NCBI RefSeq assembly: GCF_002215035.1
Contig: NZ_NKFP01000004.1
Coordinates: forward strand, 931,726-995,725
Reading direction: 5' to 3'
From: Leptolyngbya ohadii IS1
GTDB taxonomy: Bacteria > Cyanobacteriota > Cyanobacteriia > Elainellales > Elainellaceae
DNA length: 64,000 bases
Under the pieces are notes generated by a model. It searched no databases, was not told the DNA's origin, and worked only from the letters and a program-made list of their open reading frames with translations. This document shows positions 1-64,000 of this stretch, one piece after another; position 1 is the first letter of the stretch; each line of letters begins with the position of its first letter. A program made the position numbers and the translations under genes.

Positions 1-499
1 GCGGCAGTTCTGCGAGAGCGTGACCCATGAGGAGAGTTTTGTCCTGGACATCGTTGGTTTTAGCGTAGTCGTTGCTAAGGCAGTAGCGGCAGTGCGGTGG
101 AAAGAAGCGTTCCAGATTGTACTGATGCAAAGCGGCATCGAGTTCCTGGACTCGGCGCATAGTCATCACAATCAGTTCAATGTTTGCCTGCTGAATCCGC
201 TCCAGACTTTCGATCGCTCCTGGAACCAGGACATCGTGAACTAAATAGGGCAGGGTATGAACGGTTTGCTTCCGCAGTCGGGCAAATTCGAGTGCCTGGG
301 TTTCATCTAAGCCCGATCGTCTGCCAATTTCGCGCTCGGGAATTTGCGATCGTTTGCACTGCCAAAATTCTGCTTTGGTTAACATATCAACCGACTGCTC
401 TGCCCGCCGGACACTTTCCAGACAGAATTGATAGACCCGGTAGTACCGCTCAGAGACATCCATAATCGGACCATCGAAATCGGTGATGATTCGCAGCAT
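1..499 (-). CDS. HAD-superfamily hydrolase, 3' end outside the window
   Basis: Partial gene on the minus strand, read by hand from an ATG at 497-499; it stays open to the window edge for about 166 codons. The N-terminus reads MLRIITDFDGPIMDVSERYY, which carries the HAD motif I (DFDGP; the usual form is DxDGT/V) with the nucleophilic aspartate at residue 7. Downstream lies a motif II-like stretch (IELIVMTMR, hydrophobic strand ending in T) about residues 110-120. Such proteins are phosphatases of small metabolites (phosphoglycolate phosphatase-like), but the substrate cannot be told. The C-terminal part with motifs III and IV is missing because the window ends. The next gene is divergent, about 420 bp away. 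Confidence 0.7.
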   Translation of the reverse strand, partial: MLRIITDFDGPIMDVSERYYRVYQFCLESVRRAEQSVDMLTKAEFWQCKRSQIPEREIGRRSGLDETQALEFARLRKQTVHTLPYLVHDVLVPGAIESLERIQQANIELIVMTMRRVQELDAALHQYNLERFFPPHCRYCLSNDYAKTNDVQDKTLLMGHALAELP

Positions 500-684
500 T
501 GGGGAGAGGAGTCGCTTCAGTGAGGTTTGCGTTTGGTTTAGCTTTGATTAAAGACGATCGAACAGAAGGACAGCAACTGGACAGAGGTGTACCCTGCCCG
601 AATCAGGGGGCAAATTATGGAGCAACTTATTTCTAGTTATGCAGTGTTTCCATAAATTCCCGGCTGCGTCTCTTAACCTTAAAG

Positions 685-718
685 CCTCCTAAATCCCGAA
701 CAGGTGGGGGACTTTGAA
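685..718. repeat. Dispersed repeat CCTAAATCCC...GGGGGACTTTGAA, copy 1
   Basis: About 34 bp beginning CCTCCTAAATCCC and ending GGGGGACTTTGAA. A second, closely similar copy lies at 5202-5235 inside the oxidoreductase-SelD coding sequence. Sequences of this type are common scattered repeats in filamentous cyanobacterial genomes (established knowledge). This copy is intergenic. Confidence 0.6.
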
Positions 719-750
719 ACCGATCATTCTGCCAACTAATAGGTACACAG

Positions 751-856
751 CTACAGCAATCCTTTGCAGGATTTGAACGGGGTACAGGGGCTGTGACCCT
801 GCCTGGGGGCGAAGCCCCCGCACCCCCTTGTTCACAAACAATTTGTGAACGCTGTA
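751..856. repeat. Dispersed multi-hairpin repeat, copy 1, with 9-bp flanking direct repeat
   Basis: A 106-bp element bounded by the inverted ends CTACAGC and GCTGTA. It folds into consecutive hairpins: AATCCT-ttgc-AGGATT, CAGGG...CCCTG, GGGGGC-gaa-GCCCCC and GTTCACAAA-caa-TTTGTGAAC. The nonamer GGTACACAG lies directly on both sides (742-750 and 857-865), as a target-site duplication would. A second copy is at 26212-26312 with the same stems and changed loops. It has no coding capacity and looks like a MITE or a REP-type mobile palindrome. Confidence 0.7.
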
Positions 857-920
857 GGTACACAGTAACTAATTGGGAAACCAATTCTGAGGGGAATTCA
901 GCAGCCCTTATATTCTGGTA

Positions 921-1598
921 ATGGTTCGTCTACGTTTTTCTCAAAAGTTCTCAAAGCGCGTGATTCTCTATCTTTTAGATCTTGTGGGTGTAGCGGTGTT
1001 TGCGATTAGCGGGGCACTGGCAGCCGGACGGAAACGGCTCGATTTACTGGGGGTGATGGTGATTGCGATCGTGACGGCGATCGGGGGGGGGACGCTGCGC
1101 GATGTGCTGCTCGATCGGCATCCGGTGTTCTGGATTCAGAATCCGATTTATCTGACGGTGATTCTGGTATCTGCGGCGCTGACGCTGATCTATGTGCGGC
1201 GAAGGAAATCCCTCCGACAGTCGCGACTGGTGAAAGCGTTGCTGATTGCCGATGCCTTTGGGCTGGCTCTGTTTGCAATTAGCGGTGCCCAAATTGCCGA
1301 GCAGGAAAATCTGCCGGGGATGATTGTGGTGCTAATGGGAACGATTACGGGCGTGGCGGGCGGCGTGGTGCGGGATGTACTCCTGGCAGAGATTCCCCTG
1401 ATTTTGCGGCGCAGCAATATCTACGCGACGGCGGCGATCGTCGGCATTAGCTTCTATCTGGTGTTGAAGTTTATGGGCACTCCAGCGGATTTTGCCACGT
1501 TGGGCGGTATGGCAGCGATCGCGGGGTTACGGCTGGCGGCGATCGTTTGGGATCTGCGGCTGCCTGTGTTTGAGCTATTGGATGAGGATGAGTCCTAA
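921..1598 (+). CDS. Trimeric intracellular cation (TRIC/UPF0126, YadS-like) channel family protein
   Basis: Integral inner-membrane protein of 225 residues, predicted to be a homotrimeric monovalent-cation channel. It is an internal duplication of two three-helix units. Each has a glycine-rich helix break followed by [15 protein letters not shown] at residues 55-64 and GGVVRDVLL at 147-155. About seven hydrophobic segments span the length, as is usual for the family (about 200-220 residues). The ATG at 921 gives a short basic N-terminus before the first membrane segment, so this start is accepted. It converges with dxr, with the stop codons about 95 bp apart. The physiological role in cyanobacteria is not established; the family assignment is firm. 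Confidence 0.85.
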
Positions 1599-1646
1599 AT
1601 TTTTTGAGTCTTTGAATTGAGGGGATTGGAGGCTTAGAGCTTGAAA

Positions 1647-1676
1647 GGGCAGGCAAGATGCCCACCCCACAAGAGG
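1647..1676 (-). repeat. Short dispersed repeat (CTTGTGG-GTGGGCATC-TGCC type), copy 1
   Basis: Read on the minus strand, this stretch (CTCTTGTGGGGTGGGCATCT then TGCCTGCC) closely matches the plus strand at about 40861-40893. Both copies lie in intergenic DNA, here between the convergent TRIC channel and dxr genes. No coding capacity or function is apparent. It probably belongs to the common short interspersed repeats of cyanobacteria. Confidence 0.45.
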
Positions 1677-1692
1677 TAGAGTTCAGCTTCCA

Positions 1693-2739
1693 CTAGGCAA
1701 CGCTGATCGAGCGGGCGGATTCGCTGGCGGCGAGGACTTCCTGACGTGCCCAGCGATCGGCTTCCAGGATGTCGTCCAGGGTCGGTGTAGAGCGATGGTT
1801 TGCCTGATGGCGATCGCATACCGTCTCGATTAAGCGGGGGATGTCGAGGAAGCGGATTTTTTCGTCCAGGAAGAGGGCGACTGCCTGTTCGTTTGCCGCA
1901 TTCAAGACTGCTGGCATGGTTCCACCCGATCGTCCGGCGGCGTAGGCGAGCTGCATACAGGGATACTTGTCGTGGTCGGGGGCACGGAAGGTGAGACTGC
2001 CTGCTTTCACCAGATCCAGCCGCTCCCAGTCGGTGTAGATGCGCTCTGGGTAGGACAACGCGTAGAGCAAGGGGAGCCGCATATCTGCCCAGCCTAACTG
2101 CGCCAGAACGGAAGTGTCCTGAAGTTCGATCAGGGAATGGATGATGCTCTGCGGGTGGATGACGATTTCGATGCCGTCGTAGTCCATGCCGAAGAGATAG
2201 TGCGCTTCGATTACCTCCAGACCTTTGTTCATCAGGGTGGCGGAGTCGATCGTGATTTTGCGTCCCATCGTCCAGTTGGGATGTTTTAAGGCATCGGCAA
2301 CTGTAACGGATGCCAGTTTTTCTACGGGCAGATCGCGAAATGCACCCCCGGATGCCGTCAGCAAAATTTTCCGCAGTCCGCCTGCCGGAACGCCTTGAAG
2401 GCACTGAAAGATCGCTGAATGCTCGGAATCCGCTGGAAGTAACTTTACCCCATGCTTTTCGACCAGGGGCAGCACCACAGGTCCGCCTGCAATTAGGGTT
2501 TCCTTGTTTGCTAGGGCAATATCCTTGCCTGCCTCAATGGCAGCGATCGTCGGCAGTAGTCCCGCACAGCCCACAATTCCAGTCACAACAGCTTCTGCAT
2601 CGCCATATCGCGCAACTTCCACCACGCCCGACTCCCCGCTCACCAGAATTGGCTGCGGATCTAAATCTGCGATCGCTTCCTTCAACGCCGGAAGGTTTGC
2701 TGCATTGCCGATCGCCACAATCTCCGGGCGAAACTGCCT
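1693..2739 (-). pseudogene. dxr: 1-deoxy-D-xylulose 5-phosphate reductoisomerase, 5'-truncated
   Basis: Dxr makes 2-C-methyl-D-erythritol 4-phosphate with NADPH, the committed step of the MEP isoprenoid pathway, which is normally essential in cyanobacteria. Present are the linker and catalytic region (SGESG, the [10 protein letters not shown] loop, [21 protein letters not shown] with metal-binding Glu/Asp) and the C-terminal helical domain to a normal stop. About the first 50-55 residues, including the NADPH-binding GSTGSIG motif, are absent: homology begins at [12 protein letters not shown] near 2735 and runs straight into a selD fragment on the opposite strand. The open frame (1693-2718, GTG) therefore cannot encode a working enzyme. 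Either a full copy exists elsewhere or this junction is artefactual. Confidence 0.85.
2465..2705 (-). repeat. dxr segment that recurs inverted at 3456-3696
   Basis: This 241-bp portion of dxr is present again in reverse complement at 3456-3696; coordinates map as x to 6161 minus x. The proximal end of the match is TGCAGCAAACCTTCC (as read in the copy) and the distal end is in the codons for GGPVVLPL. No mismatch was noticed in the stretches compared. Confidence 0.85.
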
Positions 2740-2906
2740 GCACCGACATCACCGGCTTCGGCTTCCTCGGACACCTGATGGAAATGGTCAACGCCTCCCA
2801 GGTCGCCATCGAACTCGACTTAAATGCACTCCCCATCCTTGAAGGCGCAAAAGAGACTATTCAGCAAGGCTTCCTCAGTTCCCTCCACCCCCAAAACTTC
2901 GCTGCT
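2731..2906 (+). pseudogene. selD: selD fragment: C-terminal half of selenide, water dikinase
   Basis: The plus-strand frame reads [19 protein letters not shown] and then NALPILEGAKETIQQG up to SSLHPQN. This is the part of the SelD kinase domain that should follow the break at the end of the 3992-5974 gene. It is on the opposite strand, starts without a start codon at the dxr junction (shared bases around GAAACTGCCTGC), and stops before the family's final DPQTAGG region. It is a displaced, inverted piece of the same gene. It runs in frame into the next fragment, giving a circularly permuted order. Confidence 0.8.
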
Positions 2907-2952
2907 GATCGCTTCGTTCACCGCCGGAAGGTTTGCTGCATTGCCGATCGCC
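2907..2952 (-). repeat. 46-bp dxr fragment, direct copy of 2671-2716
   Basis: Offset 236 bp from the dxr original, same orientation, with two mismatches (2916 and 2921). Its last 14 bases (CATTGCCGATCGCC, 2939-2952) are at the same time the first bases of the selD copy that follows. They form the microhomology at this junction. Confidence 0.75.
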
Positions 2953-3464
2953 CCGATATTCTGCTGGGACTGAATGCCCCCGACGATGCCGCAGTCGTGA
3001 CAGTGCCCTCCGGTCAAGTCATGGTGCAAACGGTGGACTACTTTCGATCGCTCTTAAGCGACCCCTTCATCTTCGGACAAATTGCCGCAAACCATGCCCT
3101 CAGCGATCTGTTTGCAATGGGAGCAATGCCCCAAAGCGCAATGGCGATCGTCACCCTGCCCTATAGCTCTGCCTCTAAACAGGAGGAAACCCTGTATCAA
3201 GTGCTTTCCGGCGCAATGCAAATTCTGAGTCAGGCAAACGCAGCGCTCATCGGCGGACATACGATCGAAGGCGCAGAACTGGCATTCGGTTTAAGCTGCA
3301 ACGGATTAGCAACGGCAGACCAGCTCTGGAAGAAAGGCGGAATGCAGCCCGGACAGTCCCTGATTCTCACCAAACCGCTCGGCACAGGAACCCTATTCGC
3401 CGCTAATATGCAGCTTCGGGCAAAAGGACGCTGGATCGAAGGGGCGATTGCCTCCATGCAGCAA
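2939..3464 (+). repeat. selD segment, inverted copy of 4034-4559
   Basis: A 526-bp reverse-complement copy of the SelD N-terminal kinase region (IADRPDILLGLNAPDD through EGAIASMQQ); positions map as x to 7498 minus x. The encoded peptides are identical. It ends at ATGCAGCAA (3456-3464), nine bases shared with the dxr copy that follows. Confidence 0.85.
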
Positions 3465-3696
3465 ACCTTCCGGCGTTGAAGGAAGCGATCGCAGATTTAG
3501 ATCCGCAGCCAATTCTGGTGAGCGGGGAGTCGGGCGTGGTGGAAGTTGCGCGATATGGCGATGCAGAAGCTGTTGTGACTGGAATTGTGGGCTGTGCGGG
3601 ACTACTGCCGACGATCGCTGCCATTGAGGCAGGCAAGGATATTGCCCTAGCAAACAAGGAAACCCTAATTGCAGGCGGACCTGTGGTGCTGCCCCT
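3456..3696 (+). repeat. dxr segment, inverted copy of 2465-2705
   Basis: 241 bp encoding [13 protein letters not shown] through GGPVVLPL, read on the plus strand, opposite to dxr itself. Seven bases (CCTATGT, 3697-3703) that match neither parent separate it from the next selD copy. Confidence 0.85.
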
Positions 3697-3703
3697 CCTA
3701 TGT

Positions 3704-4008
3704 TATGTCCGCCGATGAGCGCTGCGTTTGCCTGACTCAGAATTTGCATTGCGCCGGAAAGCACTTGATACAGGGTTTCCTCCTGTTTAGAGGCAGAGCT
3801 ATAGGGCAGGGTGACGATCGCCATTGCGCTTTGGGGCATTGCTCCCATTGCAAACAGATCGCTGAGGGCATGGTTTGCGGCAATTTGTCCGAAGATGAAG
3901 GGGTCGCTTAAGAGCGATCGAAAGTAGTCCACCGTTTGCACCATGACTTGACCGGAGGGCACTGTCACGACTGCGGCATCGTCGGGGGCATTCAGTCCCA
4001 GCAGAATA
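3704..4008 (-). repeat. selD segment, direct copy of 4237-4541
   Basis: A 305-bp same-orientation copy, offset 533 bp, of the selD part from GGHTIEG back to NAPDDAA. It joins the tail of the 3992-5974 gene through a shared CCCC. The result is that the SelD reading frame runs into the duplicated DNA out of frame and stops. Confidence 0.85.
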
Positions 4009-5974
4009 GGGGGTCGATCGCGAATTGATTGGATTGCTGCATGGAGGCAATCGCCCCTTCGATCCAGCGTCCTTTTGCCCGAAGCTGCATATTAGCGGCG
4101 AATAGGGTTCCTGTGCCGAGCGGTTTGGTGAGAATCAGGGACTGTCCGGGCTGCATTCCGCCTTTCTTCCAGAGCTGGTCTGCCGTTGCTAATCCGTTGC
4201 AGCTTAAACCGAATGCCAGTTCTGCGCCTTCGATCGTATGTCCGCCGATGAGCGCTGCGTTTGCCTGACTCAGAATTTGCATTGCGCCGGAAAGCACTTG
4301 ATACAGGGTTTCCTCCTGTTTAGAGGCAGAGCTATAGGGCAGGGTGACGATCGCCATTGCGCTTTGGGGCATTGCTCCCATTGCAAACAGATCGCTGAGG
4401 GCATGGTTTGCGGCAATTTGTCCGAAGATGAAGGGGTCGCTTAAGAGCGATCGAAAGTAGTCCACCGTTTGCACCATGACTTGACCGGAGGGCACTGTCA
4501 CGACTGCGGCATCGTCGGGGGCATTCAGTCCCAGCAGAATATCGGGGCGATCGGCAATGTGAGACTGATCAATTCGGCTGAGGGCACGCTGGAGGACGGA
4601 GCTGCCGACTTTGGAACCACAGCCTGCACAGTGCATGGGGAGTGGGGAATCGGGAGTGGGGGACGGCTTGGAGTTCATTGCCATCATGGGTTTGAGATCG
4701 CTGAATTTCTGCATGAATTTGCGATCGATCGAATCCTTCCACTTCCAGAAGATCGGATGGGGTCCAAAGCTGAGGTTTCCGCGTGAGGCAATGGCAGATC
4801 GTTGAGACTGTTTGCCTTCTGAAAAATTGCTTTCGGGAAAATCGCCTGTGCCAACCAGAATCAGAAATTCCTTTTGAGGTTTGAAGGGCTGCGGGTCTTC
4901 CCCCTGCAACACTCGTCGCAGATTATCCGCCAGCGGTTTACCCTGCCGCACCGCAAAGACACCCGCCTTCGGACGCGGATAGTTCACCATACTCGCCACA
5001 TCGCCCGCCGCAAAGACCTGAGGATGGGAGATCGATCGCAGCATATTGTCTACTAACAGAAAGCCGCGATCGTCTGTTTGCAGCCCGGATTCTGCGAGCC
5101 AGGGGGCTGCGGAGGCTTGTGTCACCCAGAAGATTTCGTCGATCGGGAGGGTGAGACCGGATTCGCAGTGGATGTGTTTTACATCCCGCAAATCCTTTAT
5201 GCCCCCTAAATCCCCCAATTCTGGGGGACTTTGAATTTCTGGGGGACTTTGAGTACCTGGGGCACTGATTTTGCAGACGGTTTCGTTGAGGTGGAGGTGG
5301 ATGCCTCTTTGGCGCATGATCTGCTCAATCTGTCGCCCTAAGTGGGGATGCCGTTCGGGGATGAGGCGATCGCCCTTATGAAATAGATGCAGTTCTATCT
5401 GCTGTCCACTCTCTTGCTGTCCCCTATCTTTCTGAATTTGTCGCAGCCTTGCCTGAAGTCCCAAGGTGAGTTCTACGCCGCCAGCACCACCGCCAACGAC
5501 AGCGATTCGTATCGGAGAATCAGATTGTTTTGTGATGCGATCGACCACCCTATCCCACCGCTGTAAGAACTGGGAAATGGGCTTCACCGGAATCGCGTAT
5601 TCTGCCGCCCCTGGAATTGTGACCGCTGCGGGTGTGCTGCCAATGTCAATAGATACAACATCAAAGGCGATCGGTGGACGGTCGGCGAACAGAACGCGAT
5701 TTTCCTTCAGGTCTAACCCAATGGCGCGATCGACAATCATCTGCCCCTGAGCAAACTCGCAAAGCGGACGCAGATCGATATGGCATTCATCAAATGTATA
5801 TGCCCCTGCGATATACCCCGGCAGCATCCCAGAATAGGGCGTGTGGGAGACATCCGTAATTAACGTCAGCCGCACTCCTGGAATCGGATTCATACCCAAT
5901 TGCTTCAGGACGATCGCATGGCTATGTCCGCCGCCGATGAGGATGAGGTCTTTTTGGATAGGGTGCGGTTGCAT
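3992..5974 (-). CDS. selD: Pyridine-nucleotide oxidoreductase-SelD fusion, 3'-truncated
   Basis: Two-domain protein of cyanobacterial type. Residues 1 to about 385 are an FAD/NAD(P)-dependent oxidoreductase resembling type-II NADH dehydrogenase, with LIGGGHSHA near residue 12 and VVGGGAGGVE near 160. From about residue 445 there is a selenide, water dikinase domain that makes selenophosphate from selenide and ATP; it carries the catalytic CAGCGSK motif and the nucleotide-binding NAPDDAA. The kinase domain breaks off after SMQQSNQFAID: the frame enters a duplicated selD piece out of frame and ends at residue 660, against the roughly 740 expected for this fusion. The missing half is found inverted at 2731-2906. 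Residues about 243-258 (QSPPEIQSPPELGDLGG) come from a dispersed DNA repeat. The ATG at 5972-5974 directly precedes the dinucleotide-binding strand. Confidence 0.85.
   Translation of the reverse strand: MQPHPIQKDLILIGGGHSHAIVLKQLGMNPIPGVRLTLITDVSHTPYSGMLPGYIAGAYTFDECHIDLRPLCEFAQGQMIVDRAIGLDLKENRVLFADRPPIAFDVVSIDIGSTPAAVTIPGAAEYAIPVKPISQFLQRWDRVVDRITKQSDSPIRIAVVGGGAGGVELTLGLQARLRQIQKDRGQQESGQQIELHLFHKGDRLIPERHPHLGRQIEQIMRQRGIHLHLNETVCKISAPGTQSPPEIQSPPELGDLGGIKDLRDVKHIHCESGLTLPIDEIFWVTQASAAPWLAESGLQTDDRGFLLVDNMLRSISHPQVFAAGDVASMVNYPRPKAGVFAVRQGKPLADNLRRVLQGEDPQPFKPQKEFLILVGTGDFPESNFSEGKQSQRSAIASRGNLSFGPHPIFWKWKDSIDRKFMQKFSDLKPMMAMNSKPSPTPDSPLPMHCAGCGSKVGSSVLQRALSRIDQSHIADRPDILLGLNAPDDAAVVTVPSGQVMVQTVDYFRSLLSDPFIFGQIAANHALSDLFAMGAMPQSAMAIVTLPYSSASKQEETLYQVLSGAMQILSQANAALIGGHTIEGAELAFGLSCNGLATADQLWKKGGMQPGQSLILTKPLGTGTLFAANMQLRAKGRWIEGAIASMQQSNQFAIDPLFCWD
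5202..5252. repeat. Dispersed repeat CCTAAATCCC...GGGGGACTTTGAA, copy 2, inside coding DNA
   Basis: CCCCCTAAATCCCCCAATTC followed by TGGGGGACTTTGAA, with the last part repeated once more (5238-5252, TGGGGGACTTTGAGT). It lies in frame in the oxidoreductase domain of the selD fusion and encodes the PPE-rich insertion. It resembles the intergenic copy at 685-718. Confidence 0.65.
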
Positions 5975-6354
5975 TGGGGGAGTGAGGTGGGTTTGTTTCT
6001 AGACTAGCGTTTTGGGGAGTGGGAGTGGGGGTGGGGAGTGGATGAGTGGATGAGTAGATGAGTGAATATGGCGGAGGCGATTAATTTCATGAAGTAAAGC
6101 ACTAACCAACAGATAAAACGTGAGCTAAATCTAAAACGCGAGCAAGAGGCTCAAACTCATAATCCTCCCCTACTCCCACGATCGTTCCTAATCGAATCTC
6201 AGAACGATCGAGTAAGCAAAACGCTCATACCAACAATTCACCCCGCTCCCTACTCCCTACTCCCTGTTCCCCTGCTCCCCTGCTCCCCATCCACTCATCC
6301 ACCCTGCCTCTGCTATCTTTAGTTGGAAGCGTCTTGAGCAAAAAGAATATTTTC
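5975..6354. other. Intergenic region with purine/pyrimidine-skewed low-complexity repeats
   Basis: 380 bp between the divergent selD fusion and pyrH. It contains GGGAGTGGG- and GGATGAGT-type repeats (about 6013-6066) and CTCCCTACTCCC / TCCCCTGC repeats (about 6242-6302). The latter are the reverse complement of the repeat at the 3' end of tmk. No promoter was recognised with confidence. Confidence 0.5.
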
Positions 6355-7083
6355 ATGGGACTTACATACCAGCGTGTGTTGCTGAAGCTGAGCGGCGAGG
6401 CACTGATGGGCGATCTCGCCTACGGGATTGACCCCACTGTGGTTCAGAGCATTGCAGAAGAAGTAAGAGAGATTGTGACCGCTGGGGTGCAAACGGCGAT
6501 CGTGGTAGGGGGCGGCAATATTTTTCGGGGCGTGAAGGGAGCCGCTGCCGGGATGGATCGGGCGACCGCAGACTATATCGGCATGATTGCAACGGTTATG
6601 AATGCGATGACCCTCCAGGATGCGCTGGAGCGAATTGAGGTTCCCACCAGGGTTTTAAGCGCGATCGAAATGCAGGAAGTGGCAGAACCCTATATTCGAC
6701 GGCGGGCAATTCGTCACTTAGAGAAAGGACGAGTGGTAATTTTTGGTGCAGGTTCAGGCAATCCGTTCTTTACTACCGATACAACGGCAGCCCTGCGAGC
6801 GGCGGAAATTAATGCAGAAGTGGTCTTCAAGGCAACGAAGGTAGACGGGGTGTACGACTCCGACCCCAAGAAGAATCCGAACGCGCGCCGCTATTCCAGC
6901 CTCACCTACAGCCACGTTTTAACAGAAGACCTGAAGGTCATGGATACCACTGCGATCGCCTTGTGTAAAGATAACAATATCCCCATTATTGTGTTTGACC
7001 TGTCGGTGGCAGGAAATGTTCGTCGGGCAGTGATGGGAGAACCGATTGGAACGATTGTTGGAGGGTCTTGTGAAATTAGCTGA
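6355..7083 (+). CDS. pyrH: UMP kinase
   Basis: Phosphorylates UMP to UDP with ATP in the cytosol, the entry to UTP and CTP synthesis. It belongs to the amino-acid-kinase fold, unrelated to eukaryotic UMP/CMP kinase. The 242-residue product has KLSGEALMG (residues 11-19), the glycine loop GGGNIFRG (52-59), and [17 protein letters not shown] and [11 protein letters not shown] typical of hexameric bacterial PyrH. The ATG at 6355 gives the usual N-terminus; an in-frame TTG at 6334 would add seven residues and is less likely. The 3' end overlaps frr by 14 bp, the well-known pyrH-frr arrangement, suggesting translational coupling. Confidence 0.95.
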
Positions 7084-7618
7084 CGTTGAGAGCCATATGC
7101 AAAAAACCGTTGAGGCAACTCAACGATCGTTTAACACCATTCGGACGGGACGCGCCAATGCTTCCTTGCTCGATCGAGTCATGGTTGAATACTACGGCAC
7201 TCCAACCCCGCTCAAATCCCTCGCCAATATCAACACCCCGGATGCCAGCACAATTACGATTCAGCCCTACGATCGTGGCAGCATGAACCTGATCGAAAAG
7301 GCAATCAGCCTCTCGGATATTGGCTTAACCCCCAACAATGACGGCTCGACGATTCGACTCAACATCCCGCCGCTGACGAGCGATCGTCGTAAGGAACTTG
7401 TGAAAATGGCGGCAAAAATGGCGGAAGAAGGGAAAGTTTCTATCCGTAACATTCGCCGGGATGCGATCGACTCGATCCGCAAGCAGGAAAAGAGTGGCGA
7501 CGTTTCCGAAGATGAAGCGCGGGATACGCAGGACAGCGTTCAAAAGCTGACGGACAAATATATTCAGCGAATCGACCAGATTCTTGCTGAGAAGGAAAAG
7601 GACATTCTGACGATTTAA
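7070..7618 (+). CDS. frr: Ribosome recycling factor
   Basis: Acts with EF-G to split post-termination ribosomes. The start is taken as the GTG at 7070 ([18 protein letters not shown]), which matches the normal N-terminus and gives 182 residues, close to the family's usual length of about 185. A longer in-frame start at 7046 lies deep in pyrH. Characteristic sequences are [42 protein letters not shown] (given here in parts: LTSDRRKEL and [10 protein letters not shown]) and the C-terminal helix ending EKEKDILTI. The GTG lies within the last codons of pyrH, so both are read from one message. Confidence 0.95.
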
Positions 7619-7672
7619 TCTCCGTCTCTGAAATTTCAGCAGCAAATTAACGATTTGTCGTAGATATATCAA

Positions 7673-7697
7673 TAGGGGCGGTTCGCAAGCCGCCCTT
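7673..7697. repeat. GC-rich inverted repeat downstream of frr
   Basis: GGGCGG-ttcgcaag-CCGCCC forms a 6-bp stem about 55 bp after the frr stop codon. There is no U-run after it, so it could be an RNA 3'-end stabilising hairpin or one of the palindromic repeats common in cyanobacteria rather than a classical terminator. Confidence 0.45.
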
Positions 7698-7748
7698 ACC
7701 TATGTTGAGATGTCCTGATGCGATCGATTCTTTGACTCCAGAAAAGAC

Positions 7749-9437
7749 CTATCCGCCGATCGCAAAATTGGGCTGACGCAAATCTTCTAAAAGCCGCACT
7801 TCGACAATTCTATCGGGTTCAATGATCGCCGGTTGAGGCGCAGTCAGATAGGTGGTTGCCGCAGTGCTGGCAGCGCCCATCGCAATTCCGGCAATGATGC
7901 CTACACCTGTTAAAGCACCCAACAAGGTACCCGCAACAGCCCCGATCGCCGAGTTTCGCGCCATCCGATTTCCTGATACCCCCCGATCGCCTGACAGCTG
8001 ATCCGATCGCCCGTTAATCAAAAAATTCTGTCCGTCAATGCTGATTGCCTGAGCAACGAACTCGCTGCCTGCACTGCCGGTCTCAAAGCGCCCAATCACC
8101 TGGCTTCCCGCAGGGACAATCACCTGACCTGTCTGGTCGGCAATATTGCGATCGACGACCAGCACTTCCTGAAGCGGATAGTCATTGGCTAGCTTTAGCG
8201 TTTCCTCACCCTGATAACGCAAACTCAGCACCGTTCCCGCAGGCAGCAGCACGCCCGGAGTCGAATTTACTGCTGCTATCTCACCGGATGCCTCACGCGG
8301 AATATCGCCGGATGCCGAGCGAGGAGATCCTTCTGGTAGGGGCTGTCCAAACTCGATCGCCGCAATCTCACTGCTGCGGTTAGACGATGGGCGGGGAGGC
8401 TCCAGGGCAGGGACGCTGACCGTACTGTTTGCAGAAGGATTCGCGGAGGGATTAACAGAACTGCGGGCAGGATTCTCAGCCGCACTATCGACCGACGGGA
8501 CAAGACTGGCAGGGGGCAGTTCGGTTGGCAGGGGAGTGGGTTCTGCACTTGCAGGAGGCAGCTCAGCGGGAAGGGCAGCGGCGACAGCCTCAGGAATTTC
8601 CTGGGTCTGGGCAGTGGGGTCTGCGGGGTTCTCCGTAGGAACAGAAGGTGCGGCGATCGGCTCAGAACTCGCAGTGACCGCAGTTTCAGCAGCGGGTGTT
8701 TCTGTCGCAGGCAAAGGTGCAGGTAAATTCGGAACCGTGACGGTTGGCGTTTCAGCAGCAGCCAGCTCAGCAGGGGGCAGCTCGACCGGAATTTCGGTTG
8801 CGCCTGGTTCGAGGGGCGGTAGTTCTGGCGTTGCGGCTGAGGAGAGTGGCTCAGATGAACTAACTGTTGAATTAACTGTTGAATTAACTGTTGAATTGGG
8901 TGTTGAATTAACTGTTGAATTCGCTGCAATTTGTTCCGGTGGGTTTTCGGGAGCTAGAGCAGGACGGGCAGAGGCGATCGCAGAGGGCGCATTGGCATCA
9001 GCAAGGACAGGACGCAGCACCCACTGACTGCCGGACTGCTGAAGGTTGACCTGCTGTGGGGCAAGCACCGTTCCCGGAGCCAGCTGCATGACGATGCGAG
9101 TCACTCCCGGCTGAAACTGGGCAATGCGAATCTGCTGGACTGCCCCAGGAAACTGCTTTTCGGTTAAGGTATTGCCAACATCGCTATTGGGGACATCCAC
9201 TACAATTCGGGCAGGCTGAGCGGCTAAAAAATAGCGGGGTGTAGTGCCGGGAGGAAGGTTGAGTGACAGGGCGGCAGATTCGGGGTCGTATTGCCATTGC
9301 AGTGATGCCGCCTGAGCGATCGAGGCAGGTAGGGCGATGGTTGCCCCGGTCAGCATTAAACCTGTACTCCAAACCCCGATCGGCTGAGCTACGGTGAGCC
9401 AGAACTGAATCCGAACCTGCATCATTCGGTTTTGCAT
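7749..9437 (-). CDS. AMIN-domain envelope protein with proline/serine-rich repeat linker
   Basis: Exported protein of about 562 residues. The ATG at 9435-9437 is preceded by GAGGTG five bases upstream, which decides this start over the TTG at 9497. A signal peptide ends near ASIAQAA. An AMIN domain follows (LQWQYDPES through IRIAQFQPGVTRIVMQL); this fold binds peptidoglycan or targets periplasmic machines. Next comes a long low-complexity linker of Pro, Glu, Ala and Thr with an NST-V-NST-V tandem. The C-terminal domain (residues about 390-560, PAGTVLSLRYQGEETL...VIVPAGSQVIGRF) has a glycine-rich hydrophobic segment near the end. That resembles the periplasmic part of TrbI/VirB10-like proteins, which is only an impression. 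Function unknown; an envelope or peptidoglycan-associated role is likely. Confidence 0.75.
   Translation of the reverse strand: MQNRMMQVRIQFWLTVAQPIGVWSTGLMLTGATIALPASIAQAASLQWQYDPESAALSLNLPPGTTPRYFLAAQPARIVVDVPNSDVGNTLTEKQFPGAVQQIRIAQFQPGVTRIVMQLAPGTVLAPQQVNLQQSGSQWVLRPVLADANAPSAIASARPALAPENPPEQIAANSTVNSTPNSTVNSTVNSTVSSSEPLSSAATPELPPLEPGATEIPVELPPAELAAAETPTVTVPNLPAPLPATETPAAETAVTASSEPIAAPSVPTENPADPTAQTQEIPEAVAAALPAELPPASAEPTPLPTELPPASLVPSVDSAAENPARSSVNPSANPSANSTVSVPALEPPRPSSNRSSEIAAIEFGQPLPEGSPRSASGDIPREASGEIAAVNSTPGVLLPAGTVLSLRYQGEETLKLANDYPLQEVLVVDRNIADQTGQVIVPAGSQVIGRFETGSAGSEFVAQAISIDGQNFLINGRSDQLSGDRGVSGNRMARNSAIGAVAGTLLGALTGVGIIAGIAMGAASTAATTYLTAPQPAIIEPDRIVEVRLLEDLRQPNFAIGG
8860..8926. 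repeat. 15-bp in-frame tandem repeat (GTTGAATTAACT)
   Basis: Units of GTTGAATTAACT / GTTGAATTGGGT recur inside the AMIN gene and encode NST-V-NST units on the minus strand. The units stay in frame, so copy-number change alters linker length without breaking the protein. Confidence 0.7.
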
Positions 9438-9826
9438 AATCACCTCACAAACCACACGGCAAAGAACGCTATTTTCGAGGAGTTGTTTTGAGAACAATCT
9501 TGCGGAACAATCCCTGGAATTCCTGTTTTGGAATTCTTGGAACCAAAGGCGAACGACAAACAGACCTCAGCACAAAAACTCCTCCCACACCGGGAAGTAG
9601 ATCTGTACCGGAGCCGCAGTGCGATCGTGCGGTGATTATAGCAGTAGGGGTATTAAAAGATTCAACCCCCTATATTCAGCATTTTAGCCCTGCGCCAAAT
9701 CGCACAGCGTCCAGTGTAATGGCTCTGCTGCAAAATGGCACAGTTTTATTCAGAGAGTAATTCTATGCAAATCTTTAATTCAAGTCTTTTGTTCAGCTCT
9801 CAAAGCGTTACAAAATGGGTTGAAGC
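9438..9826. other. Intergenic region upstream of the AMIN gene
   Basis: 389 bp between two minus-strand genes. It should contain the AMIN gene promoter, but no convincing -35/-10 pair was found. A weak GGGG-tattaaaagattcaa-CCCC inverted repeat is present near 9648-9671. Nothing else was recognised. Confidence 0.4.
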
Positions 9827-10198
9827 TTAGCTGACAGCGCTCTCGATTAGCAGCCATTGACGATTTTCAGCGATCGCCCGATTCACAGAATCAAAAATAG
9901 CGCGGCAGTGGTTATTGCTTTTCAGAGGCAGTTCTTCGTTCTTTACGACAAAGTTCATGCGAACCGCCGGATCTTGAACGGGTTTCTCGATCAGCACTTC
10001 CACAGTGACAAGCTGAGCGTAGGAGACGCGACCGGGCATTTCCTTTGCTACCAAATAGTCTTCCGAATCGTAAATTACGTCCAGACTGCACGATCGCAGC
10101 ATTTCGCTGAGGGAGTGGCGCAATCGATTGGATGCCGTCCGCCATTCAGGTTGGTCAAACGACACTGAAACGGTAAATAAGCTGGTATAACGAGCCAT
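9827..10198 (-). CDS. Conserved cyanobacterial hypothetical protein
   Basis: About 123 residues from the ATG at 10196-10198 (MARYTSLFTVSVSFDQ); an upstream ATG at 10211-10213 would add five residues. No signal peptide or membrane segment. The mixed alpha/beta pattern (a strand-rich N-terminus, a helix around RTASNRLRHSLSEMLRSCSL, then DYLVAKE and TVEVLIEKP strands) suggests a small soluble domain. The family was not recognised and no function is proposed. The composition is like its neighbours, so there is no sign of transfer. Confidence 0.6.
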   Translation of the reverse strand: MARYTSLFTVSVSFDQPEWRTASNRLRHSLSEMLRSCSLDVIYDSEDYLVAKEMPGRVSYAQLVTVEVLIEKPVQDPAVRMNFVVKNEELPLKSNNHCRAIFDSVNRAIAENRQWLLIESAVS

Positions 10199-10663
10199 AG
10201 GCAACCCCGGCATCTTAAACGTTTAACCATTCACTCCTACCCAATCGGAATTTTGTTTTCCCGTCAAGACCACCTCAGTACGGAATTAACCGTTTCAATC
10301 AGAGAAGCAGACTTTTCCCAATTGAGGTTATATCTGCGCGGTGATGAATTGGCGTACTTGTGTGATCTGCCTAAACTACATCTCAATGGATTGGGCAAGA
10401 TTGGGCGGGTAGACTGTGTTTCGCTCCCTGGTTCGTTCCTTACCCCATTACTCCTGGATAGATAAAACTCACTGGAAATAATGTGAACAAATCCAATTTC
10501 GGTGAAAGTGCCTTACCATATCCAGAGTTCAGCTTATGTATTCTGATTCCCGGACAGTTCTATAGAGATCTGCTCTTAGAGGGAGACTTCGAGCGATACT
10601 CCAGTGACCCTACCGAAGGGTTCTCTTAATTGTAGGCGATTCGTTGAAAGTTGCAGCATTTGC
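10199..10663. other. Intergenic region between divergent hypothetical and tmk
   Basis: 465 bp. A 70-codon open frame at 10253-10465 has no recognisable domain and no ribosome-binding site and is not annotated. No terminator or promoter could be assigned. Confidence 0.4.
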
Positions 10664-11431
10664 ATGAGTAAGAATACGCAATTTGAAGCGCTGCCTGGGC
10701 GTCTCTCGCGAAGCCTATCCGAGAAATTACCTGGGAAGCTCATTGTATTTGAAGGCGTAGAAGGTTCGGGTAAAACAACTCAGATTCAAGCAGTGCAAAC
10801 CTGGCTAGCGACAGCTGATCTGCCTGATTCGGTCATAGCTGCGTTTCCCCAGTGCGTCATTACCCGTGAACCGGGCGGCACGGCGTTAGGACAGCAGCTG
10901 CGCCAGATGTTGCTCCATCCTGTAACCGACGAACCGCTGCACGACCGAACGGAACTTCTACTCTATGCGGCAGACCGTGCCCAGCACGTTGAGGGGATGC
11001 TCAAACCGCTTCTGGCTCAAGGAGCGCTGATTCTTTGCGATCGTTTCACCGACTCCACCATTGCCTATCAGGGTTACGGTAGACAGCTCGATCGGGAACT
11101 CATTGACCAGCTCAATCAAATCGCCACCCATGGCTTACAGAGCGACCTCACTTTCTGGCTGGATCTGGATGTCGAGCTGGGCTTAGCTCGTGCTCAAAAG
11201 CGGGGCAGTTGCGATCGGATGGAGCAAGCCACAATCGATTTTCATCGCCGGGTACAGCAGGGCTTTATGGATCTGGCAAAGGCATTTCCCGACCGAATTG
11301 TTCGGATTGATGCCAGTTTGTCGCCGGAGCAGGTGACGCAGCAGGTTCAGGGGGTGTTGCGGGAGCGGCTGGTTCGGTGGGGGGTGGAGTGTGGGAGTAA
11401 GGAGCAGGGGAGCAGGGAGCAGGGGAGATGA
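10664..11431 (+). CDS. tmk: Thymidylate kinase (dTMP kinase)
   Basis: Phosphorylates dTMP to dTDP for DNA synthesis. The ATG at 10664 (MSKNTQFEALPG) gives 255 residues; an upstream in-frame ATG at 10604 adds a non-conserved stretch. The P-loop is FEGVEGSGKT (29-38), the DR(Y/F/H)-type motif is CDRFTDSTIAYQGYGR (125-140), and the substrate loop is TREPGGT (67-73). An insertion of about ten residues lies between the P-loop helix and TREPGG. The last 14 or so residues (CGSKEQGSREQGR) are encoded by a GGAGCAGGG low-complexity repeat, so the C-terminus appears to have been extended by repeat DNA. The catalytic core is intact. Confidence 0.93.
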   Translation: MSKNTQFEALPGRLSRSLSEKLPGKLIVFEGVEGSGKTTQIQAVQTWLATADLPDSVIAAFPQCVITREPGGTALGQQLRQMLLHPVTDEPLHDRTELLLYAADRAQHVEGMLKPLLAQGALILCDRFTDSTIAYQGYGRQLDRELIDQLNQIATHGLQSDLTFWLDLDVELGLARAQKRGSCDRMEQATIDFHRRVQQGFMDLAKAFPDRIVRIDASLSPEQVTQQVQGVLRERLVRWGVECGSKEQGSREQGR

Positions 11432-11455
11432 GGGAATGAGAGAGAAAAAAGAGGG
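11394..11455. repeat. GGAGCAGGGG low-complexity repeat
   Basis: Iterated GGAGCAGGG(G) units span the tmk stop codon and continue as GAGGG-type sequence. The reverse complement is found at about 6242-6302. Such CTCCCCTGCTCCC repeats are widespread in filamentous cyanobacteria. Confidence 0.6.
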
Positions 11456-11758
11456 GAGGGTTAGCCCGAATGGCGGAATTCCTTGAGCGGTAAGGGTTAA
11501 TACGGCGTCTAAAAAATTCATTGACGTGCCATTTGGTTGCCATACGGTCGCAATATGGTCTGTCTACAGTAGTAAATGTCAGCAGTCAATATCAGCAGCC
11601 AATATCAGCCGATGGTCTCCAGTTGATGTAACGGTTTATTCGAGATGCTGATGGCGCAGTACCAGGGCTGATAGTGCGATCGTGCTTGAGTCGATGATTC
11701 CGTAAGGCAGGCTTCTGGCGGCGATCGAAATTTCACCCTTTCCATATACAGGTGCGAG
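11456..11758. other. Intergenic region upstream of the HtrA-type protease
   Basis: Contains a partly repeated stretch (GTCAGCAGTCAATATCAGCAGCCAATATCAGCC, about 11578-11610; two GTCAATATCAGCAG-like units) and HIP1-like CGATCG sites. The promoter of the protease gene should lie here, but no clear boxes were seen. Confidence 0.4.
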
Positions 11759-13078
11759 ATGGCAACACAGCAAGATCCGAATTCGACGAATTACGCTTCC
11801 AATTCCTCATCCAGTCAAAATTTCCCTTCACCTATGTCTCAGTCAGAGTTTCAGTCAGATTTTCCTCGCTCTAATCGCGGTTGGCGGGCTTCGTTGGCTT
11901 CTGTCCTCTTAGGGGCAAGCGTTGCGACTACGGGTGCCTACATTGCCTGGAACCCCAGTTCGCCGCTTCGCCAGCAGGCACAGGCACAGTTGCCGCCTAC
12001 GACTTCCGTAACTCCGGTGCAAAATACGCAGAATGTGCCGATTCGCGACCCCAACTTCATTACTGGCGTCGTGAAGGACGTTGGACCTGCCGTTGTACGA
12101 ATTGATGCTAGCCGAACGGTTAGAGCTTCTGCGCCGCAAGGGTTTGATGATCCTATGTTCCGCCAGTTCTTTGGCGGGCGCATTCCTCAGCAGCCGTCTC
12201 AGCGGGTTCAGCGGGGCGTTGGTTCTGGCTTCATCGTTAGTCAGGATGGACGAATTATTACCAATGCTCACGTTGTGGCAGGTTCGGATACCGTTGAGGT
12301 GCTGCTGAAGGACGGTCGCAGGCTGCAAGGGCGCGTTGTGGGAGCCGACCCTGTGACGGATATTGCGGTGGTCAAAGTAGAAGCAAATAATTTGCCAACG
12401 GTGAAGCTTAGTAACTCTGACCAGATTCAGCCGGGTGAATGGGCGATCGCGATCGGCAACCCGTTGGGACTGGATAACACCGTAACGGCGGGCATTATTA
12501 GCGCCACAGGACGATCGAGCAATGATGTGGGCATTCCCGATAAGCGGATTGACTTTATTCAGACCGATGCTGCCATCAACCCCGGCAACTCTGGCGGTCC
12601 GCTGCTGAACGATCGCGGCGAAGTGATTGGGGTGAACACGGCGATTCGTGCCGATGCCCAGGGAATTGGCTTTGCGATTCCGATTAATATGGTGCAGCGA
12701 ATTTCAGAGGAACTGGTCTCGAAGGGCACTGTACAGCACGCCTACCTGGGAGTGCAGATGGTGACGCTGACGCCGGAGGTGAGGCAGGACATCAATAGCG
12801 ACCCCAATAGCGGTCTGCAAGTGAACGAGGAGCAAGGTGTTTTGGTGGTGCGTGTGGTGCCCAACTCTCCTGCCGCTAGAGCTGGAATTCGTGCCGGAGA
12901 TGTGATTCGTAATGTGAACGGTCAAAACATCGCGGAGGCAAACGATCTGCAAAACATTGTGGAGCAGACCTCGATCGGTAGCGATATGCAGCTCCAGCTC
13001 AGACGTGATGGGCAGGACGTAAATCTGACTGTGCAGCCTGCTGCCTTACCTGCTAGCAACGCCGACGAGCAGGGCTAA
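11759..13078 (+). CDS. HtrA/Deg-family serine protease (HhoA/HhoB/DegP-like)
   Basis: Envelope quality-control protease of 439 residues. Residues 1-42 are a Ser/Asn-rich cytosolic tail, and 43-63 are a membrane anchor or signal segment (SLASVLLGASVATTGAYIAW). The trypsin-like domain carries the triad His171 (ITNAHVV), Asp201 (VTDIAVVK) and Ser278 (GNSGGPL). A single PDZ domain covers about 320-430 (YLGVQM ... GVLVVRVVPNSPAARAGIRAGDVI). One PDZ domain fits the cyanobacterial HhoA/HhoB/HtrA set; which paralogue it is cannot be said. The likely substrates are misfolded periplasmic proteins. A strong terminator follows 37 bp after the stop. Confidence 0.92.
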   Translation: MATQQDPNSTNYASNSSSSQNFPSPMSQSEFQSDFPRSNRGWRASLASVLLGASVATTGAYIAWNPSSPLRQQAQAQLPPTTSVTPVQNTQNVPIRDPNFITGVVKDVGPAVVRIDASRTVRASAPQGFDDPMFRQFFGGRIPQQPSQRVQRGVGSGFIVSQDGRIITNAHVVAGSDTVEVLLKDGRRLQGRVVGADPVTDIAVVKVEANNLPTVKLSNSDQIQPGEWAIAIGNPLGLDNTVTAGIISATGRSSNDVGIPDKRIDFIQTDAAINPGNSGGPLLNDRGEVIGVNTAIRADAQGIGFAIPINMVQRISEELVSKGTVQHAYLGVQMVTLTPEVRQDINSDPNSGLQVNEEQGVLVVRVVPNSPAARAGIRAGDVIRNVNGQNIAEANDLQNIVEQTSIGSDMQLQLRRDGQDVNLTVQPAALPASNADEQG

Positions 13079-13115
13079 TTCTAGATTTCGCTCCCATCAC
13101 TCCTAACAGTACTTG

Positions 13116-13137
13116 AGGCGCAGCTTGCGCCTTTTTT
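13116..13137 (+). terminator. Rho-independent terminator after the HtrA-type gene
   Basis: Perfect 7-bp stem AGGCGCA-gct-TGCGCCT followed by a run of T (13132-13137). It lies 37 bp after the protease stop codon and separates that gene from bioB. Confidence 0.85.
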
Positions 13138-13255
13138 GTTAGCGGTCTAGCGTGGGGATACCGACCGTTTCTTAGGGCGATCGCCTTTTTGCAAACGCTT
13201 CCCGGTATGATCAAAGACCTACGGTGTAAAGATCCGATTACCTCGCTCACTGCCC

Positions 13256-14287
13256 ATGTCTGATATTTGCTCTGATCCTTCTTCTGGCTCTCGCTCTGAC
13301 TTTTCCTCCGAGATTAACGCTGACCTTCGCCACGACTGGACGACGGAAGAAATTCTCGCTTTGCTTCAGCAACCCCTGCTGGATCTGGTCTTTCAGGCGC
13401 AGACAATTCACCGTCGTCACAATCCGTCCAACAGCATTCAGCTTGCAACCCTGCTCAGCGTTAAAACCGGGGGTTGTCCTGAAAATTGCAGCTATTGTCC
13501 CCAGTCGGCACATTACGAGACGCCCGTCGAAAAGCAGCCGACGTTATCTGTAGAGGAAGTGGTTGCAGCGGCACAGCGGGCAAAGGATCTGGGAGCAACG
13601 CGCTTCTGCATGGGCTGGGCATGGCGAGAAATTCGCGAAGGAGCTGCTTTTGATGCCATGCTGGAAATGGTGAGTCAGGTGCGATCGCTCGGTCTGGAAG
13701 CCTGTGTAACCGCCGGAATGCTGACCGATGCTCAAGCAGAACGACTGGCGGCGGCGGGACTGTCTGCCTACAACCACAACCTCGACACCAGCCCAGAATT
13801 CTACGACCAGATTATCTCTACCCGTACCTATGGCGATCGTCTGGAAACCCTTGATCGGGTTCGCAAAGCAGGCATAACCGTTTGCTGCGGCGGCATTATT
13901 GGCATGGGGGAAAGCTTGACCGATCGGGCACGAATGCTGGAAGTTTTAGCGAATCTGAATCCCCATCCGGAAAGTGTGCCGATTAATGCGCTGGTTGCCG
14001 TGTCCGGGACACCGCTGGAGGAACAAAAGCCGATCGATCCGCTGGACTTGGTGCGGATGTGTGCCGTTGCTCGCATTCTAATGCCCCAGGCAAGAGTTCG
14101 CCTCAGTGCCGGAAGAACCAGCCTTAGCCGCGAGGCACAGGTGCTTTGCTTTATGGCAGGCGCAAACTCGATCTTCTACGGCGAAAAACTCCTGACGACC
14201 GCCAACCCCGAACAGGATGCCGATCGCCAACTGCTAGCAGATATCGGCGCTATCCTGCTAGAACCCTTTGCTACGGTATCTTCCTGA
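13256..14287 (+). CDS. bioB: Biotin synthase
   Basis: Radical-SAM enzyme that inserts sulfur into dethiobiotin, the last step of biotin synthesis. The product has 343 residues. The SAM cluster motif [13 protein letters not shown] puts the three cysteines at 74, 78 and 81. Further BioB hallmarks are GWAWREI (usually GAAWR), [18 protein letters not shown] and [32 protein letters not shown] (seen as [12 protein letters not shown] and [14 protein letters not shown]). The Asn-His-Asn and Arg residues binding the auxiliary 2Fe-2S cluster are present. The N-terminal 25 residues are Ser/Asp-rich and not conserved, so the true start could be slightly later. It is a single gene with no other bio genes nearby. 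Confidence 0.95.
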
Positions 14288-14466
14288 ACATCACGAATCA
14301 ACCTCAGAATTAATTCGCAACTGAAACTCCGCCAATTTGCTCTCTAAGAGCATTTCTAAAAGCATTTCACAGCGAGATGGAACGCAGGATAGATTAAACT
14401 CCCTTTGCCAAATATAATCTCTGCATTCGGATTTCTTGCCGCTATCCTGCAAAAGGCTGTGATTCT

Positions 14467-15504
14467 ATGCAAAACTTTGGACGATCGATCGGTCTGACTA
14501 TTCTATTTAGTTCCCTCTCAGTGTCAGTCTGTGCGGTTCCTGCCTTCGCAAACATTCATCGCTTCGAGCAGCCTCAAAAGTTCTACCGACTGTCAGCCGA
14601 TCCGTCCTCTCAAGCCTGTTCCTCCTCGCCGGAAGGGGTTGAGATCTACAAGTTCATAATATTTAACGATCTCCTATCTAATCCTGATTTTGGCGATCCT
14701 GAATTTTCTGCCCGTCCCTATTGGGATAACTTGCAGCGAAATCCAGAGAGTGCAGTCGCCAGCCTATTTTTCGGTGATGCGGTACTTGCTGAGTATCTCC
14801 ACCGTCGGGAGTTCATTAACCCGGAAGAAGAGACCCAATATTACGATACTGCGATCGCCGCTTATCGCTACACCTTGAGAATTACAGAGGCTCCGTCAAC
14901 TAAAGGAGATGCGAATCTGGGATTGGGACGAGTGTATGCTCTGAAGCGGCAATATCGGGAAGCAATGGCACATTTCCAAAAAACTCTGGAGATTGCTCAA
15001 AACGAAATCCTTCCCGGTGCGACGAATGGACTCGAAATCAGTGCCAATGCCTATGTGGGGATGGGGGTTGTGCTAGGGCAACTCTGCGATCACCGTGCGG
15101 CTCTGGAAGCTTTTCTGAAGGCGGTCGAAGTGAGTCCCGATGGTTCAATTGATCTTGGCAACTTGGAGGCTCTGCTCGAAAAGCAAAATCGACGCAGCGA
15201 TATGATTCCGCTCTACCGCAAGGCGATCGAACGCAGTCCAGACTTTTTTGGAAACTATGCAAATTTAGCGCGACTGCTGGCAGATGAGGGTGATATTACC
15301 GACGCGATTGCCAACTACCGCCGATCGATTCAACTACAACCCGATAGCCCCTATTCCTACTATGATTTGGGCAAACTTCTGGCAGATCAGGGCAATGTTG
15401 ACGAGGCGACTGCAAATCTGAGACAGGCAAGCCGATATGCGACAGGAGATCCCGAAATTCAAGCCAAAATCAGGGACGCTCTACAAGAACTGGAGCGACG
15501 GTAA
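14467..15504 (+). CDS. Secreted tetratricopeptide-repeat protein
   Basis: 345 residues with a signal peptide (hydrophobic stretch IGLTILFSSLSVSVCAVPAFA, given in parts IGLTILFSSL and VCAVPAFA, cleavage near residue 29), so periplasmic. From about residue 125 there are TPR units: DTAIAAYRYTLR, REAMAHFQKTLEIA, RAALEAFLKAVEVSPDG, MIPLYRKAIERSPD, DAIANYRRSIQLQPDSP and DEATANLRQA. TPRs are protein-protein docking modules; no enzyme domain is present. The N-terminal part has a PYWDNLQRNP region without recognised homology. It is monocistronic and converges with the cytosine deaminase-like gene. The role is unknown. Confidence 0.8.
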   Translation: MQNFGRSIGLTILFSSLSVSVCAVPAFANIHRFEQPQKFYRLSADPSSQACSSSPEGVEIYKFIIFNDLLSNPDFGDPEFSARPYWDNLQRNPESAVASLFFGDAVLAEYLHRREFINPEEETQYYDTAIAAYRYTLRITEAPSTKGDANLGLGRVYALKRQYREAMAHFQKTLEIAQNEILPGATNGLEISANAYVGMGVVLGQLCDHRAALEAFLKAVEVSPDGSIDLGNLEALLEKQNRRSDMIPLYRKAIERSPDFFGNYANLARLLADEGDITDAIANYRRSIQLQPDSPYSYYDLGKLLADQGNVDEATANLRQASRYATGDPEIQAKIRDALQELERR

Positions 15505-15544
15505 TAGAAGCCCTACCTGTCAGCGTTTTTCTGCTGCAATTGCC

Positions 15545-16897
15545 CTACCGATACACCAAATCGTCTAACTCCGCATAATCTGGCAGCGTTGAATCGATCG
15601 CCTTACCCTCACGCAGCACAATTCGATCGACCTGCGGGCGGGAAAACAGTTCGCTGTAGTAGCGTGCCTTAAACAGGATCAGGTTTGCCGCAGCACCAGG
15701 GTAAATTTCGGCAATCGGCGGCAGTTTCATTAGCGCAGCAGGCGTCGCGGTAACGGTACGGCTCCAGGTGTCGTAGGGTGCGTCGAGCTGGGCAATTCGG
15801 GTTGCCTGGGTAAAGACTTCCAGCCCATCATGATCGCCGTAGGCATAGAACGGATCACGGCAGTTGTCGCTGGCAAAGGCAACGGGCACCCCTGCCTGCT
15901 TTAGTTCATGAACGAGCGTGACGCCACGCCATCTAGGAGTTTTTGTGGGTAGAACGGCTTCCTCTAAGGAACCGATATTCAGCGCCGAATTCTGGTTTCT
16001 GTCCTGCAAATACAGATTGCACAGGGGGAGGCTCACAATGCCAATTTCTGCCTGTCGTACAAGGTCGATCGTCTCTGCGGCTTCTTTCGCCGTTTGAACT
16101 GCCAGACTACAGCAGTGCCCGCACACAATCTGTCCCGAAAACCGTCCCGCAGATCGGAAGCGAATCGCAGTTTCGGCAATCTGGTGTAGGGCATTATCAG
16201 TTGGATTACCGCTTTCATCAACGTGAATATCAAGATCGAGATGGCGATCGGCTGCCAGGGTAAACAGGCGATCGAGCTGTTGCGGTAAGTCTGGCGTTAC
16301 AACCGTTACACCGCCCAAAACCCCACCGACTTCTGCCACTAGATCCGCCAGCTTTTCGCCTTCTGGCGTTAAGTAATAGTCCAGCGACACCAGCGACGCC
16401 GCCTGAAGCTTCATTCGGTCTGCCCATTTTTGCCGCAGGGTTTGAAACACGCCAAAGCTAATTGCTGCCTGCTCACCGAAAGAGTCGATGTGAGTCCGAA
16501 TTGCCTGCGTTCCGTGGGCATAGGCGCACTTCAGCCCAAACTCCATGCGGCGGTACACATCCTCGGCGTTCCAGTTCTTCTGGCTATCGGATGAAACGGT
16601 TTGCAGCGCATCATCAAACGACCCCGATCGATTGGGAGCACGTCCCCAGGTATGTCCCTTATCCAGGTGCGTATGCAAATCCACAAAGCAAGGGAACACA
16701 ATCCCCTGCCGCAAATTTTGCACCGGCATCCCTTCTATCGTTGCACTGCCCGCAGACACAATCTCCGCAATTCGCCCCGCTTGAATCTGCAAATCAACCG
16801 ACGCTAAATCCCCAGATACCGCAAAGTTAATCTCTCGAAGGAGGGCGATCGGCACCCGTACATTCGTCAACCAATACTGCTCTGCTTCAAACACCAT
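15545..16897 (-). CDS. Cytosine deaminase-like metal-dependent amidohydrolase
   Basis: 450 residues, amidohydrolase superfamily, nearest in motif pattern to bacterial cytosine deaminase (CodA): cytosine to uracil plus ammonia. Metal and catalytic residues are visible: FVDLHTHLDK (His75, His77), DIHVDESG (His225 and Glu228), GHCCSL (His261) and ASDNCRDPFY (Asp344). The order and spacing are those of CodA. The N- and C-terminal beta-sandwich is present (IQAGRIAEI; PGAAANLILFKA). Upstream on the same strand lies an NMT1/THI5-like ABC transporter, which supports a pyrimidine salvage role. Substrates such as isoguanine, creatinine or a thiamin-pyrimidine breakdown product cannot be excluded. The ATG at 16895-16897 is used. 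Confidence 0.8.
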   Translation of the reverse strand: MVFEAEQYWLTNVRVPIALLREINFAVSGDLASVDLQIQAGRIAEIVSAGSATIEGMPVQNLRQGIVFPCFVDLHTHLDKGHTWGRAPNRSGSFDDALQTVSSDSQKNWNAEDVYRRMEFGLKCAYAHGTQAIRTHIDSFGEQAAISFGVFQTLRQKWADRMKLQAASLVSLDYYLTPEGEKLADLVAEVGGVLGGVTVVTPDLPQQLDRLFTLAADRHLDLDIHVDESGNPTDNALHQIAETAIRFRSAGRFSGQIVCGHCCSLAVQTAKEAAETIDLVRQAEIGIVSLPLCNLYLQDRNQNSALNIGSLEEAVLPTKTPRWRGVTLVHELKQAGVPVAFASDNCRDPFYAYGDHDGLEVFTQATRIAQLDAPYDTWSRTVTATPAALMKLPPIAEIYPGAAANLILFKARYYSELFSRPQVDRIVLREGKAIDSTLPDYAELDDLVYR

Positions 16898-17062
16898 TGG
16901 ACTTTTTATCCCCCGTCAAACCATAATCCTGCCGTTCAAGATGGCTATGCAATACTGATTCCTCGCCGCGCTCCATACCCTCTCCCTCACTCATCCACCC
17001 CTCGACTGCAATAGCGTTAAGTTAATTCAGAGCGCCCTCCTCGTTGCTTTGCAGTGCATGGG

Positions 17063-17659
17063 TTAAGCGATAGCTTTCTGTTGCTCCTGTTGCAGTACCC
17101 ACAATAGCCCTGCTCCTTGAACGATACCTGCTAATGCTCCTCCTACGATCGCCGCCCACAGCCACTCAGAACCGCTGGGAATGGAGACATTATCGAAAAA
17201 GAGCGGTGAGTTGAGAACTTGAATTAGCAGAAATTGAGAAAGGCTAAGGCTTGCAGTCAGTGCAGTCACGGCAATGAGCCACCGTGCCCGACGATATTTC
17301 CTCAGAACGAAGAACTGCCCACAGCCCATCAAAGCACCACTTACCGCAAAGCCAATCCCTACCCGCAGCGATAAAGGCAGAAATGCGGCAGACAGCATCA
17401 TCGTAGACAGGACGTATCCTAGCCAAAGACAGATAAATCCCCCTATTGCCGTTACCGGAATCCACCAAACTGCGGGTCGGAGGTTTTGGCGAAGAACGAG
17501 CCATTGCAGAAGCCCTAGCAAAAGCGACCCATGAAACATACAGTGACGCAGATCAAACAGGGGTAGATCGAGGCTGGCATAAACGGGTAAGACAAATCCA
17601 GCTAAAGTTGCTATCACCCACAGAATGAAGAAGTACCCAGGCGGAAGTTTCCTAGCCAT
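17063..17659 (-). CDS. Small polytopic membrane protein, function unknown
   Basis: 198 residues with about six hydrophobic segments (starting YFFILWVIATLAGFVLPVYA, then LLLGLLQWLVL, WIPVTAIGGFICLWLGYVL, VGIGFAVSGALMGCGQFFVL, LIAVTALTASLSLSQFLL, AAIVGGALAGIVQGAGLLWVL without further gaps). Paired WLVLR and FFVLRKYRRARW loops suggest an internal repeat. Such proteins are common in cyanobacteria and of unknown role. It sits between the ABC permease (53 bp downstream of the permease stop on the same strand) and the deaminase gene, so it may be cotranscribed with them. No transport signature was recognised. Confidence 0.65.
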   Translation of the reverse strand: MARKLPPGYFFILWVIATLAGFVLPVYASLDLPLFDLRHCMFHGSLLLGLLQWLVLRQNLRPAVWWIPVTAIGGFICLWLGYVLSTMMLSAAFLPLSLRVGIGFAVSGALMGCGQFFVLRKYRRARWLIAVTALTASLSLSQFLLIQVLNSPLFFDNVSIPSGSEWLWAAIVGGALAGIVQGAGLLWVLQQEQQKAIA

Positions 17660-17712
17660 AGATTAAGTGTAATTGAGATTATTCTCTAGGCGCTGATTTC
17701 TCCGCCTCGCCG

Positions 17713-18582
17713 CTAGTTTTCTCGCTTAACTGCGCTTTCGTGCCAATTCCGCAGCAGGTAATCCGAGAGCAGCGTCAGCACCACAAAGATGATTACACCA
17801 AGCATGGTCGTCATAAGTAGCGCCGCGAACATCAAGGGAATTTGCAGATTAAAGCTTGCCATCAAAATTTGATAAGCAATGCCCGACTGAGTGCCGCCTG
17901 TGCCTGCCACAAACTCCGCCACCACTGCGCCAATGAGGGACAGTCCGCCACTAATCCGCAGTCCACTTAAAAAGTAGGGCATGGCACTCGGTAACTGAAG
18001 ATGCAGCAGGGTTTGCCAGCGGGACGCTTTATAGAGCTGAAACAGGTTCGTGAGATTGTGATCGGCACTGTTCAGTCCCATCGTGGTATTCGACAGAATC
18101 GGGAAAAATGCCACAATCCAGGCGCAAACCACCAGCGCCACAAAGGTCGAACTATCTCCCGGTACAAGCTGCCGCACCCAGAGAATGATCAGAGGAGCGA
18201 TCGCCACGATCGGCGTAGTCTGAAGCACCACCGCATAGGGAAAGAAACTGCGCTCCACCCATTTGCTCTGGGTAAACAGCACCGCCACCAGCAGCCCCGA
18301 AACCACCGCCGCAATAAAGGCGAATACGGTAATCTTCAGCGTGATCAGCAGCGACGGAAACAGCGTGCCCCACTGTTGAAACAGGGTTTGCAGCACCAGA
18401 ATTGGACCCGGCAGCAGATAGGGCGGCGTATTGGTAACGCGCACTCCCACTTCCCAAAGGGTGAGCATGATTAGCCCCACCGCGATCGGCGCAAGGATTT
18501 GGGGAGACAGCAGGCGATCGAACCAGTTGGATTTAGCAGCAGAGGGGACAGCCGCAGAATTATTGAGCGTGTTCGCTTTCAT
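17713..18582 (-). CDS. ABC transporter permease (NMT1/THI5- or SsuC-like importer)
   Basis: 289-residue inner-membrane subunit with about six transmembrane helices and the ATPase-coupling (EAA-like) loop around TNLFQLYKASRWQTLLHLQLPSAMPY. It belongs to the SsuC/TauC/ThiX group of permeases for small organic anions and pyrimidines. It begins with ATG inside the ATGA that overlaps the ATPase stop by 4 bp, so the two subunits are translationally coupled. The binding protein and ATPase genes directly upstream complete a type-I importer. Substrate is inferred from the neighbours only. Confidence 0.88.
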   Translation of the reverse strand: MKANTLNNSAAVPSAAKSNWFDRLLSPQILAPIAVGLIMLTLWEVGVRVTNTPPYLLPGPILVLQTLFQQWGTLFPSLLITLKITVFAFIAAVVSGLLVAVLFTQSKWVERSFFPYAVVLQTTPIVAIAPLIILWVRQLVPGDSSTFVALVVCAWIVAFFPILSNTTMGLNSADHNLTNLFQLYKASRWQTLLHLQLPSAMPYFLSGLRISGGLSLIGAVVAEFVAGTGGTQSGIAYQILMASFNLQIPLMFAALLMTTMLGVIIFVVLTLLSDYLLRNWHESAVKREN

Positions 18583-19391
18583 ACGGCTCCCTCACCCAGC
18601 GGCACAGAAGGGACATCAGCCGAATAATCCATAGGCTTCCAGGGTTCCAAGCCCGCATCGACTCCGGTAGAGAGTGTGGTAGACAAACGGCGATAGTAGT
18701 TCGTAAACGCTGCCGAGGTGCGAAATGCCTCTGTGCGGGGATAGGGAGCCTCGATTGACACATCTGCCACCACCCGCCCCGGACGCGCTGCCATGACCAC
18801 TACCCGGTTTGAGAGATAAATGGCTTCATAGATGTTGTGCGTCACAAAAATGACCGTCCACTGCATCTGCTGCCACAGGTCAAGCAAATCGCTGTTCAGC
18901 CTACTGCGGGTCATTTCATCCAACGCGCCAAAGGGTTCATCCATCAGCAGCAGTTCCGGCTTTGTCACCAGGGCACGGGCGATCGACACGCGCATCTTCA
19001 TCCCGCCAGATAGCTCCCTCGGATAGCATTTTTCAAAGCCCTTCAGATCTACCCGCTCGATCGCCTCTGCCACCGCTGAATTTGTTGCTCGCTTGGTCAA
19101 GCCAGAAAGCTTTAGAGGAAGACGCACATTCTCTTCTACCGTTGCCCAGGGCATCAGCGCCGCTTCCTGAAACACATAGGCGAGCTTGTGGGTGGGATTG
19201 CCCCAGGTGAGGCTCCCCGTGGTCATTTTGCCCAAGCCTGCAATCAGCCGCAAAACCGTACTCTTGCCGCAGCCGGAAGGTCCGAGCAAACTAATAAACT
19301 GTCCTGGGGCGATCGAGAGATTCAGGTCTTGCAGGGCAACGGTGCCGTTCGCATAGACCTTGCTAACGTGGTTGAGGCTAATTGCAGGCAT
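18579..19391 (-). CDS. ABC transporter ATP-binding protein
   Basis: 270-residue nucleotide-binding subunit. Walker A GPSGCGKST (37-45), Q-loop VFQEAALMPW, signature LSGGM (127-131), Walker B LLLMDEPFGALDE (147 onward), H-loop FVTHN. The sequence group is that of SsuB/TauB/ThiZ importers. It starts 58 bp after the binding-protein stop on the minus strand and overlaps the permease by ATGA. An acidic C-terminal tail after the core is typical for the group. It powers uptake of the ligand bound by the product at 19449-20546. Confidence 0.9.
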   Translation of the reverse strand: MPAISLNHVSKVYANGTVALQDLNLSIAPGQFISLLGPSGCGKSTVLRLIAGLGKMTTGSLTWGNPTHKLAYVFQEAALMPWATVEENVRLPLKLSGLTKRATNSAVAEAIERVDLKGFEKCYPRELSGGMKMRVSIARALVTKPELLLMDEPFGALDEMTRSRLNSDLLDLWQQMQWTVIFVTHNIYEAIYLSNRVVVMAARPGRVVADVSIEAPYPRTEAFRTSAAFTNYYRRLSTTLSTGVDAGLEPWKPMDYSADVPSVPLGEGAV

Positions 19392-19448
19392 TCCTGGATT
19401 TGCTCCTGGGGCAACTTCTGAACGGCAATTTGAACGGTTCGCAGCAGG

Positions 19449-20546
19449 TTAAGACTTATAGGTAGCCGAACCCTTATTAATAAACTGGAGCGTATATGCC
19501 TGGGTGTAATCCGTCTCTTTTTTGAACACTCCCTGCGCCGCCATCGTGTCGAAAAAGGATTTCCAGCGTTCGTCGGTCATCGCGCCAATGCCTTTAGTTT
19601 CCGCATCGCCCGAATTGACAATGCCGTATTCCTTCATCTTGGAAATTCCGTAGGCGATCTTGTCGTCCGTCATTTTGGGATTGTCTTTCTTAATCAGTTC
19701 ATTGCCGGGAGTGGGGTCGCCTTCCAGGTAGCTGTACCAGCCCTTAATCGAAGCATCGACAAACCGCTGCACCAGATCGGGATTTTGCTCCACCAGTTCC
19801 CGCTTACATTCGATCGTCGTGGAATAGGGAGTATAGCCATTGTCCGCCAGCAGGAAGACCAGCGGCTTAAAGCCTCCTTCTTTCTCGATCGCCAGCGGTT
19901 CTGAACTCAGATAGCCCTGCTGTGCCGAGGTTTTGTCCGCCAGGAAGGGACCGGGATTGAAGTTATAGGGACGCTTCTGGCTGTCCGTAAAGCCAAACTT
20001 TGCCGCCAGGAAGGGCCAGTAGGTGACGTTTGCCGCCGAGGAGATAAAGATCGGTTTATCCTTTAGGTCTTCGAGTTTGGAAACGCCCTGGTTTGGATGC
20101 ACAATCAGCACCTGCGGATCTTTCTGAAACATCGAGGCAACCGTGACTTTGGGAATGCCCTCCTCCACTGCCTTGATTGCGTCCGACCCGTAGCCCATGA
20201 AAAAATCGATCGCCCCACCCATCAAAAGCTGAGTGCCGTTAACCTGCGGACCGCCCATCTGAATCGTGACGTCCAGCCCGTGATCTTTATAGATTCCGGT
20301 GGCAACTGCCTGATAAAAGCCGCCATGCTCCGCCTGGGCATACCAGTTTGTCCCGTAGGTTACTTTGGTAAGCTCACCCCCAGCAGGACTGGCAGCCGGA
20401 GAACTGGCGGTTGGCGATTCGGTTGCAGCGGGCTGTTGGCTACTGGCACAGGCAGTCACAATACTGCTGCCCACCGTTAGCGCACCGTACTGCAAAAATT
20501 TGCGGCGATTAATTCCGGCGAAAAGCGAATCTCTTGAGCGATTCAT
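19449..20546 (-). CDS. NMT1/THI5-like ABC transporter substrate-binding lipoprotein
   Basis: 365 residues. The N-terminus has a twin-arginine motif (NRRKFLQY, 13-20), a hydrophobic stretch and a lipobox VTAC with Cys33, so a Tat-exported lipoprotein is likely. The mature part reads TYGTNWYAQAEHGGFYQA, the characteristic start of the NMT1/THI5-like fold that binds pyrimidines (formylaminopyrimidine, hydroxymethylpyrimidine) or related ligands. It is the first gene of the transporter group and should set substrate choice. No TPP riboswitch was seen in the 115-bp upstream gap, which argues against plain thiamin regulation. With the cytosine deaminase-like enzyme downstream, a free pyrimidine base is a reasonable ligand, but this is inference. 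Confidence 0.88.
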   Translation of the reverse strand: MNRSRDSLFAGINRRKFLQYGALTVGSSIVTACASSQQPAATESPTASSPAASPAGGELTKVTYGTNWYAQAEHGGFYQAVATGIYKDHGLDVTIQMGGPQVNGTQLLMGGAIDFFMGYGSDAIKAVEEGIPKVTVASMFQKDPQVLIVHPNQGVSKLEDLKDKPIFISSAANVTYWPFLAAKFGFTDSQKRPYNFNPGPFLADKTSAQQGYLSSEPLAIEKEGGFKPLVFLLADNGYTPYSTTIECKRELVEQNPDLVQRFVDASIKGWYSYLEGDPTPGNELIKKDNPKMTDDKIAYGISKMKEYGIVNSGDAETKGIGAMTDERWKSFFDTMAAQGVFKKETDYTQAYTLQFINKGSATYKS

Positions 20547-20661
20547 GCAGTTATTCCCGTTGAAGAGCGTAATGTTTTGCTTGGATCTTGTGCTTGCAAA
20601 AAACGTGAAGCTTTCCTCACCTGAACCTATCGAAACAAATGTTCGTTCATTGTAATTTCGG

Positions 20662-21636
20662 CTACGATTTGTCCCCAGAATGTTCAGCGACCCATTGCAT
20701 TACCCGTTCTCCCAGTCGTAAATTGCTGAGCCGATCGATTTCTCGAATTCCCGTGGGACTCGTGACGTTTACCTCTGTTAGATATCCCCCAATTACGTCA
20801 ATTCCCACAAAATACAGCCCATCTTTCCGCAGAATCGGGGCTAGCTCGGCGCAGATTTGCCGATCGCGATCGGTGATTTCCGCTGCTGCTACCCGTCCTC
20901 CAACCGCCATATTTCCGCGAAAGTCGCTTCCGGTTGGAATTCGATTCACTGCACCGATCGGCTCTCCGTTGAGCAAAATCACCCGCTTGTCACCCTCCTT
21001 CGCTTCTGGCAAATAAGCCTGTACCATAATCGGGTAGGTCTGCTGCTGGGTGCTAATTTCCACGAGGGAGTTGAAGTTGCGATCATCCGGCTGCACAAAC
21101 AGAATGCCCTCCCCAGCCTTACCGCCCAGAGGTTTCATCACTGCTGCACCCTGCCGCTCCACAAACTGACGAATGATCTGCTTGTCCTGCGCCACGATCG
21201 TCTCTGGGATAACCTTCGTAAATTGCAGCGCATACATCTTCTCATTAGCGGCTCTCAAGCCTGCGGGAGAATTGACCACCAGCGTTTTCGCCGGATCAAC
21301 ATAGTCCAGAATATAAGTTGCGTACAGATAGGGCACATTCACGGGCGGATCGGTTCGCATAAACACCGCATCCATCTCCTCCAGCGGCAGCAGCACCGCC
21401 TCGTCCACCTGAAACCAGGGATTCTCCGCTTTCCAGAGTCCGTTCACCAGTTCAACAGGCTGAAGCTGAACCGATCGCAGCAGTCCGTATGCCTTGCCGC
21501 CTGAGACGCTGAGCTGCTTCGCCTCGGTAATCCAAATTTCGTGACCCATGCCCTGCGCCGCTTCCATCAATGCCACGCTGGTATCGTGACCAGGATCAAG
21601 GCGATCGATCGGGTCAATAATAAATGCAAATTTCAC
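20662..21636 (-). CDS. gshB: Glutathione synthetase
   Basis: ATP-grasp ligase joining gamma-glutamylcysteine and glycine to make glutathione. 324 residues, the normal bacterial length. Motifs: FIIDPIDRLDPGHDTSVALM at the N-terminus, MRTDPPVNVPYLYATYILD, KPLGGKAGEGILFV (ATP-binding), RVILLNGEPIGAVNRIP and GIDVIGGYLTEVNVTSPTGI at the metal-binding end. It is cotranscribed with the glutaredoxin gene, which lies 50 bp upstream on the same strand; this pairing is standard in cyanobacteria and links glutathione synthesis to its use. Confidence 0.95.
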   Translation of the reverse strand: MKFAFIIDPIDRLDPGHDTSVALMEAAQGMGHEIWITEAKQLSVSGGKAYGLLRSVQLQPVELVNGLWKAENPWFQVDEAVLLPLEEMDAVFMRTDPPVNVPYLYATYILDYVDPAKTLVVNSPAGLRAANEKMYALQFTKVIPETIVAQDKQIIRQFVERQGAAVMKPLGGKAGEGILFVQPDDRNFNSLVEISTQQQTYPIMVQAYLPEAKEGDKRVILLNGEPIGAVNRIPTGSDFRGNMAVGGRVAAAEITDRDRQICAELAPILRKDGLYFVGIDVIGGYLTEVNVTSPTGIREIDRLSNLRLGERVMQWVAEHSGDKS

Positions 21637-21686
21637 AGAAAGACTCCGCTAGAGAGCAGGAAAACAGCAAGTGCAAAGGAGCGTGA

Positions 21687-21950
21687 TTAGCTTGTTTGCA
21701 GCATTGGGTCTAGTTTGCCGCTGGAGTTCAGGGCATAGAGGTCATCACAGCCGCCCACATGCGTCCCATCAATGAAAATTTGGGGCAGGCTACGCCGTCC
21801 ATTTGCCCGTTTTGCCATTTCTGCCCGCGCTGCTTCATCGCCATCAATGCAGTACTCGGTAAAGTCTACGCCTTTCTGATTGAGTAGAGCTTTTGCCCGG
21901 ATGCAGAAGGGGCAGGTACTCCAGGTATAGATTTCAACTTCAGCAGCCAT
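21687..21950 (-). CDS. grxC: Glutaredoxin 3-type dithiol glutaredoxin
   Basis: 87-residue thioredoxin-fold protein that reduces disulfides and glutathione mixed disulfides in the cytosol. The active site is CPFC at residues 13-16 (TWSTCPFCIRAK). SLPQIFIDGTHVGGCDDLYAL carries the cis-proline and the GG-C-D glutathione-binding loop. CPFC differs from the commoner CPYC by one residue, a frequent variant. First gene of the grxC-gshB unit; the upstream gap is divergent from the PPC-domain gene. Confidence 0.93.
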   Translation of the reverse strand: MAAEVEIYTWSTCPFCIRAKALLNQKGVDFTEYCIDGDEAARAEMAKRANGRRSLPQIFIDGTHVGGCDDLYALNSSGKLDPMLQTS

Positions 21951-22153
21951 AGGAAATATTCGCTTCAGTGAGATTGCAACAGTATGTTTATCTTCTCTCA
22001 GTTTAAAGGAATCCGGTGTATGAAATCGGTTCTAGATGGAAGAACGAATGGGCTGCCAGGTCAGAAAACCTAAGTTCTGCAAAGGGTTTGCCGCGATCGC
22101 TGTTAAGGTGAGCCATAATTGACGAAGTTTTTTGGTAAAGTGCTTCACCCTGT

Positions 22154-22648
22154 ATGCTCAAAACCTTGATGTACAAGTCTTTTATGCCCCTGCTCGTGCC
22201 TGCAACGCTACTGGCGATCGGGACAGGCTCCTGGGCTGCAATGGCGCAAACGGCGGCTGCCCAAACCCAATCCACCCCATCTCCCCAATCCTCAACGCTA
22301 TATCGACCGATTCCGATGCCTGCCAGCAATGAGGTCAGGGATAGTATTACCGATCAGGACATCCCAACTGGATTTGGTGGGTTTGCGCGAGACTATGTGG
22401 TGAACCTCAAGGAGGGCGATCAGGTTGTCATTGATTTAATCTCCGATCAGTTTGACACTATCCTCACGCTCATCGCGCCCGATGGTTCTACCGTTTCTGA
22501 GAACGACGACGGCCCCGACGGCACCACAAACTCGCTGCTGTTTGCGCGGATCACCCGTGCAGGAAACTACATTGTGCGTGTCAGTCCCTATGCGGGGCAG
22601 GGTGTGGGTGCCTTTACGCTGAAAGTGACAAAGCTGCGCCCGGTCTAA
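22154..22648 (+). CDS. Secreted protein with a PPC (pre-peptidase C-terminal) domain
   Basis: 164 residues. The N-terminal signal peptide has the hydrophobic core FMPLLVPATLLAIGTGSWAA and a cut near AMAQ. The rest is a single PPC-type beta-sandwich domain: FARDYVVNLKEGDQVVIDLISDQ, DTILTLIAPDGSTVSENDD and GNYIVRVSPYAGQGVGAFTLKV (each given as conserved strands). PPC domains normally accompany secreted proteases, but here one stands alone, as it often does in cyanobacteria. Start: ATG at 22154, with a second ATG at 22172 also possible. Function unknown; periplasmic or extracellular. Confidence 0.8.
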   Translation: MLKTLMYKSFMPLLVPATLLAIGTGSWAAMAQTAAAQTQSTPSPQSSTLYRPIPMPASNEVRDSITDQDIPTGFGGFARDYVVNLKEGDQVVIDLISDQFDTILTLIAPDGSTVSENDDGPDGTTNSLLFARITRAGNYIVRVSPYAGQGVGAFTLKVTKLRPV

Positions 22649-22838
22649 AAGAGCGATCGCAAACTGTGGTTCGCCTGTTTTTGCAATGGATTTCTGCAAT
22701 GGATTTTTGCAATAGATTTCTGCATAGATTGCCTGGATGAAACCCCTGTCGCCTCAATCAGCGATCGGTATAAAATCCCTCTCCTGCCGCAACGGAGAAC
22801 CACAGATTTGCAGACGGCAAGAAAATCACAAAAAAAGC

Positions 22839-22868
22839 TTGCCAATGTTTGATCAAGTTTGCTACTTT
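22839..22868 (+). promoter_or_regulatory. Candidate promoter of tRNA-Phe
   Basis: TTGCCA (22839-22844), an 18-bp spacer and TACTTT (22863-22868) lie about 25 bp before the tRNA 5' end. The -10 box is imperfect, so this is only a candidate. Confidence 0.4.
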
Positions 22869-22892
22869 AATTAAGCACACGAAACACACCCT

Positions 22893-22965
<73 letters not shown>

Positions 22966-23546
22966 TACGTTATGGTTCTCATGCCTAACAAATTAGAATA
23001 ATAAATTCATTGTTTGAGTAGTTAGCTAAAGGATTCTCTAGCAAACAGAAGTTTCTGATAGAGATTTCTCGATCGCGACATCAAACAATCTCTAGCCTGT
23101 TGTTATTTCCTCGAACTCTGAGAGTGATCACAGCACCTCAGATGAAGCAAAACTCCTCAAATGCAATCGAAACGGCTATTATGCCGCTTTTTTGTTGGAA
23201 ATTTGAAGAAGCGTCCGTGGAAAGCTTTGCGACTTGGAAAGGGATAGGCAGCAAATCAGAGATCGTGGAGCGGTTGTGGACTGGAACTGTTTGCTTCAGA
23301 CACGTATTCTCTTCTGTATCTTCAGAGGTCAATCATTAGGAGGAATCAGCATAGCAGGACATCCGTCCTCCTGTTGAGGGCACTGGCTCCAGGTTCAGGT
23401 CAATATAGATGTAGTGAAATGACTGCCTTTAAATTGAGTTTGAACTCTAGCAGAGTAGACTTCTCCTGCTCGAATGTTTACAGAAGGCAGCTTCATTTTT
23501 TAGTTGAAGTAATATTGACAAGAGCCAAACCGATTACGCCTGGAGC
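22966..23546. other. Intergenic region between tRNA-Phe and the acyltransferase gene
   Basis: 581 bp. An 80-codon open frame (23100-23339) has no recognisable domain and covers a terminator-like hairpin, so it is not annotated. Apart from that hairpin nothing was recognised. Confidence 0.4.
23170..23193 (+). terminator. Weak terminator-like hairpin
   Basis: AAACGGC-tattat-GCCGcTTTTTT: a CGGC/GCCG stem that AAA/TTT pairs could extend around a bulged C, followed by T6. It lies about 205 bp downstream of tRNA-Phe and could end that transcript. Confidence 0.4.
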
Positions 23547-24257
23547 ATGATATTTAACTCTCCCTTGCTGATTTCCCAACAGTTGCTCAGTCTGCTTGGC
23601 ACACGCGCTTTCTTTTACCATCGCGATCGAGTGCCGCAAAACGGTGCAGTCCTGGTCGTAAGCAATCACCGGAGCTTTATGGACGCGCCGCTGCTGATGG
23701 CAACCCTGAATCGATCGGTGCGATTTGCCTGCCATCACTACATGGGACAGGTGCCCTTAATGCGGGAGGTTGTGACGCGCCTGGGCTGTTTTCCCCTCGA
23801 TGCGCCGGATCAGCGCCAGCAAACCTTTTTCCACCAGGCAATTCAGCTGCTTCAAACTCAGCAAGCTGTCGGCATCTTTCCCGAAGGCACGGAGCCAATG
23901 GTTCAGTCTACGAACCCCCATCACATCGGTCAGTTTCAGCGCGGGTTCGCTCACCTTGCCCTGCGTGCCCCCATTCAGGATCTTGCCATTCTGCCTGTGG
24001 CAATCGCATCCCACGACGAAACCAATAATGTGGCTGTACCGCTAAAACTCCTGAGCTGGTTTGACCCGTCGGAGCCGCTGTTCAACCAGGAGGGCTGGCA
24101 TCCCATGGTGATCTACCAGAAAGTCGATATGATCGTGGGTCGTCCCCTTTGGATTACGCCTGCTCAACGGGAAAGCTATCAGGGAAAGCAGGCGAAAAAC
24201 GTGGTTGCAGACCTGACGCACTACTGCCACGAAGAGATCGATCGCCTGCTGCATTGA
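23547..24257 (+). CDS. 1-acyl-sn-glycerol-3-phosphate acyltransferase family protein (PlsC-like)
   Basis: 236-residue membrane-associated acyltransferase. The catalytic HX4D motif is NHRSFMD (His41, Asp46), and the substrate-binding FPEGT motif is FPEGTE at 111-116. The family transfers acyl groups to lysophosphatidate or related acceptors; the exact acceptor is open, since cyanobacteria often hold several paralogues. GAGC just before the ATG is a weak ribosome-binding site. The next gene, an alpha/beta hydrolase, starts 14 bp after the stop, so the two probably form an operon. In plant phytyl ester synthases a hydrolase and an acyltransferase domain are fused, which may be relevant here. Confidence 0.85.
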   Translation: MIFNSPLLISQQLLSLLGTRAFFYHRDRVPQNGAVLVVSNHRSFMDAPLLMATLNRSVRFACHHYMGQVPLMREVVTRLGCFPLDAPDQRQQTFFHQAIQLLQTQQAVGIFPEGTEPMVQSTNPHHIGQFQRGFAHLALRAPIQDLAILPVAIASHDETNNVAVPLKLLSWFDPSEPLFNQEGWHPMVIYQKVDMIVGRPLWITPAQRESYQGKQAKNVVADLTHYCHEEIDRLLH

Positions 24258-24270
24258 TTCAGTTCTCGCT

Positions 24271-25110
24271 ATGGATGTCCAACCCCACGCCTATTTCCGC
24301 ACGCCAACTCGCCTGAATCCGGGGGCACCCCTATTTGTTTTCTTGCCAGGGATGGATGGTACAGGACAACTCTTTCGCGCTCAGGTAGCCGGGGTCGAGA
24401 AAGCCTTTGATATTCGCTGTTTGTCTATTCCGGCGGATGATATGACCGGATGGGAGCAGTTGACCGAGCAGGTTGTTACTCTGGTGAAAGAGGAGATGGA
24501 GCGGAAGCCGGGGCAGCCTGTGTACCTCTGCGGCGAGTCCTTTGGCGGCTGTCTTGCAATCAAGACTGTACTGCGTGCCCCCCATCTGTTCGATCGCCTC
24601 ATCCTGGTCAATCCTGCCTCTTCGTTTAATCGTCGCCCCTGGGTCTATTGGGGGTCTTACCTGAGCCGTCTGCTGCCGGAGCAAACCTACCAGCTCTCAA
24701 GCCTGGGATTTCTCACCGTTCTGGCGTCGCTCGATCGCATCTTGCCGGAAGATCGAGACGCATTAATCGAGGCAATTCGGTTTGTCACGCAGCGATCGTC
24801 TGTTTGGCGGCAGTCCCTGCTGCGGGATTTTTATGTGAGTGAATATCAGCTTCGCAGTGTTGCCCTACCGACGCTGGTGATTGCCAGTGCCCAGGATCGC
24901 CTGTTTCCCTCCGTATCGGAGGCGCGTCGTTTGGTGAGTCTGTTGCCAAATGCCGAGATGATTGTGCTGCCCTACAGCGGTCATGCCTGTCTGCTAGAAA
25001 AGGATGTGCATCTCTATGAGCTAATGCAGTCCTCGCGACTGGTGCATCCTCCCCAGCCTACTATGGCGGTGCGAGCGCCCTCTGCTGAAAGTAAGGCAAC
25101 CTCAAGCTAG
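24271..25110 (+). CDS. Alpha/beta-fold hydrolase paired with the acyltransferase
   Basis: 279 residues. The oxyanion/lid region is FLPGMDGTGQLF, the nucleophile elbow GESFGG has Ser90, and the probable acid and base are Asp209 (SAQDRLF) and His238 (PYSGHACLLE). No signal peptide, so cytosolic or membrane-peripheral. The sequence type (PGMDGTGQLF...) matches the hydrolase half of plant esterase/lipase/thioesterase family proteins such as phytyl ester synthase, as far as motif memory allows. The close spacing to the upstream acyltransferase points to joint work on lipid acyl groups. Substrate unknown. It converges with pip with only one base between stop codons. Confidence 0.78.
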   Translation: MDVQPHAYFRTPTRLNPGAPLFVFLPGMDGTGQLFRAQVAGVEKAFDIRCLSIPADDMTGWEQLTEQVVTLVKEEMERKPGQPVYLCGESFGGCLAIKTVLRAPHLFDRLILVNPASSFNRRPWVYWGSYLSRLLPEQTYQLSSLGFLTVLASLDRILPEDRDALIEAIRFVTQRSSVWRQSLLRDFYVSEYQLRSVALPTLVIASAQDRLFPSVSEARRLVSLLPNAEMIVLPYSGHACLLEKDVHLYELMQSSRLVHPPQPTMAVRAPSAESKATSS

Positions 25111-25111
25111 A

Positions 25112-26059
25112 CTAAAGCGCTGCAAACCGATCGCTCGCCTCAATCAGCGCTGTCCGGATGCCCGGCTCTGTCATGGAATGCCCAGCATCGGAGATAAAAA
25201 TCAGCTCGGATTGGGGCAATGCCTGGTGCAAATCCCAGGCGGAAAGGGGCGGACAAACCACGTCGTAGCGTCCCTGCACAATCACGGTCGGCAAATGGCG
25301 AATGTGATCGCACTGGTCTAAAAGCTGGTTTTCCTGCTCAAAAAAGCCCTTATTAACAAAGTAGTGGCATTCAATTCGGGCAAAGGCATCGGCAAACTGG
25401 CTTTCTCCAAACCGCTGCTGCAATCCGACGTCGGGCAAAAGTTTACTGGTAGAGGCTTCCCAGACAGACCAGGCACGCGCCGCCTCCTGACGAATCTGCC
25501 AATCCTCACACGTCAACCGTTGATAATATGCCGCAATCAGGTTATGCCGCTCTGCTGGGGGAATGGGCTTCAGGTAGTTCTCCCAGGCATCCGGGAAAAA
25601 GTAGCTTGCGCCTTCCTGATAGAACCACAGCAGTTCCTTTTGTCTGAGCAGGAAGATGCCTCTGAGGATGAGACCTTTGCAGGCTTCCGGATGGGTTTGA
25701 CTGTATGCCAGCGATAGGGTGCTGCCCCAACTGCCGCCAAACACGACCCAGCGATCGATGCCCAGATGCAACCGCAGTTTTTCAATATCGCTGACCAGAT
25801 CCCAGGTGGTATTCTCCCGCAGTTCTGCGTGGGGAGTGCTGCGCCCACAGCCTCGCTGGTCAAATAGGATGACGCGCCACTTCTGCGGATCAAAAAATCG
25901 ACGGTGAAACGGATCGATTCCACCCCCCGGACCACCGTGCAGGAAAACGATTGGCTTACCCTCCGGATTGCCGACTTCTTCGTAGTAGAGCGTATGCAGA
26001 TCTGAAACTTTGAGTGTGCCAGTTGCGTATGGCTCGATCGTCTCGTACAGTTCGCGCAT
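25112..26059 (-). CDS. pip: Proline iminopeptidase
   Basis: 315-residue serine peptidase of family S33 that releases N-terminal proline from peptides. HGGPGGG (41-47) forms the oxyanion hole, and GGSWGS carries the nucleophile Ser110. QGRYDVVCPP provides the aspartate and DAGHSMTEPG the histidine near the C-terminus. The cap-domain sequence (RGIFLLRQKELLWFYQEGAS) is typical of the bacterial Pip group. No signal peptide, so cytosolic. Length and motifs are complete. The stop codon is one base from that of the convergent hydrolase gene, so the transcripts overlap. Confidence 0.93.
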   Translation of the reverse strand: MRELYETIEPYATGTLKVSDLHTLYYEEVGNPEGKPIVFLHGGPGGGIDPFHRRFFDPQKWRVILFDQRGCGRSTPHAELRENTTWDLVSDIEKLRLHLGIDRWVVFGGSWGSTLSLAYSQTHPEACKGLILRGIFLLRQKELLWFYQEGASYFFPDAWENYLKPIPPAERHNLIAAYYQRLTCEDWQIRQEAARAWSVWEASTSKLLPDVGLQQRFGESQFADAFARIECHYFVNKGFFEQENQLLDQCDHIRHLPTVIVQGRYDVVCPPLSAWDLHQALPQSELIFISDAGHSMTEPGIRTALIEASDRFAAL

Positions 26060-26372
26060 TACTTCTCCCGGATCAACCCCTATGGTTCAGTCTACCGGAA
26101 GGCATCCAAACTGCTTAGAATCGAAGTGTGTTGTTTCCGGTAATCCTGTTCTACTATCTGACAGTTCATCAATAGCAATCGTTAGTCTCAATCGTTGATT
26201 GCAACTGTTGATACAGCAATCCTGTGCAGGATTTAAACGGGGTGCAGGGGTTCCCCTGCCTGGGGGCGCAGCCCCCACCCCCCTTGTTCACAACCTACTT
26301 GTGAACGCTGTAGTCGTTAATAGTAATCGTCTGCTAATCGTCCGTCGCTAAATCCTGGTTCCTTCTAAACCT
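26060..26372. other. Intergenic region holding dispersed-repeat copy 2
   Basis: 313 bp between the divergent pip and the hypothetical gene at 26373; about a third of it is the multi-hairpin repeat at 26212-26312. No other structure was recognised. Confidence 0.5.
26212..26312. repeat. Dispersed multi-hairpin repeat, copy 2
   Basis: 101 bp from TACAGC to GCTGTA, same orientation and order of stems as 751-856: AATCCT-gtgc-AGGATT, GCAGGGG-tt-CCCCTGC, GGGGGC-gca-GCCCCC and GTTCACAA-cctac-TTGTGAAC. Loops and some stem bases differ from copy 1 while pairing is kept. No flanking duplication is obvious here. Confidence 0.7.
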
Positions 26373-26822
26373 ATGGGCTTTGTTGAGCTTCAGCCGCATC
26401 AAATTGCATTTTTGCAGTGCAATAGTCAACGTCTCTATGCAGAGGTGATTCAAATCGTTCCCGATCGCCGCCTTTGCTGGGCACGCCCTCTTGTTTTGCT
26501 CAATCAGCGGTCTGATCAGGAGCATTTCTTCCAGGTGGGTAGCTGTGGGCTATCGACAGAAACGCTTGCAGAAATGCTGGTTGATCTGCGTCAAGCGTCT
26601 GATTTGCTACTGCCCCTGCCCTGGTTTCAGGTTGCTGTTGATACAGAAGTTATTCCCATTCTTGCCCAGCTGATTGAACCCAAAACCCAAACCTCTTCCA
26701 CTACTGGAGAAGCCGCCTTGCTGTCAACGCAAAGCATTTGTCGTCCTTCGGCTCAAGAGCAGCTCCAGCAGTTTATTCAGGATTTTTGCAAGGTTGAGCA
26801 GCACCCCAAATCCTCTAGTTAA
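26373..26822 (+). CDS. Conserved cyanobacterial hypothetical protein
   Basis: 149 residues, soluble, without signal peptide or membrane segment. The N-terminal half (HQIAFLQCNSQRLYAEVIQI and RRLCWARPLVLL) looks like a small beta-barrel domain with conserved tryptophan and cysteine. The C-terminal third is helical and ends in a Ser-rich tail. The type is familiar from cyanobacterial genomes as a protein of unknown function, but no family name can be given. It is the only gene on this strand before a long gap and converges with a 64-residue gene. Confidence 0.6.
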   Translation: MGFVELQPHQIAFLQCNSQRLYAEVIQIVPDRRLCWARPLVLLNQRSDQEHFFQVGSCGLSTETLAEMLVDLRQASDLLLPLPWFQVAVDTEVIPILAQLIEPKTQTSSTTGEAALLSTQSICRPSAQEQLQQFIQDFCKVEQHPKSSS

Positions 26823-26841
26823 AGCTGTTCTTTTAAGCTGT

Positions 26842-27036
26842 CTAGGGGCTGGGAACCAGACGTACCCTTCCAGCATCCATTTCCGCCATCAGCAGTTCTA
26901 GTGCTTCGTAGTCCACATCGGAAATGTAGCCAAGACGGGTTAGCTCGTAGTTAATCTCGTTCTCAATGTCAGGCGTAAGCTGCTTAATTTGCAGTGCCTT
27001 TGACACAAGCTGGCGAATTACGTGGGTTGTCTTCAT
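26842..27036 (-). CDS. Small conserved cyanobacterial hypothetical protein
   Basis: 64 residues, acidic and helical: MKTTHVIRQLVSKALQIKQL, then DIENEINYELTRLGYISDVD, then YEALELLMAEMDAGRVRLV. The spacing of hydrophobic residues suggests two or three helices that may dimerise. Short proteins of this type recur in cyanobacteria; function unknown. AGGACTTTCACA before the ATG offers an AGGA ribosome-binding site about 8 bases upstream. Confidence 0.6.
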   Translation of the reverse strand: MKTTHVIRQLVSKALQIKQLTPDIENEINYELTRLGYISDVDYEALELLMAEMDAGRVRLVPSP

Positions 27037-27746
27037 TGTGAAAGTCCTGCGTCGAGAAGGAGGAACCAGTCTTTGGGATCTATTGTCACAAAGTGCGATC
27101 GCGACTTCGATGATCCAACGCTGTCCAGTATGTGATTTGAATCACCCCAGCGTACTGAGTTCCGCAGAGCATTTCGGGAATGGTAGATAAATATTACTTC
27201 TATCACTAGTTTGAAACTATCAATTTTCTTGAAGCTGTGTAACCTGTCCTGTGGTAGAAGAGCTGGGTTTTGGGCAGATTTCGCTTTGATGAATACCTGA
27301 AGTAACCAGAAGCACAGGCTGAACGCGGTTCTCAGCCCAATTTATTTCCTTTTTGCTGATTTACTGTATTTTTTTATGAAGAATCAATAAAGTCAGGCTG
27401 CTGGATACGAAGTTTAGCTTAAGCGTGTTCCAGAATTGAAACACCTTGACGCCCCCATAACGCAATGCGTACCAGGATAGCGGCGATTACTAAGGAATAG
27501 GCAAACCACAATCAAGAGAAACTACGGAGATTTTTTGTCACAAGGAATACATCTGTATAAATATAATTCCGTCAAAATTTAATCTACGCACTTGCTACAT
27601 AAAGATTCCGCAAATTCCCTGTTGCTCTCAGTGCCCTGGGAAATTTTCGAGGTTATTGTCTAGTACATTCCGGGGATTAGTCTAATTTTTGCTTAGTCAG
27701 AAGTTAGAGTCCTATTCACTCATCTGTAGTCAGACAGGATCGAACG
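27037..27746. other. 710-bp intergenic region upstream of the STAS gene
   Basis: No clear gene or promoter. One short minus-strand frame (27419-27511, TTG start, 30 residues, WFAYSLVIAAILVRIALWGR... to a stop) looks like a single membrane helix; it could be a microprotein or the last codons of a lost gene. The rest is AT-rich and unremarkable. Confidence 0.4.
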
Positions 27747-28082
27747 ATGTATAAAATGATTAAACACAAGCGAAAGGCGGTTGTTCAGCCCAGTGGCGAC
27801 ATCAACATTAGCAACGCCCACAGGCTGCAACAGCAGCTCACTGAAACGGTAACGGCGATCGATCATGCTCATGTCCTGGTCGATATGACTGGCGTTGAGT
27901 CTTTGGATAGTGCAGGACTGATGGCTCTTGTCTCAACTCTGACCCTTGCTCAGCAGCTTGGTAAGCAGTTGACGCTGTTTGGGATTTCTCCCTCGGTTCG
28001 GATTGTGTTTGAGCTAACCCAGCTCGATCGTGTTTTTGAAATTGCCGAGGAGCAATCGGTTCTGGAAGTCAGTGCTGCCTGA
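27747..28082 (+). CDS. STAS-domain anti-sigma factor antagonist
   Basis: 111-residue single STAS domain of SpoIIAA/RsbV type. VDMTGVESLDSAGLMAL carries the serine (Ser55) that a cognate serine kinase phosphorylates to switch the protein off. The rest (KQLTLFGISPSVRIVFELTQLDRVFEI, given in parts LFGISPSVRIVF and TQLDRVFEI) is standard for the family. It would act by binding an anti-sigma kinase or another regulatory partner; no such kinase or phosphatase is in this window. AGGA seven bases before the ATG supports the start. Isolated STAS genes are common in cyanobacteria. Confidence 0.88.
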   Translation: MYKMIKHKRKAVVQPSGDINISNAHRLQQQLTETVTAIDHAHVLVDMTGVESLDSAGLMALVSTLTLAQQLGKQLTLFGISPSVRIVFELTQLDRVFEIAEEQSVLEVSAA

Positions 28083-28386
28083 GGTACACCTGCAAAAGCA
28101 CCTGCAAAAGTCCATTGATGACGCTTCGAGGGGGCAGCAGTTCACCGAAAGGCGGGTTAACTCAGCCGATCGCTCTACCATGCCCTGAGCGATCGCCCTA
28201 TTAAAACGCATTATTCTTAGAGTGTCATTCAGAGTGCCATGCTGGGGTTGAATCCCCGGTGGCAGGCGAAGTAGCGTCTGAATCCGGTATAGTGAACAGG
28301 AAGAGAGGGAGGTGTGGAGTAGTTCCTCTCAAAGGATTATCTCGCATTCCTTCTTCTTCCAATCACTTGCTAGCGAAATCCTTGCC
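28083..28386. other. Intergenic region with a strong hairpin before the radical-SAM gene
   Basis: 304 bp. It includes two CACCTGCAAAAG units just after the STAS stop and an 11-bp hairpin (28235-28264). GTG at 28312 opens the same frame 25 codons upstream of the start chosen for the radical-SAM gene; the GGGAGG one base before that GTG is too close for an ordinary ribosome-binding site. Confidence 0.45.
28235..28264 (+). other. Stable hairpin in the leader of the radical-SAM gene
   Basis: TGCCA-tg-CTGGGG-ttgaat-CCCCGG-TGGCA: an 11-bp stem with a 2-nt bulge and a 6-nt loop, 120 bp before the chosen start codon. There is no U-run, so it is not a plain terminator. It was compared with cobalamin and glutamine riboswitches without a convincing match. 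Confidence 0.45.
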
Positions 28387-31098
28387 GTGGCAGTTGCAGT
28401 TGAACAGCTATTAACGCCCGAAATCCTGAAGCCCGCTCGCTATCTTGGCAATGAGCTGGGGTCTGTGCATAAGCCCTGGGACGCCGCGACAGTCCGCTGG
28501 GTTCTGACCTATCCCGAAATTTACGAGGTTGGCGCTTCTAATCTGGGTCATATCATTCTCTACAGTATCCTGAACGCCCAACCCCATCAGCTTTGCGATC
28601 GTTCCTATTTGCCTGCGCCTGATTTGGCGGCGAAGCTGCGGTCTACCCAAACGCCTCTCTTTGCGGTTGAATCGCACCGATCGCTGACGGAATTCGACAT
28701 TCTAGGATTTAGCCTCAGCTACGAGCTAGGGGCAACCAATATTCTGGAAATGCTGGCTCTGGCGGGCATTCCTCTCACCTGGAAGGAGCGAAATAGCCAG
28801 AGTGCCTGGAATGTGGAGCAGGGTAGCTATCCCCTCATTTTTGCAGGCGGACAAACCGCAACCTCTAACCCCGAACCCTACGCCGACTTTTTTGACTTCA
28901 TTGCCCTGGGCGACGGAGAGGAACTTTTACCCGAAATCGGGCTGGTTCTGGAGGAGGGCAAGACAGCAGGACTGAGCCGCGCGGAAATTTTGCTGGATCT
29001 GGCACAGATTCCCGGTGTCTATGTGCCCCAGTTCTACGACATGGCGACGGATGGCTCTGTGCATCCCAATCGTCCCGACGTGCCGGAGCGAATTTTGCGG
29101 CGGGTAGCAACCCCTCTGCCTGCCTATTCGATCGGCTTGGTGCCCTATGTGGAGACGGTTCACGATCGCCTAACCATTGAAATTCGGCGAGGCTGTACGC
29201 GGGGCTGTCGCTTTTGCCAGCCTGGAATGCTCACCCGTCCGGCGCGGGATGTAGAGCCAGAACAGGTCGTGGAGGCGATCGAGCAGGGGATGCGAGCAAC
29301 GGGCTATAACGAGTTCTCTCTGCTGTCGCTAAGCTGTTCGGACTATCTGGCACTGCCTGCCGTTGGCGTAGAAATTAAAAACCGTCTGCAAGGGGAGAAC
29401 ATTTCGCTGTCGCTGCCCAGTCAGCGAGTCGATCGCTTTGATGAGAACATTGCCAATATCCTCGGCGGAACGCGCCAATCCGGGCTGACTTTTGCGCCGG
29501 AAGCCGGAACGCAGCGAATGCGGGATATTATTAATAAAGGGCTAACCAACGAAGAACTGCTCCGAGGCGTTAAGACTGCTTATGAGCAGGGTTGGGATCG
29601 GGTCAAGCTCTATTTTATGATTGGCTTGCCGGGGGAAACCGACGCAGACGTGCTGGGCATTGCCGAAACCATACGCTGGCTCCAGCAGGAATGCCGAATT
29701 AAGGGCAGAAAGCCGATTGGCTTTAATGTCACCATTTCCAATTTCACCCCCAAGCCCCATACGCCATTTCAGTGGCACTCAGTGGCAACGGCGGAATTTC
29801 TCCGCAAGCAGCGGCTCCTTCAGCAAGAGTTTCGCACTATTCGGGGAGTCAAAGCCAACTTTACGGATGTTCGCATCTCGGCAATGGAGGACTTTGTCGG
29901 GCGAGGCGATCGACGTTTGTCGGCAGTTATCCGTCATGCCTGGGAACTGGGTGCAGGGATGGATTCCTGGTGGGAAAGCCTCGATCGGGCGTTTGCTGCT
30001 TGGACGAAGGCAATTGAAGCATCGGAACTAACCTGGAAGTATCGCCAGGTGGAGAACGGGGAGTGGAACGTTTTTGCCGATGCCGGATTTGCCGATAAAC
30101 TAGAGGGCGAACAGCCTCAAATTGAGCACATTCTAGATCAGCCTTTGCCCTGGGACCACCTGGATTCCGGGATTGATAAGCAGTGGCTTAAGGAAGATCT
30201 TCAGCGGGCGCTAGAAGCGTCGATCGTCCCAGACTGTTCGTTTGAGGGTTGCTCCCACTGCGGCGTTTGTGGGCTGGACTTTGGACATAATGTAGTTGTG
30301 CCGCCGCCGCCCATTCCCGCCTTTCAGGGTCAGTTTGTGCCCAATTCGGATCGGGTGCAGCGAATTCGCCTCCAGTTTGGTAAGCTGGGCGATCTGACGC
30401 TGCTGAGCCATCTGGATTTGGTGCGTCTATTCGATCGGGCGGTGCGTCGGGCGGCAATTCCGGTTGCCTTCACGGGAGGATTCCATCCGGGTCCGCGAAT
30501 TTCGATCGCCAGTGCCCTACCGCTAGGGGCAAGCAGCCTGGGCGAGTATGTCGATTTTGACCTCACTCAGGAGATGAACCTGGAAGAATTCCGGGAAAAG
30601 CTGGCTGCCCAATTGCCTGCGGATTTACCTGTTTTTGGCGTTGAAGCAATCGCCCTGGATGCCCCTGCTGCAACCCACGCAATGGAGCGGGCGGAGTACT
30701 GGATTGCTGTTGCGCCGCTTGAGGACAGGCTAGAGGACAGTTCGGCTGAAGATAACACGTTTGCAACATCCCCGGATTGGCAGACTTGGATGCAGGCGGT
30801 TCTGGATGCGGAAAGTCTCTGGGTTGAACAAACTACCAAATCAGGCAAGCAAAAATCAGTTAACCTGCGGGAACGACTGTTGGAGCTGGAGCAAATCGAT
30901 CGACCGATTCCGGGGCTGCGGCGGGGTCAGCAGCTTGAGGGCACGGTAGTTCTGCGTTTTGTGGGTGTTTGCCGGAATGATGGCACATTGCTCCGTCCGG
31001 AACATTTGGTGCAAATGCTGGAACAGGTGAGCCAGCGATCGTTCCAACTCCTGCACATTCACAGATGTCAGCTTCTCCTGACCAACGCCTGTTCTTAG
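28387..31098 (+). CDS. TIGR03960-family radical-SAM protein fused to a DUF2344 domain
   Basis: About 903 residues from the GTG at 28387 (product starts (M)AVAVEQLLTPEILKPARYLG, the usual N-terminus). The N-terminal third resembles a B12-binding-like fold. The radical-SAM motif RRGCTRGCRFC has Cys270, Cys274 and Cys277. A second cysteine cluster (CSFEGCSHCGVCGLDFGHN) lies around residue 617. From about 650 to 890 follows a DUF2344 (TIGR03936) domain beginning RIRLQFGKLGDLTLLSHLDL. The two parts are separate genes in many bacteria and often sit next to RNase E/G genes, as here. The reaction is unknown; RNA modification is a guess from the neighbourhood. A start at 28312 would add 25 residues. 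Confidence 0.85.
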   Translation: MAVAVEQLLTPEILKPARYLGNELGSVHKPWDAATVRWVLTYPEIYEVGASNLGHIILYSILNAQPHQLCDRSYLPAPDLAAKLRSTQTPLFAVESHRSLTEFDILGFSLSYELGATNILEMLALAGIPLTWKERNSQSAWNVEQGSYPLIFAGGQTATSNPEPYADFFDFIALGDGEELLPEIGLVLEEGKTAGLSRAEILLDLAQIPGVYVPQFYDMATDGSVHPNRPDVPERILRRVATPLPAYSIGLVPYVETVHDRLTIEIRRGCTRGCRFCQPGMLTRPARDVEPEQVVEAIEQGMRATGYNEFSLLSLSCSDYLALPAVGVEIKNRLQGENISLSLPSQRVDRFDENIANILGGTRQSGLTFAPEAGTQRMRDIINKGLTNEELLRGVKTAYEQGWDRVKLYFMIGLPGETDADVLGIAETIRWLQQECRIKGRKPIGFNVTISNFTPKPHTPFQWHSVATAEFLRKQRLLQQEFRTIRGVKANFTDVRISAMEDFVGRGDRRLSAVIRHAWELGAGMDSWWESLDRAFAAWTKAIEASELTWKYRQVENGEWNVFADAGFADKLEGEQPQIEHILDQPLPWDHLDSGIDKQWLKEDLQRALEASIVPDCSFEGCSHCGVCGLDFGHNVVVPPPPIPAFQGQFVPNSDRVQRIRLQFGKLGDLTLLSHLDLVRLFDRAVRRAAIPVAFTGGFHPGPRISIASALPLGASSLGEYVDFDLTQEMNLEEFREKLAAQLPADLPVFGVEAIALDAPAATHAMERAEYWIAVAPLEDRLEDSSAEDNTFATSPDWQTWMQAVLDAESLWVEQTTKSGKQKSVNLRERLLELEQIDRPIPGLRRGQQLEGTVVLRFVGVCRNDGTLLRPEHLVQMLEQVSQRSFQLLHIHRCQLLLTNACS

Positions 31099-31733
31099 GG
31101 CAAATTCTTCTCCTGGAAGGCTAACTGAGGAGTCCGGCTATCTGTAAGCAGCGCGGGTCAACTTAATCTATTGCTTCGGGTTTGTGCTGTTTTGACCTTC
31201 ATCTTCTCCGTGCTGCTGCGCTCGTCTAGCGATCGTAAACTCCGGAATCTTTCGACTAAAAAAATTTGCAGTACTGATGCATGTCTTGACTATCGCGCTA
31301 TAATGCGTAACTAAGAGAAGTCGTAGCGAAATCGCCACCTCTCAGGGTTGCCCTCATAGGGTCAGTTAACCTTTTAGGGTTAAAAGCGGTTCGAGCGGCG
31401 ACAGACCCAGAGTAAAGTCTGCTTCTGTAAAGCTTTTCACTCCCTCGCTGACGTAAGGTGTTGCTTAGTTTCAGGCAAATTCCTTCGTACAGAAACCTTT
31501 CACTCAGGTATCTTTCATCCAGATATTCCAGGTCAGTTGTCAGTTCTCCCAACTGAATGGGTATCTTGCTCTCCAATAAGGCTTCTCCGGTTAGATTGCT
31601 CATTATCTAGCTGGAACCCTACAAGCATTCTGCCGGACGACTGCTCTGCTGGTGCAGCGTTCGATTATTCATATCAGCATCGGCAGCATGATGAAGCCCG
31701 TGTTGCTACGCTGCCAGACTTTGAGGAAATTGA
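31099..31733 (+). promoter_or_regulatory. Long leader and promoter region of the RNase E gene
   Basis: 635 bp without a convincing gene. A consensus -10 TATAAT at 31299-31304 (no good -35 at the right spacing) would give a start near 31311 and a 5' leader of about 420 nt. In Synechocystis the RNase E mRNA has a long AU-containing leader through which the enzyme limits its own level (established knowledge), so a similar loop is plausible here. A 101-codon antisense open frame (31298-31603) has no recognisable domain and is not annotated. Confidence 0.5.
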
Positions 31734-34010
31734 ATGTCAAAACAAATTGTGATTGCAGAGCAGCACCGTATTGCTGCTGTATTTTCAGAAGATCAGATCC
31801 AAGAGTTAATCGTTGCAAAAGGAACTCATCAGGTCGGCGATATTTATCTGGGCGTTGTAGAGAACGTGCTGCCGGGGATTGATGCAGCATTCGTCAATAT
31901 CGGCGACAGCGAACGCAACGGATTTATCCACGTTTCTGATCTGGGTCCCCTTCGTCTTCGCAAGTCGATGGGTTCCATTACTGAACTGCTTGCGCCTCAG
32001 CAGAAGGTGCTGGTGCAAATCATGAAAGAGCCGACGGGCAATAAAGGTCCGCGTCTCACTGGAAACATTAGCCTACCTGGTCGCTATCTGGTGCTGATGC
32101 CCTTTGGTCGGGGTGTGAATCTTTCCCGCCGGATTCGCAACGAGGCAGAACGGAATAGGCTCCGTGCCCTAGCTATTTTGATCAAGCCTGCGGGCATGGG
32201 TCTTCTGGTGCGTACCGAAGCAGAAGGAATGCCCGAAGAAGCCATCCTGGAAGATTTGGAGGCATTGCAAAAGCAGTGGGAAAACGTTCAGCAGGAAGCA
32301 CTGTCCTCCCGTCCGCCCTGCCTGCTCAACCGCGATGATGACTTTATTCAGCGGGTGCTGCGCGATGTTTACAGCGCCGATGTGAACCGGATTGTGGTCG
32401 ATTCCCACACCGGATTAAAGCGAGTGAAGCAGCACCTCACCAACTGGAGCGGTGGACGATCGCCTCAAGGTGTCTTGATTGACCATCACCGGGAACGCAC
32501 TTCGATTCTGGAATATTTCCGGGTGAATGCTGCGATTCGGGAAGCATTAAAGCCCAGGGTTGACCTGCCTTCGGGAGGCTACATCATTATTGAACGCACG
32601 GAAGCCTTGACGGTAATCGATGTCAACTCGGGTTCCTTTACCCGCTCGGCAACGGCACGGGAAACCGTTTTATGGACGAACTGCGAAGCTGCAACCGAGA
32701 TTGCCCGTCAACTTCGCCTTCGCAATATTGCAGGCGTGATCATCGTCGATTTTATCGATATGGATTCGCGGCGCGACCAGCTTCAGGTTCTAGAGCAGTT
32801 TAATAAAGCCCTGCGAGCAGATAAAGCCCGTCCCCAAATTGCTCAATTGACGGAGTTGGGACTGGTCGAACTGACGCGCAAACGTCAGGGACAGAATGTT
32901 TACGAGCTGTTTGGTCGTCCCTGTACAACCTGTGGGGGACTGGGTCACGTTGTGCATCTGCCAGGTGAAACGGAAGTTCCTCTTTCTGATCCGATCGAGC
33001 CTGCGCGGACTCTGCCTGCTGTACCGGAATCTCGTCCTGCCGCCCGTGATGTTTGGGAGCGATCGACAGATGAGCTAGAGTTCGATCCGGCTGCTGATTT
33101 GCAGGAACTTGACCTGACGAATCATCCAGACTATCGGGAGCGGAGCCGAGGCGATCGGAATGACCGCAACGATCGGGGCGATCGGGGCGATAACCGTCGT
33201 CGTCGTCGAGGTGGACGGGTCAAAGTAGGTGAACCAACGCTAAAGCCTACGATCGGGCGACTTGAGCCAGACCTGGATCTGGATGCCGATGCACCGGAGG
33301 AAGTCTCTGCAACACCCATTCTGACGAACCGCGACAGCCGGGACAATCGAGAAAGCCGGGAAGGGCGAGAAAATCGCGACAGTCGGGACAGCCGGGACAA
33401 TCGAGAAAGCCGCGACAGTCGAGAAAACCGTGAGGGGCGAGAAAATCGCGACGGTCGGGAAAGTCGGGAAAATCGCAACGGAGGTCGAGATCGGGCAGAG
33501 AAGTTCGATTATCCCGCAGGTGGAACGGCTTCCCATCGCGGTCGAGTTTCCCGCCGGGACAAAGCGGCTGCGGAGCCTCCCCAAGTGATTTCAGTCGAGA
33601 TGACGCCAGAAGAGCAGGATGTTTATGCGCTGATGGGCATTTCGCCACTGGTGCTTTCCACCGAGGCTGTTAAAGATCCGAAGTCCACAGTTGTTGCGGT
33701 GACACTGCCCGGTCAGCGACGTCAGGAGCCAATCAGCCTGCCTCAGCTGTCTCGTGATGCCGAAGTTCCTGCTTCGCGGATTGAACCGATTGAACCAGAG
33801 GTGCCGATCGCGATCGACGAACCGCCAGCGGCGCCAGAAGTTGTGCCAGAAGTTGCGCTAGAAGTTGCGCCAGAAGTGGAATCAAACGGTTATGCAGCAG
33901 AATCAGATGAAGTCGATTATGGAGAACTGAATCTGGATGCTACCCGTCGTCGCCGTCGTCGCCGTTCTTCCCTGGCGGGAGCAGAGACGCACAGTTCAGA
34001 TGTCGGCTAA
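31734..34010 (+). CDS. rne: Ribonuclease E/G
   Basis: 758-residue endoribonuclease that starts mRNA decay and processes rRNA and tRNA. Residues about 35-120 are the S1 RNA-binding domain (GDIYLGVVENVLPGIDAAFV). The catalytic DNase I-like region includes VIDVNSGSFTR and IVDFIDMDSRRDQ with the two metal-binding aspartates. The zinc-link cysteines are Cys397 and Cys400 (RPCTTCGG). The tail after about 415 is disordered: a run of D/N/S/E-R repeats (DSRDNRESREGRENRD type, residues about 530-585), then an acidic stretch and seven arginines at 738-744. In cyanobacteria a C-terminal arginine run binds PNPase. GAGG seven bases before the ATG supports the start. It overlaps rnhB by 11 bp. Confidence 0.95.
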   Translation: MSKQIVIAEQHRIAAVFSEDQIQELIVAKGTHQVGDIYLGVVENVLPGIDAAFVNIGDSERNGFIHVSDLGPLRLRKSMGSITELLAPQQKVLVQIMKEPTGNKGPRLTGNISLPGRYLVLMPFGRGVNLSRRIRNEAERNRLRALAILIKPAGMGLLVRTEAEGMPEEAILEDLEALQKQWENVQQEALSSRPPCLLNRDDDFIQRVLRDVYSADVNRIVVDSHTGLKRVKQHLTNWSGGRSPQGVLIDHHRERTSILEYFRVNAAIREALKPRVDLPSGGYIIIERTEALTVIDVNSGSFTRSATARETVLWTNCEAATEIARQLRLRNIAGVIIVDFIDMDSRRDQLQVLEQFNKALRADKARPQIAQLTELGLVELTRKRQGQNVYELFGRPCTTCGGLGHVVHLPGETEVPLSDPIEPARTLPAVPESRPAARDVWERSTDELEFDPAADLQELDLTNHPDYRERSRGDRNDRNDRGDRGDNRRRRRGGRVKVGEPTLKPTIGRLEPDLDLDADAPEEVSATPILTNRDSRDNRESREGRENRDSRDSRDNRESRDSRENREGRENRDGRESRENRNGGRDRAEKFDYPAGGTASHRGRVSRRDKAAAEPPQVISVEMTPEEQDVYALMGISPLVLSTEAVKDPKSTVVAVTLPGQRRQEPISLPQLSRDAEVPASRIEPIEPEVPIAIDEPPAAPEVVPEVALEVAPEVESNGYAAESDEVDYGELNLDATRRRRRRRSSLAGAETHSSDVG
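33330..33482. repeat. Degenerate tandem repeat encoding R-E/D-N/S-R units in RNase E
   Basis: Repeated CGGGACAATCGAGAAAGCCG-like units of roughly 9-27 bp inside rne. They keep the frame and encode alternating arginine and acidic residues in the disordered tail. Confidence 0.65.
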
Positions 34011-34680
34011 GCGATCGATTCGTTGTGTAGAACAGCTTATCCTGTTGCCAGATCTGGAGGTTTCTACTTCGGATTTGGTGGCAGGCGTTGATGAAGTAGG
34101 GCGGGGAGCTTTATTTGGTCCTGTGGTGGCAGCGGCAGTCATCCTTCCCGCAAATCAGCTTGGACAACTTGCCGCAGCAGGCGTAACGGACAGCAAGCGT
34201 TTAACTGCTCCCCAACGCCAGGAACTCGCACTGCAAATCAGAGCGGTGGCGATCGACTGTCGGATTGGTCTTGCCTCTGTGCAAGAGATCGATCGGATAA
34301 ACATCTTGCAGGCAACGTTTTTAGCAATGCGGCGGGCAGTCAGTCGGCTTAGCCCCCAGCCAAATTTGTGCCTAATTGATGGGAATCATTGTATTCCCCA
34401 ACTTGCTTTACCTCAGCAGGCGATCGTGAAAGGTGATCAGAAGTCTCTGGCGATCGCCGCAGCTAGCATTGTCGCAAAAGTTTGGCGAGATGAGCTAATT
34501 ACTCGTCTTGCTGTGAAGTATCCCGATTACGATCTGACATCAAACAAAGGATACGGCACGATCAAGCATCGGTTAGCATTGCAGCAGAAGGGAGCATCGC
34601 GGCAGCATCGGCGATCGTTTAGTCCCTGTGCAGTGCAGCAGACTGAATCAATGAACCAAATTAATGATTGCCTGACCTGA
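34000..34680 (+). CDS. rnhB: Ribonuclease HII
   Basis: Removes RNA from RNA-DNA hybrids and starts ribonucleotide excision repair. The ATG at 34000 (MSAKRSIRCVEQLILLPD) gives 226 residues and overlaps the rne stop by 11 bp; an upstream in-frame start at 33937 lies deep in rne and is rejected. GVDEVGRGALFGP (29-41) carries the DE catalytic pair (Asp31, Glu32), TDSKRLT has Asp64 near the RNA-sensing GRG loop, and LIDGNH gives the third carboxylate (Asp127). SNKGYGT and H-R-SF close to the end are typical. Tight overlap with rne suggests joint expression of two RNA-processing enzymes. Confidence 0.94.
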   Translation: MSAKRSIRCVEQLILLPDLEVSTSDLVAGVDEVGRGALFGPVVAAAVILPANQLGQLAAAGVTDSKRLTAPQRQELALQIRAVAIDCRIGLASVQEIDRINILQATFLAMRRAVSRLSPQPNLCLIDGNHCIPQLALPQQAIVKGDQKSLAIAAASIVAKVWRDELITRLAVKYPDYDLTSNKGYGTIKHRLALQQKGASRQHRRSFSPCAVQQTESMNQINDCLT

Positions 34681-34682
34681 AG

Positions 34683-35315
34683 CTACCCTAGTTCAGGCTG
34701 GCTGCCGGGAAAAGAATTTTCTTGAGAAGAATGAGAAGCCTGTAAGCCCTGCGAAAAATTCTGCGAACTGTGCCAGGTTTCCCGCTCCTGTTCGATCGCC
34801 CATTGCCGGTAGTCTGCAACAAGCTGGTGCATTAGACGGTGTTTAATGGTGAGCAGCACACTATGCAGCAGTCCGTTGCCCGTTGCCTCTACAAGCGGTT
34901 GGGGGGTGAACAGAAGAGGGGGCGGCACATCGACTCGAACTTCTAAATCTGCCTGTCCTTGAAGGTAGGTGACTTCGCCTCTTTGCTCAGGCGTGAGCCG
35001 ACCGACCAGGTTAAAGCTAAATCGATCGTTAATAAAGTCCACGCCCCGAACTTCACAGCGGATCGACTGAACTCGAATCGTACCGTCTGGCTCCGCCCAG
35101 ATTCGCAAATCGGCAGTTGGCTGGAGGGTGAGCATCAGAAACTTGAGGGGACGCATTTCTAACCGAAAGCAGTCTTCTCGTAGCTGCTGAACCCGACTTG
35201 AATCAAACAGGGCATACACCAGTCGTCGCGGTTGGCGCAGATAGTGCTGAAGGGGGACGGGCTGATTCTGAACGGTTAACTCGACCGATTGAGAGTCAAA
35301 GAATCGGGTGAACAT
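34683..35315 (-). CDS. DUF1997 family protein
   Basis: 210 residues, soluble, matching the DUF1997 family found in cyanobacteria and plastids. Recognisable stretches are RQPRRLVYALFDSSRVQQL, LEMRPLKFLMLTLQPTADLR, CEVRGVDFINDRFSFNLVG and the strand QADLEVRVDVPPPL followed by a helix (LLTIKHRLMHQLVADYRQW). The fold is probably SRPBCC-like; function unknown. The tail after residue 185 is Ser/Gln-rich and not conserved. It converges with rnhB with only two bases between stop codons. Confidence 0.78.
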   Translation of the reverse strand: MFTRFFDSQSVELTVQNQPVPLQHYLRQPRRLVYALFDSSRVQQLREDCFRLEMRPLKFLMLTLQPTADLRIWAEPDGTIRVQSIRCEVRGVDFINDRFSFNLVGRLTPEQRGEVTYLQGQADLEVRVDVPPPLLFTPQPLVEATGNGLLHSVLLTIKHRLMHQLVADYRQWAIEQERETWHSSQNFSQGLQASHSSQENSFPGSQPELG

Positions 35316-35533
35316 GGGAGTGGATGGGGAGGAGAGGGAGAAAGACGAACGCCAAGGATTGCTTAATGAAAGTTTAAAGTTCTTCCCGGAAAGTAACCTT
35401 GCTCTTAGGCAGTATAGGACGCAGCCTCGTTCGTTCTCGATTTATCTGAGTAAATGTAATGAATTTACTTTAACTTTCTTCATGAAATTCTGCTAAAGCT
35501 CACCGAGACGATCGCCTATCCCCACAAAACCAC

Positions 35534-35559
35534 AAAAAAAAGGGGGACGATCGCCCCCT
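35534..35559 (-). terminator. Rho-independent terminator of the thrC-sulfur carrier unit
   Basis: Read on the minus strand: AGGGGG-cgatcgt-CCCCCT followed by T7 (plus-strand A-run 35534-35540). It lies about 45 bp after the stop of the small MoaD/ThiS-like gene. The loop contains a HIP1-like CGATCG. Confidence 0.8.
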
Positions 35560-35603
35560 CAGCCTAAATTTTGTCAAGGATGATCACAAACTACACGAAG
35601 TAA

Positions 35604-35879
35604 TCAGCCCCCTGCCACTGCCGGAACAATGCTCACTTCATCTCCCGTTTGCAGCGCAGTGTTGGCTCCATCGAGAAAGCGAATATCTTCGCTGTTGACG
35701 TAGAAGTTGATAAAGCGACGCAGATTGCCCTGCTCATCGCAGAGACGCGCCTTGATGCCGGGGAAGCTTTGCTCAAGAGATTCGAGCAGTTCGGCGATCG
35801 TTTTTCCTTCACATTCGATCGTGGCTTGGTCGGCAGTGAATTTTTGCAGCGGAGTTGGAATCAGAACTTTAACAGCCAT
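35604..35879 (-). CDS. Ubiquitin-like sulfur-carrier protein (MoaD/ThiS family, CysO-like)
   Basis: 91 residues with a beta-grasp fold: [48 protein letters not shown] and [13 protein letters not shown]. The C-terminal Gly-Gly can be adenylated by a MoeB/ThiF-type enzyme and loaded with sulfur as a thiocarboxylate. The NVYVN/INFYVN-type strand resembles CysO of Mycobacterium, which supplies sulfide to a PLP-dependent cysteine synthase (CysM). Here the upstream PLP enzyme is threonine synthase, 91 bp away on the same strand. A terminator follows. The sulfur acceptor is not known; a role in cysteine or methionine metabolism is inference. Confidence 0.85.
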
Positions 35880-35970
35880 AGTCTTTCAGAAAATTGTCTC
35901 TCTCAGAAATCAAAGAAATCAAGGTCAATCGGGTCAAACCTATTCATTATGAGATAAATAGGGGACAAAA

Positions 35971-37275
35971 CTAGACCATTACCTGCTGCCATTCCAGGCG
36001 ATCGAGGGTTCTAGACCGCTCCAGTGCCCGCTCAAAGGCATCGAGCTTGGGTTCGATCGTCAGCGGCTCACCGATGTAGCCCTGGACGGCTTCCTGGGTC
36101 TTCAGCCCGTTTCCAGTGATGTAGACAACCGTGGTTTCTTCGGGGTCGATCTTGCCTGCCTCAACCAGCTTCTTCAGGGTGGCGATCGTTGTACCGCCTG
36201 CGGTTTCGGTGAAGATGCCTTCCGTTTCTGCCAGCAGCTTGATGCCTTCCACCACTTCCTGATCGTTCACCGATTCGATGTTGCCGTTGGTCTTGCGGGC
36301 GATGTCCAGCGCATACACACCGTCTGCGGGATTGCCGATCGCGATCGATTTGGCGATGGTGTTGGGCTTCACAGGGGTAATGAAGTCCCGCTCCTCGCGG
36401 AATGCCTGGGCGATCGGAGAGCAGCCGTCTGCCTGAGCGCCGCTAAACCGCACAGCTTTGTCTTCTACTAGACCCAGCTTCACGAACTCCTGGAAGCCCT
36501 TGTAGATCTTGGTGAACAGCGAACCGGATGCCAGCGGTGCAACGATGTGATCGGGCAGCTTCCAGCCGAGTTGCTCAGCAACCTCATAGCCCAGCGTCTT
36601 AGAACCTTCGGAGTAGTAGGGGCGCAGGTTGATGTTCACAAATCCCCAGCCGTGGGTGTTTGCCACTTCGGAGCAGAGGCGATTCACCTGATCGTAGTTG
36701 CCGTGAACTGCCATCACCGTGGGACCGTAGATCAGCGTACCTAGTACTTTTCCGGCTTCCAAGTCAGAGGGAATGAACACACAGCAGTCCAGTCCGGCAT
36801 GAGCGGCGATCGCTGCCGTTGAGTTTGCCAGATTTCCGGTGCTGGCGCAGGAAACGGTGGTAAAGCCTAGTTCACGCGCACGAGTCAACGCCACGGATAC
36901 GACGCGATCCTTGAAGCTGAGGGTCGGCATATTGACGGCATCATTTTTGATGTAGAGATTTTTGATGCCCAGACGACGTGCCAAACGGTTTGCTTTCAGC
37001 AGAGGGGTGAAGCCAGTTCCCACATCGATCGGATTATCGGTGGCAACGGGCAGGAGGGGGCGATAGCGCCAGATGGATTTGGGACCCGCTTCGATACTTT
37101 GCCGGGTCACAACCTGACTCAGCGCACTGTAGTCATAGGCAACTTCCAGCGGACCAAAGCAAAATTCGCAAACGTGTAGTGCTTTAGGTTCGTACTCGGA
37201 ACCGCATTCCTTACACTTCAGGGCGGTGAAGGTGGCAGTGCCTTGAGCTTTGATGGAGTCGATCGCCTGAGTCAT
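35971..37275 (-). CDS. thrC: Threonine synthase
   Basis: PLP-dependent enzyme making threonine from O-phosphohomoserine. The ATG at 37273-37275 (MTQAIDSIKAQG) is chosen because GAGGG lies ten bases upstream and the start agrees with the family; the longer frame to 37344 is not needed. The product has 434 residues. A zinc-ribbon-like N-terminus (CKECGSEYEP...CEFCFG) has four cysteines. The PLP lysine is in TLSFKDR, the phosphate loop is SCASTGNLANST, and ETAGGTTIATLKKL follows near the C-terminus. Two small ubiquitin-like sulfur carriers flank the gene on the same strand, the nearer one 91 bp downstream. Confidence 0.93.
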   Translation of the reverse strand: MTQAIDSIKAQGTATFTALKCKECGSEYEPKALHVCEFCFGPLEVAYDYSALSQVVTRQSIEAGPKSIWRYRPLLPVATDNPIDVGTGFTPLLKANRLARRLGIKNLYIKNDAVNMPTLSFKDRVVSVALTRARELGFTTVSCASTGNLANSTAAIAAHAGLDCCVFIPSDLEAGKVLGTLIYGPTVMAVHGNYDQVNRLCSEVANTHGWGFVNINLRPYYSEGSKTLGYEVAEQLGWKLPDHIVAPLASGSLFTKIYKGFQEFVKLGLVEDKAVRFSGAQADGCSPIAQAFREERDFITPVKPNTIAKSIAIGNPADGVYALDIARKTNGNIESVNDQEVVEGIKLLAETEGIFTETAGGTTIATLKKLVEAGKIDPEETTVVYITGNGLKTQEAVQGYIGEPLTIEPKLDAFERALERSRTLDRLEWQQVMV

Positions 37276-37465
37276 GAACTTTTCCCTCTTTTCCTCTTTA
37301 GTGCGTCCGCTTGGCGCAAATGCTTGATGCGAAACTTCAACCAAAACAGCGTTGAAACATTAGTGGTCAGTAATCTTTAATTTCCAACCAACTGAAAGGG
37401 ATGCTATCACAGGCAAAATACCTCGTCAAACATACCCGACTTTTTTTGTCGGGATTAATCTACGG

Positions 37466-37747
37466 TTAGCCACCGCTCACTGGGGGAATTAAAACAACCT
37501 CATCGCCTTCCTGTAAAACCGTCTCTGGCTCGACAAACTGGAGATTGATACCAAAACGAGTTAAATCGCGCCACTGTTCTAGTTCGGGATGCTCTGTGAT
37601 GAGGCGGTCGCGTACCTGCGCGACGGTTGAGCCTGCGGGAAGTTCCAGCATCAGTTCCGAGACTCCGTAAGCCTCCTGATACGCCGCAAAGAGTTTGACG
37701 GTGATTTTGATTGTGATTTTGCTCGAAGTGCGATCGTCCCAGTTCAT
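37466..37747 (-). CDS. Second ubiquitin-like MoaD/ThiS-family protein
   Basis: 93 residues from the ATG at 37745-37747, which has GGAG six bases upstream; the ATG at 37757-37759 gives four more residues (MERA). The beta-grasp fold is clear: TIKITVKLFAAYQEAYG, LMLELPAGSTVAQVRDRL and EGDEVVLIPPVSGG with the C-terminal Gly-Gly. KLFAAYQEAYG is the usual N-terminal strand of MoaD, the small subunit of molybdopterin synthase, so it may serve molybdenum cofactor synthesis; the large subunit gene is not in this window. It is upstream of thrC on the same strand with a 190-bp gap, so cotranscription is uncertain. Confidence 0.82.
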   Translation of the reverse strand: MNWDDRTSSKITIKITVKLFAAYQEAYGVSELMLELPAGSTVAQVRDRLITEHPELEQWRDLTRFGINLQFVEPETVLQEGDEVVLIPPVSGG

Positions 37748-37818
37748 TGCCCGCTCCATCTTGATTTCAAGCCTGTCATACTGAATAAGGTATCTTTAAG
37801 CTTGCAGAAAAAGCGTTT

Positions 37819-38196
37819 ATGCTTGGCTCCTTTCAGCAAAGTGTCCTGCGAATCGAACTGGACGCATCCGCGCAGCAAATCCGCGATAGCCTTTTACGAT
37901 CGGATCAGTTCCGTCGCTGGCTCGCTCCCCAAACTTTTTCCCAGGGATTGCCCGAAACTCTCTACACCGGACTTACCTTTACAAGCTGGATTGGTCCCGT
38001 CTCGATTCAGCATCAGGTCGATCGGGCAGAGGAGGATGGGTTGCGCTTCCTACTCAGTCAGGGAATTGATGGCTATCACGATTGGTCTTGGGGCGAGGGC
38101 TGGGTGCAGTCCCGGTTAGAAGGAGTTTCGCTGCTGCCGTTGAATTTGGGGCAGACGTTGAGCCTGCTGCGGCTGAAGCAATATTTGAAGGGATAA
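37819..38196 (+). CDS. SRPBCC/START-like hypothetical protein
   Basis: 125 residues. The pattern VLRIELDASAQQIRDSLLRSDQFRRWLAPQ, then LYTGLTFTSWIGPVSIQHQV and the strand DGLRFLLSQGIDGYHDWSWG, suggests the lipid- or cofactor-binding SRPBCC (polyketide-cyclase-like) fold, although it is shorter than most members. Tryptophan-rich stretches (given above in parts) are conserved-looking. No signal peptide. It is divergent from the MoaD-like gene and converges with the universal stress protein gene. Function unknown. Confidence 0.55.
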   Translation: MLGSFQQSVLRIELDASAQQIRDSLLRSDQFRRWLAPQTFSQGLPETLYTGLTFTSWIGPVSIQHQVDRAEEDGLRFLLSQGIDGYHDWSWGEGWVQSRLEGVSLLPLNLGQTLSLLRLKQYLKG

Positions 38197-38211
38197 GGTA
38201 ATACCTAGTGC

Positions 38212-38634
38212 CTATCTCGGCTTCACCACCAGCACCGAACAGCTTGCCTCTTCCACCACCTGACTGCTGACCGACCCCTTGAGAATCCGCGTCACGCCCG
38301 TTAAACCTCGGCTACCAATCACAATCAAATCCGCGTGATGAATATTTGCCAGCCGCACAATTTCTTCTGCGGGTTCGCCGCACAAAATTTCTAATTCGCT
38401 TTTGTAGGGTAAAGCCGCCTGATACGTCTGCAATCTTTCCAGCACATCGTAGGAGATGTCCTCTCGCTCTACCTGGGGACGATCGACAGCAATGTCTGGA
38501 TTTGCGTCGGAGTTCACCAGAACGTGAGCTAGCACTACCTGAGCATCCTCCGGCAGGGAAAGCTGCTGTAGGGTCTTAATCACCAGATCAGATAGATCGG
38601 AACTATCGATCGCAGCCAGAACTTTATTCAGCAT
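38212..38634 (-). CDS. Universal stress protein (UspA family)
   Basis: 140 residues, a single Usp domain. It opens MLNKVLAAIDSSDLSD (the usual V-x-x-DGS/SS start) and has VVLAHVLVNSDANPDI. The ATP-binding motif GSRGLTGVTRILKGSVSSQVVEEASCSVLVV matches G-x2-G-x9-GS (visible as GSRGLTG and LKGSVSSQV), so ATP binding is likely. Cytosolic, probably dimeric. The biological role of individual Usp proteins in cyanobacteria is not known. It stands alone between two convergent or tandem neighbours. Confidence 0.92.
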   Translation of the reverse strand: MLNKVLAAIDSSDLSDLVIKTLQQLSLPEDAQVVLAHVLVNSDANPDIAVDRPQVEREDISYDVLERLQTYQAALPYKSELEILCGEPAEEIVRLANIHHADLIVIGSRGLTGVTRILKGSVSSQVVEEASCSVLVVKPR

Positions 38635-38742
38635 GATTCGATCCAGTTTAATCCCACAACGATCGCCTGTTTTACTATCGCGGGTTCAACTGAAGAATTC
38701 AATGAATCCTACAAAAATTAAGCTTCCCTTTTGCCCCAACCC

Positions 38743-40059
38743 CTACCCGTCGTGATTCGCCTTATCGGGATACACCCGGAATCGCACCGAATCTCCGTGA
38801 GACGGTAAACCCTCCGCCTCCGTCAAAGCATCGATCGCCCCAGCAACATTCTGAAGTGCCTGCGGCGAGTATTGGATCAGGCTGGAGTGCTTCAGGAAGG
38901 TTTCGACGCTAAGGGCAGAGGCATATCGAGCAGAACCAGAGGTCGGCAGAGTGTGGTTCGGTCCTGCCAGATAGTCTCCCACTGCTTCGGGGGTAGAACT
39001 GCCCAGGAAAATTGCTCCCGCGTGGCGAATCTGTTCCAGCAAGCTCCAGGGATCTTCGACTTCCAGTTCCAGGTGTTCCGGCGCAAACTCGTTAGACAAG
39101 TCGGCGGCGGCTTCCAGCGAATCCACAACGACGACTAAGCCATAGTGGGCGATCGCCTTTTCGGTCAGCAATCTGCGTGGGTGGTTGAGCAACTGCTGCT
39201 TCACCTCGGCGACAACATTAATTGCCAGATCCGGATCGGTCGTGAGTAGAATCGCTGCTGCCATTGGATCATGTTCTGCCTGCGCCAGCATATCCACGGC
39301 GACGTGAACCGGATTGGCATGGCTGTCAGCAATAATCAGCACTTCCGATGGACCTGCGAGGGAGTCAATTCCCACCGTGCCATAGACCAGCTTCTTCGCC
39401 AGCGTCACGTAAATATTGCCCGGACCCGAAATCACGTCCACTTTGGGAACCGTTTCCGTGCCATACGCCAGTGCGCCGATCGCCTGCGCGCCACCGACTC
39501 GATAGATTTCCTGTACCCCGGCTTCCTGTGCTGCTACCAGAACGGCAGGATTAATCGTTTTATCCGGTCTGGGCGGAGTCACCATTGCGATGCGGGGAAC
39601 CTGCGCCACCTTTGCCGGAACCGCGTTCATGATCACCGTACTGGGGTAGGAAGCCCGTCCCCCCGGTACATACAGCCCTGCCCGGTCAACTGGGGTGTAG
39701 CGTTTGCCCAGCACGACCTCATTTTCGCCGAACTGTACCCAGCTTTTGGGAACTCGCTGACGGTGGAATGCCTCGACCTGCTTACAGGCAAGCTTAATCG
39801 CATCCAGTAGCTCTTTAGAAACCTGCTGGTAGGCAGCCTCCAGCTCCGAGCCGCTGACCCTCAGATCTTCTGGCTTTAGCGTAAGCTGATCGAACTCTTC
39901 GGTGTAGTGCAGCAATGCCCGATCGCCCTGCCGTTTCACAGCCTGGAGAACTTCTCGAACAGTTGCCTCTTTGTGAACGACCTGATCATCATGAGTGCGA
40001 TCGCAGATCCGTCGCAGTTCGGTGAGTGCTTCAGCCCGCTGATGAATGATTCGCAGCAT
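38743..40059 (-). CDS. hisD: Histidinol dehydrogenase
   Basis: Catalyses the last two steps of histidine synthesis, oxidising histidinol to histidine with NAD. 438 residues from the ATG at 40057-40059 (MLRIIHQRAEAL); a TTG two codons upstream is not preferred. Hallmarks are PGGRASYPSTVIMNAVPA, GGAQAIGALAYGTETVP, VDVISGPGNIYVTLAKKLV, GIDSLAGPSEVLI with zinc ligands following in AQAEHDP, and the catalytic Glu-His pair in NEFAPEHLEL. GPNHTLPTSGSARY is the C-terminal signature. No other his genes are nearby, as is normal for dispersed biosynthetic genes in cyanobacteria. Confidence 0.95.
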   Translation of the reverse strand: MLRIIHQRAEALTELRRICDRTHDDQVVHKEATVREVLQAVKRQGDRALLHYTEEFDQLTLKPEDLRVSGSELEAAYQQVSKELLDAIKLACKQVEAFHRQRVPKSWVQFGENEVVLGKRYTPVDRAGLYVPGGRASYPSTVIMNAVPAKVAQVPRIAMVTPPRPDKTINPAVLVAAQEAGVQEIYRVGGAQAIGALAYGTETVPKVDVISGPGNIYVTLAKKLVYGTVGIDSLAGPSEVLIIADSHANPVHVAVDMLAQAEHDPMAAAILLTTDPDLAINVVAEVKQQLLNHPRRLLTEKAIAHYGLVVVVDSLEAAADLSNEFAPEHLELEVEDPWSLLEQIRHAGAIFLGSSTPEAVGDYLAGPNHTLPTSGSARYASALSVETFLKHSSLIQYSPQALQNVAGAIDALTEAEGLPSHGDSVRFRVYPDKANHDG

Positions 40060-40772
<713 letters not shown>

Positions 40773-40860
40773 GCTGTCGAACCGTCTGCTAAACAACCTC
40801 CAGGGCGATCGCCTCTAAGAAGCCTTTCAAGAGAATCCTTAAGGACAGCAGTTGAATTAT

Positions 40861-40893
40861 CTCCCTCCTTGTGGTGTGGGCATCCTGCCCGCC
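40861..40893 (+). repeat. Short dispersed repeat, copy 2
   Basis: CTTGTGGTGTGGGCATCCTG followed by CCCGCC, between rpsT and tatD. It closely resembles the reverse strand of 1647-1676. Several substitutions separate the copies. Confidence 0.45.
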
Positions 40894-40981
40894 ATCGAGT
40901 CTGTCTCGCCCACTCAAGATGTTCAGCTTGCAGTCCTAAAGATCAAAGCAAAGCCGATCGGAAGCATCACGTTATCGAATC

Positions 40982-41797
40982 ATGCAGTTAATTGATACCC
41001 ATGTTCACCTTAACTTCGATAGCTTCCAGCCCGACCTGGACGAGGTTGCCCAAAATTGGCGCGAGGCAGGGATTGCCCAGTTAGTTCATTCCTGCGTAGA
41101 GCCTGCGGAGTTTGAGCAGATTCGGAGCATTGCCGATCGCTTTCCTGAACTCTCCTTTGCGGTGGGTTTGCATCCATTAGATATGGACAAGTGGACTCCC
41201 GACACGGCAGACCAGATTCGATCGCTGGCTGAATCCGATCCCCGTGTGGTTGCCATTGGTGAAACTGGACTGGATTTCTACAAGGCAGACGATCGAGCGC
41301 AGCAGGAGCAATCCTTTCTGGAGCAGTTGGCGATCGCCCGTGACCTGGATCTCCCGGTGATTGTTCACTGTCGAGATGCGGCGGAACCGATGGCGGAAAT
41401 GCTGCGGGACTGGATAAAGTCCGGGACGGTAAAAGGAGTCATGCACTGCTGGGGCGGAACACCGGAGGAAACCCAATGGTTTCTCGATCTGGGGTTTTAC
41501 ATCAGCTTCAGCGGCATTGTTACCTTTAAAAATGCCCTGCAAGTTCAGGAATCTGCCCAAATGGTTCCGGACGATCGCATTCTGGTAGAAACCGACTGTC
41601 CTTTCCTTTCGCCTGTGCCGAAGCGGGGGGAACGCCGGAATCAGCCTGCGAATGTGCGGTATGTAGCGGAGCAGGTTGCCCGACTGCGGGGAGTGGGTCT
41701 GGAGACGATCGCGGCTCAAACCACTGCCAATGCCCGTCGCTTGTTTAAGCTGCCTGTCCTTGAATCCTCGGCGCAGGTTCCAGTTCCTACGGCATGA
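40982..41797 (+). CDS. tatD: TatD-family metal-dependent hydrolase (deoxyribonuclease)
   Basis: 271-residue TIM-barrel phosphoesterase. Metal ligands are visible in IDTHVHLNF (His7, His9), [10 protein letters not shown] (Glu), IVHCRDA (His), MHCWGG (His) and ETDCPFLSP (Asp). TatD proteins act as 3'-5' DNA/RNA exonucleases in repair or turnover; the exact role in cyanobacteria is not established. The length is normal for the family, with a short non-conserved C-terminal tail. It lies in the same direction as rpsT and rpoB, but a separate promoter precedes rpoB. Confidence 0.93.
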
Positions 41798-41991
41798 TTA
41801 GAAATTTTTGTGGGATTCTCGGCAAGAATACACAAAATGATATAGATCATCCATAATAGAGTTCGGGACACTAGCGCAATTGAGGTTTAAGGTCAATCCG
41901 AGAGCTACGGTTTTTAGTTCTCTTAAGGTTAATTCCCGGTCAATCTGTCTTCTGATTATTTCTGTCGAATCAGTCGTTATCGAACTAGCAG
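41798..41991. other. First part of the tatD-rpoB intergenic region
   Basis: About 190 bp without recognised features, AT-rich, before the rpoB promoter. No terminator for tatD is apparent. Confidence 0.4.
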
Positions 41992-42020
41992 TTGACGAAC
42001 TCCATTGTTTAAGTTATACT
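41992..42020 (+). promoter_or_regulatory. Sigma-70-type promoter of rpoB-rpoC1-rpoC2
   Basis: TTGACG (41992-41997), a 17-bp spacer and TATACT (42015-42020). Both boxes differ from consensus by one base. Expected transcription start about 42027, giving a leader of about 230 nt before the rpoB ATG. Confidence 0.75.
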
Positions 42021-42133
42021 TCCCCTGCCTTAAAGCGCAGAATTCTCATCTCCCAGGATTGTTTTTTCTAGGATCAGACCTCCGCTGGAACTCTACACAA
42101 TCTATCAACCCATATTGACTCTATTGAGTGTCG

Positions 42134-42168
42134 TTCAGTCTTCGATCTGATGAGGACTGAAGTTTTTT
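42134..42168 (+). terminator. Terminator-like hairpin in the rpoB leader (possible attenuator)
   Basis: TTCAGTCTTC (42134-42143) pairs with GAGGACTGAA (42152-42161) over 10 bp with one G-U, an 8-nt loop, then G and T6 (42163-42168). It lies between the promoter above and the rpoB start, about 88 bp before the ATG, so RNA made from that promoter must pass it. Confidence 0.75.
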
Positions 42169-42255
42169 CGTTAATGGCTTTGCTGAAGTGCCAATAGCTT
42201 TGCTCAAATACCGTTGCTAGAAGCAATTCTAGCCGCGACCCATCTGAGGAGACGC

Positions 42256-45200
42256 ATGAGTAACCTGACCCAAACCGCACCCACCTTTACCCTACCAGAC
42301 CTGATTGAAATTCAGCGGGCAAGCTTCCGCTGGTTCCTGGAGGAGGGATTAATCGAAGAGCTGGACAGCTTTTCACCCATTACAGACTACACCGGGAAGC
42401 TGGAGCTACACTTCCTCGGTAAAGACTATAAGCTGCGTCGTCCCAAGTATGACGTAGATGAGGCGAAGCGTCGAGATGCCACCTATGCGGTGCAAATGTA
42501 CGTGCCGACGCGCCTGATCAACAAGGAGACCGGCGAAATCAAAGAGCAGGAGGTTTTCATCGGCGATCTGCCCTTGATGACTGATCGCGGTACTTTTATT
42601 ATCAACGGGGCAGAACGGGTTATTGTCAACCAGATCGTTCGTAGCCCTGGAGTGTACTACAAGAAAGAGATCGACAAGAACGGTCGCAGTACCTTCAACG
42701 CCAGCCTCATTCCCAACCGGGGCGCATGGCTGAAGTTTGAGACGGACAAGAACGACTTGGTGTGGGTTCGCATCGACAAAACCCGCAAGCTGTCTGCTCA
42801 GGTATTGCTGAAGGCACTGGGACTTTCGACCAACGAAATCTTCGATGCCCTGCGTCACCCCGAATACTTCCAGAAGACGATCGATAAAGAAGGCGACTTC
42901 AGCGAAGAAGAGGCTCTGATGGAGCTATATCGGAAGCTGCGTCCGGGTGAGCCTCCGACCGTTTCGGGCGGTCAACAGCTACTCGATTCCCGCTTCTTCG
43001 ATCCCAAACGCTATGACCTGGGACGGGTGGGACGCTATAAGCTGAACCGCAAGCTGCGCCTGAGTGTCCCGGAAGCAACCCGGATTCTCACGGCTCAGGA
43101 CATTCTGTCAGCGGTGGATTATCTGATCAACCTGGAGTTTGACACTGGAAATACCGATGACATCGATCACCTGGGTAATCGTCGGGTGCGATCGGTTGGT
43201 GAGCTGCTGCAAAATCAGGTGCGTGTCGGTCTGAACCGTCTGGAGCGGATTATTCGGGAAAGAATGACCGTTTCCGATGCGGATTCCCTTACGCCTGCCT
43301 CGCTGGTGAACCCGAAGCCGCTGGTGGCTGCGATCAAAGAGTTCTTTGGTTCCTCCCAGCTATCGCAGTTCATGGATCAAACCAACCCGCTGGCAGAGTT
43401 GACCCACAAGCGTCGTCTCAGTGCCCTCGGTCCTGGGGGTCTGACCCGTGAGCGCGCAGGCTTCGCCGTTCGAGACATTCACCCGTCGCACTACGGTCGG
43501 ATTTGCCCGATCGAAACGCCGGAAGGTCCGAACGCGGGTCTGATTGGTTCGCTGGCAACCCACGCTCGCGTCAATGCCTATGGCTTTATCGAAACGCCGT
43601 TTATGCGCGTGGAGAATGGTCGGGTTCGCAAAGACATCGCTGCCCAGTACATGACGGCAGACGAAGAAGACGATCTGCGGGTGGCTCCGGGCGACATTCC
43701 TGTGGATGAAGAAGGCTTCATTCTGGGTGAGCAGGTTCCCGTTCGCTACCGTCAGGTCTTTACTGAAACCACGCCAGACGAGGTGGATTACGTGGCAGTT
43801 TCGCCCGTACAGATCATCTCTGTGGCAACCTCGCTGATTCCCTTCCTGGAGCACGACGACGCAAACCGTGCCCTCATGGGTTCAAACATGCAGCGTCAGG
43901 CAGTGCCCCTGCTGCACCCGGAACGTCCCCTGGTGGGAACCGGACTGGAAGCACAGGCAGCAAGAGACTCCGGGATGGTGATCATCAGCCGCGTCGATGG
44001 CGAAGTGGTTTACGTGGATGCCAATAAGATCCGTGTCCGTGCTGCCAGCAATGGCAAAGAGCATGAGCATATCCTGCAAAAGTACCAGCGATCGAACCAG
44101 GACACCTGTTTGAACCAGCGTCCGATCGTGTTTGTGGGCGATCGAGTGGTTGCGGGACAAATCCTTGCAGACGGATCGGCTACTGAAAAGGGCGAACTGG
44201 CATTGGGGCAAAACGTCACCGTCGCCTATATGCCCTGGGAAGGCTACAACTACGAGGACGCAATCCTGATCAGCGAACGCCTGGTCTACGACGACGTGTA
44301 CACCTCGATCCACATTGAGAAATACGAGATCGAAGCGCGACAAACCAAGCTCGGACCCGAAGAAATTACGCGGGAAATTCCGAACGTGGGTGAAGACGCT
44401 CTGCGTCAGCTCGACGAGACGGGGATTATCCGAATTGGGGCATGGGTAGAAGCGGGAGACATCCTGGTGGGTAAGGTCACGCCGAAGGGCGAATCAGATC
44501 AGCCGCCGGAAGAAAAGCTGCTGCGAGCCATCTTCGGTGAAAAGGCGCGGGATGTGCGCGATAACTCCCTGCGTGTGCCGAACGGTGAGAAAGGTCGCGT
44601 GGTAGACGTGCGGGTGTTTACCCGTGAGCAGGGCGATGAACTGCCCCCCGGCGCAAACATGGTCGTGCGGGTCTATGTGGCGCAGAAGCGCAAAATCCAG
44701 GTGGGTGACAAGATGGCGGGTCGTCACGGCAACAAGGGTATTATTTCTCGGATTCTGCCGAAGGAAGATATGCCTTACCTGCCCGACGGTAGCCCGGTGG
44801 ACATTGTGCTGAACCCGCTCGGTGTGCCGTCCCGGATGAACGTGGGTCAGGTCTTTGAATGTCTGCTCGGCTGGGCAGGGCAACACCTGAACTCGCGCTT
44901 CAAAATGATCCCGTTTGACGAAATGCACGGCGAAGAGGCATCTCGTCTGACCACCCACGGCAAGCTGAACGAAGCCCGCGAAACCACTGGACAGGATTGG
45001 GTCTACAACCCGGACAACCCCGGCAAGATTCAGGTGTTCGATGGACGCACAGGAGAACCGTTCGATCGCCCCGTGACAGTTGGTAAGGCATACATGCTGA
45101 AGCTGGTTCACCTCGTAGACGACAAGATCCACGCCCGTTCCACGGGTCCGTACTCCCTCGTTACTCAACAGCCTCTGGGCGGAAAAGCGCAGCAGGGCGG

Positions 45201-45558
45201 TCAGCGATTCGGAGAAATGGAGGTGTGGGCACTGGAAGCATTCGGTTCTGCCTACATTCTGCAAGAGCTGCTGACGGTCAAGTCCGACGATATGCAGGGA
45301 CGGAATGAGGCGCTGAATGCGATCGTCAAAGGCAAGGCGATCCCGCGTCCGGGCACACCCGAATCGTTCAAGGTGTTGATGCGCGAGCTTCAGTCCCTCT
45401 GTCTGGACATTGCCGCCCACAAGCTGCAAACCCAGGAAGACGGAACCAGCCGCGACGTGGAAGTCGATCTGATGGCAGACGTGGGCAACCGCCGCGCACC
45501 GTCCCGCCCCACCTACGAATCGATCTCACGCGACGAGATGGAAGAAGTCGAAGAGTAG
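42256..45558 (+). CDS. rpoB: DNA-directed RNA polymerase subunit beta
   Basis: 1100-residue catalytic subunit of RNA polymerase. The ATG at 42256 has AGGAG six bases upstream (GAGGAGACGC), so the longer frame from 42214 is rejected. Diagnostic regions are the lobe and rifampicin region ([53 protein letters not shown]), the basic residues in [12 protein letters not shown] and the C-terminal [20 protein letters not shown]. The length of about 1100 fits cyanobacteria, which lack several insertions of the E. coli protein. First gene of the rpoB-rpoC1-rpoC2 unit. Confidence 0.98.
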
Positions 45559-45721
45559 GACTTCTAGGGGCATAGGGTTAGGGCAGCAGGTAGAAGAATC
45601 GATCAATAAGGTTCAATGCCTAACTGCCCTTATGCCTCGCTTATGTGCCTCACAGCTAGTGATGAGTGTTTGACGTGCCAGAAGCACAAGCAAGATCAAT
45701 CGATAAGAGGAAGGAATAGCG

Positions 45722-47596
<1,875 letters not shown>

Positions 47597-47718
47597 CGGC
47601 GATCGATACCAGCCATTTTTGTGGGCTGCGTTGAATGCTCGATTGAATAAAAACCATTCGATGCAGTTCCACAACCAATCGGTATGAGCGAATTCATCAT
47701 TACAAAGGTAAATCGCAA

Positions 47719-50700
47719 ATGACGGCAGAGCAGCAGGGAAACAAACAGTCCACCAAAGGGATGCTTTTTCGCAACCGCGTGGTGAACAAGAAGCAGCTTA
47801 AAAACCTGGTTGCCTGGGCATTTACCCACTATGGGACTGCCCGAACCGCAGTGATGGCGGACGAACTGAAGGATCTCGGATTCCGCTTTGCGACCAGAGC
47901 AGGGGTTTCAATCAGCGTAGACGACCTGATGGTTCCTCCGAGTAAGCGGGATCTGCTGGAGGCGGCAGAAGAACAGGTACGCGACACTGAAGAGCGGTAC
48001 ACGCGGGGCGAAATTACGGAAGTCGAGCGTTCCCAGAAGGTGATCGATACCTGGAACGGAACGAGCGAAGAATTAAAGGATGAGGTGATTCGTCACTTTG
48101 AAGCCAGCGATCCGCTCAACTCCGTGTATATGATGGCGTTCTCTGGAGCGCGAGGCAACATCTCCCAGGTGCGTCAGCTGGTGGGAATGCGCGGTCTGAT
48201 GGCTGACCCGCAGGGACAGATCATCGACTTGCCGATTAAGACGAACTTCCGAGAAGGTCTGACCGTCACGGAGTACATTATTTCCTCCTACGGGGCGCGG
48301 AAAGGTCTGGTAGATACCGCCCTTCGTACAGCGGACTCTGGATACCTGACCCGCCGACTCGTAGACGTTTCCCAGGATGTGATTATTCGGGAACTCGACT
48401 GCGGCACAGAGCGGGGCATCACGGCTCGCAGCATGACGGACGGAGAGCGAGTCCTGATTCCGCTGGCGGATCGGCTACTGGGTCGGGTGGCGGCACGGGA
48501 TATCGTTCATCCGCAAACGGGCGAAGTGATCATCCCCCGAAATGAGCCGATCTCGGACGATATGGCAAAGCTGGTGGGTAAGGCGAAAGTCGAAGAAGTG
48601 ATGGTTCGATCGCCCCTCACCTGTGAGGCAACCCGATCGGTCTGTCAGGCTTGCTACGGCTGGAGCTTGGCACACGCAACTCCGGTGGATATGGGCGAAG
48701 CGGTGGGGATTATCGCGGCTCAGTCGATCGGGGAACCGGGAACCCAGCTCACCATGAGAACCTTCCACACCGGGGGAACCTTCACCGGGGAAGTGGCTCC
48801 GCAGATTCGCGCCAGCTTTGACGGGATTGCCAGAACCAAGCCGAAGCAGTTCCGCGCCCGCGCCTTCCGCACCCGCCACGGGGAAGATGCCCAGATTTCC
48901 GAAGTGAACGTGGATATCACGGTGGAAAAGGGCGATCAAAAGGAAGTGCATCAGGTTCCCTCTGGTTCGATCATCTTTGTGCGCGATGGCGACACGGTGA
49001 AAGCCGGACAAATGATGGTGGAAATGCCCAGTACGGGTCGCGTCCGGAAAGTGACGGAGAAAGCGACGAAGGACGTGGCTTCCGATATGGCAGGCGAAGT
49101 CCGTTTCGCGGATGTCGTCCCGGAAGAAAAGAAAGACCGTCAGGGCAACACCACCCGGATTGCGCAAAGAGGTGGTCTGATCTGGATTCTCTCTGGCGAG
49201 GTGTACAACCTGCCACCTGGTGCAGAACCCATTGTGCGGAACGGCGATCGCGTCGAGCCGAATAGCATTCTGGCGGAAACCAAGCTCGTTACCGAGAACG
49301 GCGGCGTGGTGCGGATCCCCCAGGAAGCCGAAGGCAACAAGGGCGGACGGGAAATCGAAATCATCACCGCATCCGTATTGCTGGACGAAGCTCAGGTGAT
49401 TGCCGAGGCACAGCAGGGTCGGGAACATTATCTGATCGAAACCCAGTACGGTCAGCGGTTCTCCCTGATCGCCACGCCGGGAACAAAAGTCACCAACGGT
49501 CAGGTGGTTGCGGAACTGATTGACGATCGCTACCGGACACAAACCGGCGGCATCATCAAGTTCTCTGGCATTGAAGTTGCCAAGAAGGGCAAAGCGAAGC
49601 AGGGCTACGAAGTCGTTCAGGGCGGCACGATCCTCTGGATTCCCGAAGAAGCGCACGAAGTCAACAAAGATATCTCGCTGCTGATGGTGGAAGACGGTCA
49701 ATACGTCGAAGCCGGAACGGAAGTTGTGAAGGATATCTTCTGTCAGAGCAGCGGTGTGGTCGAAGTGACCCAGAAGAACGACATTCTGCGCGAGATCGTG
49801 ATCAAGCCCGGTGAACTGCACCTGGCAGACAATCCCGAAGCCGTAATGTCGAAAGACAAGATGTTCGTCAATCCTGGACAGGAAGTGATGCCTGGACTAA
49901 CCGTGGACGAACTGCGCTACGTGGAGTACGTGGAGTCGCCCGAAGGTCCCGCCCTGCTGCTGCGTCCCGTCACGGAATTCCAGGTTCCTGATGAGCCTTC
50001 CGTGCCGAGTCAGGAATCCAACAACGAAGAGTCGGGTCGATCGATCAAGCTCCGTGCCGTTCAGCGCATCGCCTACAAGGACGGTGACCGGATCAAGTCG
50101 GTGGAAGGTCTGGATCTGCTGCGGACTCAGTTGGTGCTGGAGATCGAGAAAGATGCGCCCCAGTTGGCGGCGGATATCGAACTCGTACCGGACGAGAAGA
50201 ACGCGGATATTCTGCGCCTCCAGCTCGTAATTCTGGAATCCCTGGTAATTCGTCGCGACATCGCTGCGGATCAGACCCAGGGCAGCACGAATACCCGACT
50301 GCTGGTGAAGGATGGCGATCAGATTACGCCAGGAGCGGTCGTGGCACGGACGGAAATCCTCTGTAAGGAAGCCGGAGAAGTGCGCGGCATTCGGGACATC
50401 GGAGAAGCGGTGCGTCGTCTACTCGTGGTGCGTCAGGCGGATCTGGTGACGATCGACACGCAGGGTAAGGCTCCGAAGGTTCAGGTCGGCGATCTGATCG
50501 TGGCGGGAACCGATGTGGCAGGCGGCACAAAGACCGAGGAATCGGGACAGGTGATTGCTGCCTCGGATGGCGAAATCGTAATGCGATCGGCGCGTCCGTA
50601 TCGGGTGTCTGGCGGAGCCGTGCTGCACATTGACGATGGCGATCTGGTTCAGCGGGGCGACAACCTGGTGCTGCTGGTGTTCGAGCGTGCCAAGACCGGA

Positions 50701-51708
50701 GACATCATTCAGGGTCTACCGAGAATTGAGGAACTGCTGGAAGCCCGGAAGCCGAAGGAAGCCTGTGTGCTGTCGCGTCGTCCGGGAACGGCTCAGGTTG
50801 TGTACAGCGACGACGAATCCGTGGAAGTGAAGGTGATCGAAGCGGACGGTGTGACGACGGAATATCCGCTGCTGCCGGGACAAAACGTGATGGTAATCGA
50901 CGGTCAGGAAGTCCGTGCGGGTGAACCCCTCACCGATGGTCCGGCGAACCCCCACGAAATCCTGGAGATCTTCTTTACCCACTCCCGCGAAACGATGGGA
51001 ACTCACGAAGCTTCTCTGCGGAGCTTGCAGGAGGTGCAGACCTTCCTGGTGAACGAAGTGCAGTCGGTGTACAACTCCCAGGGCATCGAAATCTCCGACA
51101 AACACATCGAAGTAATCGTGCGGCAGATGACATCGAAGGGCAGAATCGAAGATGGTGGCGACACCACGATGCTCCCCGGAGAATTGGTCGAACTGCGGCA
51201 GATCGAGCAGGTGAACGAGGCAATGTCCATTACGGGTGGCGCACCTGCGGACTATGTGCCTGTGCTGCTGGGTATCACAAAGGCATCGCTGAATACGGAC
51301 AGCTTTATCTCGGCTGCCAGCTTCCAGGAAACCACTCGCGTTCTCACTGAGGCGGCGATCGAAGGGAAGTCCGACTGGCTGCGCGGCTTAAAGGAAAACG
51401 TGATCATTGGTCGTCTGATTCCTGCCGGAACCGGATTCAATGCCTACGAAGACAACGCCGCAACCGTCGAAATCGATCCGATCTACGAAAACACGCTGTT
51501 TGAAGAAGATATGGATCTGAGCGATGTGGTGCTGGACGATCGGACTGCCCGCACCTTCGAGCGTGAAGCCGGATTCGATGTCTTCCCGGTACGCGATCGG
51601 GGTGACGGTGACTATGGTGCCAGCTACGTCGATGATGACCTTGGCTCTGTACTGGACGACGGGGGCGGCTACGATGACAGCGATGATGATAGCGATGATG
51701 ACGAGTAA
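47719..51708 (+). CDS. rpoC2: DNA-directed RNA polymerase subunit beta-prime
   Basis: 1329 residues equivalent to the C-terminal part of bacterial beta-prime. Conserved regions include [39 protein letters not shown], the trigger-loop/jaw boundary and the zinc-site cysteines ([20 protein letters not shown]), and [10 protein letters not shown]. The middle carries the large cyanobacterial insertion of repeated beta-barrel (sandwich-barrel hybrid) motifs, seen as many V-x-x-GD-x-V-x-x-G units from about 350 to 950. The C-terminus ends in an Asp-rich tail ([12 protein letters not shown]). Starts 122 bp after rpoC1. An intrinsic terminator follows. Confidence 0.98.
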
Positions 51709-51718
51709 TTAAGCGAAA

Positions 51719-51744
51719 AGGGGGCTTGACTGACGCTGCCCCCT
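51719..51744 (+). other. GC-rich hairpin just after rpoC2
   Basis: AGGGGGC-ttgactgacgct-GCCCCCT, a 7-bp stem starting 11 bp after the stop codon, with no U-run. It may protect the 3' end or assist the terminator 35 bp further on. Confidence 0.55.
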
Positions 51745-51777
51745 CCTAACTTATTGCTTCCTATTACTTCATCAATT

Positions 51778-51807
51778 TCCTCTAGGCGCTCGCTTAGGGG
51801 ATTTTTT
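51778..51807 (+). terminator. Rho-independent terminator of the rpoB-rpoC1-rpoC2 unit
   Basis: TCCTCTAGGC-gctc-GCTTAGGGGA gives a 10-bp stem (with two G-U pairs) and a 4-nt loop followed by T6 (51802-51807), about 70 bp after the rpoC2 stop. Confidence 0.8.
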
Positions 51808-51871
51808 AATTTGAACGATTTTTTCCAACAGTGGACAGACAAAATCCTGGAAAAAATCCTAGACAGCGGCT

Positions 51872-52600
51872 TTAGGGCACCACGCTCACCGGAGTCCCGA
51901 TCGCTACCATCTCAAACAGCTTTTGCACATCGCGATCGAACATCCGAATACAGCCGTGGGAAGCTGGAGTGCCTACCGTTTCCTCATTGGGAGTCCCATG
52001 GAAGCCGATGAAATTGCTGCCGTCTGTCCAGAAGCCGATCCAGCGAGTGCCCAGCGGATTGTCTTGCCCTGGAGGGATGACCTCCCCGGTAAAGGGATTT
52101 TGCCATGCGGGATCTTGGATCATTTGCAGCACGCGATAGCTGCCCGTGGGCGTTTCCCAGCCTCGTCTGCCCACCGCTACCGGAAAGCTCGTTTTCACTC
52201 GATCATTTTCATACACGTAAACCCGTCTTGCCCCCAAACGGATCACGAGACGAGTTATGGGCTGCGGCTGGGGCAAAAAGCGATCGAATGAACCCAGAGC
52301 CGGGAGTTCTGGTGTTGTGAGAATTGCAAGTCGCTCAATGAGCAGATTACGAGCTGGCGACTGAGGCAATTGGGGTATAAGAGGATTGGCAGCAGGAGCC
52401 TGAAGAGGACGAGCCTGAGCCATGCCCGAAACCGACGACGCGACCGCCTGTTCGGAAGCCTGCGAAGCAACCGCAGCAGGAATGGTCACCAAAGGAACTG
52501 CGATCGACAGCAACAAACCCTGCCACCGGAGCAAGGTTTTCTGCTGAACTGAAATCTGGCTTCTGACGATACGTTGCAAACAACTCCTCACTGGCGTCAT
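51872..52600 (-). CDS. L,D-transpeptidase (YkuD domain)
   Basis: 242 residues. The N-terminus has a basic stretch and a hydrophobic signal segment (LLLSIAVPLVTIPAAVA), so the protein acts in the periplasm. After a Pro/Ala-rich linker comes the YkuD domain (about 117-242), with a visible start at RLVIRLGARRVYVYEND. The active site runs from HGTPNEETVGTP (His201) to SHGCIRM (His215, catalytic Cys217, Arg219). Such enzymes make 3-3 cross-links in peptidoglycan or attach proteins to it. It converges with the polymerase operon and is followed on its own side by a TPR protein gene in the same direction. Confidence 0.92.
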   Translation of the reverse strand: MTPVRSCLQRIVRSQISVQQKTLLRWQGLLLSIAVPLVTIPAAVASQASEQAVASSVSGMAQARPLQAPAANPLIPQLPQSPARNLLIERLAILTTPELPALGSFDRFLPQPQPITRLVIRLGARRVYVYENDRVKTSFPVAVGRRGWETPTGSYRVLQMIQDPAWQNPFTGEVIPPGQDNPLGTRWIGFWTDGSNFIGFHGTPNEETVGTPASHGCIRMFDRDVQKLFEMVAIGTPVSVVP

Positions 52601-52944
52601 AGTCTTCGTCTTATGCGATGAAGGCGATCGAGCTAAATTCTAGGTCTGAGTTAAGCGTGAAATTTAATATTTCATTTTATTTCTATTCGAGAATGCCGTC
52701 TTCCCGTGATTCTCGGAGGACAGATTTTATTTTATAGATTTATAGATCATTCGCTGCTACAGAAATTCCGGCAGTTTAAGCAACAGACTCTTCTACTGGC
52801 ACAGAGTTCCCGTGACCCAAAGTTCCTGCCCCAGCGCGAGATTGACAGCATTCATACCACTGTCCCGTGTGGGGCAAGAGTTTAGCTATCCTTCGGGCTG
52901 ATAGCAGAACACAATTCTAACGGTAGGTTTTTGAGTGAAAATTC
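52601..52944. other. Intergenic region upstream of the L,D-transpeptidase gene
   Basis: 344 bp between two minus-strand genes. AT-rich tracts (TTTATTTTATAGATTTATAG about 52728-52747) may belong to the transpeptidase promoter; no clear boxes could be assigned. Confidence 0.4.
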
Positions 52945-53814
52945 TTACTGCGGCGAGGGGGATTGAGTGACTTGTACCAGTGCCTCTCTCACTTGCGGCA
53001 AAGCCAGCAGGGTTTTCGCATCGGTAATCAGTCGATCGCCCCACAGATTTTCTTGCAAAAAGTCCGGGTTGGCATAGCGATCGTCCAACCGCAGCGCAGC
53101 CTCTGCCTTTTGGACTGCCTGATCGGTCTGTCCCTGAGCAAGAAGGGCAACTGCCAGCGCGAGCTGAGGTTCCGCCTGGTTTGCATCAATCGCAATCGCC
53201 CGCTGCCACTCCTGCACTGCCCCAGCAACATCGCCTCGCTCATACAGCACCAGCCCAATGTTGTTAATTGCGGGCCAGAATTCCGCCTCCAGATCGACTG
53301 CTTTACGGTATTCAGCAATTGCCTGGTCGTACTGTTTGAGCTTGTAATAGGCATTGCCTAGATCAAAGCGTGCCCCGGCAGTATTGGGACGCAGCCGCAG
53401 CCCCGACTGAAAATACTGCACCGCCGATCGATAATTTTCCTGCTGAAAATAGGCAGAGCCGATCGCAAATAACACAGCGGCATTGCGAGGGTCGAGCGTT
53501 CTTGCCTTCAGGAGTGCCGCAATCGCGGGTTCGGGTTCCTCAAGCTGAAGATGCAGGCTACCTAGCAGCGCCCATATTTGAGCATTTTGGGGAACAAGTT
53601 GAGTGGCAAGCTGTGCCCTCGATAGAGCTAGACCGTACTGCTGAAACTGCGCCAGCTGAGCTGCTTCCTGGGCTAGGGATAAACCTTCTTGTTCAAGCTG
53701 CTTATCGTCGATTTGCACAAAGTGGGGAATCAACGCCTGCGCGTAGACAGGCTGGCTCACTCCCCAAGATCCAATAACCAGGAGAAAGGCAAGAAAAGAG
53801 AAACGTTTCGGCAC
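52945..53814 (-). CDS. Secreted tetratricopeptide-repeat protein
   Basis: 289 residues. Signal peptide at the N-terminus (FSFLAFLLVIGSWGVSQPVYA, cleaved near residue 25; core given as FLAFLLVIGSWGV). TPR units follow in a row: AQLAQFQQYGLALSRAQLAT, PQIWALLGSLHLQLEEPEPA-like, AAVLFAIGSAYFQQENYRSA, AGARFDLGNAYYKLKQYDQA, PAINNIGLVLYERGDVAGA and EPQLALAVALLAQGQTDQA. The unit pattern G-x2-Y-x8-A is clear. No enzymatic domain. As a periplasmic scaffold it could assemble envelope complexes; no partner can be named. Confidence 0.82.
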   Translation of the reverse strand: MPKRFSFLAFLLVIGSWGVSQPVYAQALIPHFVQIDDKQLEQEGLSLAQEAAQLAQFQQYGLALSRAQLATQLVPQNAQIWALLGSLHLQLEEPEPAIAALLKARTLDPRNAAVLFAIGSAYFQQENYRSAVQYFQSGLRLRPNTAGARFDLGNAYYKLKQYDQAIAEYRKAVDLEAEFWPAINNIGLVLYERGDVAGAVQEWQRAIAIDANQAEPQLALAVALLAQGQTDQAVQKAEAALRLDDRYANPDFLQENLWGDRLITDAKTLLALPQVREALVQVTQSPSPQ

Positions 53815-54315
53815 AGCTACCTTATAAAAATAAAACTTTGAGCGGTGCGATCAGCTATGGAAATCGCTTCTTAAGATTAGACGATCTGCGATCGATCGTC
53901 GCAAAAATCTTTATAAATCCTTTTGGAAACCAAGTTTTTGCCGTTCTGGAGAAATATGGTACAATTGTATTAGCAAAGTGCAAGACTGTCCTGCCTGAAA
54001 AAACAGAACAGCGATCGAGTCCTATCCTGTCCCCCTTGCAGAGATTAGCTCCCGGAGACCACACCGAAGCAGCCGATTTCGCAGGGGTCAAGGAATCAGG
54101 GCGAGTAACTGTCTGGTTGATGCAGGTCGATGGTCTGTTCGTTGCATAACCGACTCCTCAAAACAGTCAGGGTACCCTGTTTTCTTATCTCCTGAATCGA
54201 CTGAGTGATTGATTCTCGTCTGATGTGCCTGACCGATCGCATCGATTTCTGGGGTCAATCCTGTCTGAATATCGCTCTGAGTATCAGTTTTGAGGTCGTA
54301 TCAAAATGCCGTTTC
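53815..54315. other. Intergenic region with a palindrome and a possible terminator
   Basis: 501 bp. A 103-codon plus-strand frame (53838-54149) shows no recognisable domain and is not annotated. TACAATTGTA (53960-53969) is a perfect 10-bp palindrome. AAAACAG...CTGTTTT surrounds GGGTACCC at 54160-54183. Confidence 0.45.
54160..54183 (-). terminator. Possible bidirectional terminator
   Basis: AAAACAG-tcagggtacc-CTGTTTT: a 7-bp AT-ended stem with T runs in both directions, 130 bp beyond the stop of the peptidoglycan-binding gene at 54316. The stem is weak. Confidence 0.35.
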
Positions 54316-55242
54316 CTATCGAGCGGCAACGCGATCGACTGTAAGACCCAGACGGGCTAACGTGGTGGAATCTGCAATTCCGCTGATGGGCAGATTGTAT
54401 GCCTGCTGGAGTGCAATCACGGATTGTTCTGTAGCGGCAGCATAGACTCCATCGATCTCTCCTCGATAGAATCCCAGGTTAAAGAGGGCAATTTGCAGCC
54501 TTACAACATCGGGACCGCGATCGCCAATTTGCAGTCGCACCAGAATCGGCTGTGGATCGGGCAGCGGACGGGGCGAGACAGGACGGAAGCCTTGCAGAGC
54601 CGTCAGGGTTTCTTCCCCCACAATGCCATCGACGCCCAAGCCGCGATCGCGCTGAAATGCCTTAACGCCCTCCTCGGTCAGGGTGGCAAAGAATCCGGTT
54701 GAAGCTGCATGAAAATAGCCCGCCGACCGCAGCAGATCCTGAACTCGCGTCACTTCTGGACCCACATCGCCCCGACGCACAAACACGCCCGCAGGCTGGC
54801 TCGGACGCACCGCTACAAAATTGTTGTCCGTCACATTGATAATCGGACGCTGAACGGGAGGCACTACCACGACATTTGTGCCGCCGCCCCCCGAATTATC
54901 ATTGTTGTTGCCGCAGGCTGCCTGACAGATGGCACTGGCACAGTTCCCAGTAATCTGGCTGACCGTCTGGTTGGCTGTATTTGTTGGAGAAACGGGCACA
55001 AAGGTTGAGTCTCCACCCGGTCGAAATCCGGGGTCATATTCCTCTACTGCGGTCGCCGTTCCCGACAGCCCGGTAGACCAGAGGGCAGCAAACGCCAGCA
55101 GGACATGCATTCCAGGTTGCAGCAGATTAACCGATCGATTGGGGGTCGAGGGGCGATCGACGGTATCAATCAAATTCACCCAATCCTCAGCATAAGACTG
55201 CTCGTAGTCCTGGGCGATTTGGAGCTGGGCAAAGAGTTCCAT
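54316..55242 (-). CDS. Peptidoglycan-binding protein with two PG_binding_1 domains
   Basis: 308 residues. It begins MELFAQLQIAQDYEQSY, a short N-terminal motif shared with the neighbour at 55464, then a hydrophobic segment (MHVLLAFAALWSTGLSGTATA, core LLAFAALWSTGL) that may anchor or export it. A Gly/Asn-rich linker with three cysteines (NCASAICQAACGNN) follows. There are two peptidoglycan-binding repeats: VFVRRGDVGPEVTRVQDLLR...VDGIVGEETLTALQG (about 150-220) and RLQIGDRGPDVVRLQIALFN...ISGIADSTTLARLG (about 232-300). No catalytic domain. Probably wall-associated. Confidence 0.85.
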   Translation of the reverse strand: MELFAQLQIAQDYEQSYAEDWVNLIDTVDRPSTPNRSVNLLQPGMHVLLAFAALWSTGLSGTATAVEEYDPGFRPGGDSTFVPVSPTNTANQTVSQITGNCASAICQAACGNNNDNSGGGGTNVVVVPPVQRPIINVTDNNFVAVRPSQPAGVFVRRGDVGPEVTRVQDLLRSAGYFHAASTGFFATLTEEGVKAFQRDRGLGVDGIVGEETLTALQGFRPVSPRPLPDPQPILVRLQIGDRGPDVVRLQIALFNLGFYRGEIDGVYAAATEQSVIALQQAYNLPISGIADSTTLARLGLTVDRVAAR

Positions 55243-55463
55243 GCAAAATACTCCTCATCTTTATAATTGCAGCGTTACCCAGCGGGCTTGCCTCTAAGAT
55301 CTATCTCCAAGAGTAAATTGGAGGAATAAACAAGGCTTGTAGAGATCCCGTGAGAGTTCCATAGAACAGAAAGGTTGACCCGCAGCAAAAACTACGAGCC
55401 AACTCAACTTTCATTTACTCGGTAACGCTTACAGCAGACGCACTCAGGCTAGGTATATTCGGT

Positions 55464-56540
55464 TTAGACGAAAGAATTCGCCGTTGCAGGACCGTAGATA
55501 CCATCTGCAACCAGACCGACCGATCGCTGATAGGCAATCAGAGCCGCTTCCGTTGCCGAGCCGAAGTAGCCTGTAGCCAGACCAGGAGCCAGGAAACCCC
55601 GGTTGATCAGCTGTTGCTGAAGCGCCGTAACCGCAGAACCGCTATCGCCGAACCGCAGAGTACGGGTGGGTTCAGGATTGACCGGAACGAAACCCGTTAA
55701 TGCTCCAAAGGTTGCCGGACCTGCAATGCCATCTGCCGCCAGACCACTCGCGCTCTGGAAGCGAAGTACAGCATCCTCAGTCACAGGACCAAAGTAGCCC
55801 GTGGAAGCCCCGAAGAAATACCCTGCACTCCGCAGCAGATTTTGTAGTTCAGTGACGCGAGCACCGCTATCGCCGAACCGAACTGTACCGCTACCCGTAC
55901 CAGGATCGGGATTAACCTCAGGAAATCCTTCCAGCGCGCTCAGGGTTGATGGACCCGCAACGCCGTCAACAGATAATCCATTTGCTGCCTGGAAATTAAT
56001 CACTGCATTCTCAGTCAGCGAACCAAAGTAGCCCGTAACCGGAACGAAGTAGCCTGCGCTGTTGAGCAGGTTTTGCAGACGAGTCACTTCAGAACCGCTG
56101 CTGCCAAAGCTGAGGAAACCGCTACCGCCACCTGGATTAACCGGGCGGAATTCAAGTTCGCTGAGGGTTGCTGAACCCACAACGCCATCCGCAACTAGAC
56201 CGTTATCTGCCTGGAAATTGATGACTGCACTCTGGGTAACGCCGCCGAAGTAGCCCGTTGCCGTCCCCGAGAAGTAGCCCGCATTGCTGAGCAGATTCTG
56301 CACGTAGGTCACATCTGGACCGCTATCGCCAAGCCCGACCGGAAAAGCCTGAGCTTCGCCAGCGGACAAACCTAGCACAGCCGCCGCGCCAGCCGTACCT
56401 GCTACCACTGCCATCATTTGACCAGACACCTTCAGTTCAGGAACGGAAGGCAAATTCAGACCGTTCTGTACACAAACTAACTCTCTACTGTCAGAGCTTT
56501 CAAACTCTTCAGCAACTTGGAGATATCCAAACGTCTCCAT
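55464..56540 (-). CDS. Peptidoglycan-binding protein with four PG_binding_1 repeats
   Basis: 358 residues from the ATG at 56538-56540 (METFGYLQVAEEFESS), chosen because GAGGAG lies nine bases upstream and the N-terminus matches the paralogue at 54316; the longer frame to 56633 is not conserved. A hydrophobic segment (VVAGTAGAAAVLGLSAG) follows, ending EAQAFP. Then four peptidoglycan-binding repeats of about 65 residues, each of the form F-G-x-S/G-x2-V-x2-L/V-Q-x2-L...GYFG-x3-E-x-A-V...DG-x2-G-x-T, joined by short NP-rich linkers. The repeats are similar enough to suggest recent internal duplication. No enzymatic domain; likely a cell-wall binding protein. Confidence 0.87.
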   Translation of the reverse strand: METFGYLQVAEEFESSDSRELVCVQNGLNLPSVPELKVSGQMMAVVAGTAGAAAVLGLSAGEAQAFPVGLGDSGPDVTYVQNLLSNAGYFSGTATGYFGGVTQSAVINFQADNGLVADGVVGSATLSELEFRPVNPGGGSGFLSFGSSGSEVTRLQNLLNSAGYFVPVTGYFGSLTENAVINFQAANGLSVDGVAGPSTLSALEGFPEVNPDPGTGSGTVRFGDSGARVTELQNLLRSAGYFFGASTGYFGPVTEDAVLRFQSASGLAADGIAGPATFGALTGFVPVNPEPTRTLRFGDSGSAVTALQQQLINRGFLAPGLATGYFGSATEAALIAYQRSVGLVADGIYGPATANSFV

Positions 56541-58141
56541 ATTTACTTTCTCCTCAAAACACGAACTGCAAGGTAATCGCTCCCCGAAGAGAACAAGTCT
56601 GGAACCTAGACGCCTAACCCTGCGAAATGCCACCTTGCCCTGCTGATTGAAGCAGTCTTAAGAGTTAAACTTTCTTTCCAGAAACGCTCCCAGAAGAGAC
56701 ACTAAATCTAGCTTTATTCATTTATTCTACGAATAGCATGATTTTATGTATTGTGCAACGTGATTTAACTAATTTCTGCCCAAAATTTCTGTAGCCGAAA
56801 CTGCCTCGATCGCTCATTTAGAATTTGGTGCTTGTAGCCTGTCTCGTTTGCAAGAAAATTCATTTTCGCTGGAGACAAATTTAGAGTGACCAATTGGAAA
56901 TCGCCCTATTTTTCCCTGGTCAGAACACAGTCGAGTTCTTCGTTGTAATTTGTCTGATCAAGTCGTCGTTTCCCTGTCCAACACATGGAGATAGGACAGT
57001 GGTTAGAGCGGAATTCCGATTCGCTTACAAAACTCCTGGCTATCCTGCGACTGCCTTGAATCATTGGTTAATCAATTGCTTTTCGCATTGGTTCATTTGC
57101 CTCGATCGCTTCAAGAAATTGGAAATTGTCTCAGAGAAAATTAGTTCTCCTCGAAAAAGTACACACCAGGGGTAGGGACAAACTGCTCAACCAGGCGTTA
57201 CTGATCGCAAACCGAAAGAGCGATCGTAAGCTCCAGTTCTATCCCTGGAGGGACGCAAGAACTACAGAGGTTTAGTCGCAGATCGGGCACGGTACTAAAT
57301 CTAGAAAGTTTGTAGCAAGAGTTTTTAACTGCTTTTAACAGTTGTGAAGTCCCGATCAGCGCTGCTAATTCCTGTCCTTGCAGCTGCGTTTTTTCCCAGG
57401 TTAAGGTGCCCTTCTTTCCCCCTCTTGTAGCCTTGCTCTTAATCAAAACTTCGGATTTTGACCAGGCTGTTTTCGTAAGAGGTGACATCATCCTGCTTCA
57501 GACGGTTTGCTCCTGGAAGCCAGGACGGTCTCATTCTGTTGTGAATCTTGGCAATGTTTTCTGCCTGCTGCCCCGTTTGGCAGTTTTCACTTTCCTCCAC
57601 TTTTGCCCCAACCCAATCCCCCTATCCAGAAAGAACCTGTAAACGCCCTGCCCGAATTAACGTAAAAGAGGGCGAGACGATTGCCGCCAGAGTTAGCCCA
57701 GCGAGACGTGATTGGTGTGGATTCACTTAAGCCGGAGTTAAGAAAAATCAATTTATTTGGCTTTGCTTAGCGTGAACCTGGGATTCGCAATCCTGCCCCT
57801 AAATTTTGAATTGGTTCGATACTGCATTGTTGGGTGAGCGGATAAAATGGCAGTCCGAGGCTTTAAACAGGCTCTAAAGCTAAAGACTTAAGCGAGTTCA
57901 TTTCTTTCTATTGCGCGATCATGCCGCATCATTTTCGCGGCTCCCCTCATGAAAGACTGCGATCGAAATGCGTGAAGAGACTTGAGCAAAAAGTAGAAAT
58001 TAGGATATATTGACTAGTTAGTATATTTGTACCAACTTCTTTTCGCTTCATAAACCCGCTGTGGCTGCTTCCTTAAACAGCCTTGAATTCAGCATTAATT
58101 CAGCTTCAAGTTCATTGACTTTGCCCAGTTGAGACCCAGCT
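56541..58141. other. 1.6-kb region without a recognised gene
   Basis: Several open frames occur (plus 56894-57175, minus 57198-57491, plus 57406-57642), but none has a domain, signal peptide or ribosome-binding site that I recognise, and they overlap one another. A GCCGC-atcattttc-GCGGC hairpin is at 57923-57941. The lower GC content and long span leave room for an unrecognised non-coding RNA or decayed gene. Confidence 0.4.
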
Positions 58142-59071
58142 ATGCCCACTCAACGCCCAACTGCTTCGCCTATTCAGACTGCTTCATGGACTCATTCACT
58201 TCCGGAGCGGTTTTCTGTTTTTTCTGATTCCGATTTCCCTGAGGATTTCTCGAATCTGTCTGATCAGGAATTGCGCCTCTGGCAACAGTTTGAGGACGAA
58301 ATTTACTACCTTCATCAGCTTGCCGCTGAACAAGAAGCCGCCCTATTGCAGCTTATGAGTATGGTGGAGCAGCTCCAGGCAGATCGCGATCGCGCCAGCT
58401 CTGTTTGGGCGACAGATAATTTGGCGATAAATGATTTGGCGATAAATGATTTGGCGATAAATGATTTAGCGGCAGGTCAGCCTCTAGAGCCAGAGGTTGC
58501 TGGAAAGGTTGGGCAGCGAAGGGTTACAGAAGTTTTGCAAGTTGCTCAGCACCTTTTGGAGGGAATTGGTGGGGCAATTGTTTTGCTGGGAGTGGCAATT
58601 GGCGATCGAATTCACGCCTCCAGGAGCAATGCCTCAAGAGCTAATGTCTCAAAACGCAATGCCTCCAGGAGCAATGCCTCAAAACGCAAGGATCTAATCG
58701 ATGACCCAACCCCTGCTTCTGCTCACCGATTGATAGGGCTACGCCGCTGGGCTGTAAGTTCACCAGAAGGTTCATCAGATCGTTCTTCTGATTCAAAACT
58801 GCACTTGAAAGACTCAGAAGCAGACCCGATCGAAATTCTGCCTACGCTTCAGGAAGCCCTCACCCTTACTCTGGGTGCCGCCATTTTGCGGGTCATCCTG
58901 GATCACATCGTTCAGTTTTATCCGGCGCTCTGGTTTATTTCAGTTTTACTAATGGTTGTTCCTGCTGCCGTTGCTGTCTATCGAACCCACCGTTTTCCGC
59001 GCTCGGGGTTTCTTTGGGGCTTTCGGCTAACGCTGATTCTGGTAGGTCTGCTGTTGGGCAGGCGAATGTAG
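58142..59071 (+). CDS. Membrane protein with in-frame tandem repeats, unknown family
   Basis: 309 residues. The N-terminal 60 residues are acidic; residues 50-85 (WQQFEDEIYYLHQLAAEQEA and on) look like a coiled coil. Then a DLAIN-DLAIN-DLAIN repeat (about 94-108), a middle helix (VLQVAQHLLEGIGGAIVLLG) and a basic Ser/Asn/Arg/Lys repeat (SRSNASRANVSKRNASRSNA, about 160-182). The C-terminus has two or three membrane segments (LTLTLGAAILRVILDHIV, LWFISVLLMVVPAAVAVY, LTLILVGLLLG). I do not recognise the family. Both low-complexity parts come from DNA repeats. It stands alone, flanked by long gaps. Confidence 0.6.
   Translation: MPTQRPTASPIQTASWTHSLPERFSVFSDSDFPEDFSNLSDQELRLWQQFEDEIYYLHQLAAEQEAALLQLMSMVEQLQADRDRASSVWATDNLAINDLAINDLAINDLAAGQPLEPEVAGKVGQRRVTEVLQVAQHLLEGIGGAIVLLGVAIGDRIHASRSNASRANVSKRNASRSNASKRKDLIDDPTPASAHRLIGLRRWAVSSPEGSSDRSSDSKLHLKDSEADPIEILPTLQEALTLTLGAAILRVILDHIVQFYPALWFISVLLMVVPAAVAVYRTHRFPRSGFLWGFRLTLILVGLLLGRRM
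58419..58463. repeat. 15-bp in-frame tandem repeat (ATAAATGATTTGGCG)
   Basis: Three near-identical 15-bp units encode DLAIN repeats. The length is a multiple of three, so copy-number change would keep the frame. Confidence 0.75.
58614..58690. repeat. Degenerate in-frame repeat (AATGCCTCAA / AGGAGC units)
   Basis: Units like AGGAGCAATGCCTCAAAACG recur about four times and encode R/K-x-N-A/V-S. The repeat is imperfect and in frame within the gene at 58142. Confidence 0.65.
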
Positions 59072-59562
59072 AGGCGATCAGGTTAAAGCCTGAGATTGAA
59101 TTGCTGACCCGATCGATTTCCCTACTCAGTAATTTTGACCTGCTTTCTGCCTGATTCACTCTTGCTGACTGACCTTTACTGCCTCTCTTTTATCCTTGTC
59201 CTTTTTTGACTGCCTCTCTATATAATCTCTGCTCTCTTGTTCTCTATATATTGATGAGATATTGATGGAACTTATGAATTCCTAGTCCGTGCATTCCCTA
59301 GAAGTTCCCCCAGGCTAGAACGGGTGTTCAGTTCTCCTGCTCTGCCCGTTCTCCTGCTCTGCTCTGCTTGAGTCTGTGCCGAGTATGTAGTGCCAATGAT
59401 CGTGTATCAAATGCTACTGCTCTTCTAGCAATTGCAAAGCGAAGCAGTCTGGAGCAGATTGAAATTAGTAGTACAAAAAGAGGCTTTAAGGCATAGAATT
59501 ACCGTTTATTATGGCTTGCGTCATGGTACAGATTCTTTAATCTACTGCGGAAGTAACAAGCA
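59072..59562. other. Intergenic region between the repeat protein and the lipoprotein genes
   Basis: 491 bp. TATAAT (59221-59226) lies only nine bases after TTGACT, so it is not a standard promoter. Pyrimidine-rich tracts (TCTCTGCTCTCTTGTTCTCT) occur. Nothing else recognised. Confidence 0.4.
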
Positions 59563-60030
59563 ATGAGGTGGTTTTGCAGGTCGGGTTTCAGGGCAAGCAT
59601 TCTCGCTGTTCTGCTGCTGTTTCAGGTGGGCTGTGCATCTGAGCAATCGTCTACGCCCCTAACACGCACAATTCAAATTCAGCAAACCTGGCAGCTTCAA
59701 CCTGGAGACACGATCGCTAACTATGCGGTGGTGGCTGGCTTAGGCGATATTTCGATTCGCCTTGGGGGGAATTCGGTCTATGCCCCGTTTGATGGGGAAG
59801 TTCAGAAGAATGTGGCGGACTGTGTGCTGTTCTCCAGTGCTGATGTGCCCGCCTATCTGTTTCGTTTGTGTGGCTTGAATCAGCCGCGTGTTGGCACAAT
59901 CACTCAGGGACAGGCGATCGGCTCTGGCGAATTCGTTCACATTGCAACGCTCCGCAAACAGCCCGAAGGAACCTGGGCAATGGTGGAACCTGCACAAGAT
60001 ATCCTCGAAAAATTACTGGGTAACTCCTAG
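59563..60030 (+). CDS. Predicted lipoprotein, unknown family
   Basis: 155 residues. A basic N-terminus and hydrophobic core (FRASILAVLLLFQVGCASEQ) carry the lipobox FQVGC with Cys24, so the mature protein should be lipid-anchored. The remainder is a small beta-rich domain: TIANYAVVAGLGDISIRLGG, VYAPFDGEVQKN and VGTITQGQAIGSGEFVHIAT. The last part slightly recalls a biotinyl-lipoyl or peptidase M23-like barrel (APFDGEV, G-x-I-x-x-GQAIG), but no catalytic residues are seen. Family not recognised. It precedes rlpA in the same direction with a 548-bp gap. Confidence 0.65.
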   Translation: MRWFCRSGFRASILAVLLLFQVGCASEQSSTPLTRTIQIQQTWQLQPGDTIANYAVVAGLGDISIRLGGNSVYAPFDGEVQKNVADCVLFSSADVPAYLFRLCGLNQPRVGTITQGQAIGSGEFVHIATLRKQPEGTWAMVEPAQDILEKLLGNS

Positions 60031-60467
60031 TTCTGCTTTGAGGCGTCCGTATTGCGAGTCGCGATCGCTTAGCTTTGAGTAATAATTGTGTCCAAAAGCT
60101 TCAGGCAATAATACGGAAGTTTGCATAAGTTCAGAGAAGACAACCGTGGCTTTACCTTCCTAAAAAACGAAGTGACCGGATCGGGATCAACGATCCCCAG
60201 TTCAGCCCTGTGCTGTCCCTGCGACTCAAATGCAGGCAGTTCTGCGCTTCCAACCTCCCAACATAGCCCTCAGAAGTTAAAAGATGTGAAAAATTGTATA
60301 AAGTTTTCATGAAGTCAAACTTGCCTCAAAACTACTCAAGACTAGAACTGGCACAAGTTTGAGCTGTTTTTTGTTTATAAAGTTTGTGTAAAGATGTGGC
60401 GGTTTGGAAAGTGTCCCTGATCCCCAGAGCAAAAACTTCATGTTAGTCTGTTGCAGTTGCGTAACCA
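60031..60467. other. Upstream part of the lipoprotein-rlpA intergenic region
   Basis: A short plus-strand frame (60121-60312) has no recognisable features. AT-rich sequence near 60290-60390 (AAAGTTTTCATG, TTTTTTGTTTATAAAGTTTG) may hold the promoter for the structured leader that follows. Confidence 0.4.
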
Positions 60468-60556
60468 GGAGTGAACACGTAACGAGTATGAGTTAGCCCG
60501 GAAATGACTGACCCTTGTTAGTCCCTCTGTTTTCCGGAAACCCTGGCTCACTCTCC
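60468..60556 (+). other. Structured RNA leader before rlpA
   Basis: Three nested stems can be drawn. Outer: GAGTGA (60469-60474) with TCACTC (60548-60553). Middle: CCGGAAA (60498-60504) with TTTCCGG (60531-60537). Inner: GACTGAC (60506-60512) with GTTAGTC (60517-60523), one G-U and a CCTT loop. The outer stem ends 25 bases before the rlpA ATG. CCAGG/CCTGG offers an alternative outer pairing. It did not match a riboswitch class that I know, including the ydaO (c-di-AMP) type that precedes some cell-wall genes. Confidence 0.55.
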
Positions 60557-60578
60557 ATGTACCATTCACGATGGACGT

Positions 60579-61754
60579 ATGAACCATAAAATTTTGAGCG
60601 GTCTGACTGCCGCTACCCTGTTGGTAACCACGCTAGGACTTGTTCCCTTCAGCCAAATTACTCAACAGCCTGCGGTTGCAGACGAAACCTCAGAAGCCGA
60701 TGTTCCTACAACAGCATCGTTGTCTCAGGAGGCATCTGTTTTAACCCCGACCGACGTTCCGAATTCTGAAGCAGTTGCTCCAGAGCAGGTCGCAGTCAAA
60801 GTTGGGGAGTACCAGTCCCAGGAAACCCGTGTGGATAATGCAGCAATTGCCAGCATTTACGCGCACGAGCAGGACGGACGACAAGCGGCTACAGTCTATG
60901 TTCGCAATATCCCTGTCCTCACGTTCCTGGATTCGAGTTCGGTGGATTCGCCCGGTCAGTCAGCAGCCTCTAATCCGGCAGCTAATTCCTCTGGAGCCGA
61001 GCAATCTGGAGTCAAAGTTGCGAGTGTCCAAAGCCAGCACGAGACTTCTACAAGCTCTGGTTCCCAGAATCCTCAAATTGCCCATGCCGCTGCAAAGGCA
61101 GATGGATCGGCTGAGGTTTCAGTGAATCCCAGCGATCCGGTTTGGCGGGCAACTACGATCGCCGCACGGCTCAATCAGCTTTATCGGGATAACTTCAACG
61201 CCACTGAATTGACCGCTGCCTGGGATGGCGATCGGCAGCGCTACGAGATTCGGGCAGGCAATGAAGAACTGGTTGAAATCGGCGATAGCGCAATTTTGCC
61301 CGACACCACCAACAATCCTGCGGAAGACGTCCTCCAGGCAACGAACCGTCTCCGCCGTCAGATTAGCAACGCCCCGCCAGTGGACACCATTTCTGGAGAT
61401 CCGCGCACACGAGTTAGCCGGATTTCCTTTGGCTCAATCCAAATGGCGTTTTCCGGAATGGCATCCTGGTATGGTCCTGGCTTCAATGGCAACCGCAGTG
61501 CCAGCGGTGAAGTTTTCAACCAGGAAGCCCTGACCGCAGCCCATCCTTCCTTACCATTTGGAACGCAGGTGCGCGTCACCAACATGGATACCGGACTCTC
61601 GGTCGTGGTTCGGATTAACGATCGCGGTCCCTACTCTCACGGTCGCGTAATTGACCTTTCAGCGGGAGCTGCACGGGTCATCGGGCTGATGAGTTCAGGC
61701 GTGGCTCCGGTTAGCCTCCAGGTACTCGGCGTCGCAACCGCCTCAAATCGATAG
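60579..61754 (+). CDS. rlpA: RlpA-family septal ring lytic transglycosylase/rare lipoprotein A-like protein
   Basis: 391 residues. A signal peptide (hydrophobic core LTAATLLVTTLGLVPF) exports it. Residues about 35-280 are a Ser/Ala/Gln-rich region, with a helical domain near VWRATTIAARLNQLYRDNFN. The C-terminal 100 residues form the double-psi beta-barrel of RlpA: GMASWYGPGFNGNRSASGE, TAAHPSLPFGTQVRVTNMD and INDRGPYSHGRVIDLSAGAA, with the catalytic-type Asp in NDRGP. Pseudomonas RlpA cleaves stem-less glycan strands at the septum; no SPOR domain is seen here, so septal targeting may differ. No lipobox was recognised. A structured leader precedes the gene. Confidence 0.85.
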   Translation: MNHKILSGLTAATLLVTTLGLVPFSQITQQPAVADETSEADVPTTASLSQEASVLTPTDVPNSEAVAPEQVAVKVGEYQSQETRVDNAAIASIYAHEQDGRQAATVYVRNIPVLTFLDSSSVDSPGQSAASNPAANSSGAEQSGVKVASVQSQHETSTSSGSQNPQIAHAAAKADGSAEVSVNPSDPVWRATTIAARLNQLYRDNFNATELTAAWDGDRQRYEIRAGNEELVEIGDSAILPDTTNNPAEDVLQATNRLRRQISNAPPVDTISGDPRTRVSRISFGSIQMAFSGMASWYGPGFNGNRSASGEVFNQEALTAAHPSLPFGTQVRVTNMDTGLSVVVRINDRGPYSHGRVIDLSAGAARVIGLMSSGVAPVSLQVLGVATASNR

Positions 61755-61869
61755 TACTCTGCTTAACGAAACAGACCGATTACAAGCTGAGCAGGCTTGG
61801 ACAGTTAACGCTTAACGAAACGCTAAACGCAACTTCACTCCTGGTTCTTGTCCGAGATATTTGTCCAAA

Positions 61870-61908
61870 TTAGCTGTCCGAATCAGCTATCCGAATTAGC
61901 TATCCGAG
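61870..61908. repeat. 13-bp tandem repeat, three units
   Basis: TTAGCTGTCCGAA, TCAGCTATCCGAA, TTAGCTATCCGAG in succession. GAGATATTTGTC also flanks the array on both sides, suggesting a larger duplicated unit. Confidence 0.7.
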
Positions 61909-62009
61909 ATATTTGTCTAAAACTTCTATCTGGGATATTTCTATCAAAGCTTAGGGAATGAGGGAATGGCATCCCTCCTTCGACGGGCTGTTGATCAATA
62001 TCAATGCGT

Positions 62010-62031
62010 GGGGCAGGTTTGCCCCTTTTTT
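62010..62031 (+). terminator. Rho-independent terminator downstream of rlpA
   Basis: GGGGCA-ggtt-TGCCCC followed by T6 (62026-62031). It lies 255 bp after the rlpA stop and 40 bp before the end of the convergent photolyase gene. Confidence 0.8.
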
Positions 62032-62072
62032 CTTTCTTTCTGGCGTTGCTGATCAGACAGATTGCTCTGAAA

Positions 62073-63737
62073 CTACACCAGCTCGTTCAAAAAACTCAAC
62101 TGAATCACGCCATCATCTTTCTTTTTACGGCTGGATTTGCGGCGTGGTTTTCTTGGGCGGGGCTGGATTTCGACGTGGGCAACAAACCAGGTGCGTAATG
62201 CCTTCGCCTCCTCCGGATCAAGCTGTTCCAGATCGATCGCCTCTGGGTACAAATCCCGTTCCGGCAAAGAAGCCCAGCCTACCTCGGACGAAAAGCGATC
62301 GCTGCCAAAAGGGACGATTGATTCTGGCAGAGTTGCCAGGTAGGGAATTAAATTATCCTGCTGAAGGAATTTCTGGCGCTGCTGCTCTAGCTGCTTGACG
62401 CGACGCTGCCTTGCCGTGCGGTAGTCCAGAATCGGGCGCGGATAATTTTTGAGCGGTGGGGGGGAACCCAGTTCAGCGGGGGAAAGGTGAGCGACTTCGG
62501 GAACCCATTGCTTAATGAACTCCCCTTTCGGGTCACAGCGATCGACCGCCACCTGCTCCGGGTTGTAAATGCGCGTCCAGGTTTTATCGACGCAGTGCGT
62601 AACCCCTGCCTGCATTGCCCACTGGTAATGATCGATCGGGCAGTCGCCATCAATTAAATGACGCATAAAGTGAAGCGCACCATAGCGCCAGTCCATGCCC
62701 AGCAAATTGCTGAGAAAGCTGGAATAGAAAGCCCGCGATCGAAAATTGAGCTGCTTCCAGCCGCCTGTTGCCAGCAGACACCGTGCCGCCGCATCCACGA
62801 TCGGAAATCCGGTTTGCCCTTCCTGCCATGCCTGGTAAAGGTCTTCGTCAAACTCCCAGCCGTCCTCGTCAAAGACCGAATAGAGCGATCGCAGTTCGAG
62901 CTGGGGCAAATAGCGAAACCGCTGGGCAAAGCCACTCCCCCACCGCAGTCGGGCAATTAACTGCTGACGGCTTCTCTGGACTTTCGGACTTTCGGACGAG
63001 CGGAGGGATTCGGCGGTCTGATAGCATTCCCGCACCGAAATCGCCCCAAATTTAATGTAGGGGCTGAGTCCCGTGGTGGCTTCTGCGCCGGGATAGGACA
63101 ACTGCCAGTAATAGCGATCGGTTTTTTCCGCCAGAAATTCCTGAAGCTGTTGCCGAGCGGCGATCGTGCCTCCGGGGGGAATGGGCTTCTGGTCTGCGGT
63201 GAGTTCCAGTTCCGCAAGGGTTGGAATCGGCTCGCTGGAAATATCTTCCGGGACATCGATGCGGGTAGGGGTGGGGATGAGTTCTTGCCGCATATCGCCG
63301 TACCAGAAATCCCGATAGTCGGGATAGGTCATCAGGTCAGCGGTTCCGGCACTAGGTTCAAACCAGCGGATTTTCATATCCGATTCTGCCAGGGCACGGT
63401 TTAGCCTTGCGTCTCGAACCCGTCCGTAAATTCGCTCATAGTCAATATACGCATAAATTCCTTCCGCCTGGGTTTCCCGCAAAAGCTGAGGTAAAACCTC
63501 GACCGGATCGCCATAGCGAAGAATGAGTTTGCCACCCCGATCGCGCAACTCCTGATCCAGCGCAGACAGGCATTCCAGCATAAACGCCACCCTCGACGGC
63601 GCGGTTTCCGGGTGATGCAGCAGAGCGCGATCGAAGATGAACACAGGAATGACTGCCCCTCGAAGTGCGGCACGCCGCAAAGGAGCATGATCGCTAATGC
63701 GAAGATCTCGACGGAACCAGACGATCGTGCGGGGCAT
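62073..63737 (-). CDS. phr: Deoxyribodipyrimidine photolyase (cryptochrome/photolyase family)
   Basis: 554-residue flavoprotein that splits UV-induced pyrimidine dimers with blue light. The N-terminal antenna domain starts IVWFRRDLRISDHAPLRRAA. The FAD-binding catalytic domain has TGLSPYIKFGAISVRE, RLRWGSGFAQRF, GFPIVDAAARCLLATGGW and RAFYSSFLSNLLGMDWRYGA, then QWAMQAGVTHC and R-I-YNPE. These are the family's FAD- and DNA-contact segments, and the tryptophans needed for electron transfer are present. A basic Arg/Lys-rich tail of about 30 residues (RPRKPRRKSSRKKKDD) is longer than usual. Length is slightly above the normal 470-500. Antenna cofactor not determinable. The partial oxygenase gene lies 26 bp upstream on the same strand. 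Confidence 0.93.
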   Translation of the reverse strand: MPRTIVWFRRDLRISDHAPLRRAALRGAVIPVFIFDRALLHHPETAPSRVAFMLECLSALDQELRDRGGKLILRYGDPVEVLPQLLRETQAEGIYAYIDYERIYGRVRDARLNRALAESDMKIRWFEPSAGTADLMTYPDYRDFWYGDMRQELIPTPTRIDVPEDISSEPIPTLAELELTADQKPIPPGGTIAARQQLQEFLAEKTDRYYWQLSYPGAEATTGLSPYIKFGAISVRECYQTAESLRSSESPKVQRSRQQLIARLRWGSGFAQRFRYLPQLELRSLYSVFDEDGWEFDEDLYQAWQEGQTGFPIVDAAARCLLATGGWKQLNFRSRAFYSSFLSNLLGMDWRYGALHFMRHLIDGDCPIDHYQWAMQAGVTHCVDKTWTRIYNPEQVAVDRCDPKGEFIKQWVPEVAHLSPAELGSPPPLKNYPRPILDYRTARQRRVKQLEQQRQKFLQQDNLIPYLATLPESIVPFGSDRFSSEVGWASLPERDLYPEAIDLEQLDPEEAKALRTWFVAHVEIQPRPRKPRRKSSRKKKDDGVIQLSFLNELV

Positions 63738-63763
63738 GGGTGGGAGTTATCTTGAAACTATCT

Positions 63764-64000
63764 TTAACGCACAATCTGTTTCTGTGTTTGCTCCCTCAAC
63801 TTTGCATCCTCCTCATTAAAGAAGAAGGACAGCAGCACAAACCGTCTGCCTTTTGTCACGGGTGTTGCTTCGTGCAATAGGGAACAGGAGAAAATCAGCG
63901 CATCGCCGATGCCGGGACTATAGCGATCGGTACTGTATTCGGGGAAGTGGAGACTGCCGCCTTCGTATTCACCTGTGTTTAAGTTAAGGGTCATGGCAAA
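63764..64000 (-). CDS. 2-oxoglutarate/Fe(II)-dependent oxygenase, 5' end outside the window
   Basis: About 78 C-terminal residues, open to the window edge. The double-stranded beta-helix core is recognisable: FAMTLNLNTGEYEGGSLHFP, YSPGIGDALIFSCSLLHEAT and PVTKGRRFVLLSFFF. The distal iron-binding histidine is in LLHEATPV, and the arginine that binds 2-oxoglutarate follows in KGRRFVL, as in prolyl 4-hydroxylase and PKHD-type enzymes. The proximal HxD lies outside the window. Substrate unknown; a protein hydroxylase is likely. It may share a transcript with phr. Confidence 0.8.
   Translation of the reverse strand, partial: FAMTLNLNTGEYEGGSLHFPEYSTDRYSPGIGDALIFSCSLLHEATPVTKGRRFVLLSFFFNEEDAKLREQTQKQIVR

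Follow-up and report, generated by a model that had tools for sequence, protein, structure and literature searches.

A conserved control region before rlpA in Cyanobacteriia, probably made up of an extended -10 promoter and a leader RNA with a conserved 5' arm

Is the cyanobacterial gene rlpA preceded by a structured leader RNA, and if so, which part of the DNA ahead of the gene has been conserved? The question arose in Leptolyngbya ohadii IS1, where the first-pass annotation of the window (the whole stretch of 64,000 nucleotides that was analysed) had placed a leader of three nested stems at 60468-60556, directly before the start codon of rlpA. The encoded RlpA has an N-terminus that by eye resembles a signal peptide. 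About 250 nt after the gene, a terminator-like hairpin with a T run is found at 62010-62025, followed on the opposite strand by a photolyase-family gene (62073-63737). With a probability of roughly 0.6, sequence comparison leads us to a conserved rlpA control region, in which an extended -10 promoter would drive a leader with a conserved arm, and through which the gene would be regulated.

A DNA search with positions 60330-60700 matched 40 of 60 genomes, the window's own genome included, and the most widely matched part in this 60-genome search, 60375-60496, lies mostly upstream of the region noted first. An rlpA homologue was present in all 30 loci fetched from the search. From these loci of near relatives an 87-position, sequence-only model (R1) was built, which matched in 135 of 291 genomes of the Cyanobacteriia (E <= 0.01). 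In a phylum-wide draw 27 of 98 genomes were matched; outside the class there was one match in 58 genomes, and a weak one (E 0.008). We examined 119 R1 loci in two batches (100 + 19), and in 114 of them an rlpA homologue follows downstream on the same strand, with the loci L086, L089 and L102 matching RlpA only in the C-terminal domain. The R1 matches located elsewhere (L132, L133, L134, L136 and L137) are among the weakest (E 0.001 to 0.009), and those at L136 and L137 look like chance. An RlpA-like protein occurs in 109 of 116 genomes; hence, not every rlpA has a module that can be recognised in front of it. Among genomes without a good match at rlpA, 4 of 19 rlpA upstream regions reached E < 0.01, mainly in the promoter part. 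The protein all1861 (SjcF1) was dropped as an RlpA candidate; a table in PMC4103569 assigns it SH3 and peptidoglycan-binding domains.

For the pairing analyses, 14 of the 114 rlpA loci were left out (no start codon, weak anchor, a leader of <50 or >260 nt, a start doubtful by eye, or an identical copy), which gave a set of 100 loci, and some of the rlpA start codons were set by rule rather than by evidence. One locus per genus, 65 in total, was used for the genus-level swap, folding, repeat, spacing and ungapped tests. Conservation is strongest mostly upstream of 60468-60556 (Table 1), and a good deal of it belongs to the promoter, which had been overlooked.

Table 1. Features of the rlpA control region in the window, in order of position.
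Feature	Position	Strand	Remarks
Tandem direct repeat TAAAGTTTGTGTAAAG	60378..60393	+	TRAAGnTTnnnTRAAG type in relatives
Conserved core, 87 nt	60413-60499		before rlpA across Cyanobacteriia
CCCTGATCCCC box	60415..60425	+	roughly -41 to -31 relative to the predicted start
Predicted extended -10, TGnTAnnnT, here TGTTAGTCT	60441..60449	+	100/100 aligned cores
Predicted transcription start, G	60456	+	deduced from T-7 at 60449; alternative A 60455
Predicted rlpA 5' leader	60456..60578	+	about 123 nt; folds better than dinucleotide shuffles
Outer stem GAGTGA/TCACTC	60469-60474/60548-60553		in sequence
Conserved 5' arm GTGAACACGTAACGAGTATGAGTTAG	60471..60496	+	consensus GYRAAnnCGnAACGAGTnYGAGTT
Putative long-range stem, 5' strand	60484..60496	+	GAG 60484-60486 and TGAGTTAG 60489-60496
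Middle stem CCGGAAA/TTTCCGG	60498-60504/60531-60537		in sequence
Apical hairpin (middle and inner stems), variable	60498..60537	+	in energy minimum
Inner stem GACTGAC/GTTAGTC, CCTT loop	60506-60512/60517-60523		in sequence
Putative long-range stem, 3' strand	60543..60555	+	CTGGCTCA 60543-60550 and CTC 60553-60555
TTCAC near start codon	60565..60569	+	may close the structure with GTGAA 60471-60475
rlpA	60579..61754	+	391 aa, DPBB-domain lytic transglycosylase-like; Pfam PF03330 DPBB_1, E 1.4e-24

The extended -10 element of sigma-70 promoters has the form TG-n-TA-nnn-T (TGnTATAAT type). Each of the corresponding letters (TG, T-12, A-11 and T-7) is invariant in the 100 aligned cores, while the free positions between them do vary in the same alignment. 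The positions that never vary here are those that matter most in extended -10 promoters. Part of this invariance reflects selection, as the 100 rows were found with R1, a model that itself stems from 30 near relatives. Judged by its letters, a class-wide extended -10 promoter before rlpA is very likely. From the element at 60441-60449 in the window, transcription is predicted to start at 60456, and the G that corresponds to this position is invariant in all 100 cores as well. A start within 60468-60556 would speak against the leader proposed there; the predicted one lies 12 nt before it. A scan that flags terminator-like sites does not report the extended -10 promoter. We found no start-site data for rlpA in the open-access literature searched. 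The one regulatory statement found there concerns the Synechocystis gene slr0423 (rare lipoprotein A), for which PMC3516471 describes an intragenic element that accumulates differently from the gene under iron limitation, an observation that neither supports nor refutes the predicted start.

Two further DNA elements lie upstream. In the first, the CCCTGATCCCC box, the G, A, T and C of GAT.C are invariant in 100/100 aligned cores, and box and TG stand 17 nt apart in 62 of the 65 genera, 16 nt apart in the other 3. The second is a tandem direct repeat within the stretch of DNA that was matched in 40 of 60 genomes. Its strict pattern occurs in 26 of 65 genera, and in 20 of these its distance from GATCC equals that in the window. 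The repeat is possibly the activator site of an OmpR/PhoB-type response regulator, the type of protein being suggested by the form of the repeat.

Is the transcript structured? Folded between roughly the predicted start and the ATG, the leader in the window has a z of -3.3 against dinucleotide shuffles. The leaders of the 65 genera have a mean z of -1.6, with 40 of 65 below -1, compared with means of -0.6 for coding controls (23 of 65 below -1) and -0.37 for upstream controls (15 of 65) of the same length. The difference between leaders and controls indicates that the leader is structured. On its own, the 161 nt from 60440 to 60600 do not stand out in folding (z -1.46), being equalled by 21 of 200 shuffles. 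At the predicted 5' end (60456-60483), GTTGCGT and ACGTAAC might form a 7-bp hairpin; of ten leaders, those of the window and of the two relatives nearest to it have this hairpin in their predicted folds. Directly upstream of the ATG (60565-60578), TTCAC and GGA recur in many rlpA leaders, and an ordinary Shine-Dalgarno sequence was not seen by eye in this segment.

The three stems noted first, which we assigned to particular letters in the present analysis, can all be found as complementary sequences, and their region ends 22 nt before the rlpA ATG rather than the 25 nt given earlier. Complementary letters are likewise present for the CCAGG/CCTGG pairing that had been proposed as an alternative to the outer stem (60465-60469/60542-60546). 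In the energy minimum of 60440-60600 the inner and middle stems are kept, but the outer stem is absent and is replaced by a pairing of GAG with CTC and of TGAGTTAG with CTGGCTCA. As judged by eye, the inner stem of a same-genus relative has one compensatory change and one broken pair, and in an alignment of ten leaders the apical parts differ in the other members of the family. From these letters, the two inner stems appear to hold only near the window's genus. The exact three stems are a variable part of a larger element and not its conserved feature.

What is conserved within the transcript is a 5' arm. Over 24 nt its columns have a mean identity of 88% in an alignment of 43 rows, which were picked from the 65 genera for carrying GAGT. 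Duplex prediction pairs this arm with sequence further downstream in the leader. When the last 75 nt of the leader were searched, 46 of the 100 loci had a partner of the arm's 3' half that ended 20-29 nt short of the ATG. We then compared the pairing of each arm with its own leader to that with leaders of other species. With 100 loci, this swap test gave z -5.7 for the segment around GAGTnYGAG; promoter and linker segments showed nothing or a slight reverse effect (z up to 1.8). With one locus for each of the 65 genera, two peak segments reached z -3.6 and -3.8, with 1 and 0 of 2000 permutations as good, neighbouring segments gave 4 to 12 of 2000, and control segments were null. An earlier version on 80/87 loci had the same peak at lower strength (mean rank 0.40, expected 0.5). 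The permutations remove shared ancestry only partly, even with one genome per genus, and the own-versus-swapped effect is modest.

Counting of ungapped pairings pointed in the same direction for a 13-mer at distances of 17-31 nt (0 of 1000 as good, three control stretches null) but failed for a 9-mer (80 of 1000). With single fixed distances, the best of 40 was 24 nt (z 3.0; 2 of 1000), followed by 9 nt with z 2.7. Compensatory pairs were found in divergent lineages, in which GGGTATGAG pairs with CTCATACCC (L124) and CAGTAGGG with CCCTACTG (L121 and relatives); further examples occur in L119, L129, L131 and L076. At a margin of 0.3 kcal/mol, pairing with the own partner exceeds expectation in 26 of 47 arm variant types and falls short of it in 16; at 3 kcal/mol it falls short in none and exceeds expectation in 12, of which one genus supplies three. 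Pairing of the arm is poor in several genera, and 111 of the 724 predicted stem pairs are G-U. A closing pair between GTGAA and TTCAC is suggestive only, with 43 to 142 of 2000 permutations as good, depending on segment length.

RNAalifold returned a negligible fold for the conserved core (-1.3 kcal/mol) and no pair for 35 aligned leaders, in an alignment whose 3' arm is visibly out of register. Two local hairpins within the motif were set aside: AACnCGTA/TACGnGTT was not supported, and UAAC/GUUA was weak, with 1 of 500 shuffles as high by two measures and 352 and 302 of 500 by pair and type counts. On the sequence evidence, a stem between the 5' arm and a segment shortly before the ATG is likely. 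Of the annotation made first, the structured RNA leader before rlpA is thus borne out by folding that exceeds the controls, by pairing that is better with own than with swapped leaders, and by the compensatory changes that it had proposed to look for before rlpA homologues; its coordinates and its outer stem were off.

Could the conserved arm act as DNA instead? The region might consist of the promoter and an operator slightly downstream of the transcription start, with the motif of 21-24 nt as a transcription-factor site whose RNA pairing is incidental. The edges of the motif are nearly palindromic (AAC..GTT), as might be expected of such a site, yet changes in the motif are matched by changes in its partner segment close to the ATG. 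The distance from the -10 element to the motif is 20-26 nt in 65/65 genera, while the spacing within the promoter is nearly fixed; this variation is easier to reconcile with RNA than with a DNA site held in phase with the promoter and, together with the G-U pairs, favours a function as RNA. The 21-nt pattern was found in 56 of 194 genomes, and outside rlpA, with one genus set aside, it occurs 9 times. Six of these 9 matches lie outside frames of at least 100 aa, against 1 of 9 for the reversed pattern, which speaks for an operator; the reversed pattern, however, gives 9 matches as well. A model of the 24-nt motif retrieved rlpA and otherwise chance-level matches in the window's genome and 39 relatives, and the regulon that it might have defined was rejected. 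Altogether, we regard an operator as unlikely.

Copies of AAnnCGnAAYGASTnYGRGTT outside rlpA were seen at L140:1893-1913 (genome G047), L143, L145, L146 and L141/L142. In L140 the copy is preceded by a TACAAT box, and about 43 nt separate it from a gene downstream that starts MNGNIRVGSLFGIPFYLNVSWFL and is by eye site-2 protease-like. A seventh pattern match, in L141, lies inside a 158-aa frame that its relative L142 does not have. In 8 genomes of one genus (f26/g48), a motif copy stands in reverse orientation directly before the start of a gene that looks trxB-like by eye (L132:429-449, also L133 and L134).

We return to the control region composed of promoter and leader RNA. In the mechanism that we propose, a response regulator bound at the tandem repeats would activate the rlpA promoter, and the long-range hairpin would set the translation and/or the life span of the rlpA mRNA. 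One arm of this hairpin keeps its sequence and the other follows, which suggests a second, sequence-specific partner for the former. The 5' arm may also be recognised by an RNA-binding protein, a small RNA or a ligand, and its pairing and its recognition might be mutually exclusive; such exclusion would account for an arm that hardly varies and a partner that adapts to it. It is a distinctly doubtful further step to see here a new cyanobacterial class of regulatory RNA, in which the arm senses an envelope signal via a dedicated partner and controls RlpA. If true, the class would be built on a 5' arm that hardly varies and begins some 16 nt into the mRNA, and the few other genes with the 21-nt motif would be further targets. 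In the open-access literature we found no description of a cyanobacterial rlpA RNA motif; one may exist elsewhere.

A related reading is that the leader might be a ligand-sensing riboswitch. As a new class, its aptamer would comprise the arm and the linker, and the long-range stem would be the expression platform. Such an RNA would be in keeping with one strongly conserved strand, a variable apical region, a single target gene and a leader more structured than controls. A conserved multi-stem aptamer fold, however, was not found in the core or in the 35 leaders (aligned out of register), much of the conserved core is promoter and not RNA, and an Rfam relative is lacking. At gathering thresholds, Rfam reports only a tRNA elsewhere in the window. 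Between 60030 and 60700, with E <= 5, there is only a weak CyVA-1 match (E 0.85; 16.9 bits versus 41.4 needed), and a scan of the loci of 20 relatives gave no family with E <= 0.5 at rlpA or ahead of it. These scans yield no Rfam class that fits the leader; by eye, no known class had been matched earlier either. They leave the suggested link to the c-di-AMP-binding ydaO class unsupported, since the model, which we take to be RF00379 (ydaO/yuaA), matched neither 60030-60700 nor the loci of the 20 relatives. A riboswitch of a new class is, in our estimation, very unlikely. In a member of the same genus, a TPP riboswitch (RF00059, 68.3 bits) lies shortly downstream of rlpA (L120:1514-1612).

Conditional termination is less probable still. 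In such an attenuator, the apical hairpin at 60506-60523 and the T-rich tract would end transcription; a scan does flag this hairpin as terminator-like, and a same-genus relative has a longer T run behind it. The flagging scan itself, however, gave 3 sites against 2.5 expected, terminator-like sites occur in 8 of 65 leaders where shuffles would give 4.1, and the family's other leaders do not show the hairpin, so that we consider an attenuator highly improbable. A leader peptide from the small upstream frame 60440-60496 (MLVCCSCVTRSEHVTSMS) can practically be dismissed: its end coincides with the end of conservation in the window and ATG or GTG is present in 100/100 rows, but this RTG coincides with the TG of the -10 element, the predicted transcription start falls inside the frame, and the frame is broken by one-base insertions or deletions in relatives, with no codon pattern visible by eye.

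A control region that is constant across a class, serves the gene of one peptidoglycan enzyme and has no Rfam match points to a little explored control of cell-wall remodelling that cyanobacteria would share. Its predictions are exact and concern the point at which transcription starts, the site of an activator, and a stem in which both arms can be mutated and then made to pair again. The locus also illustrates how a promoter and a leader RNA may be mistaken for one element when a single genome is read.

How does the region compare with known systems? The ydaO/yuaA riboswitch has cell-wall targets, and the rlpA leader resembles it in standing before a gene of the cell-wall hydrolase type; it differs in having no covariance-model match here (E <= 5) or in 20 relatives (E <= 0.5). 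With extended -10 sigma-70 promoters the region shares TG, T-12, A-11 and T-7, with a predicted start 7 nt further on. Unlike these, it shows by eye no usual -35 hexamer but the conserved CCCTGATCCCC box in that place, and it is followed by a conserved motif within the transcript. Finally, structured cis-regulatory 5' leaders likewise combine a conserved strand with a compensating partner and a place between transcription start and start codon, whereas in the case of rlpA only a single stem is supported across genera, and an unusually conserved promoter is attached to it.
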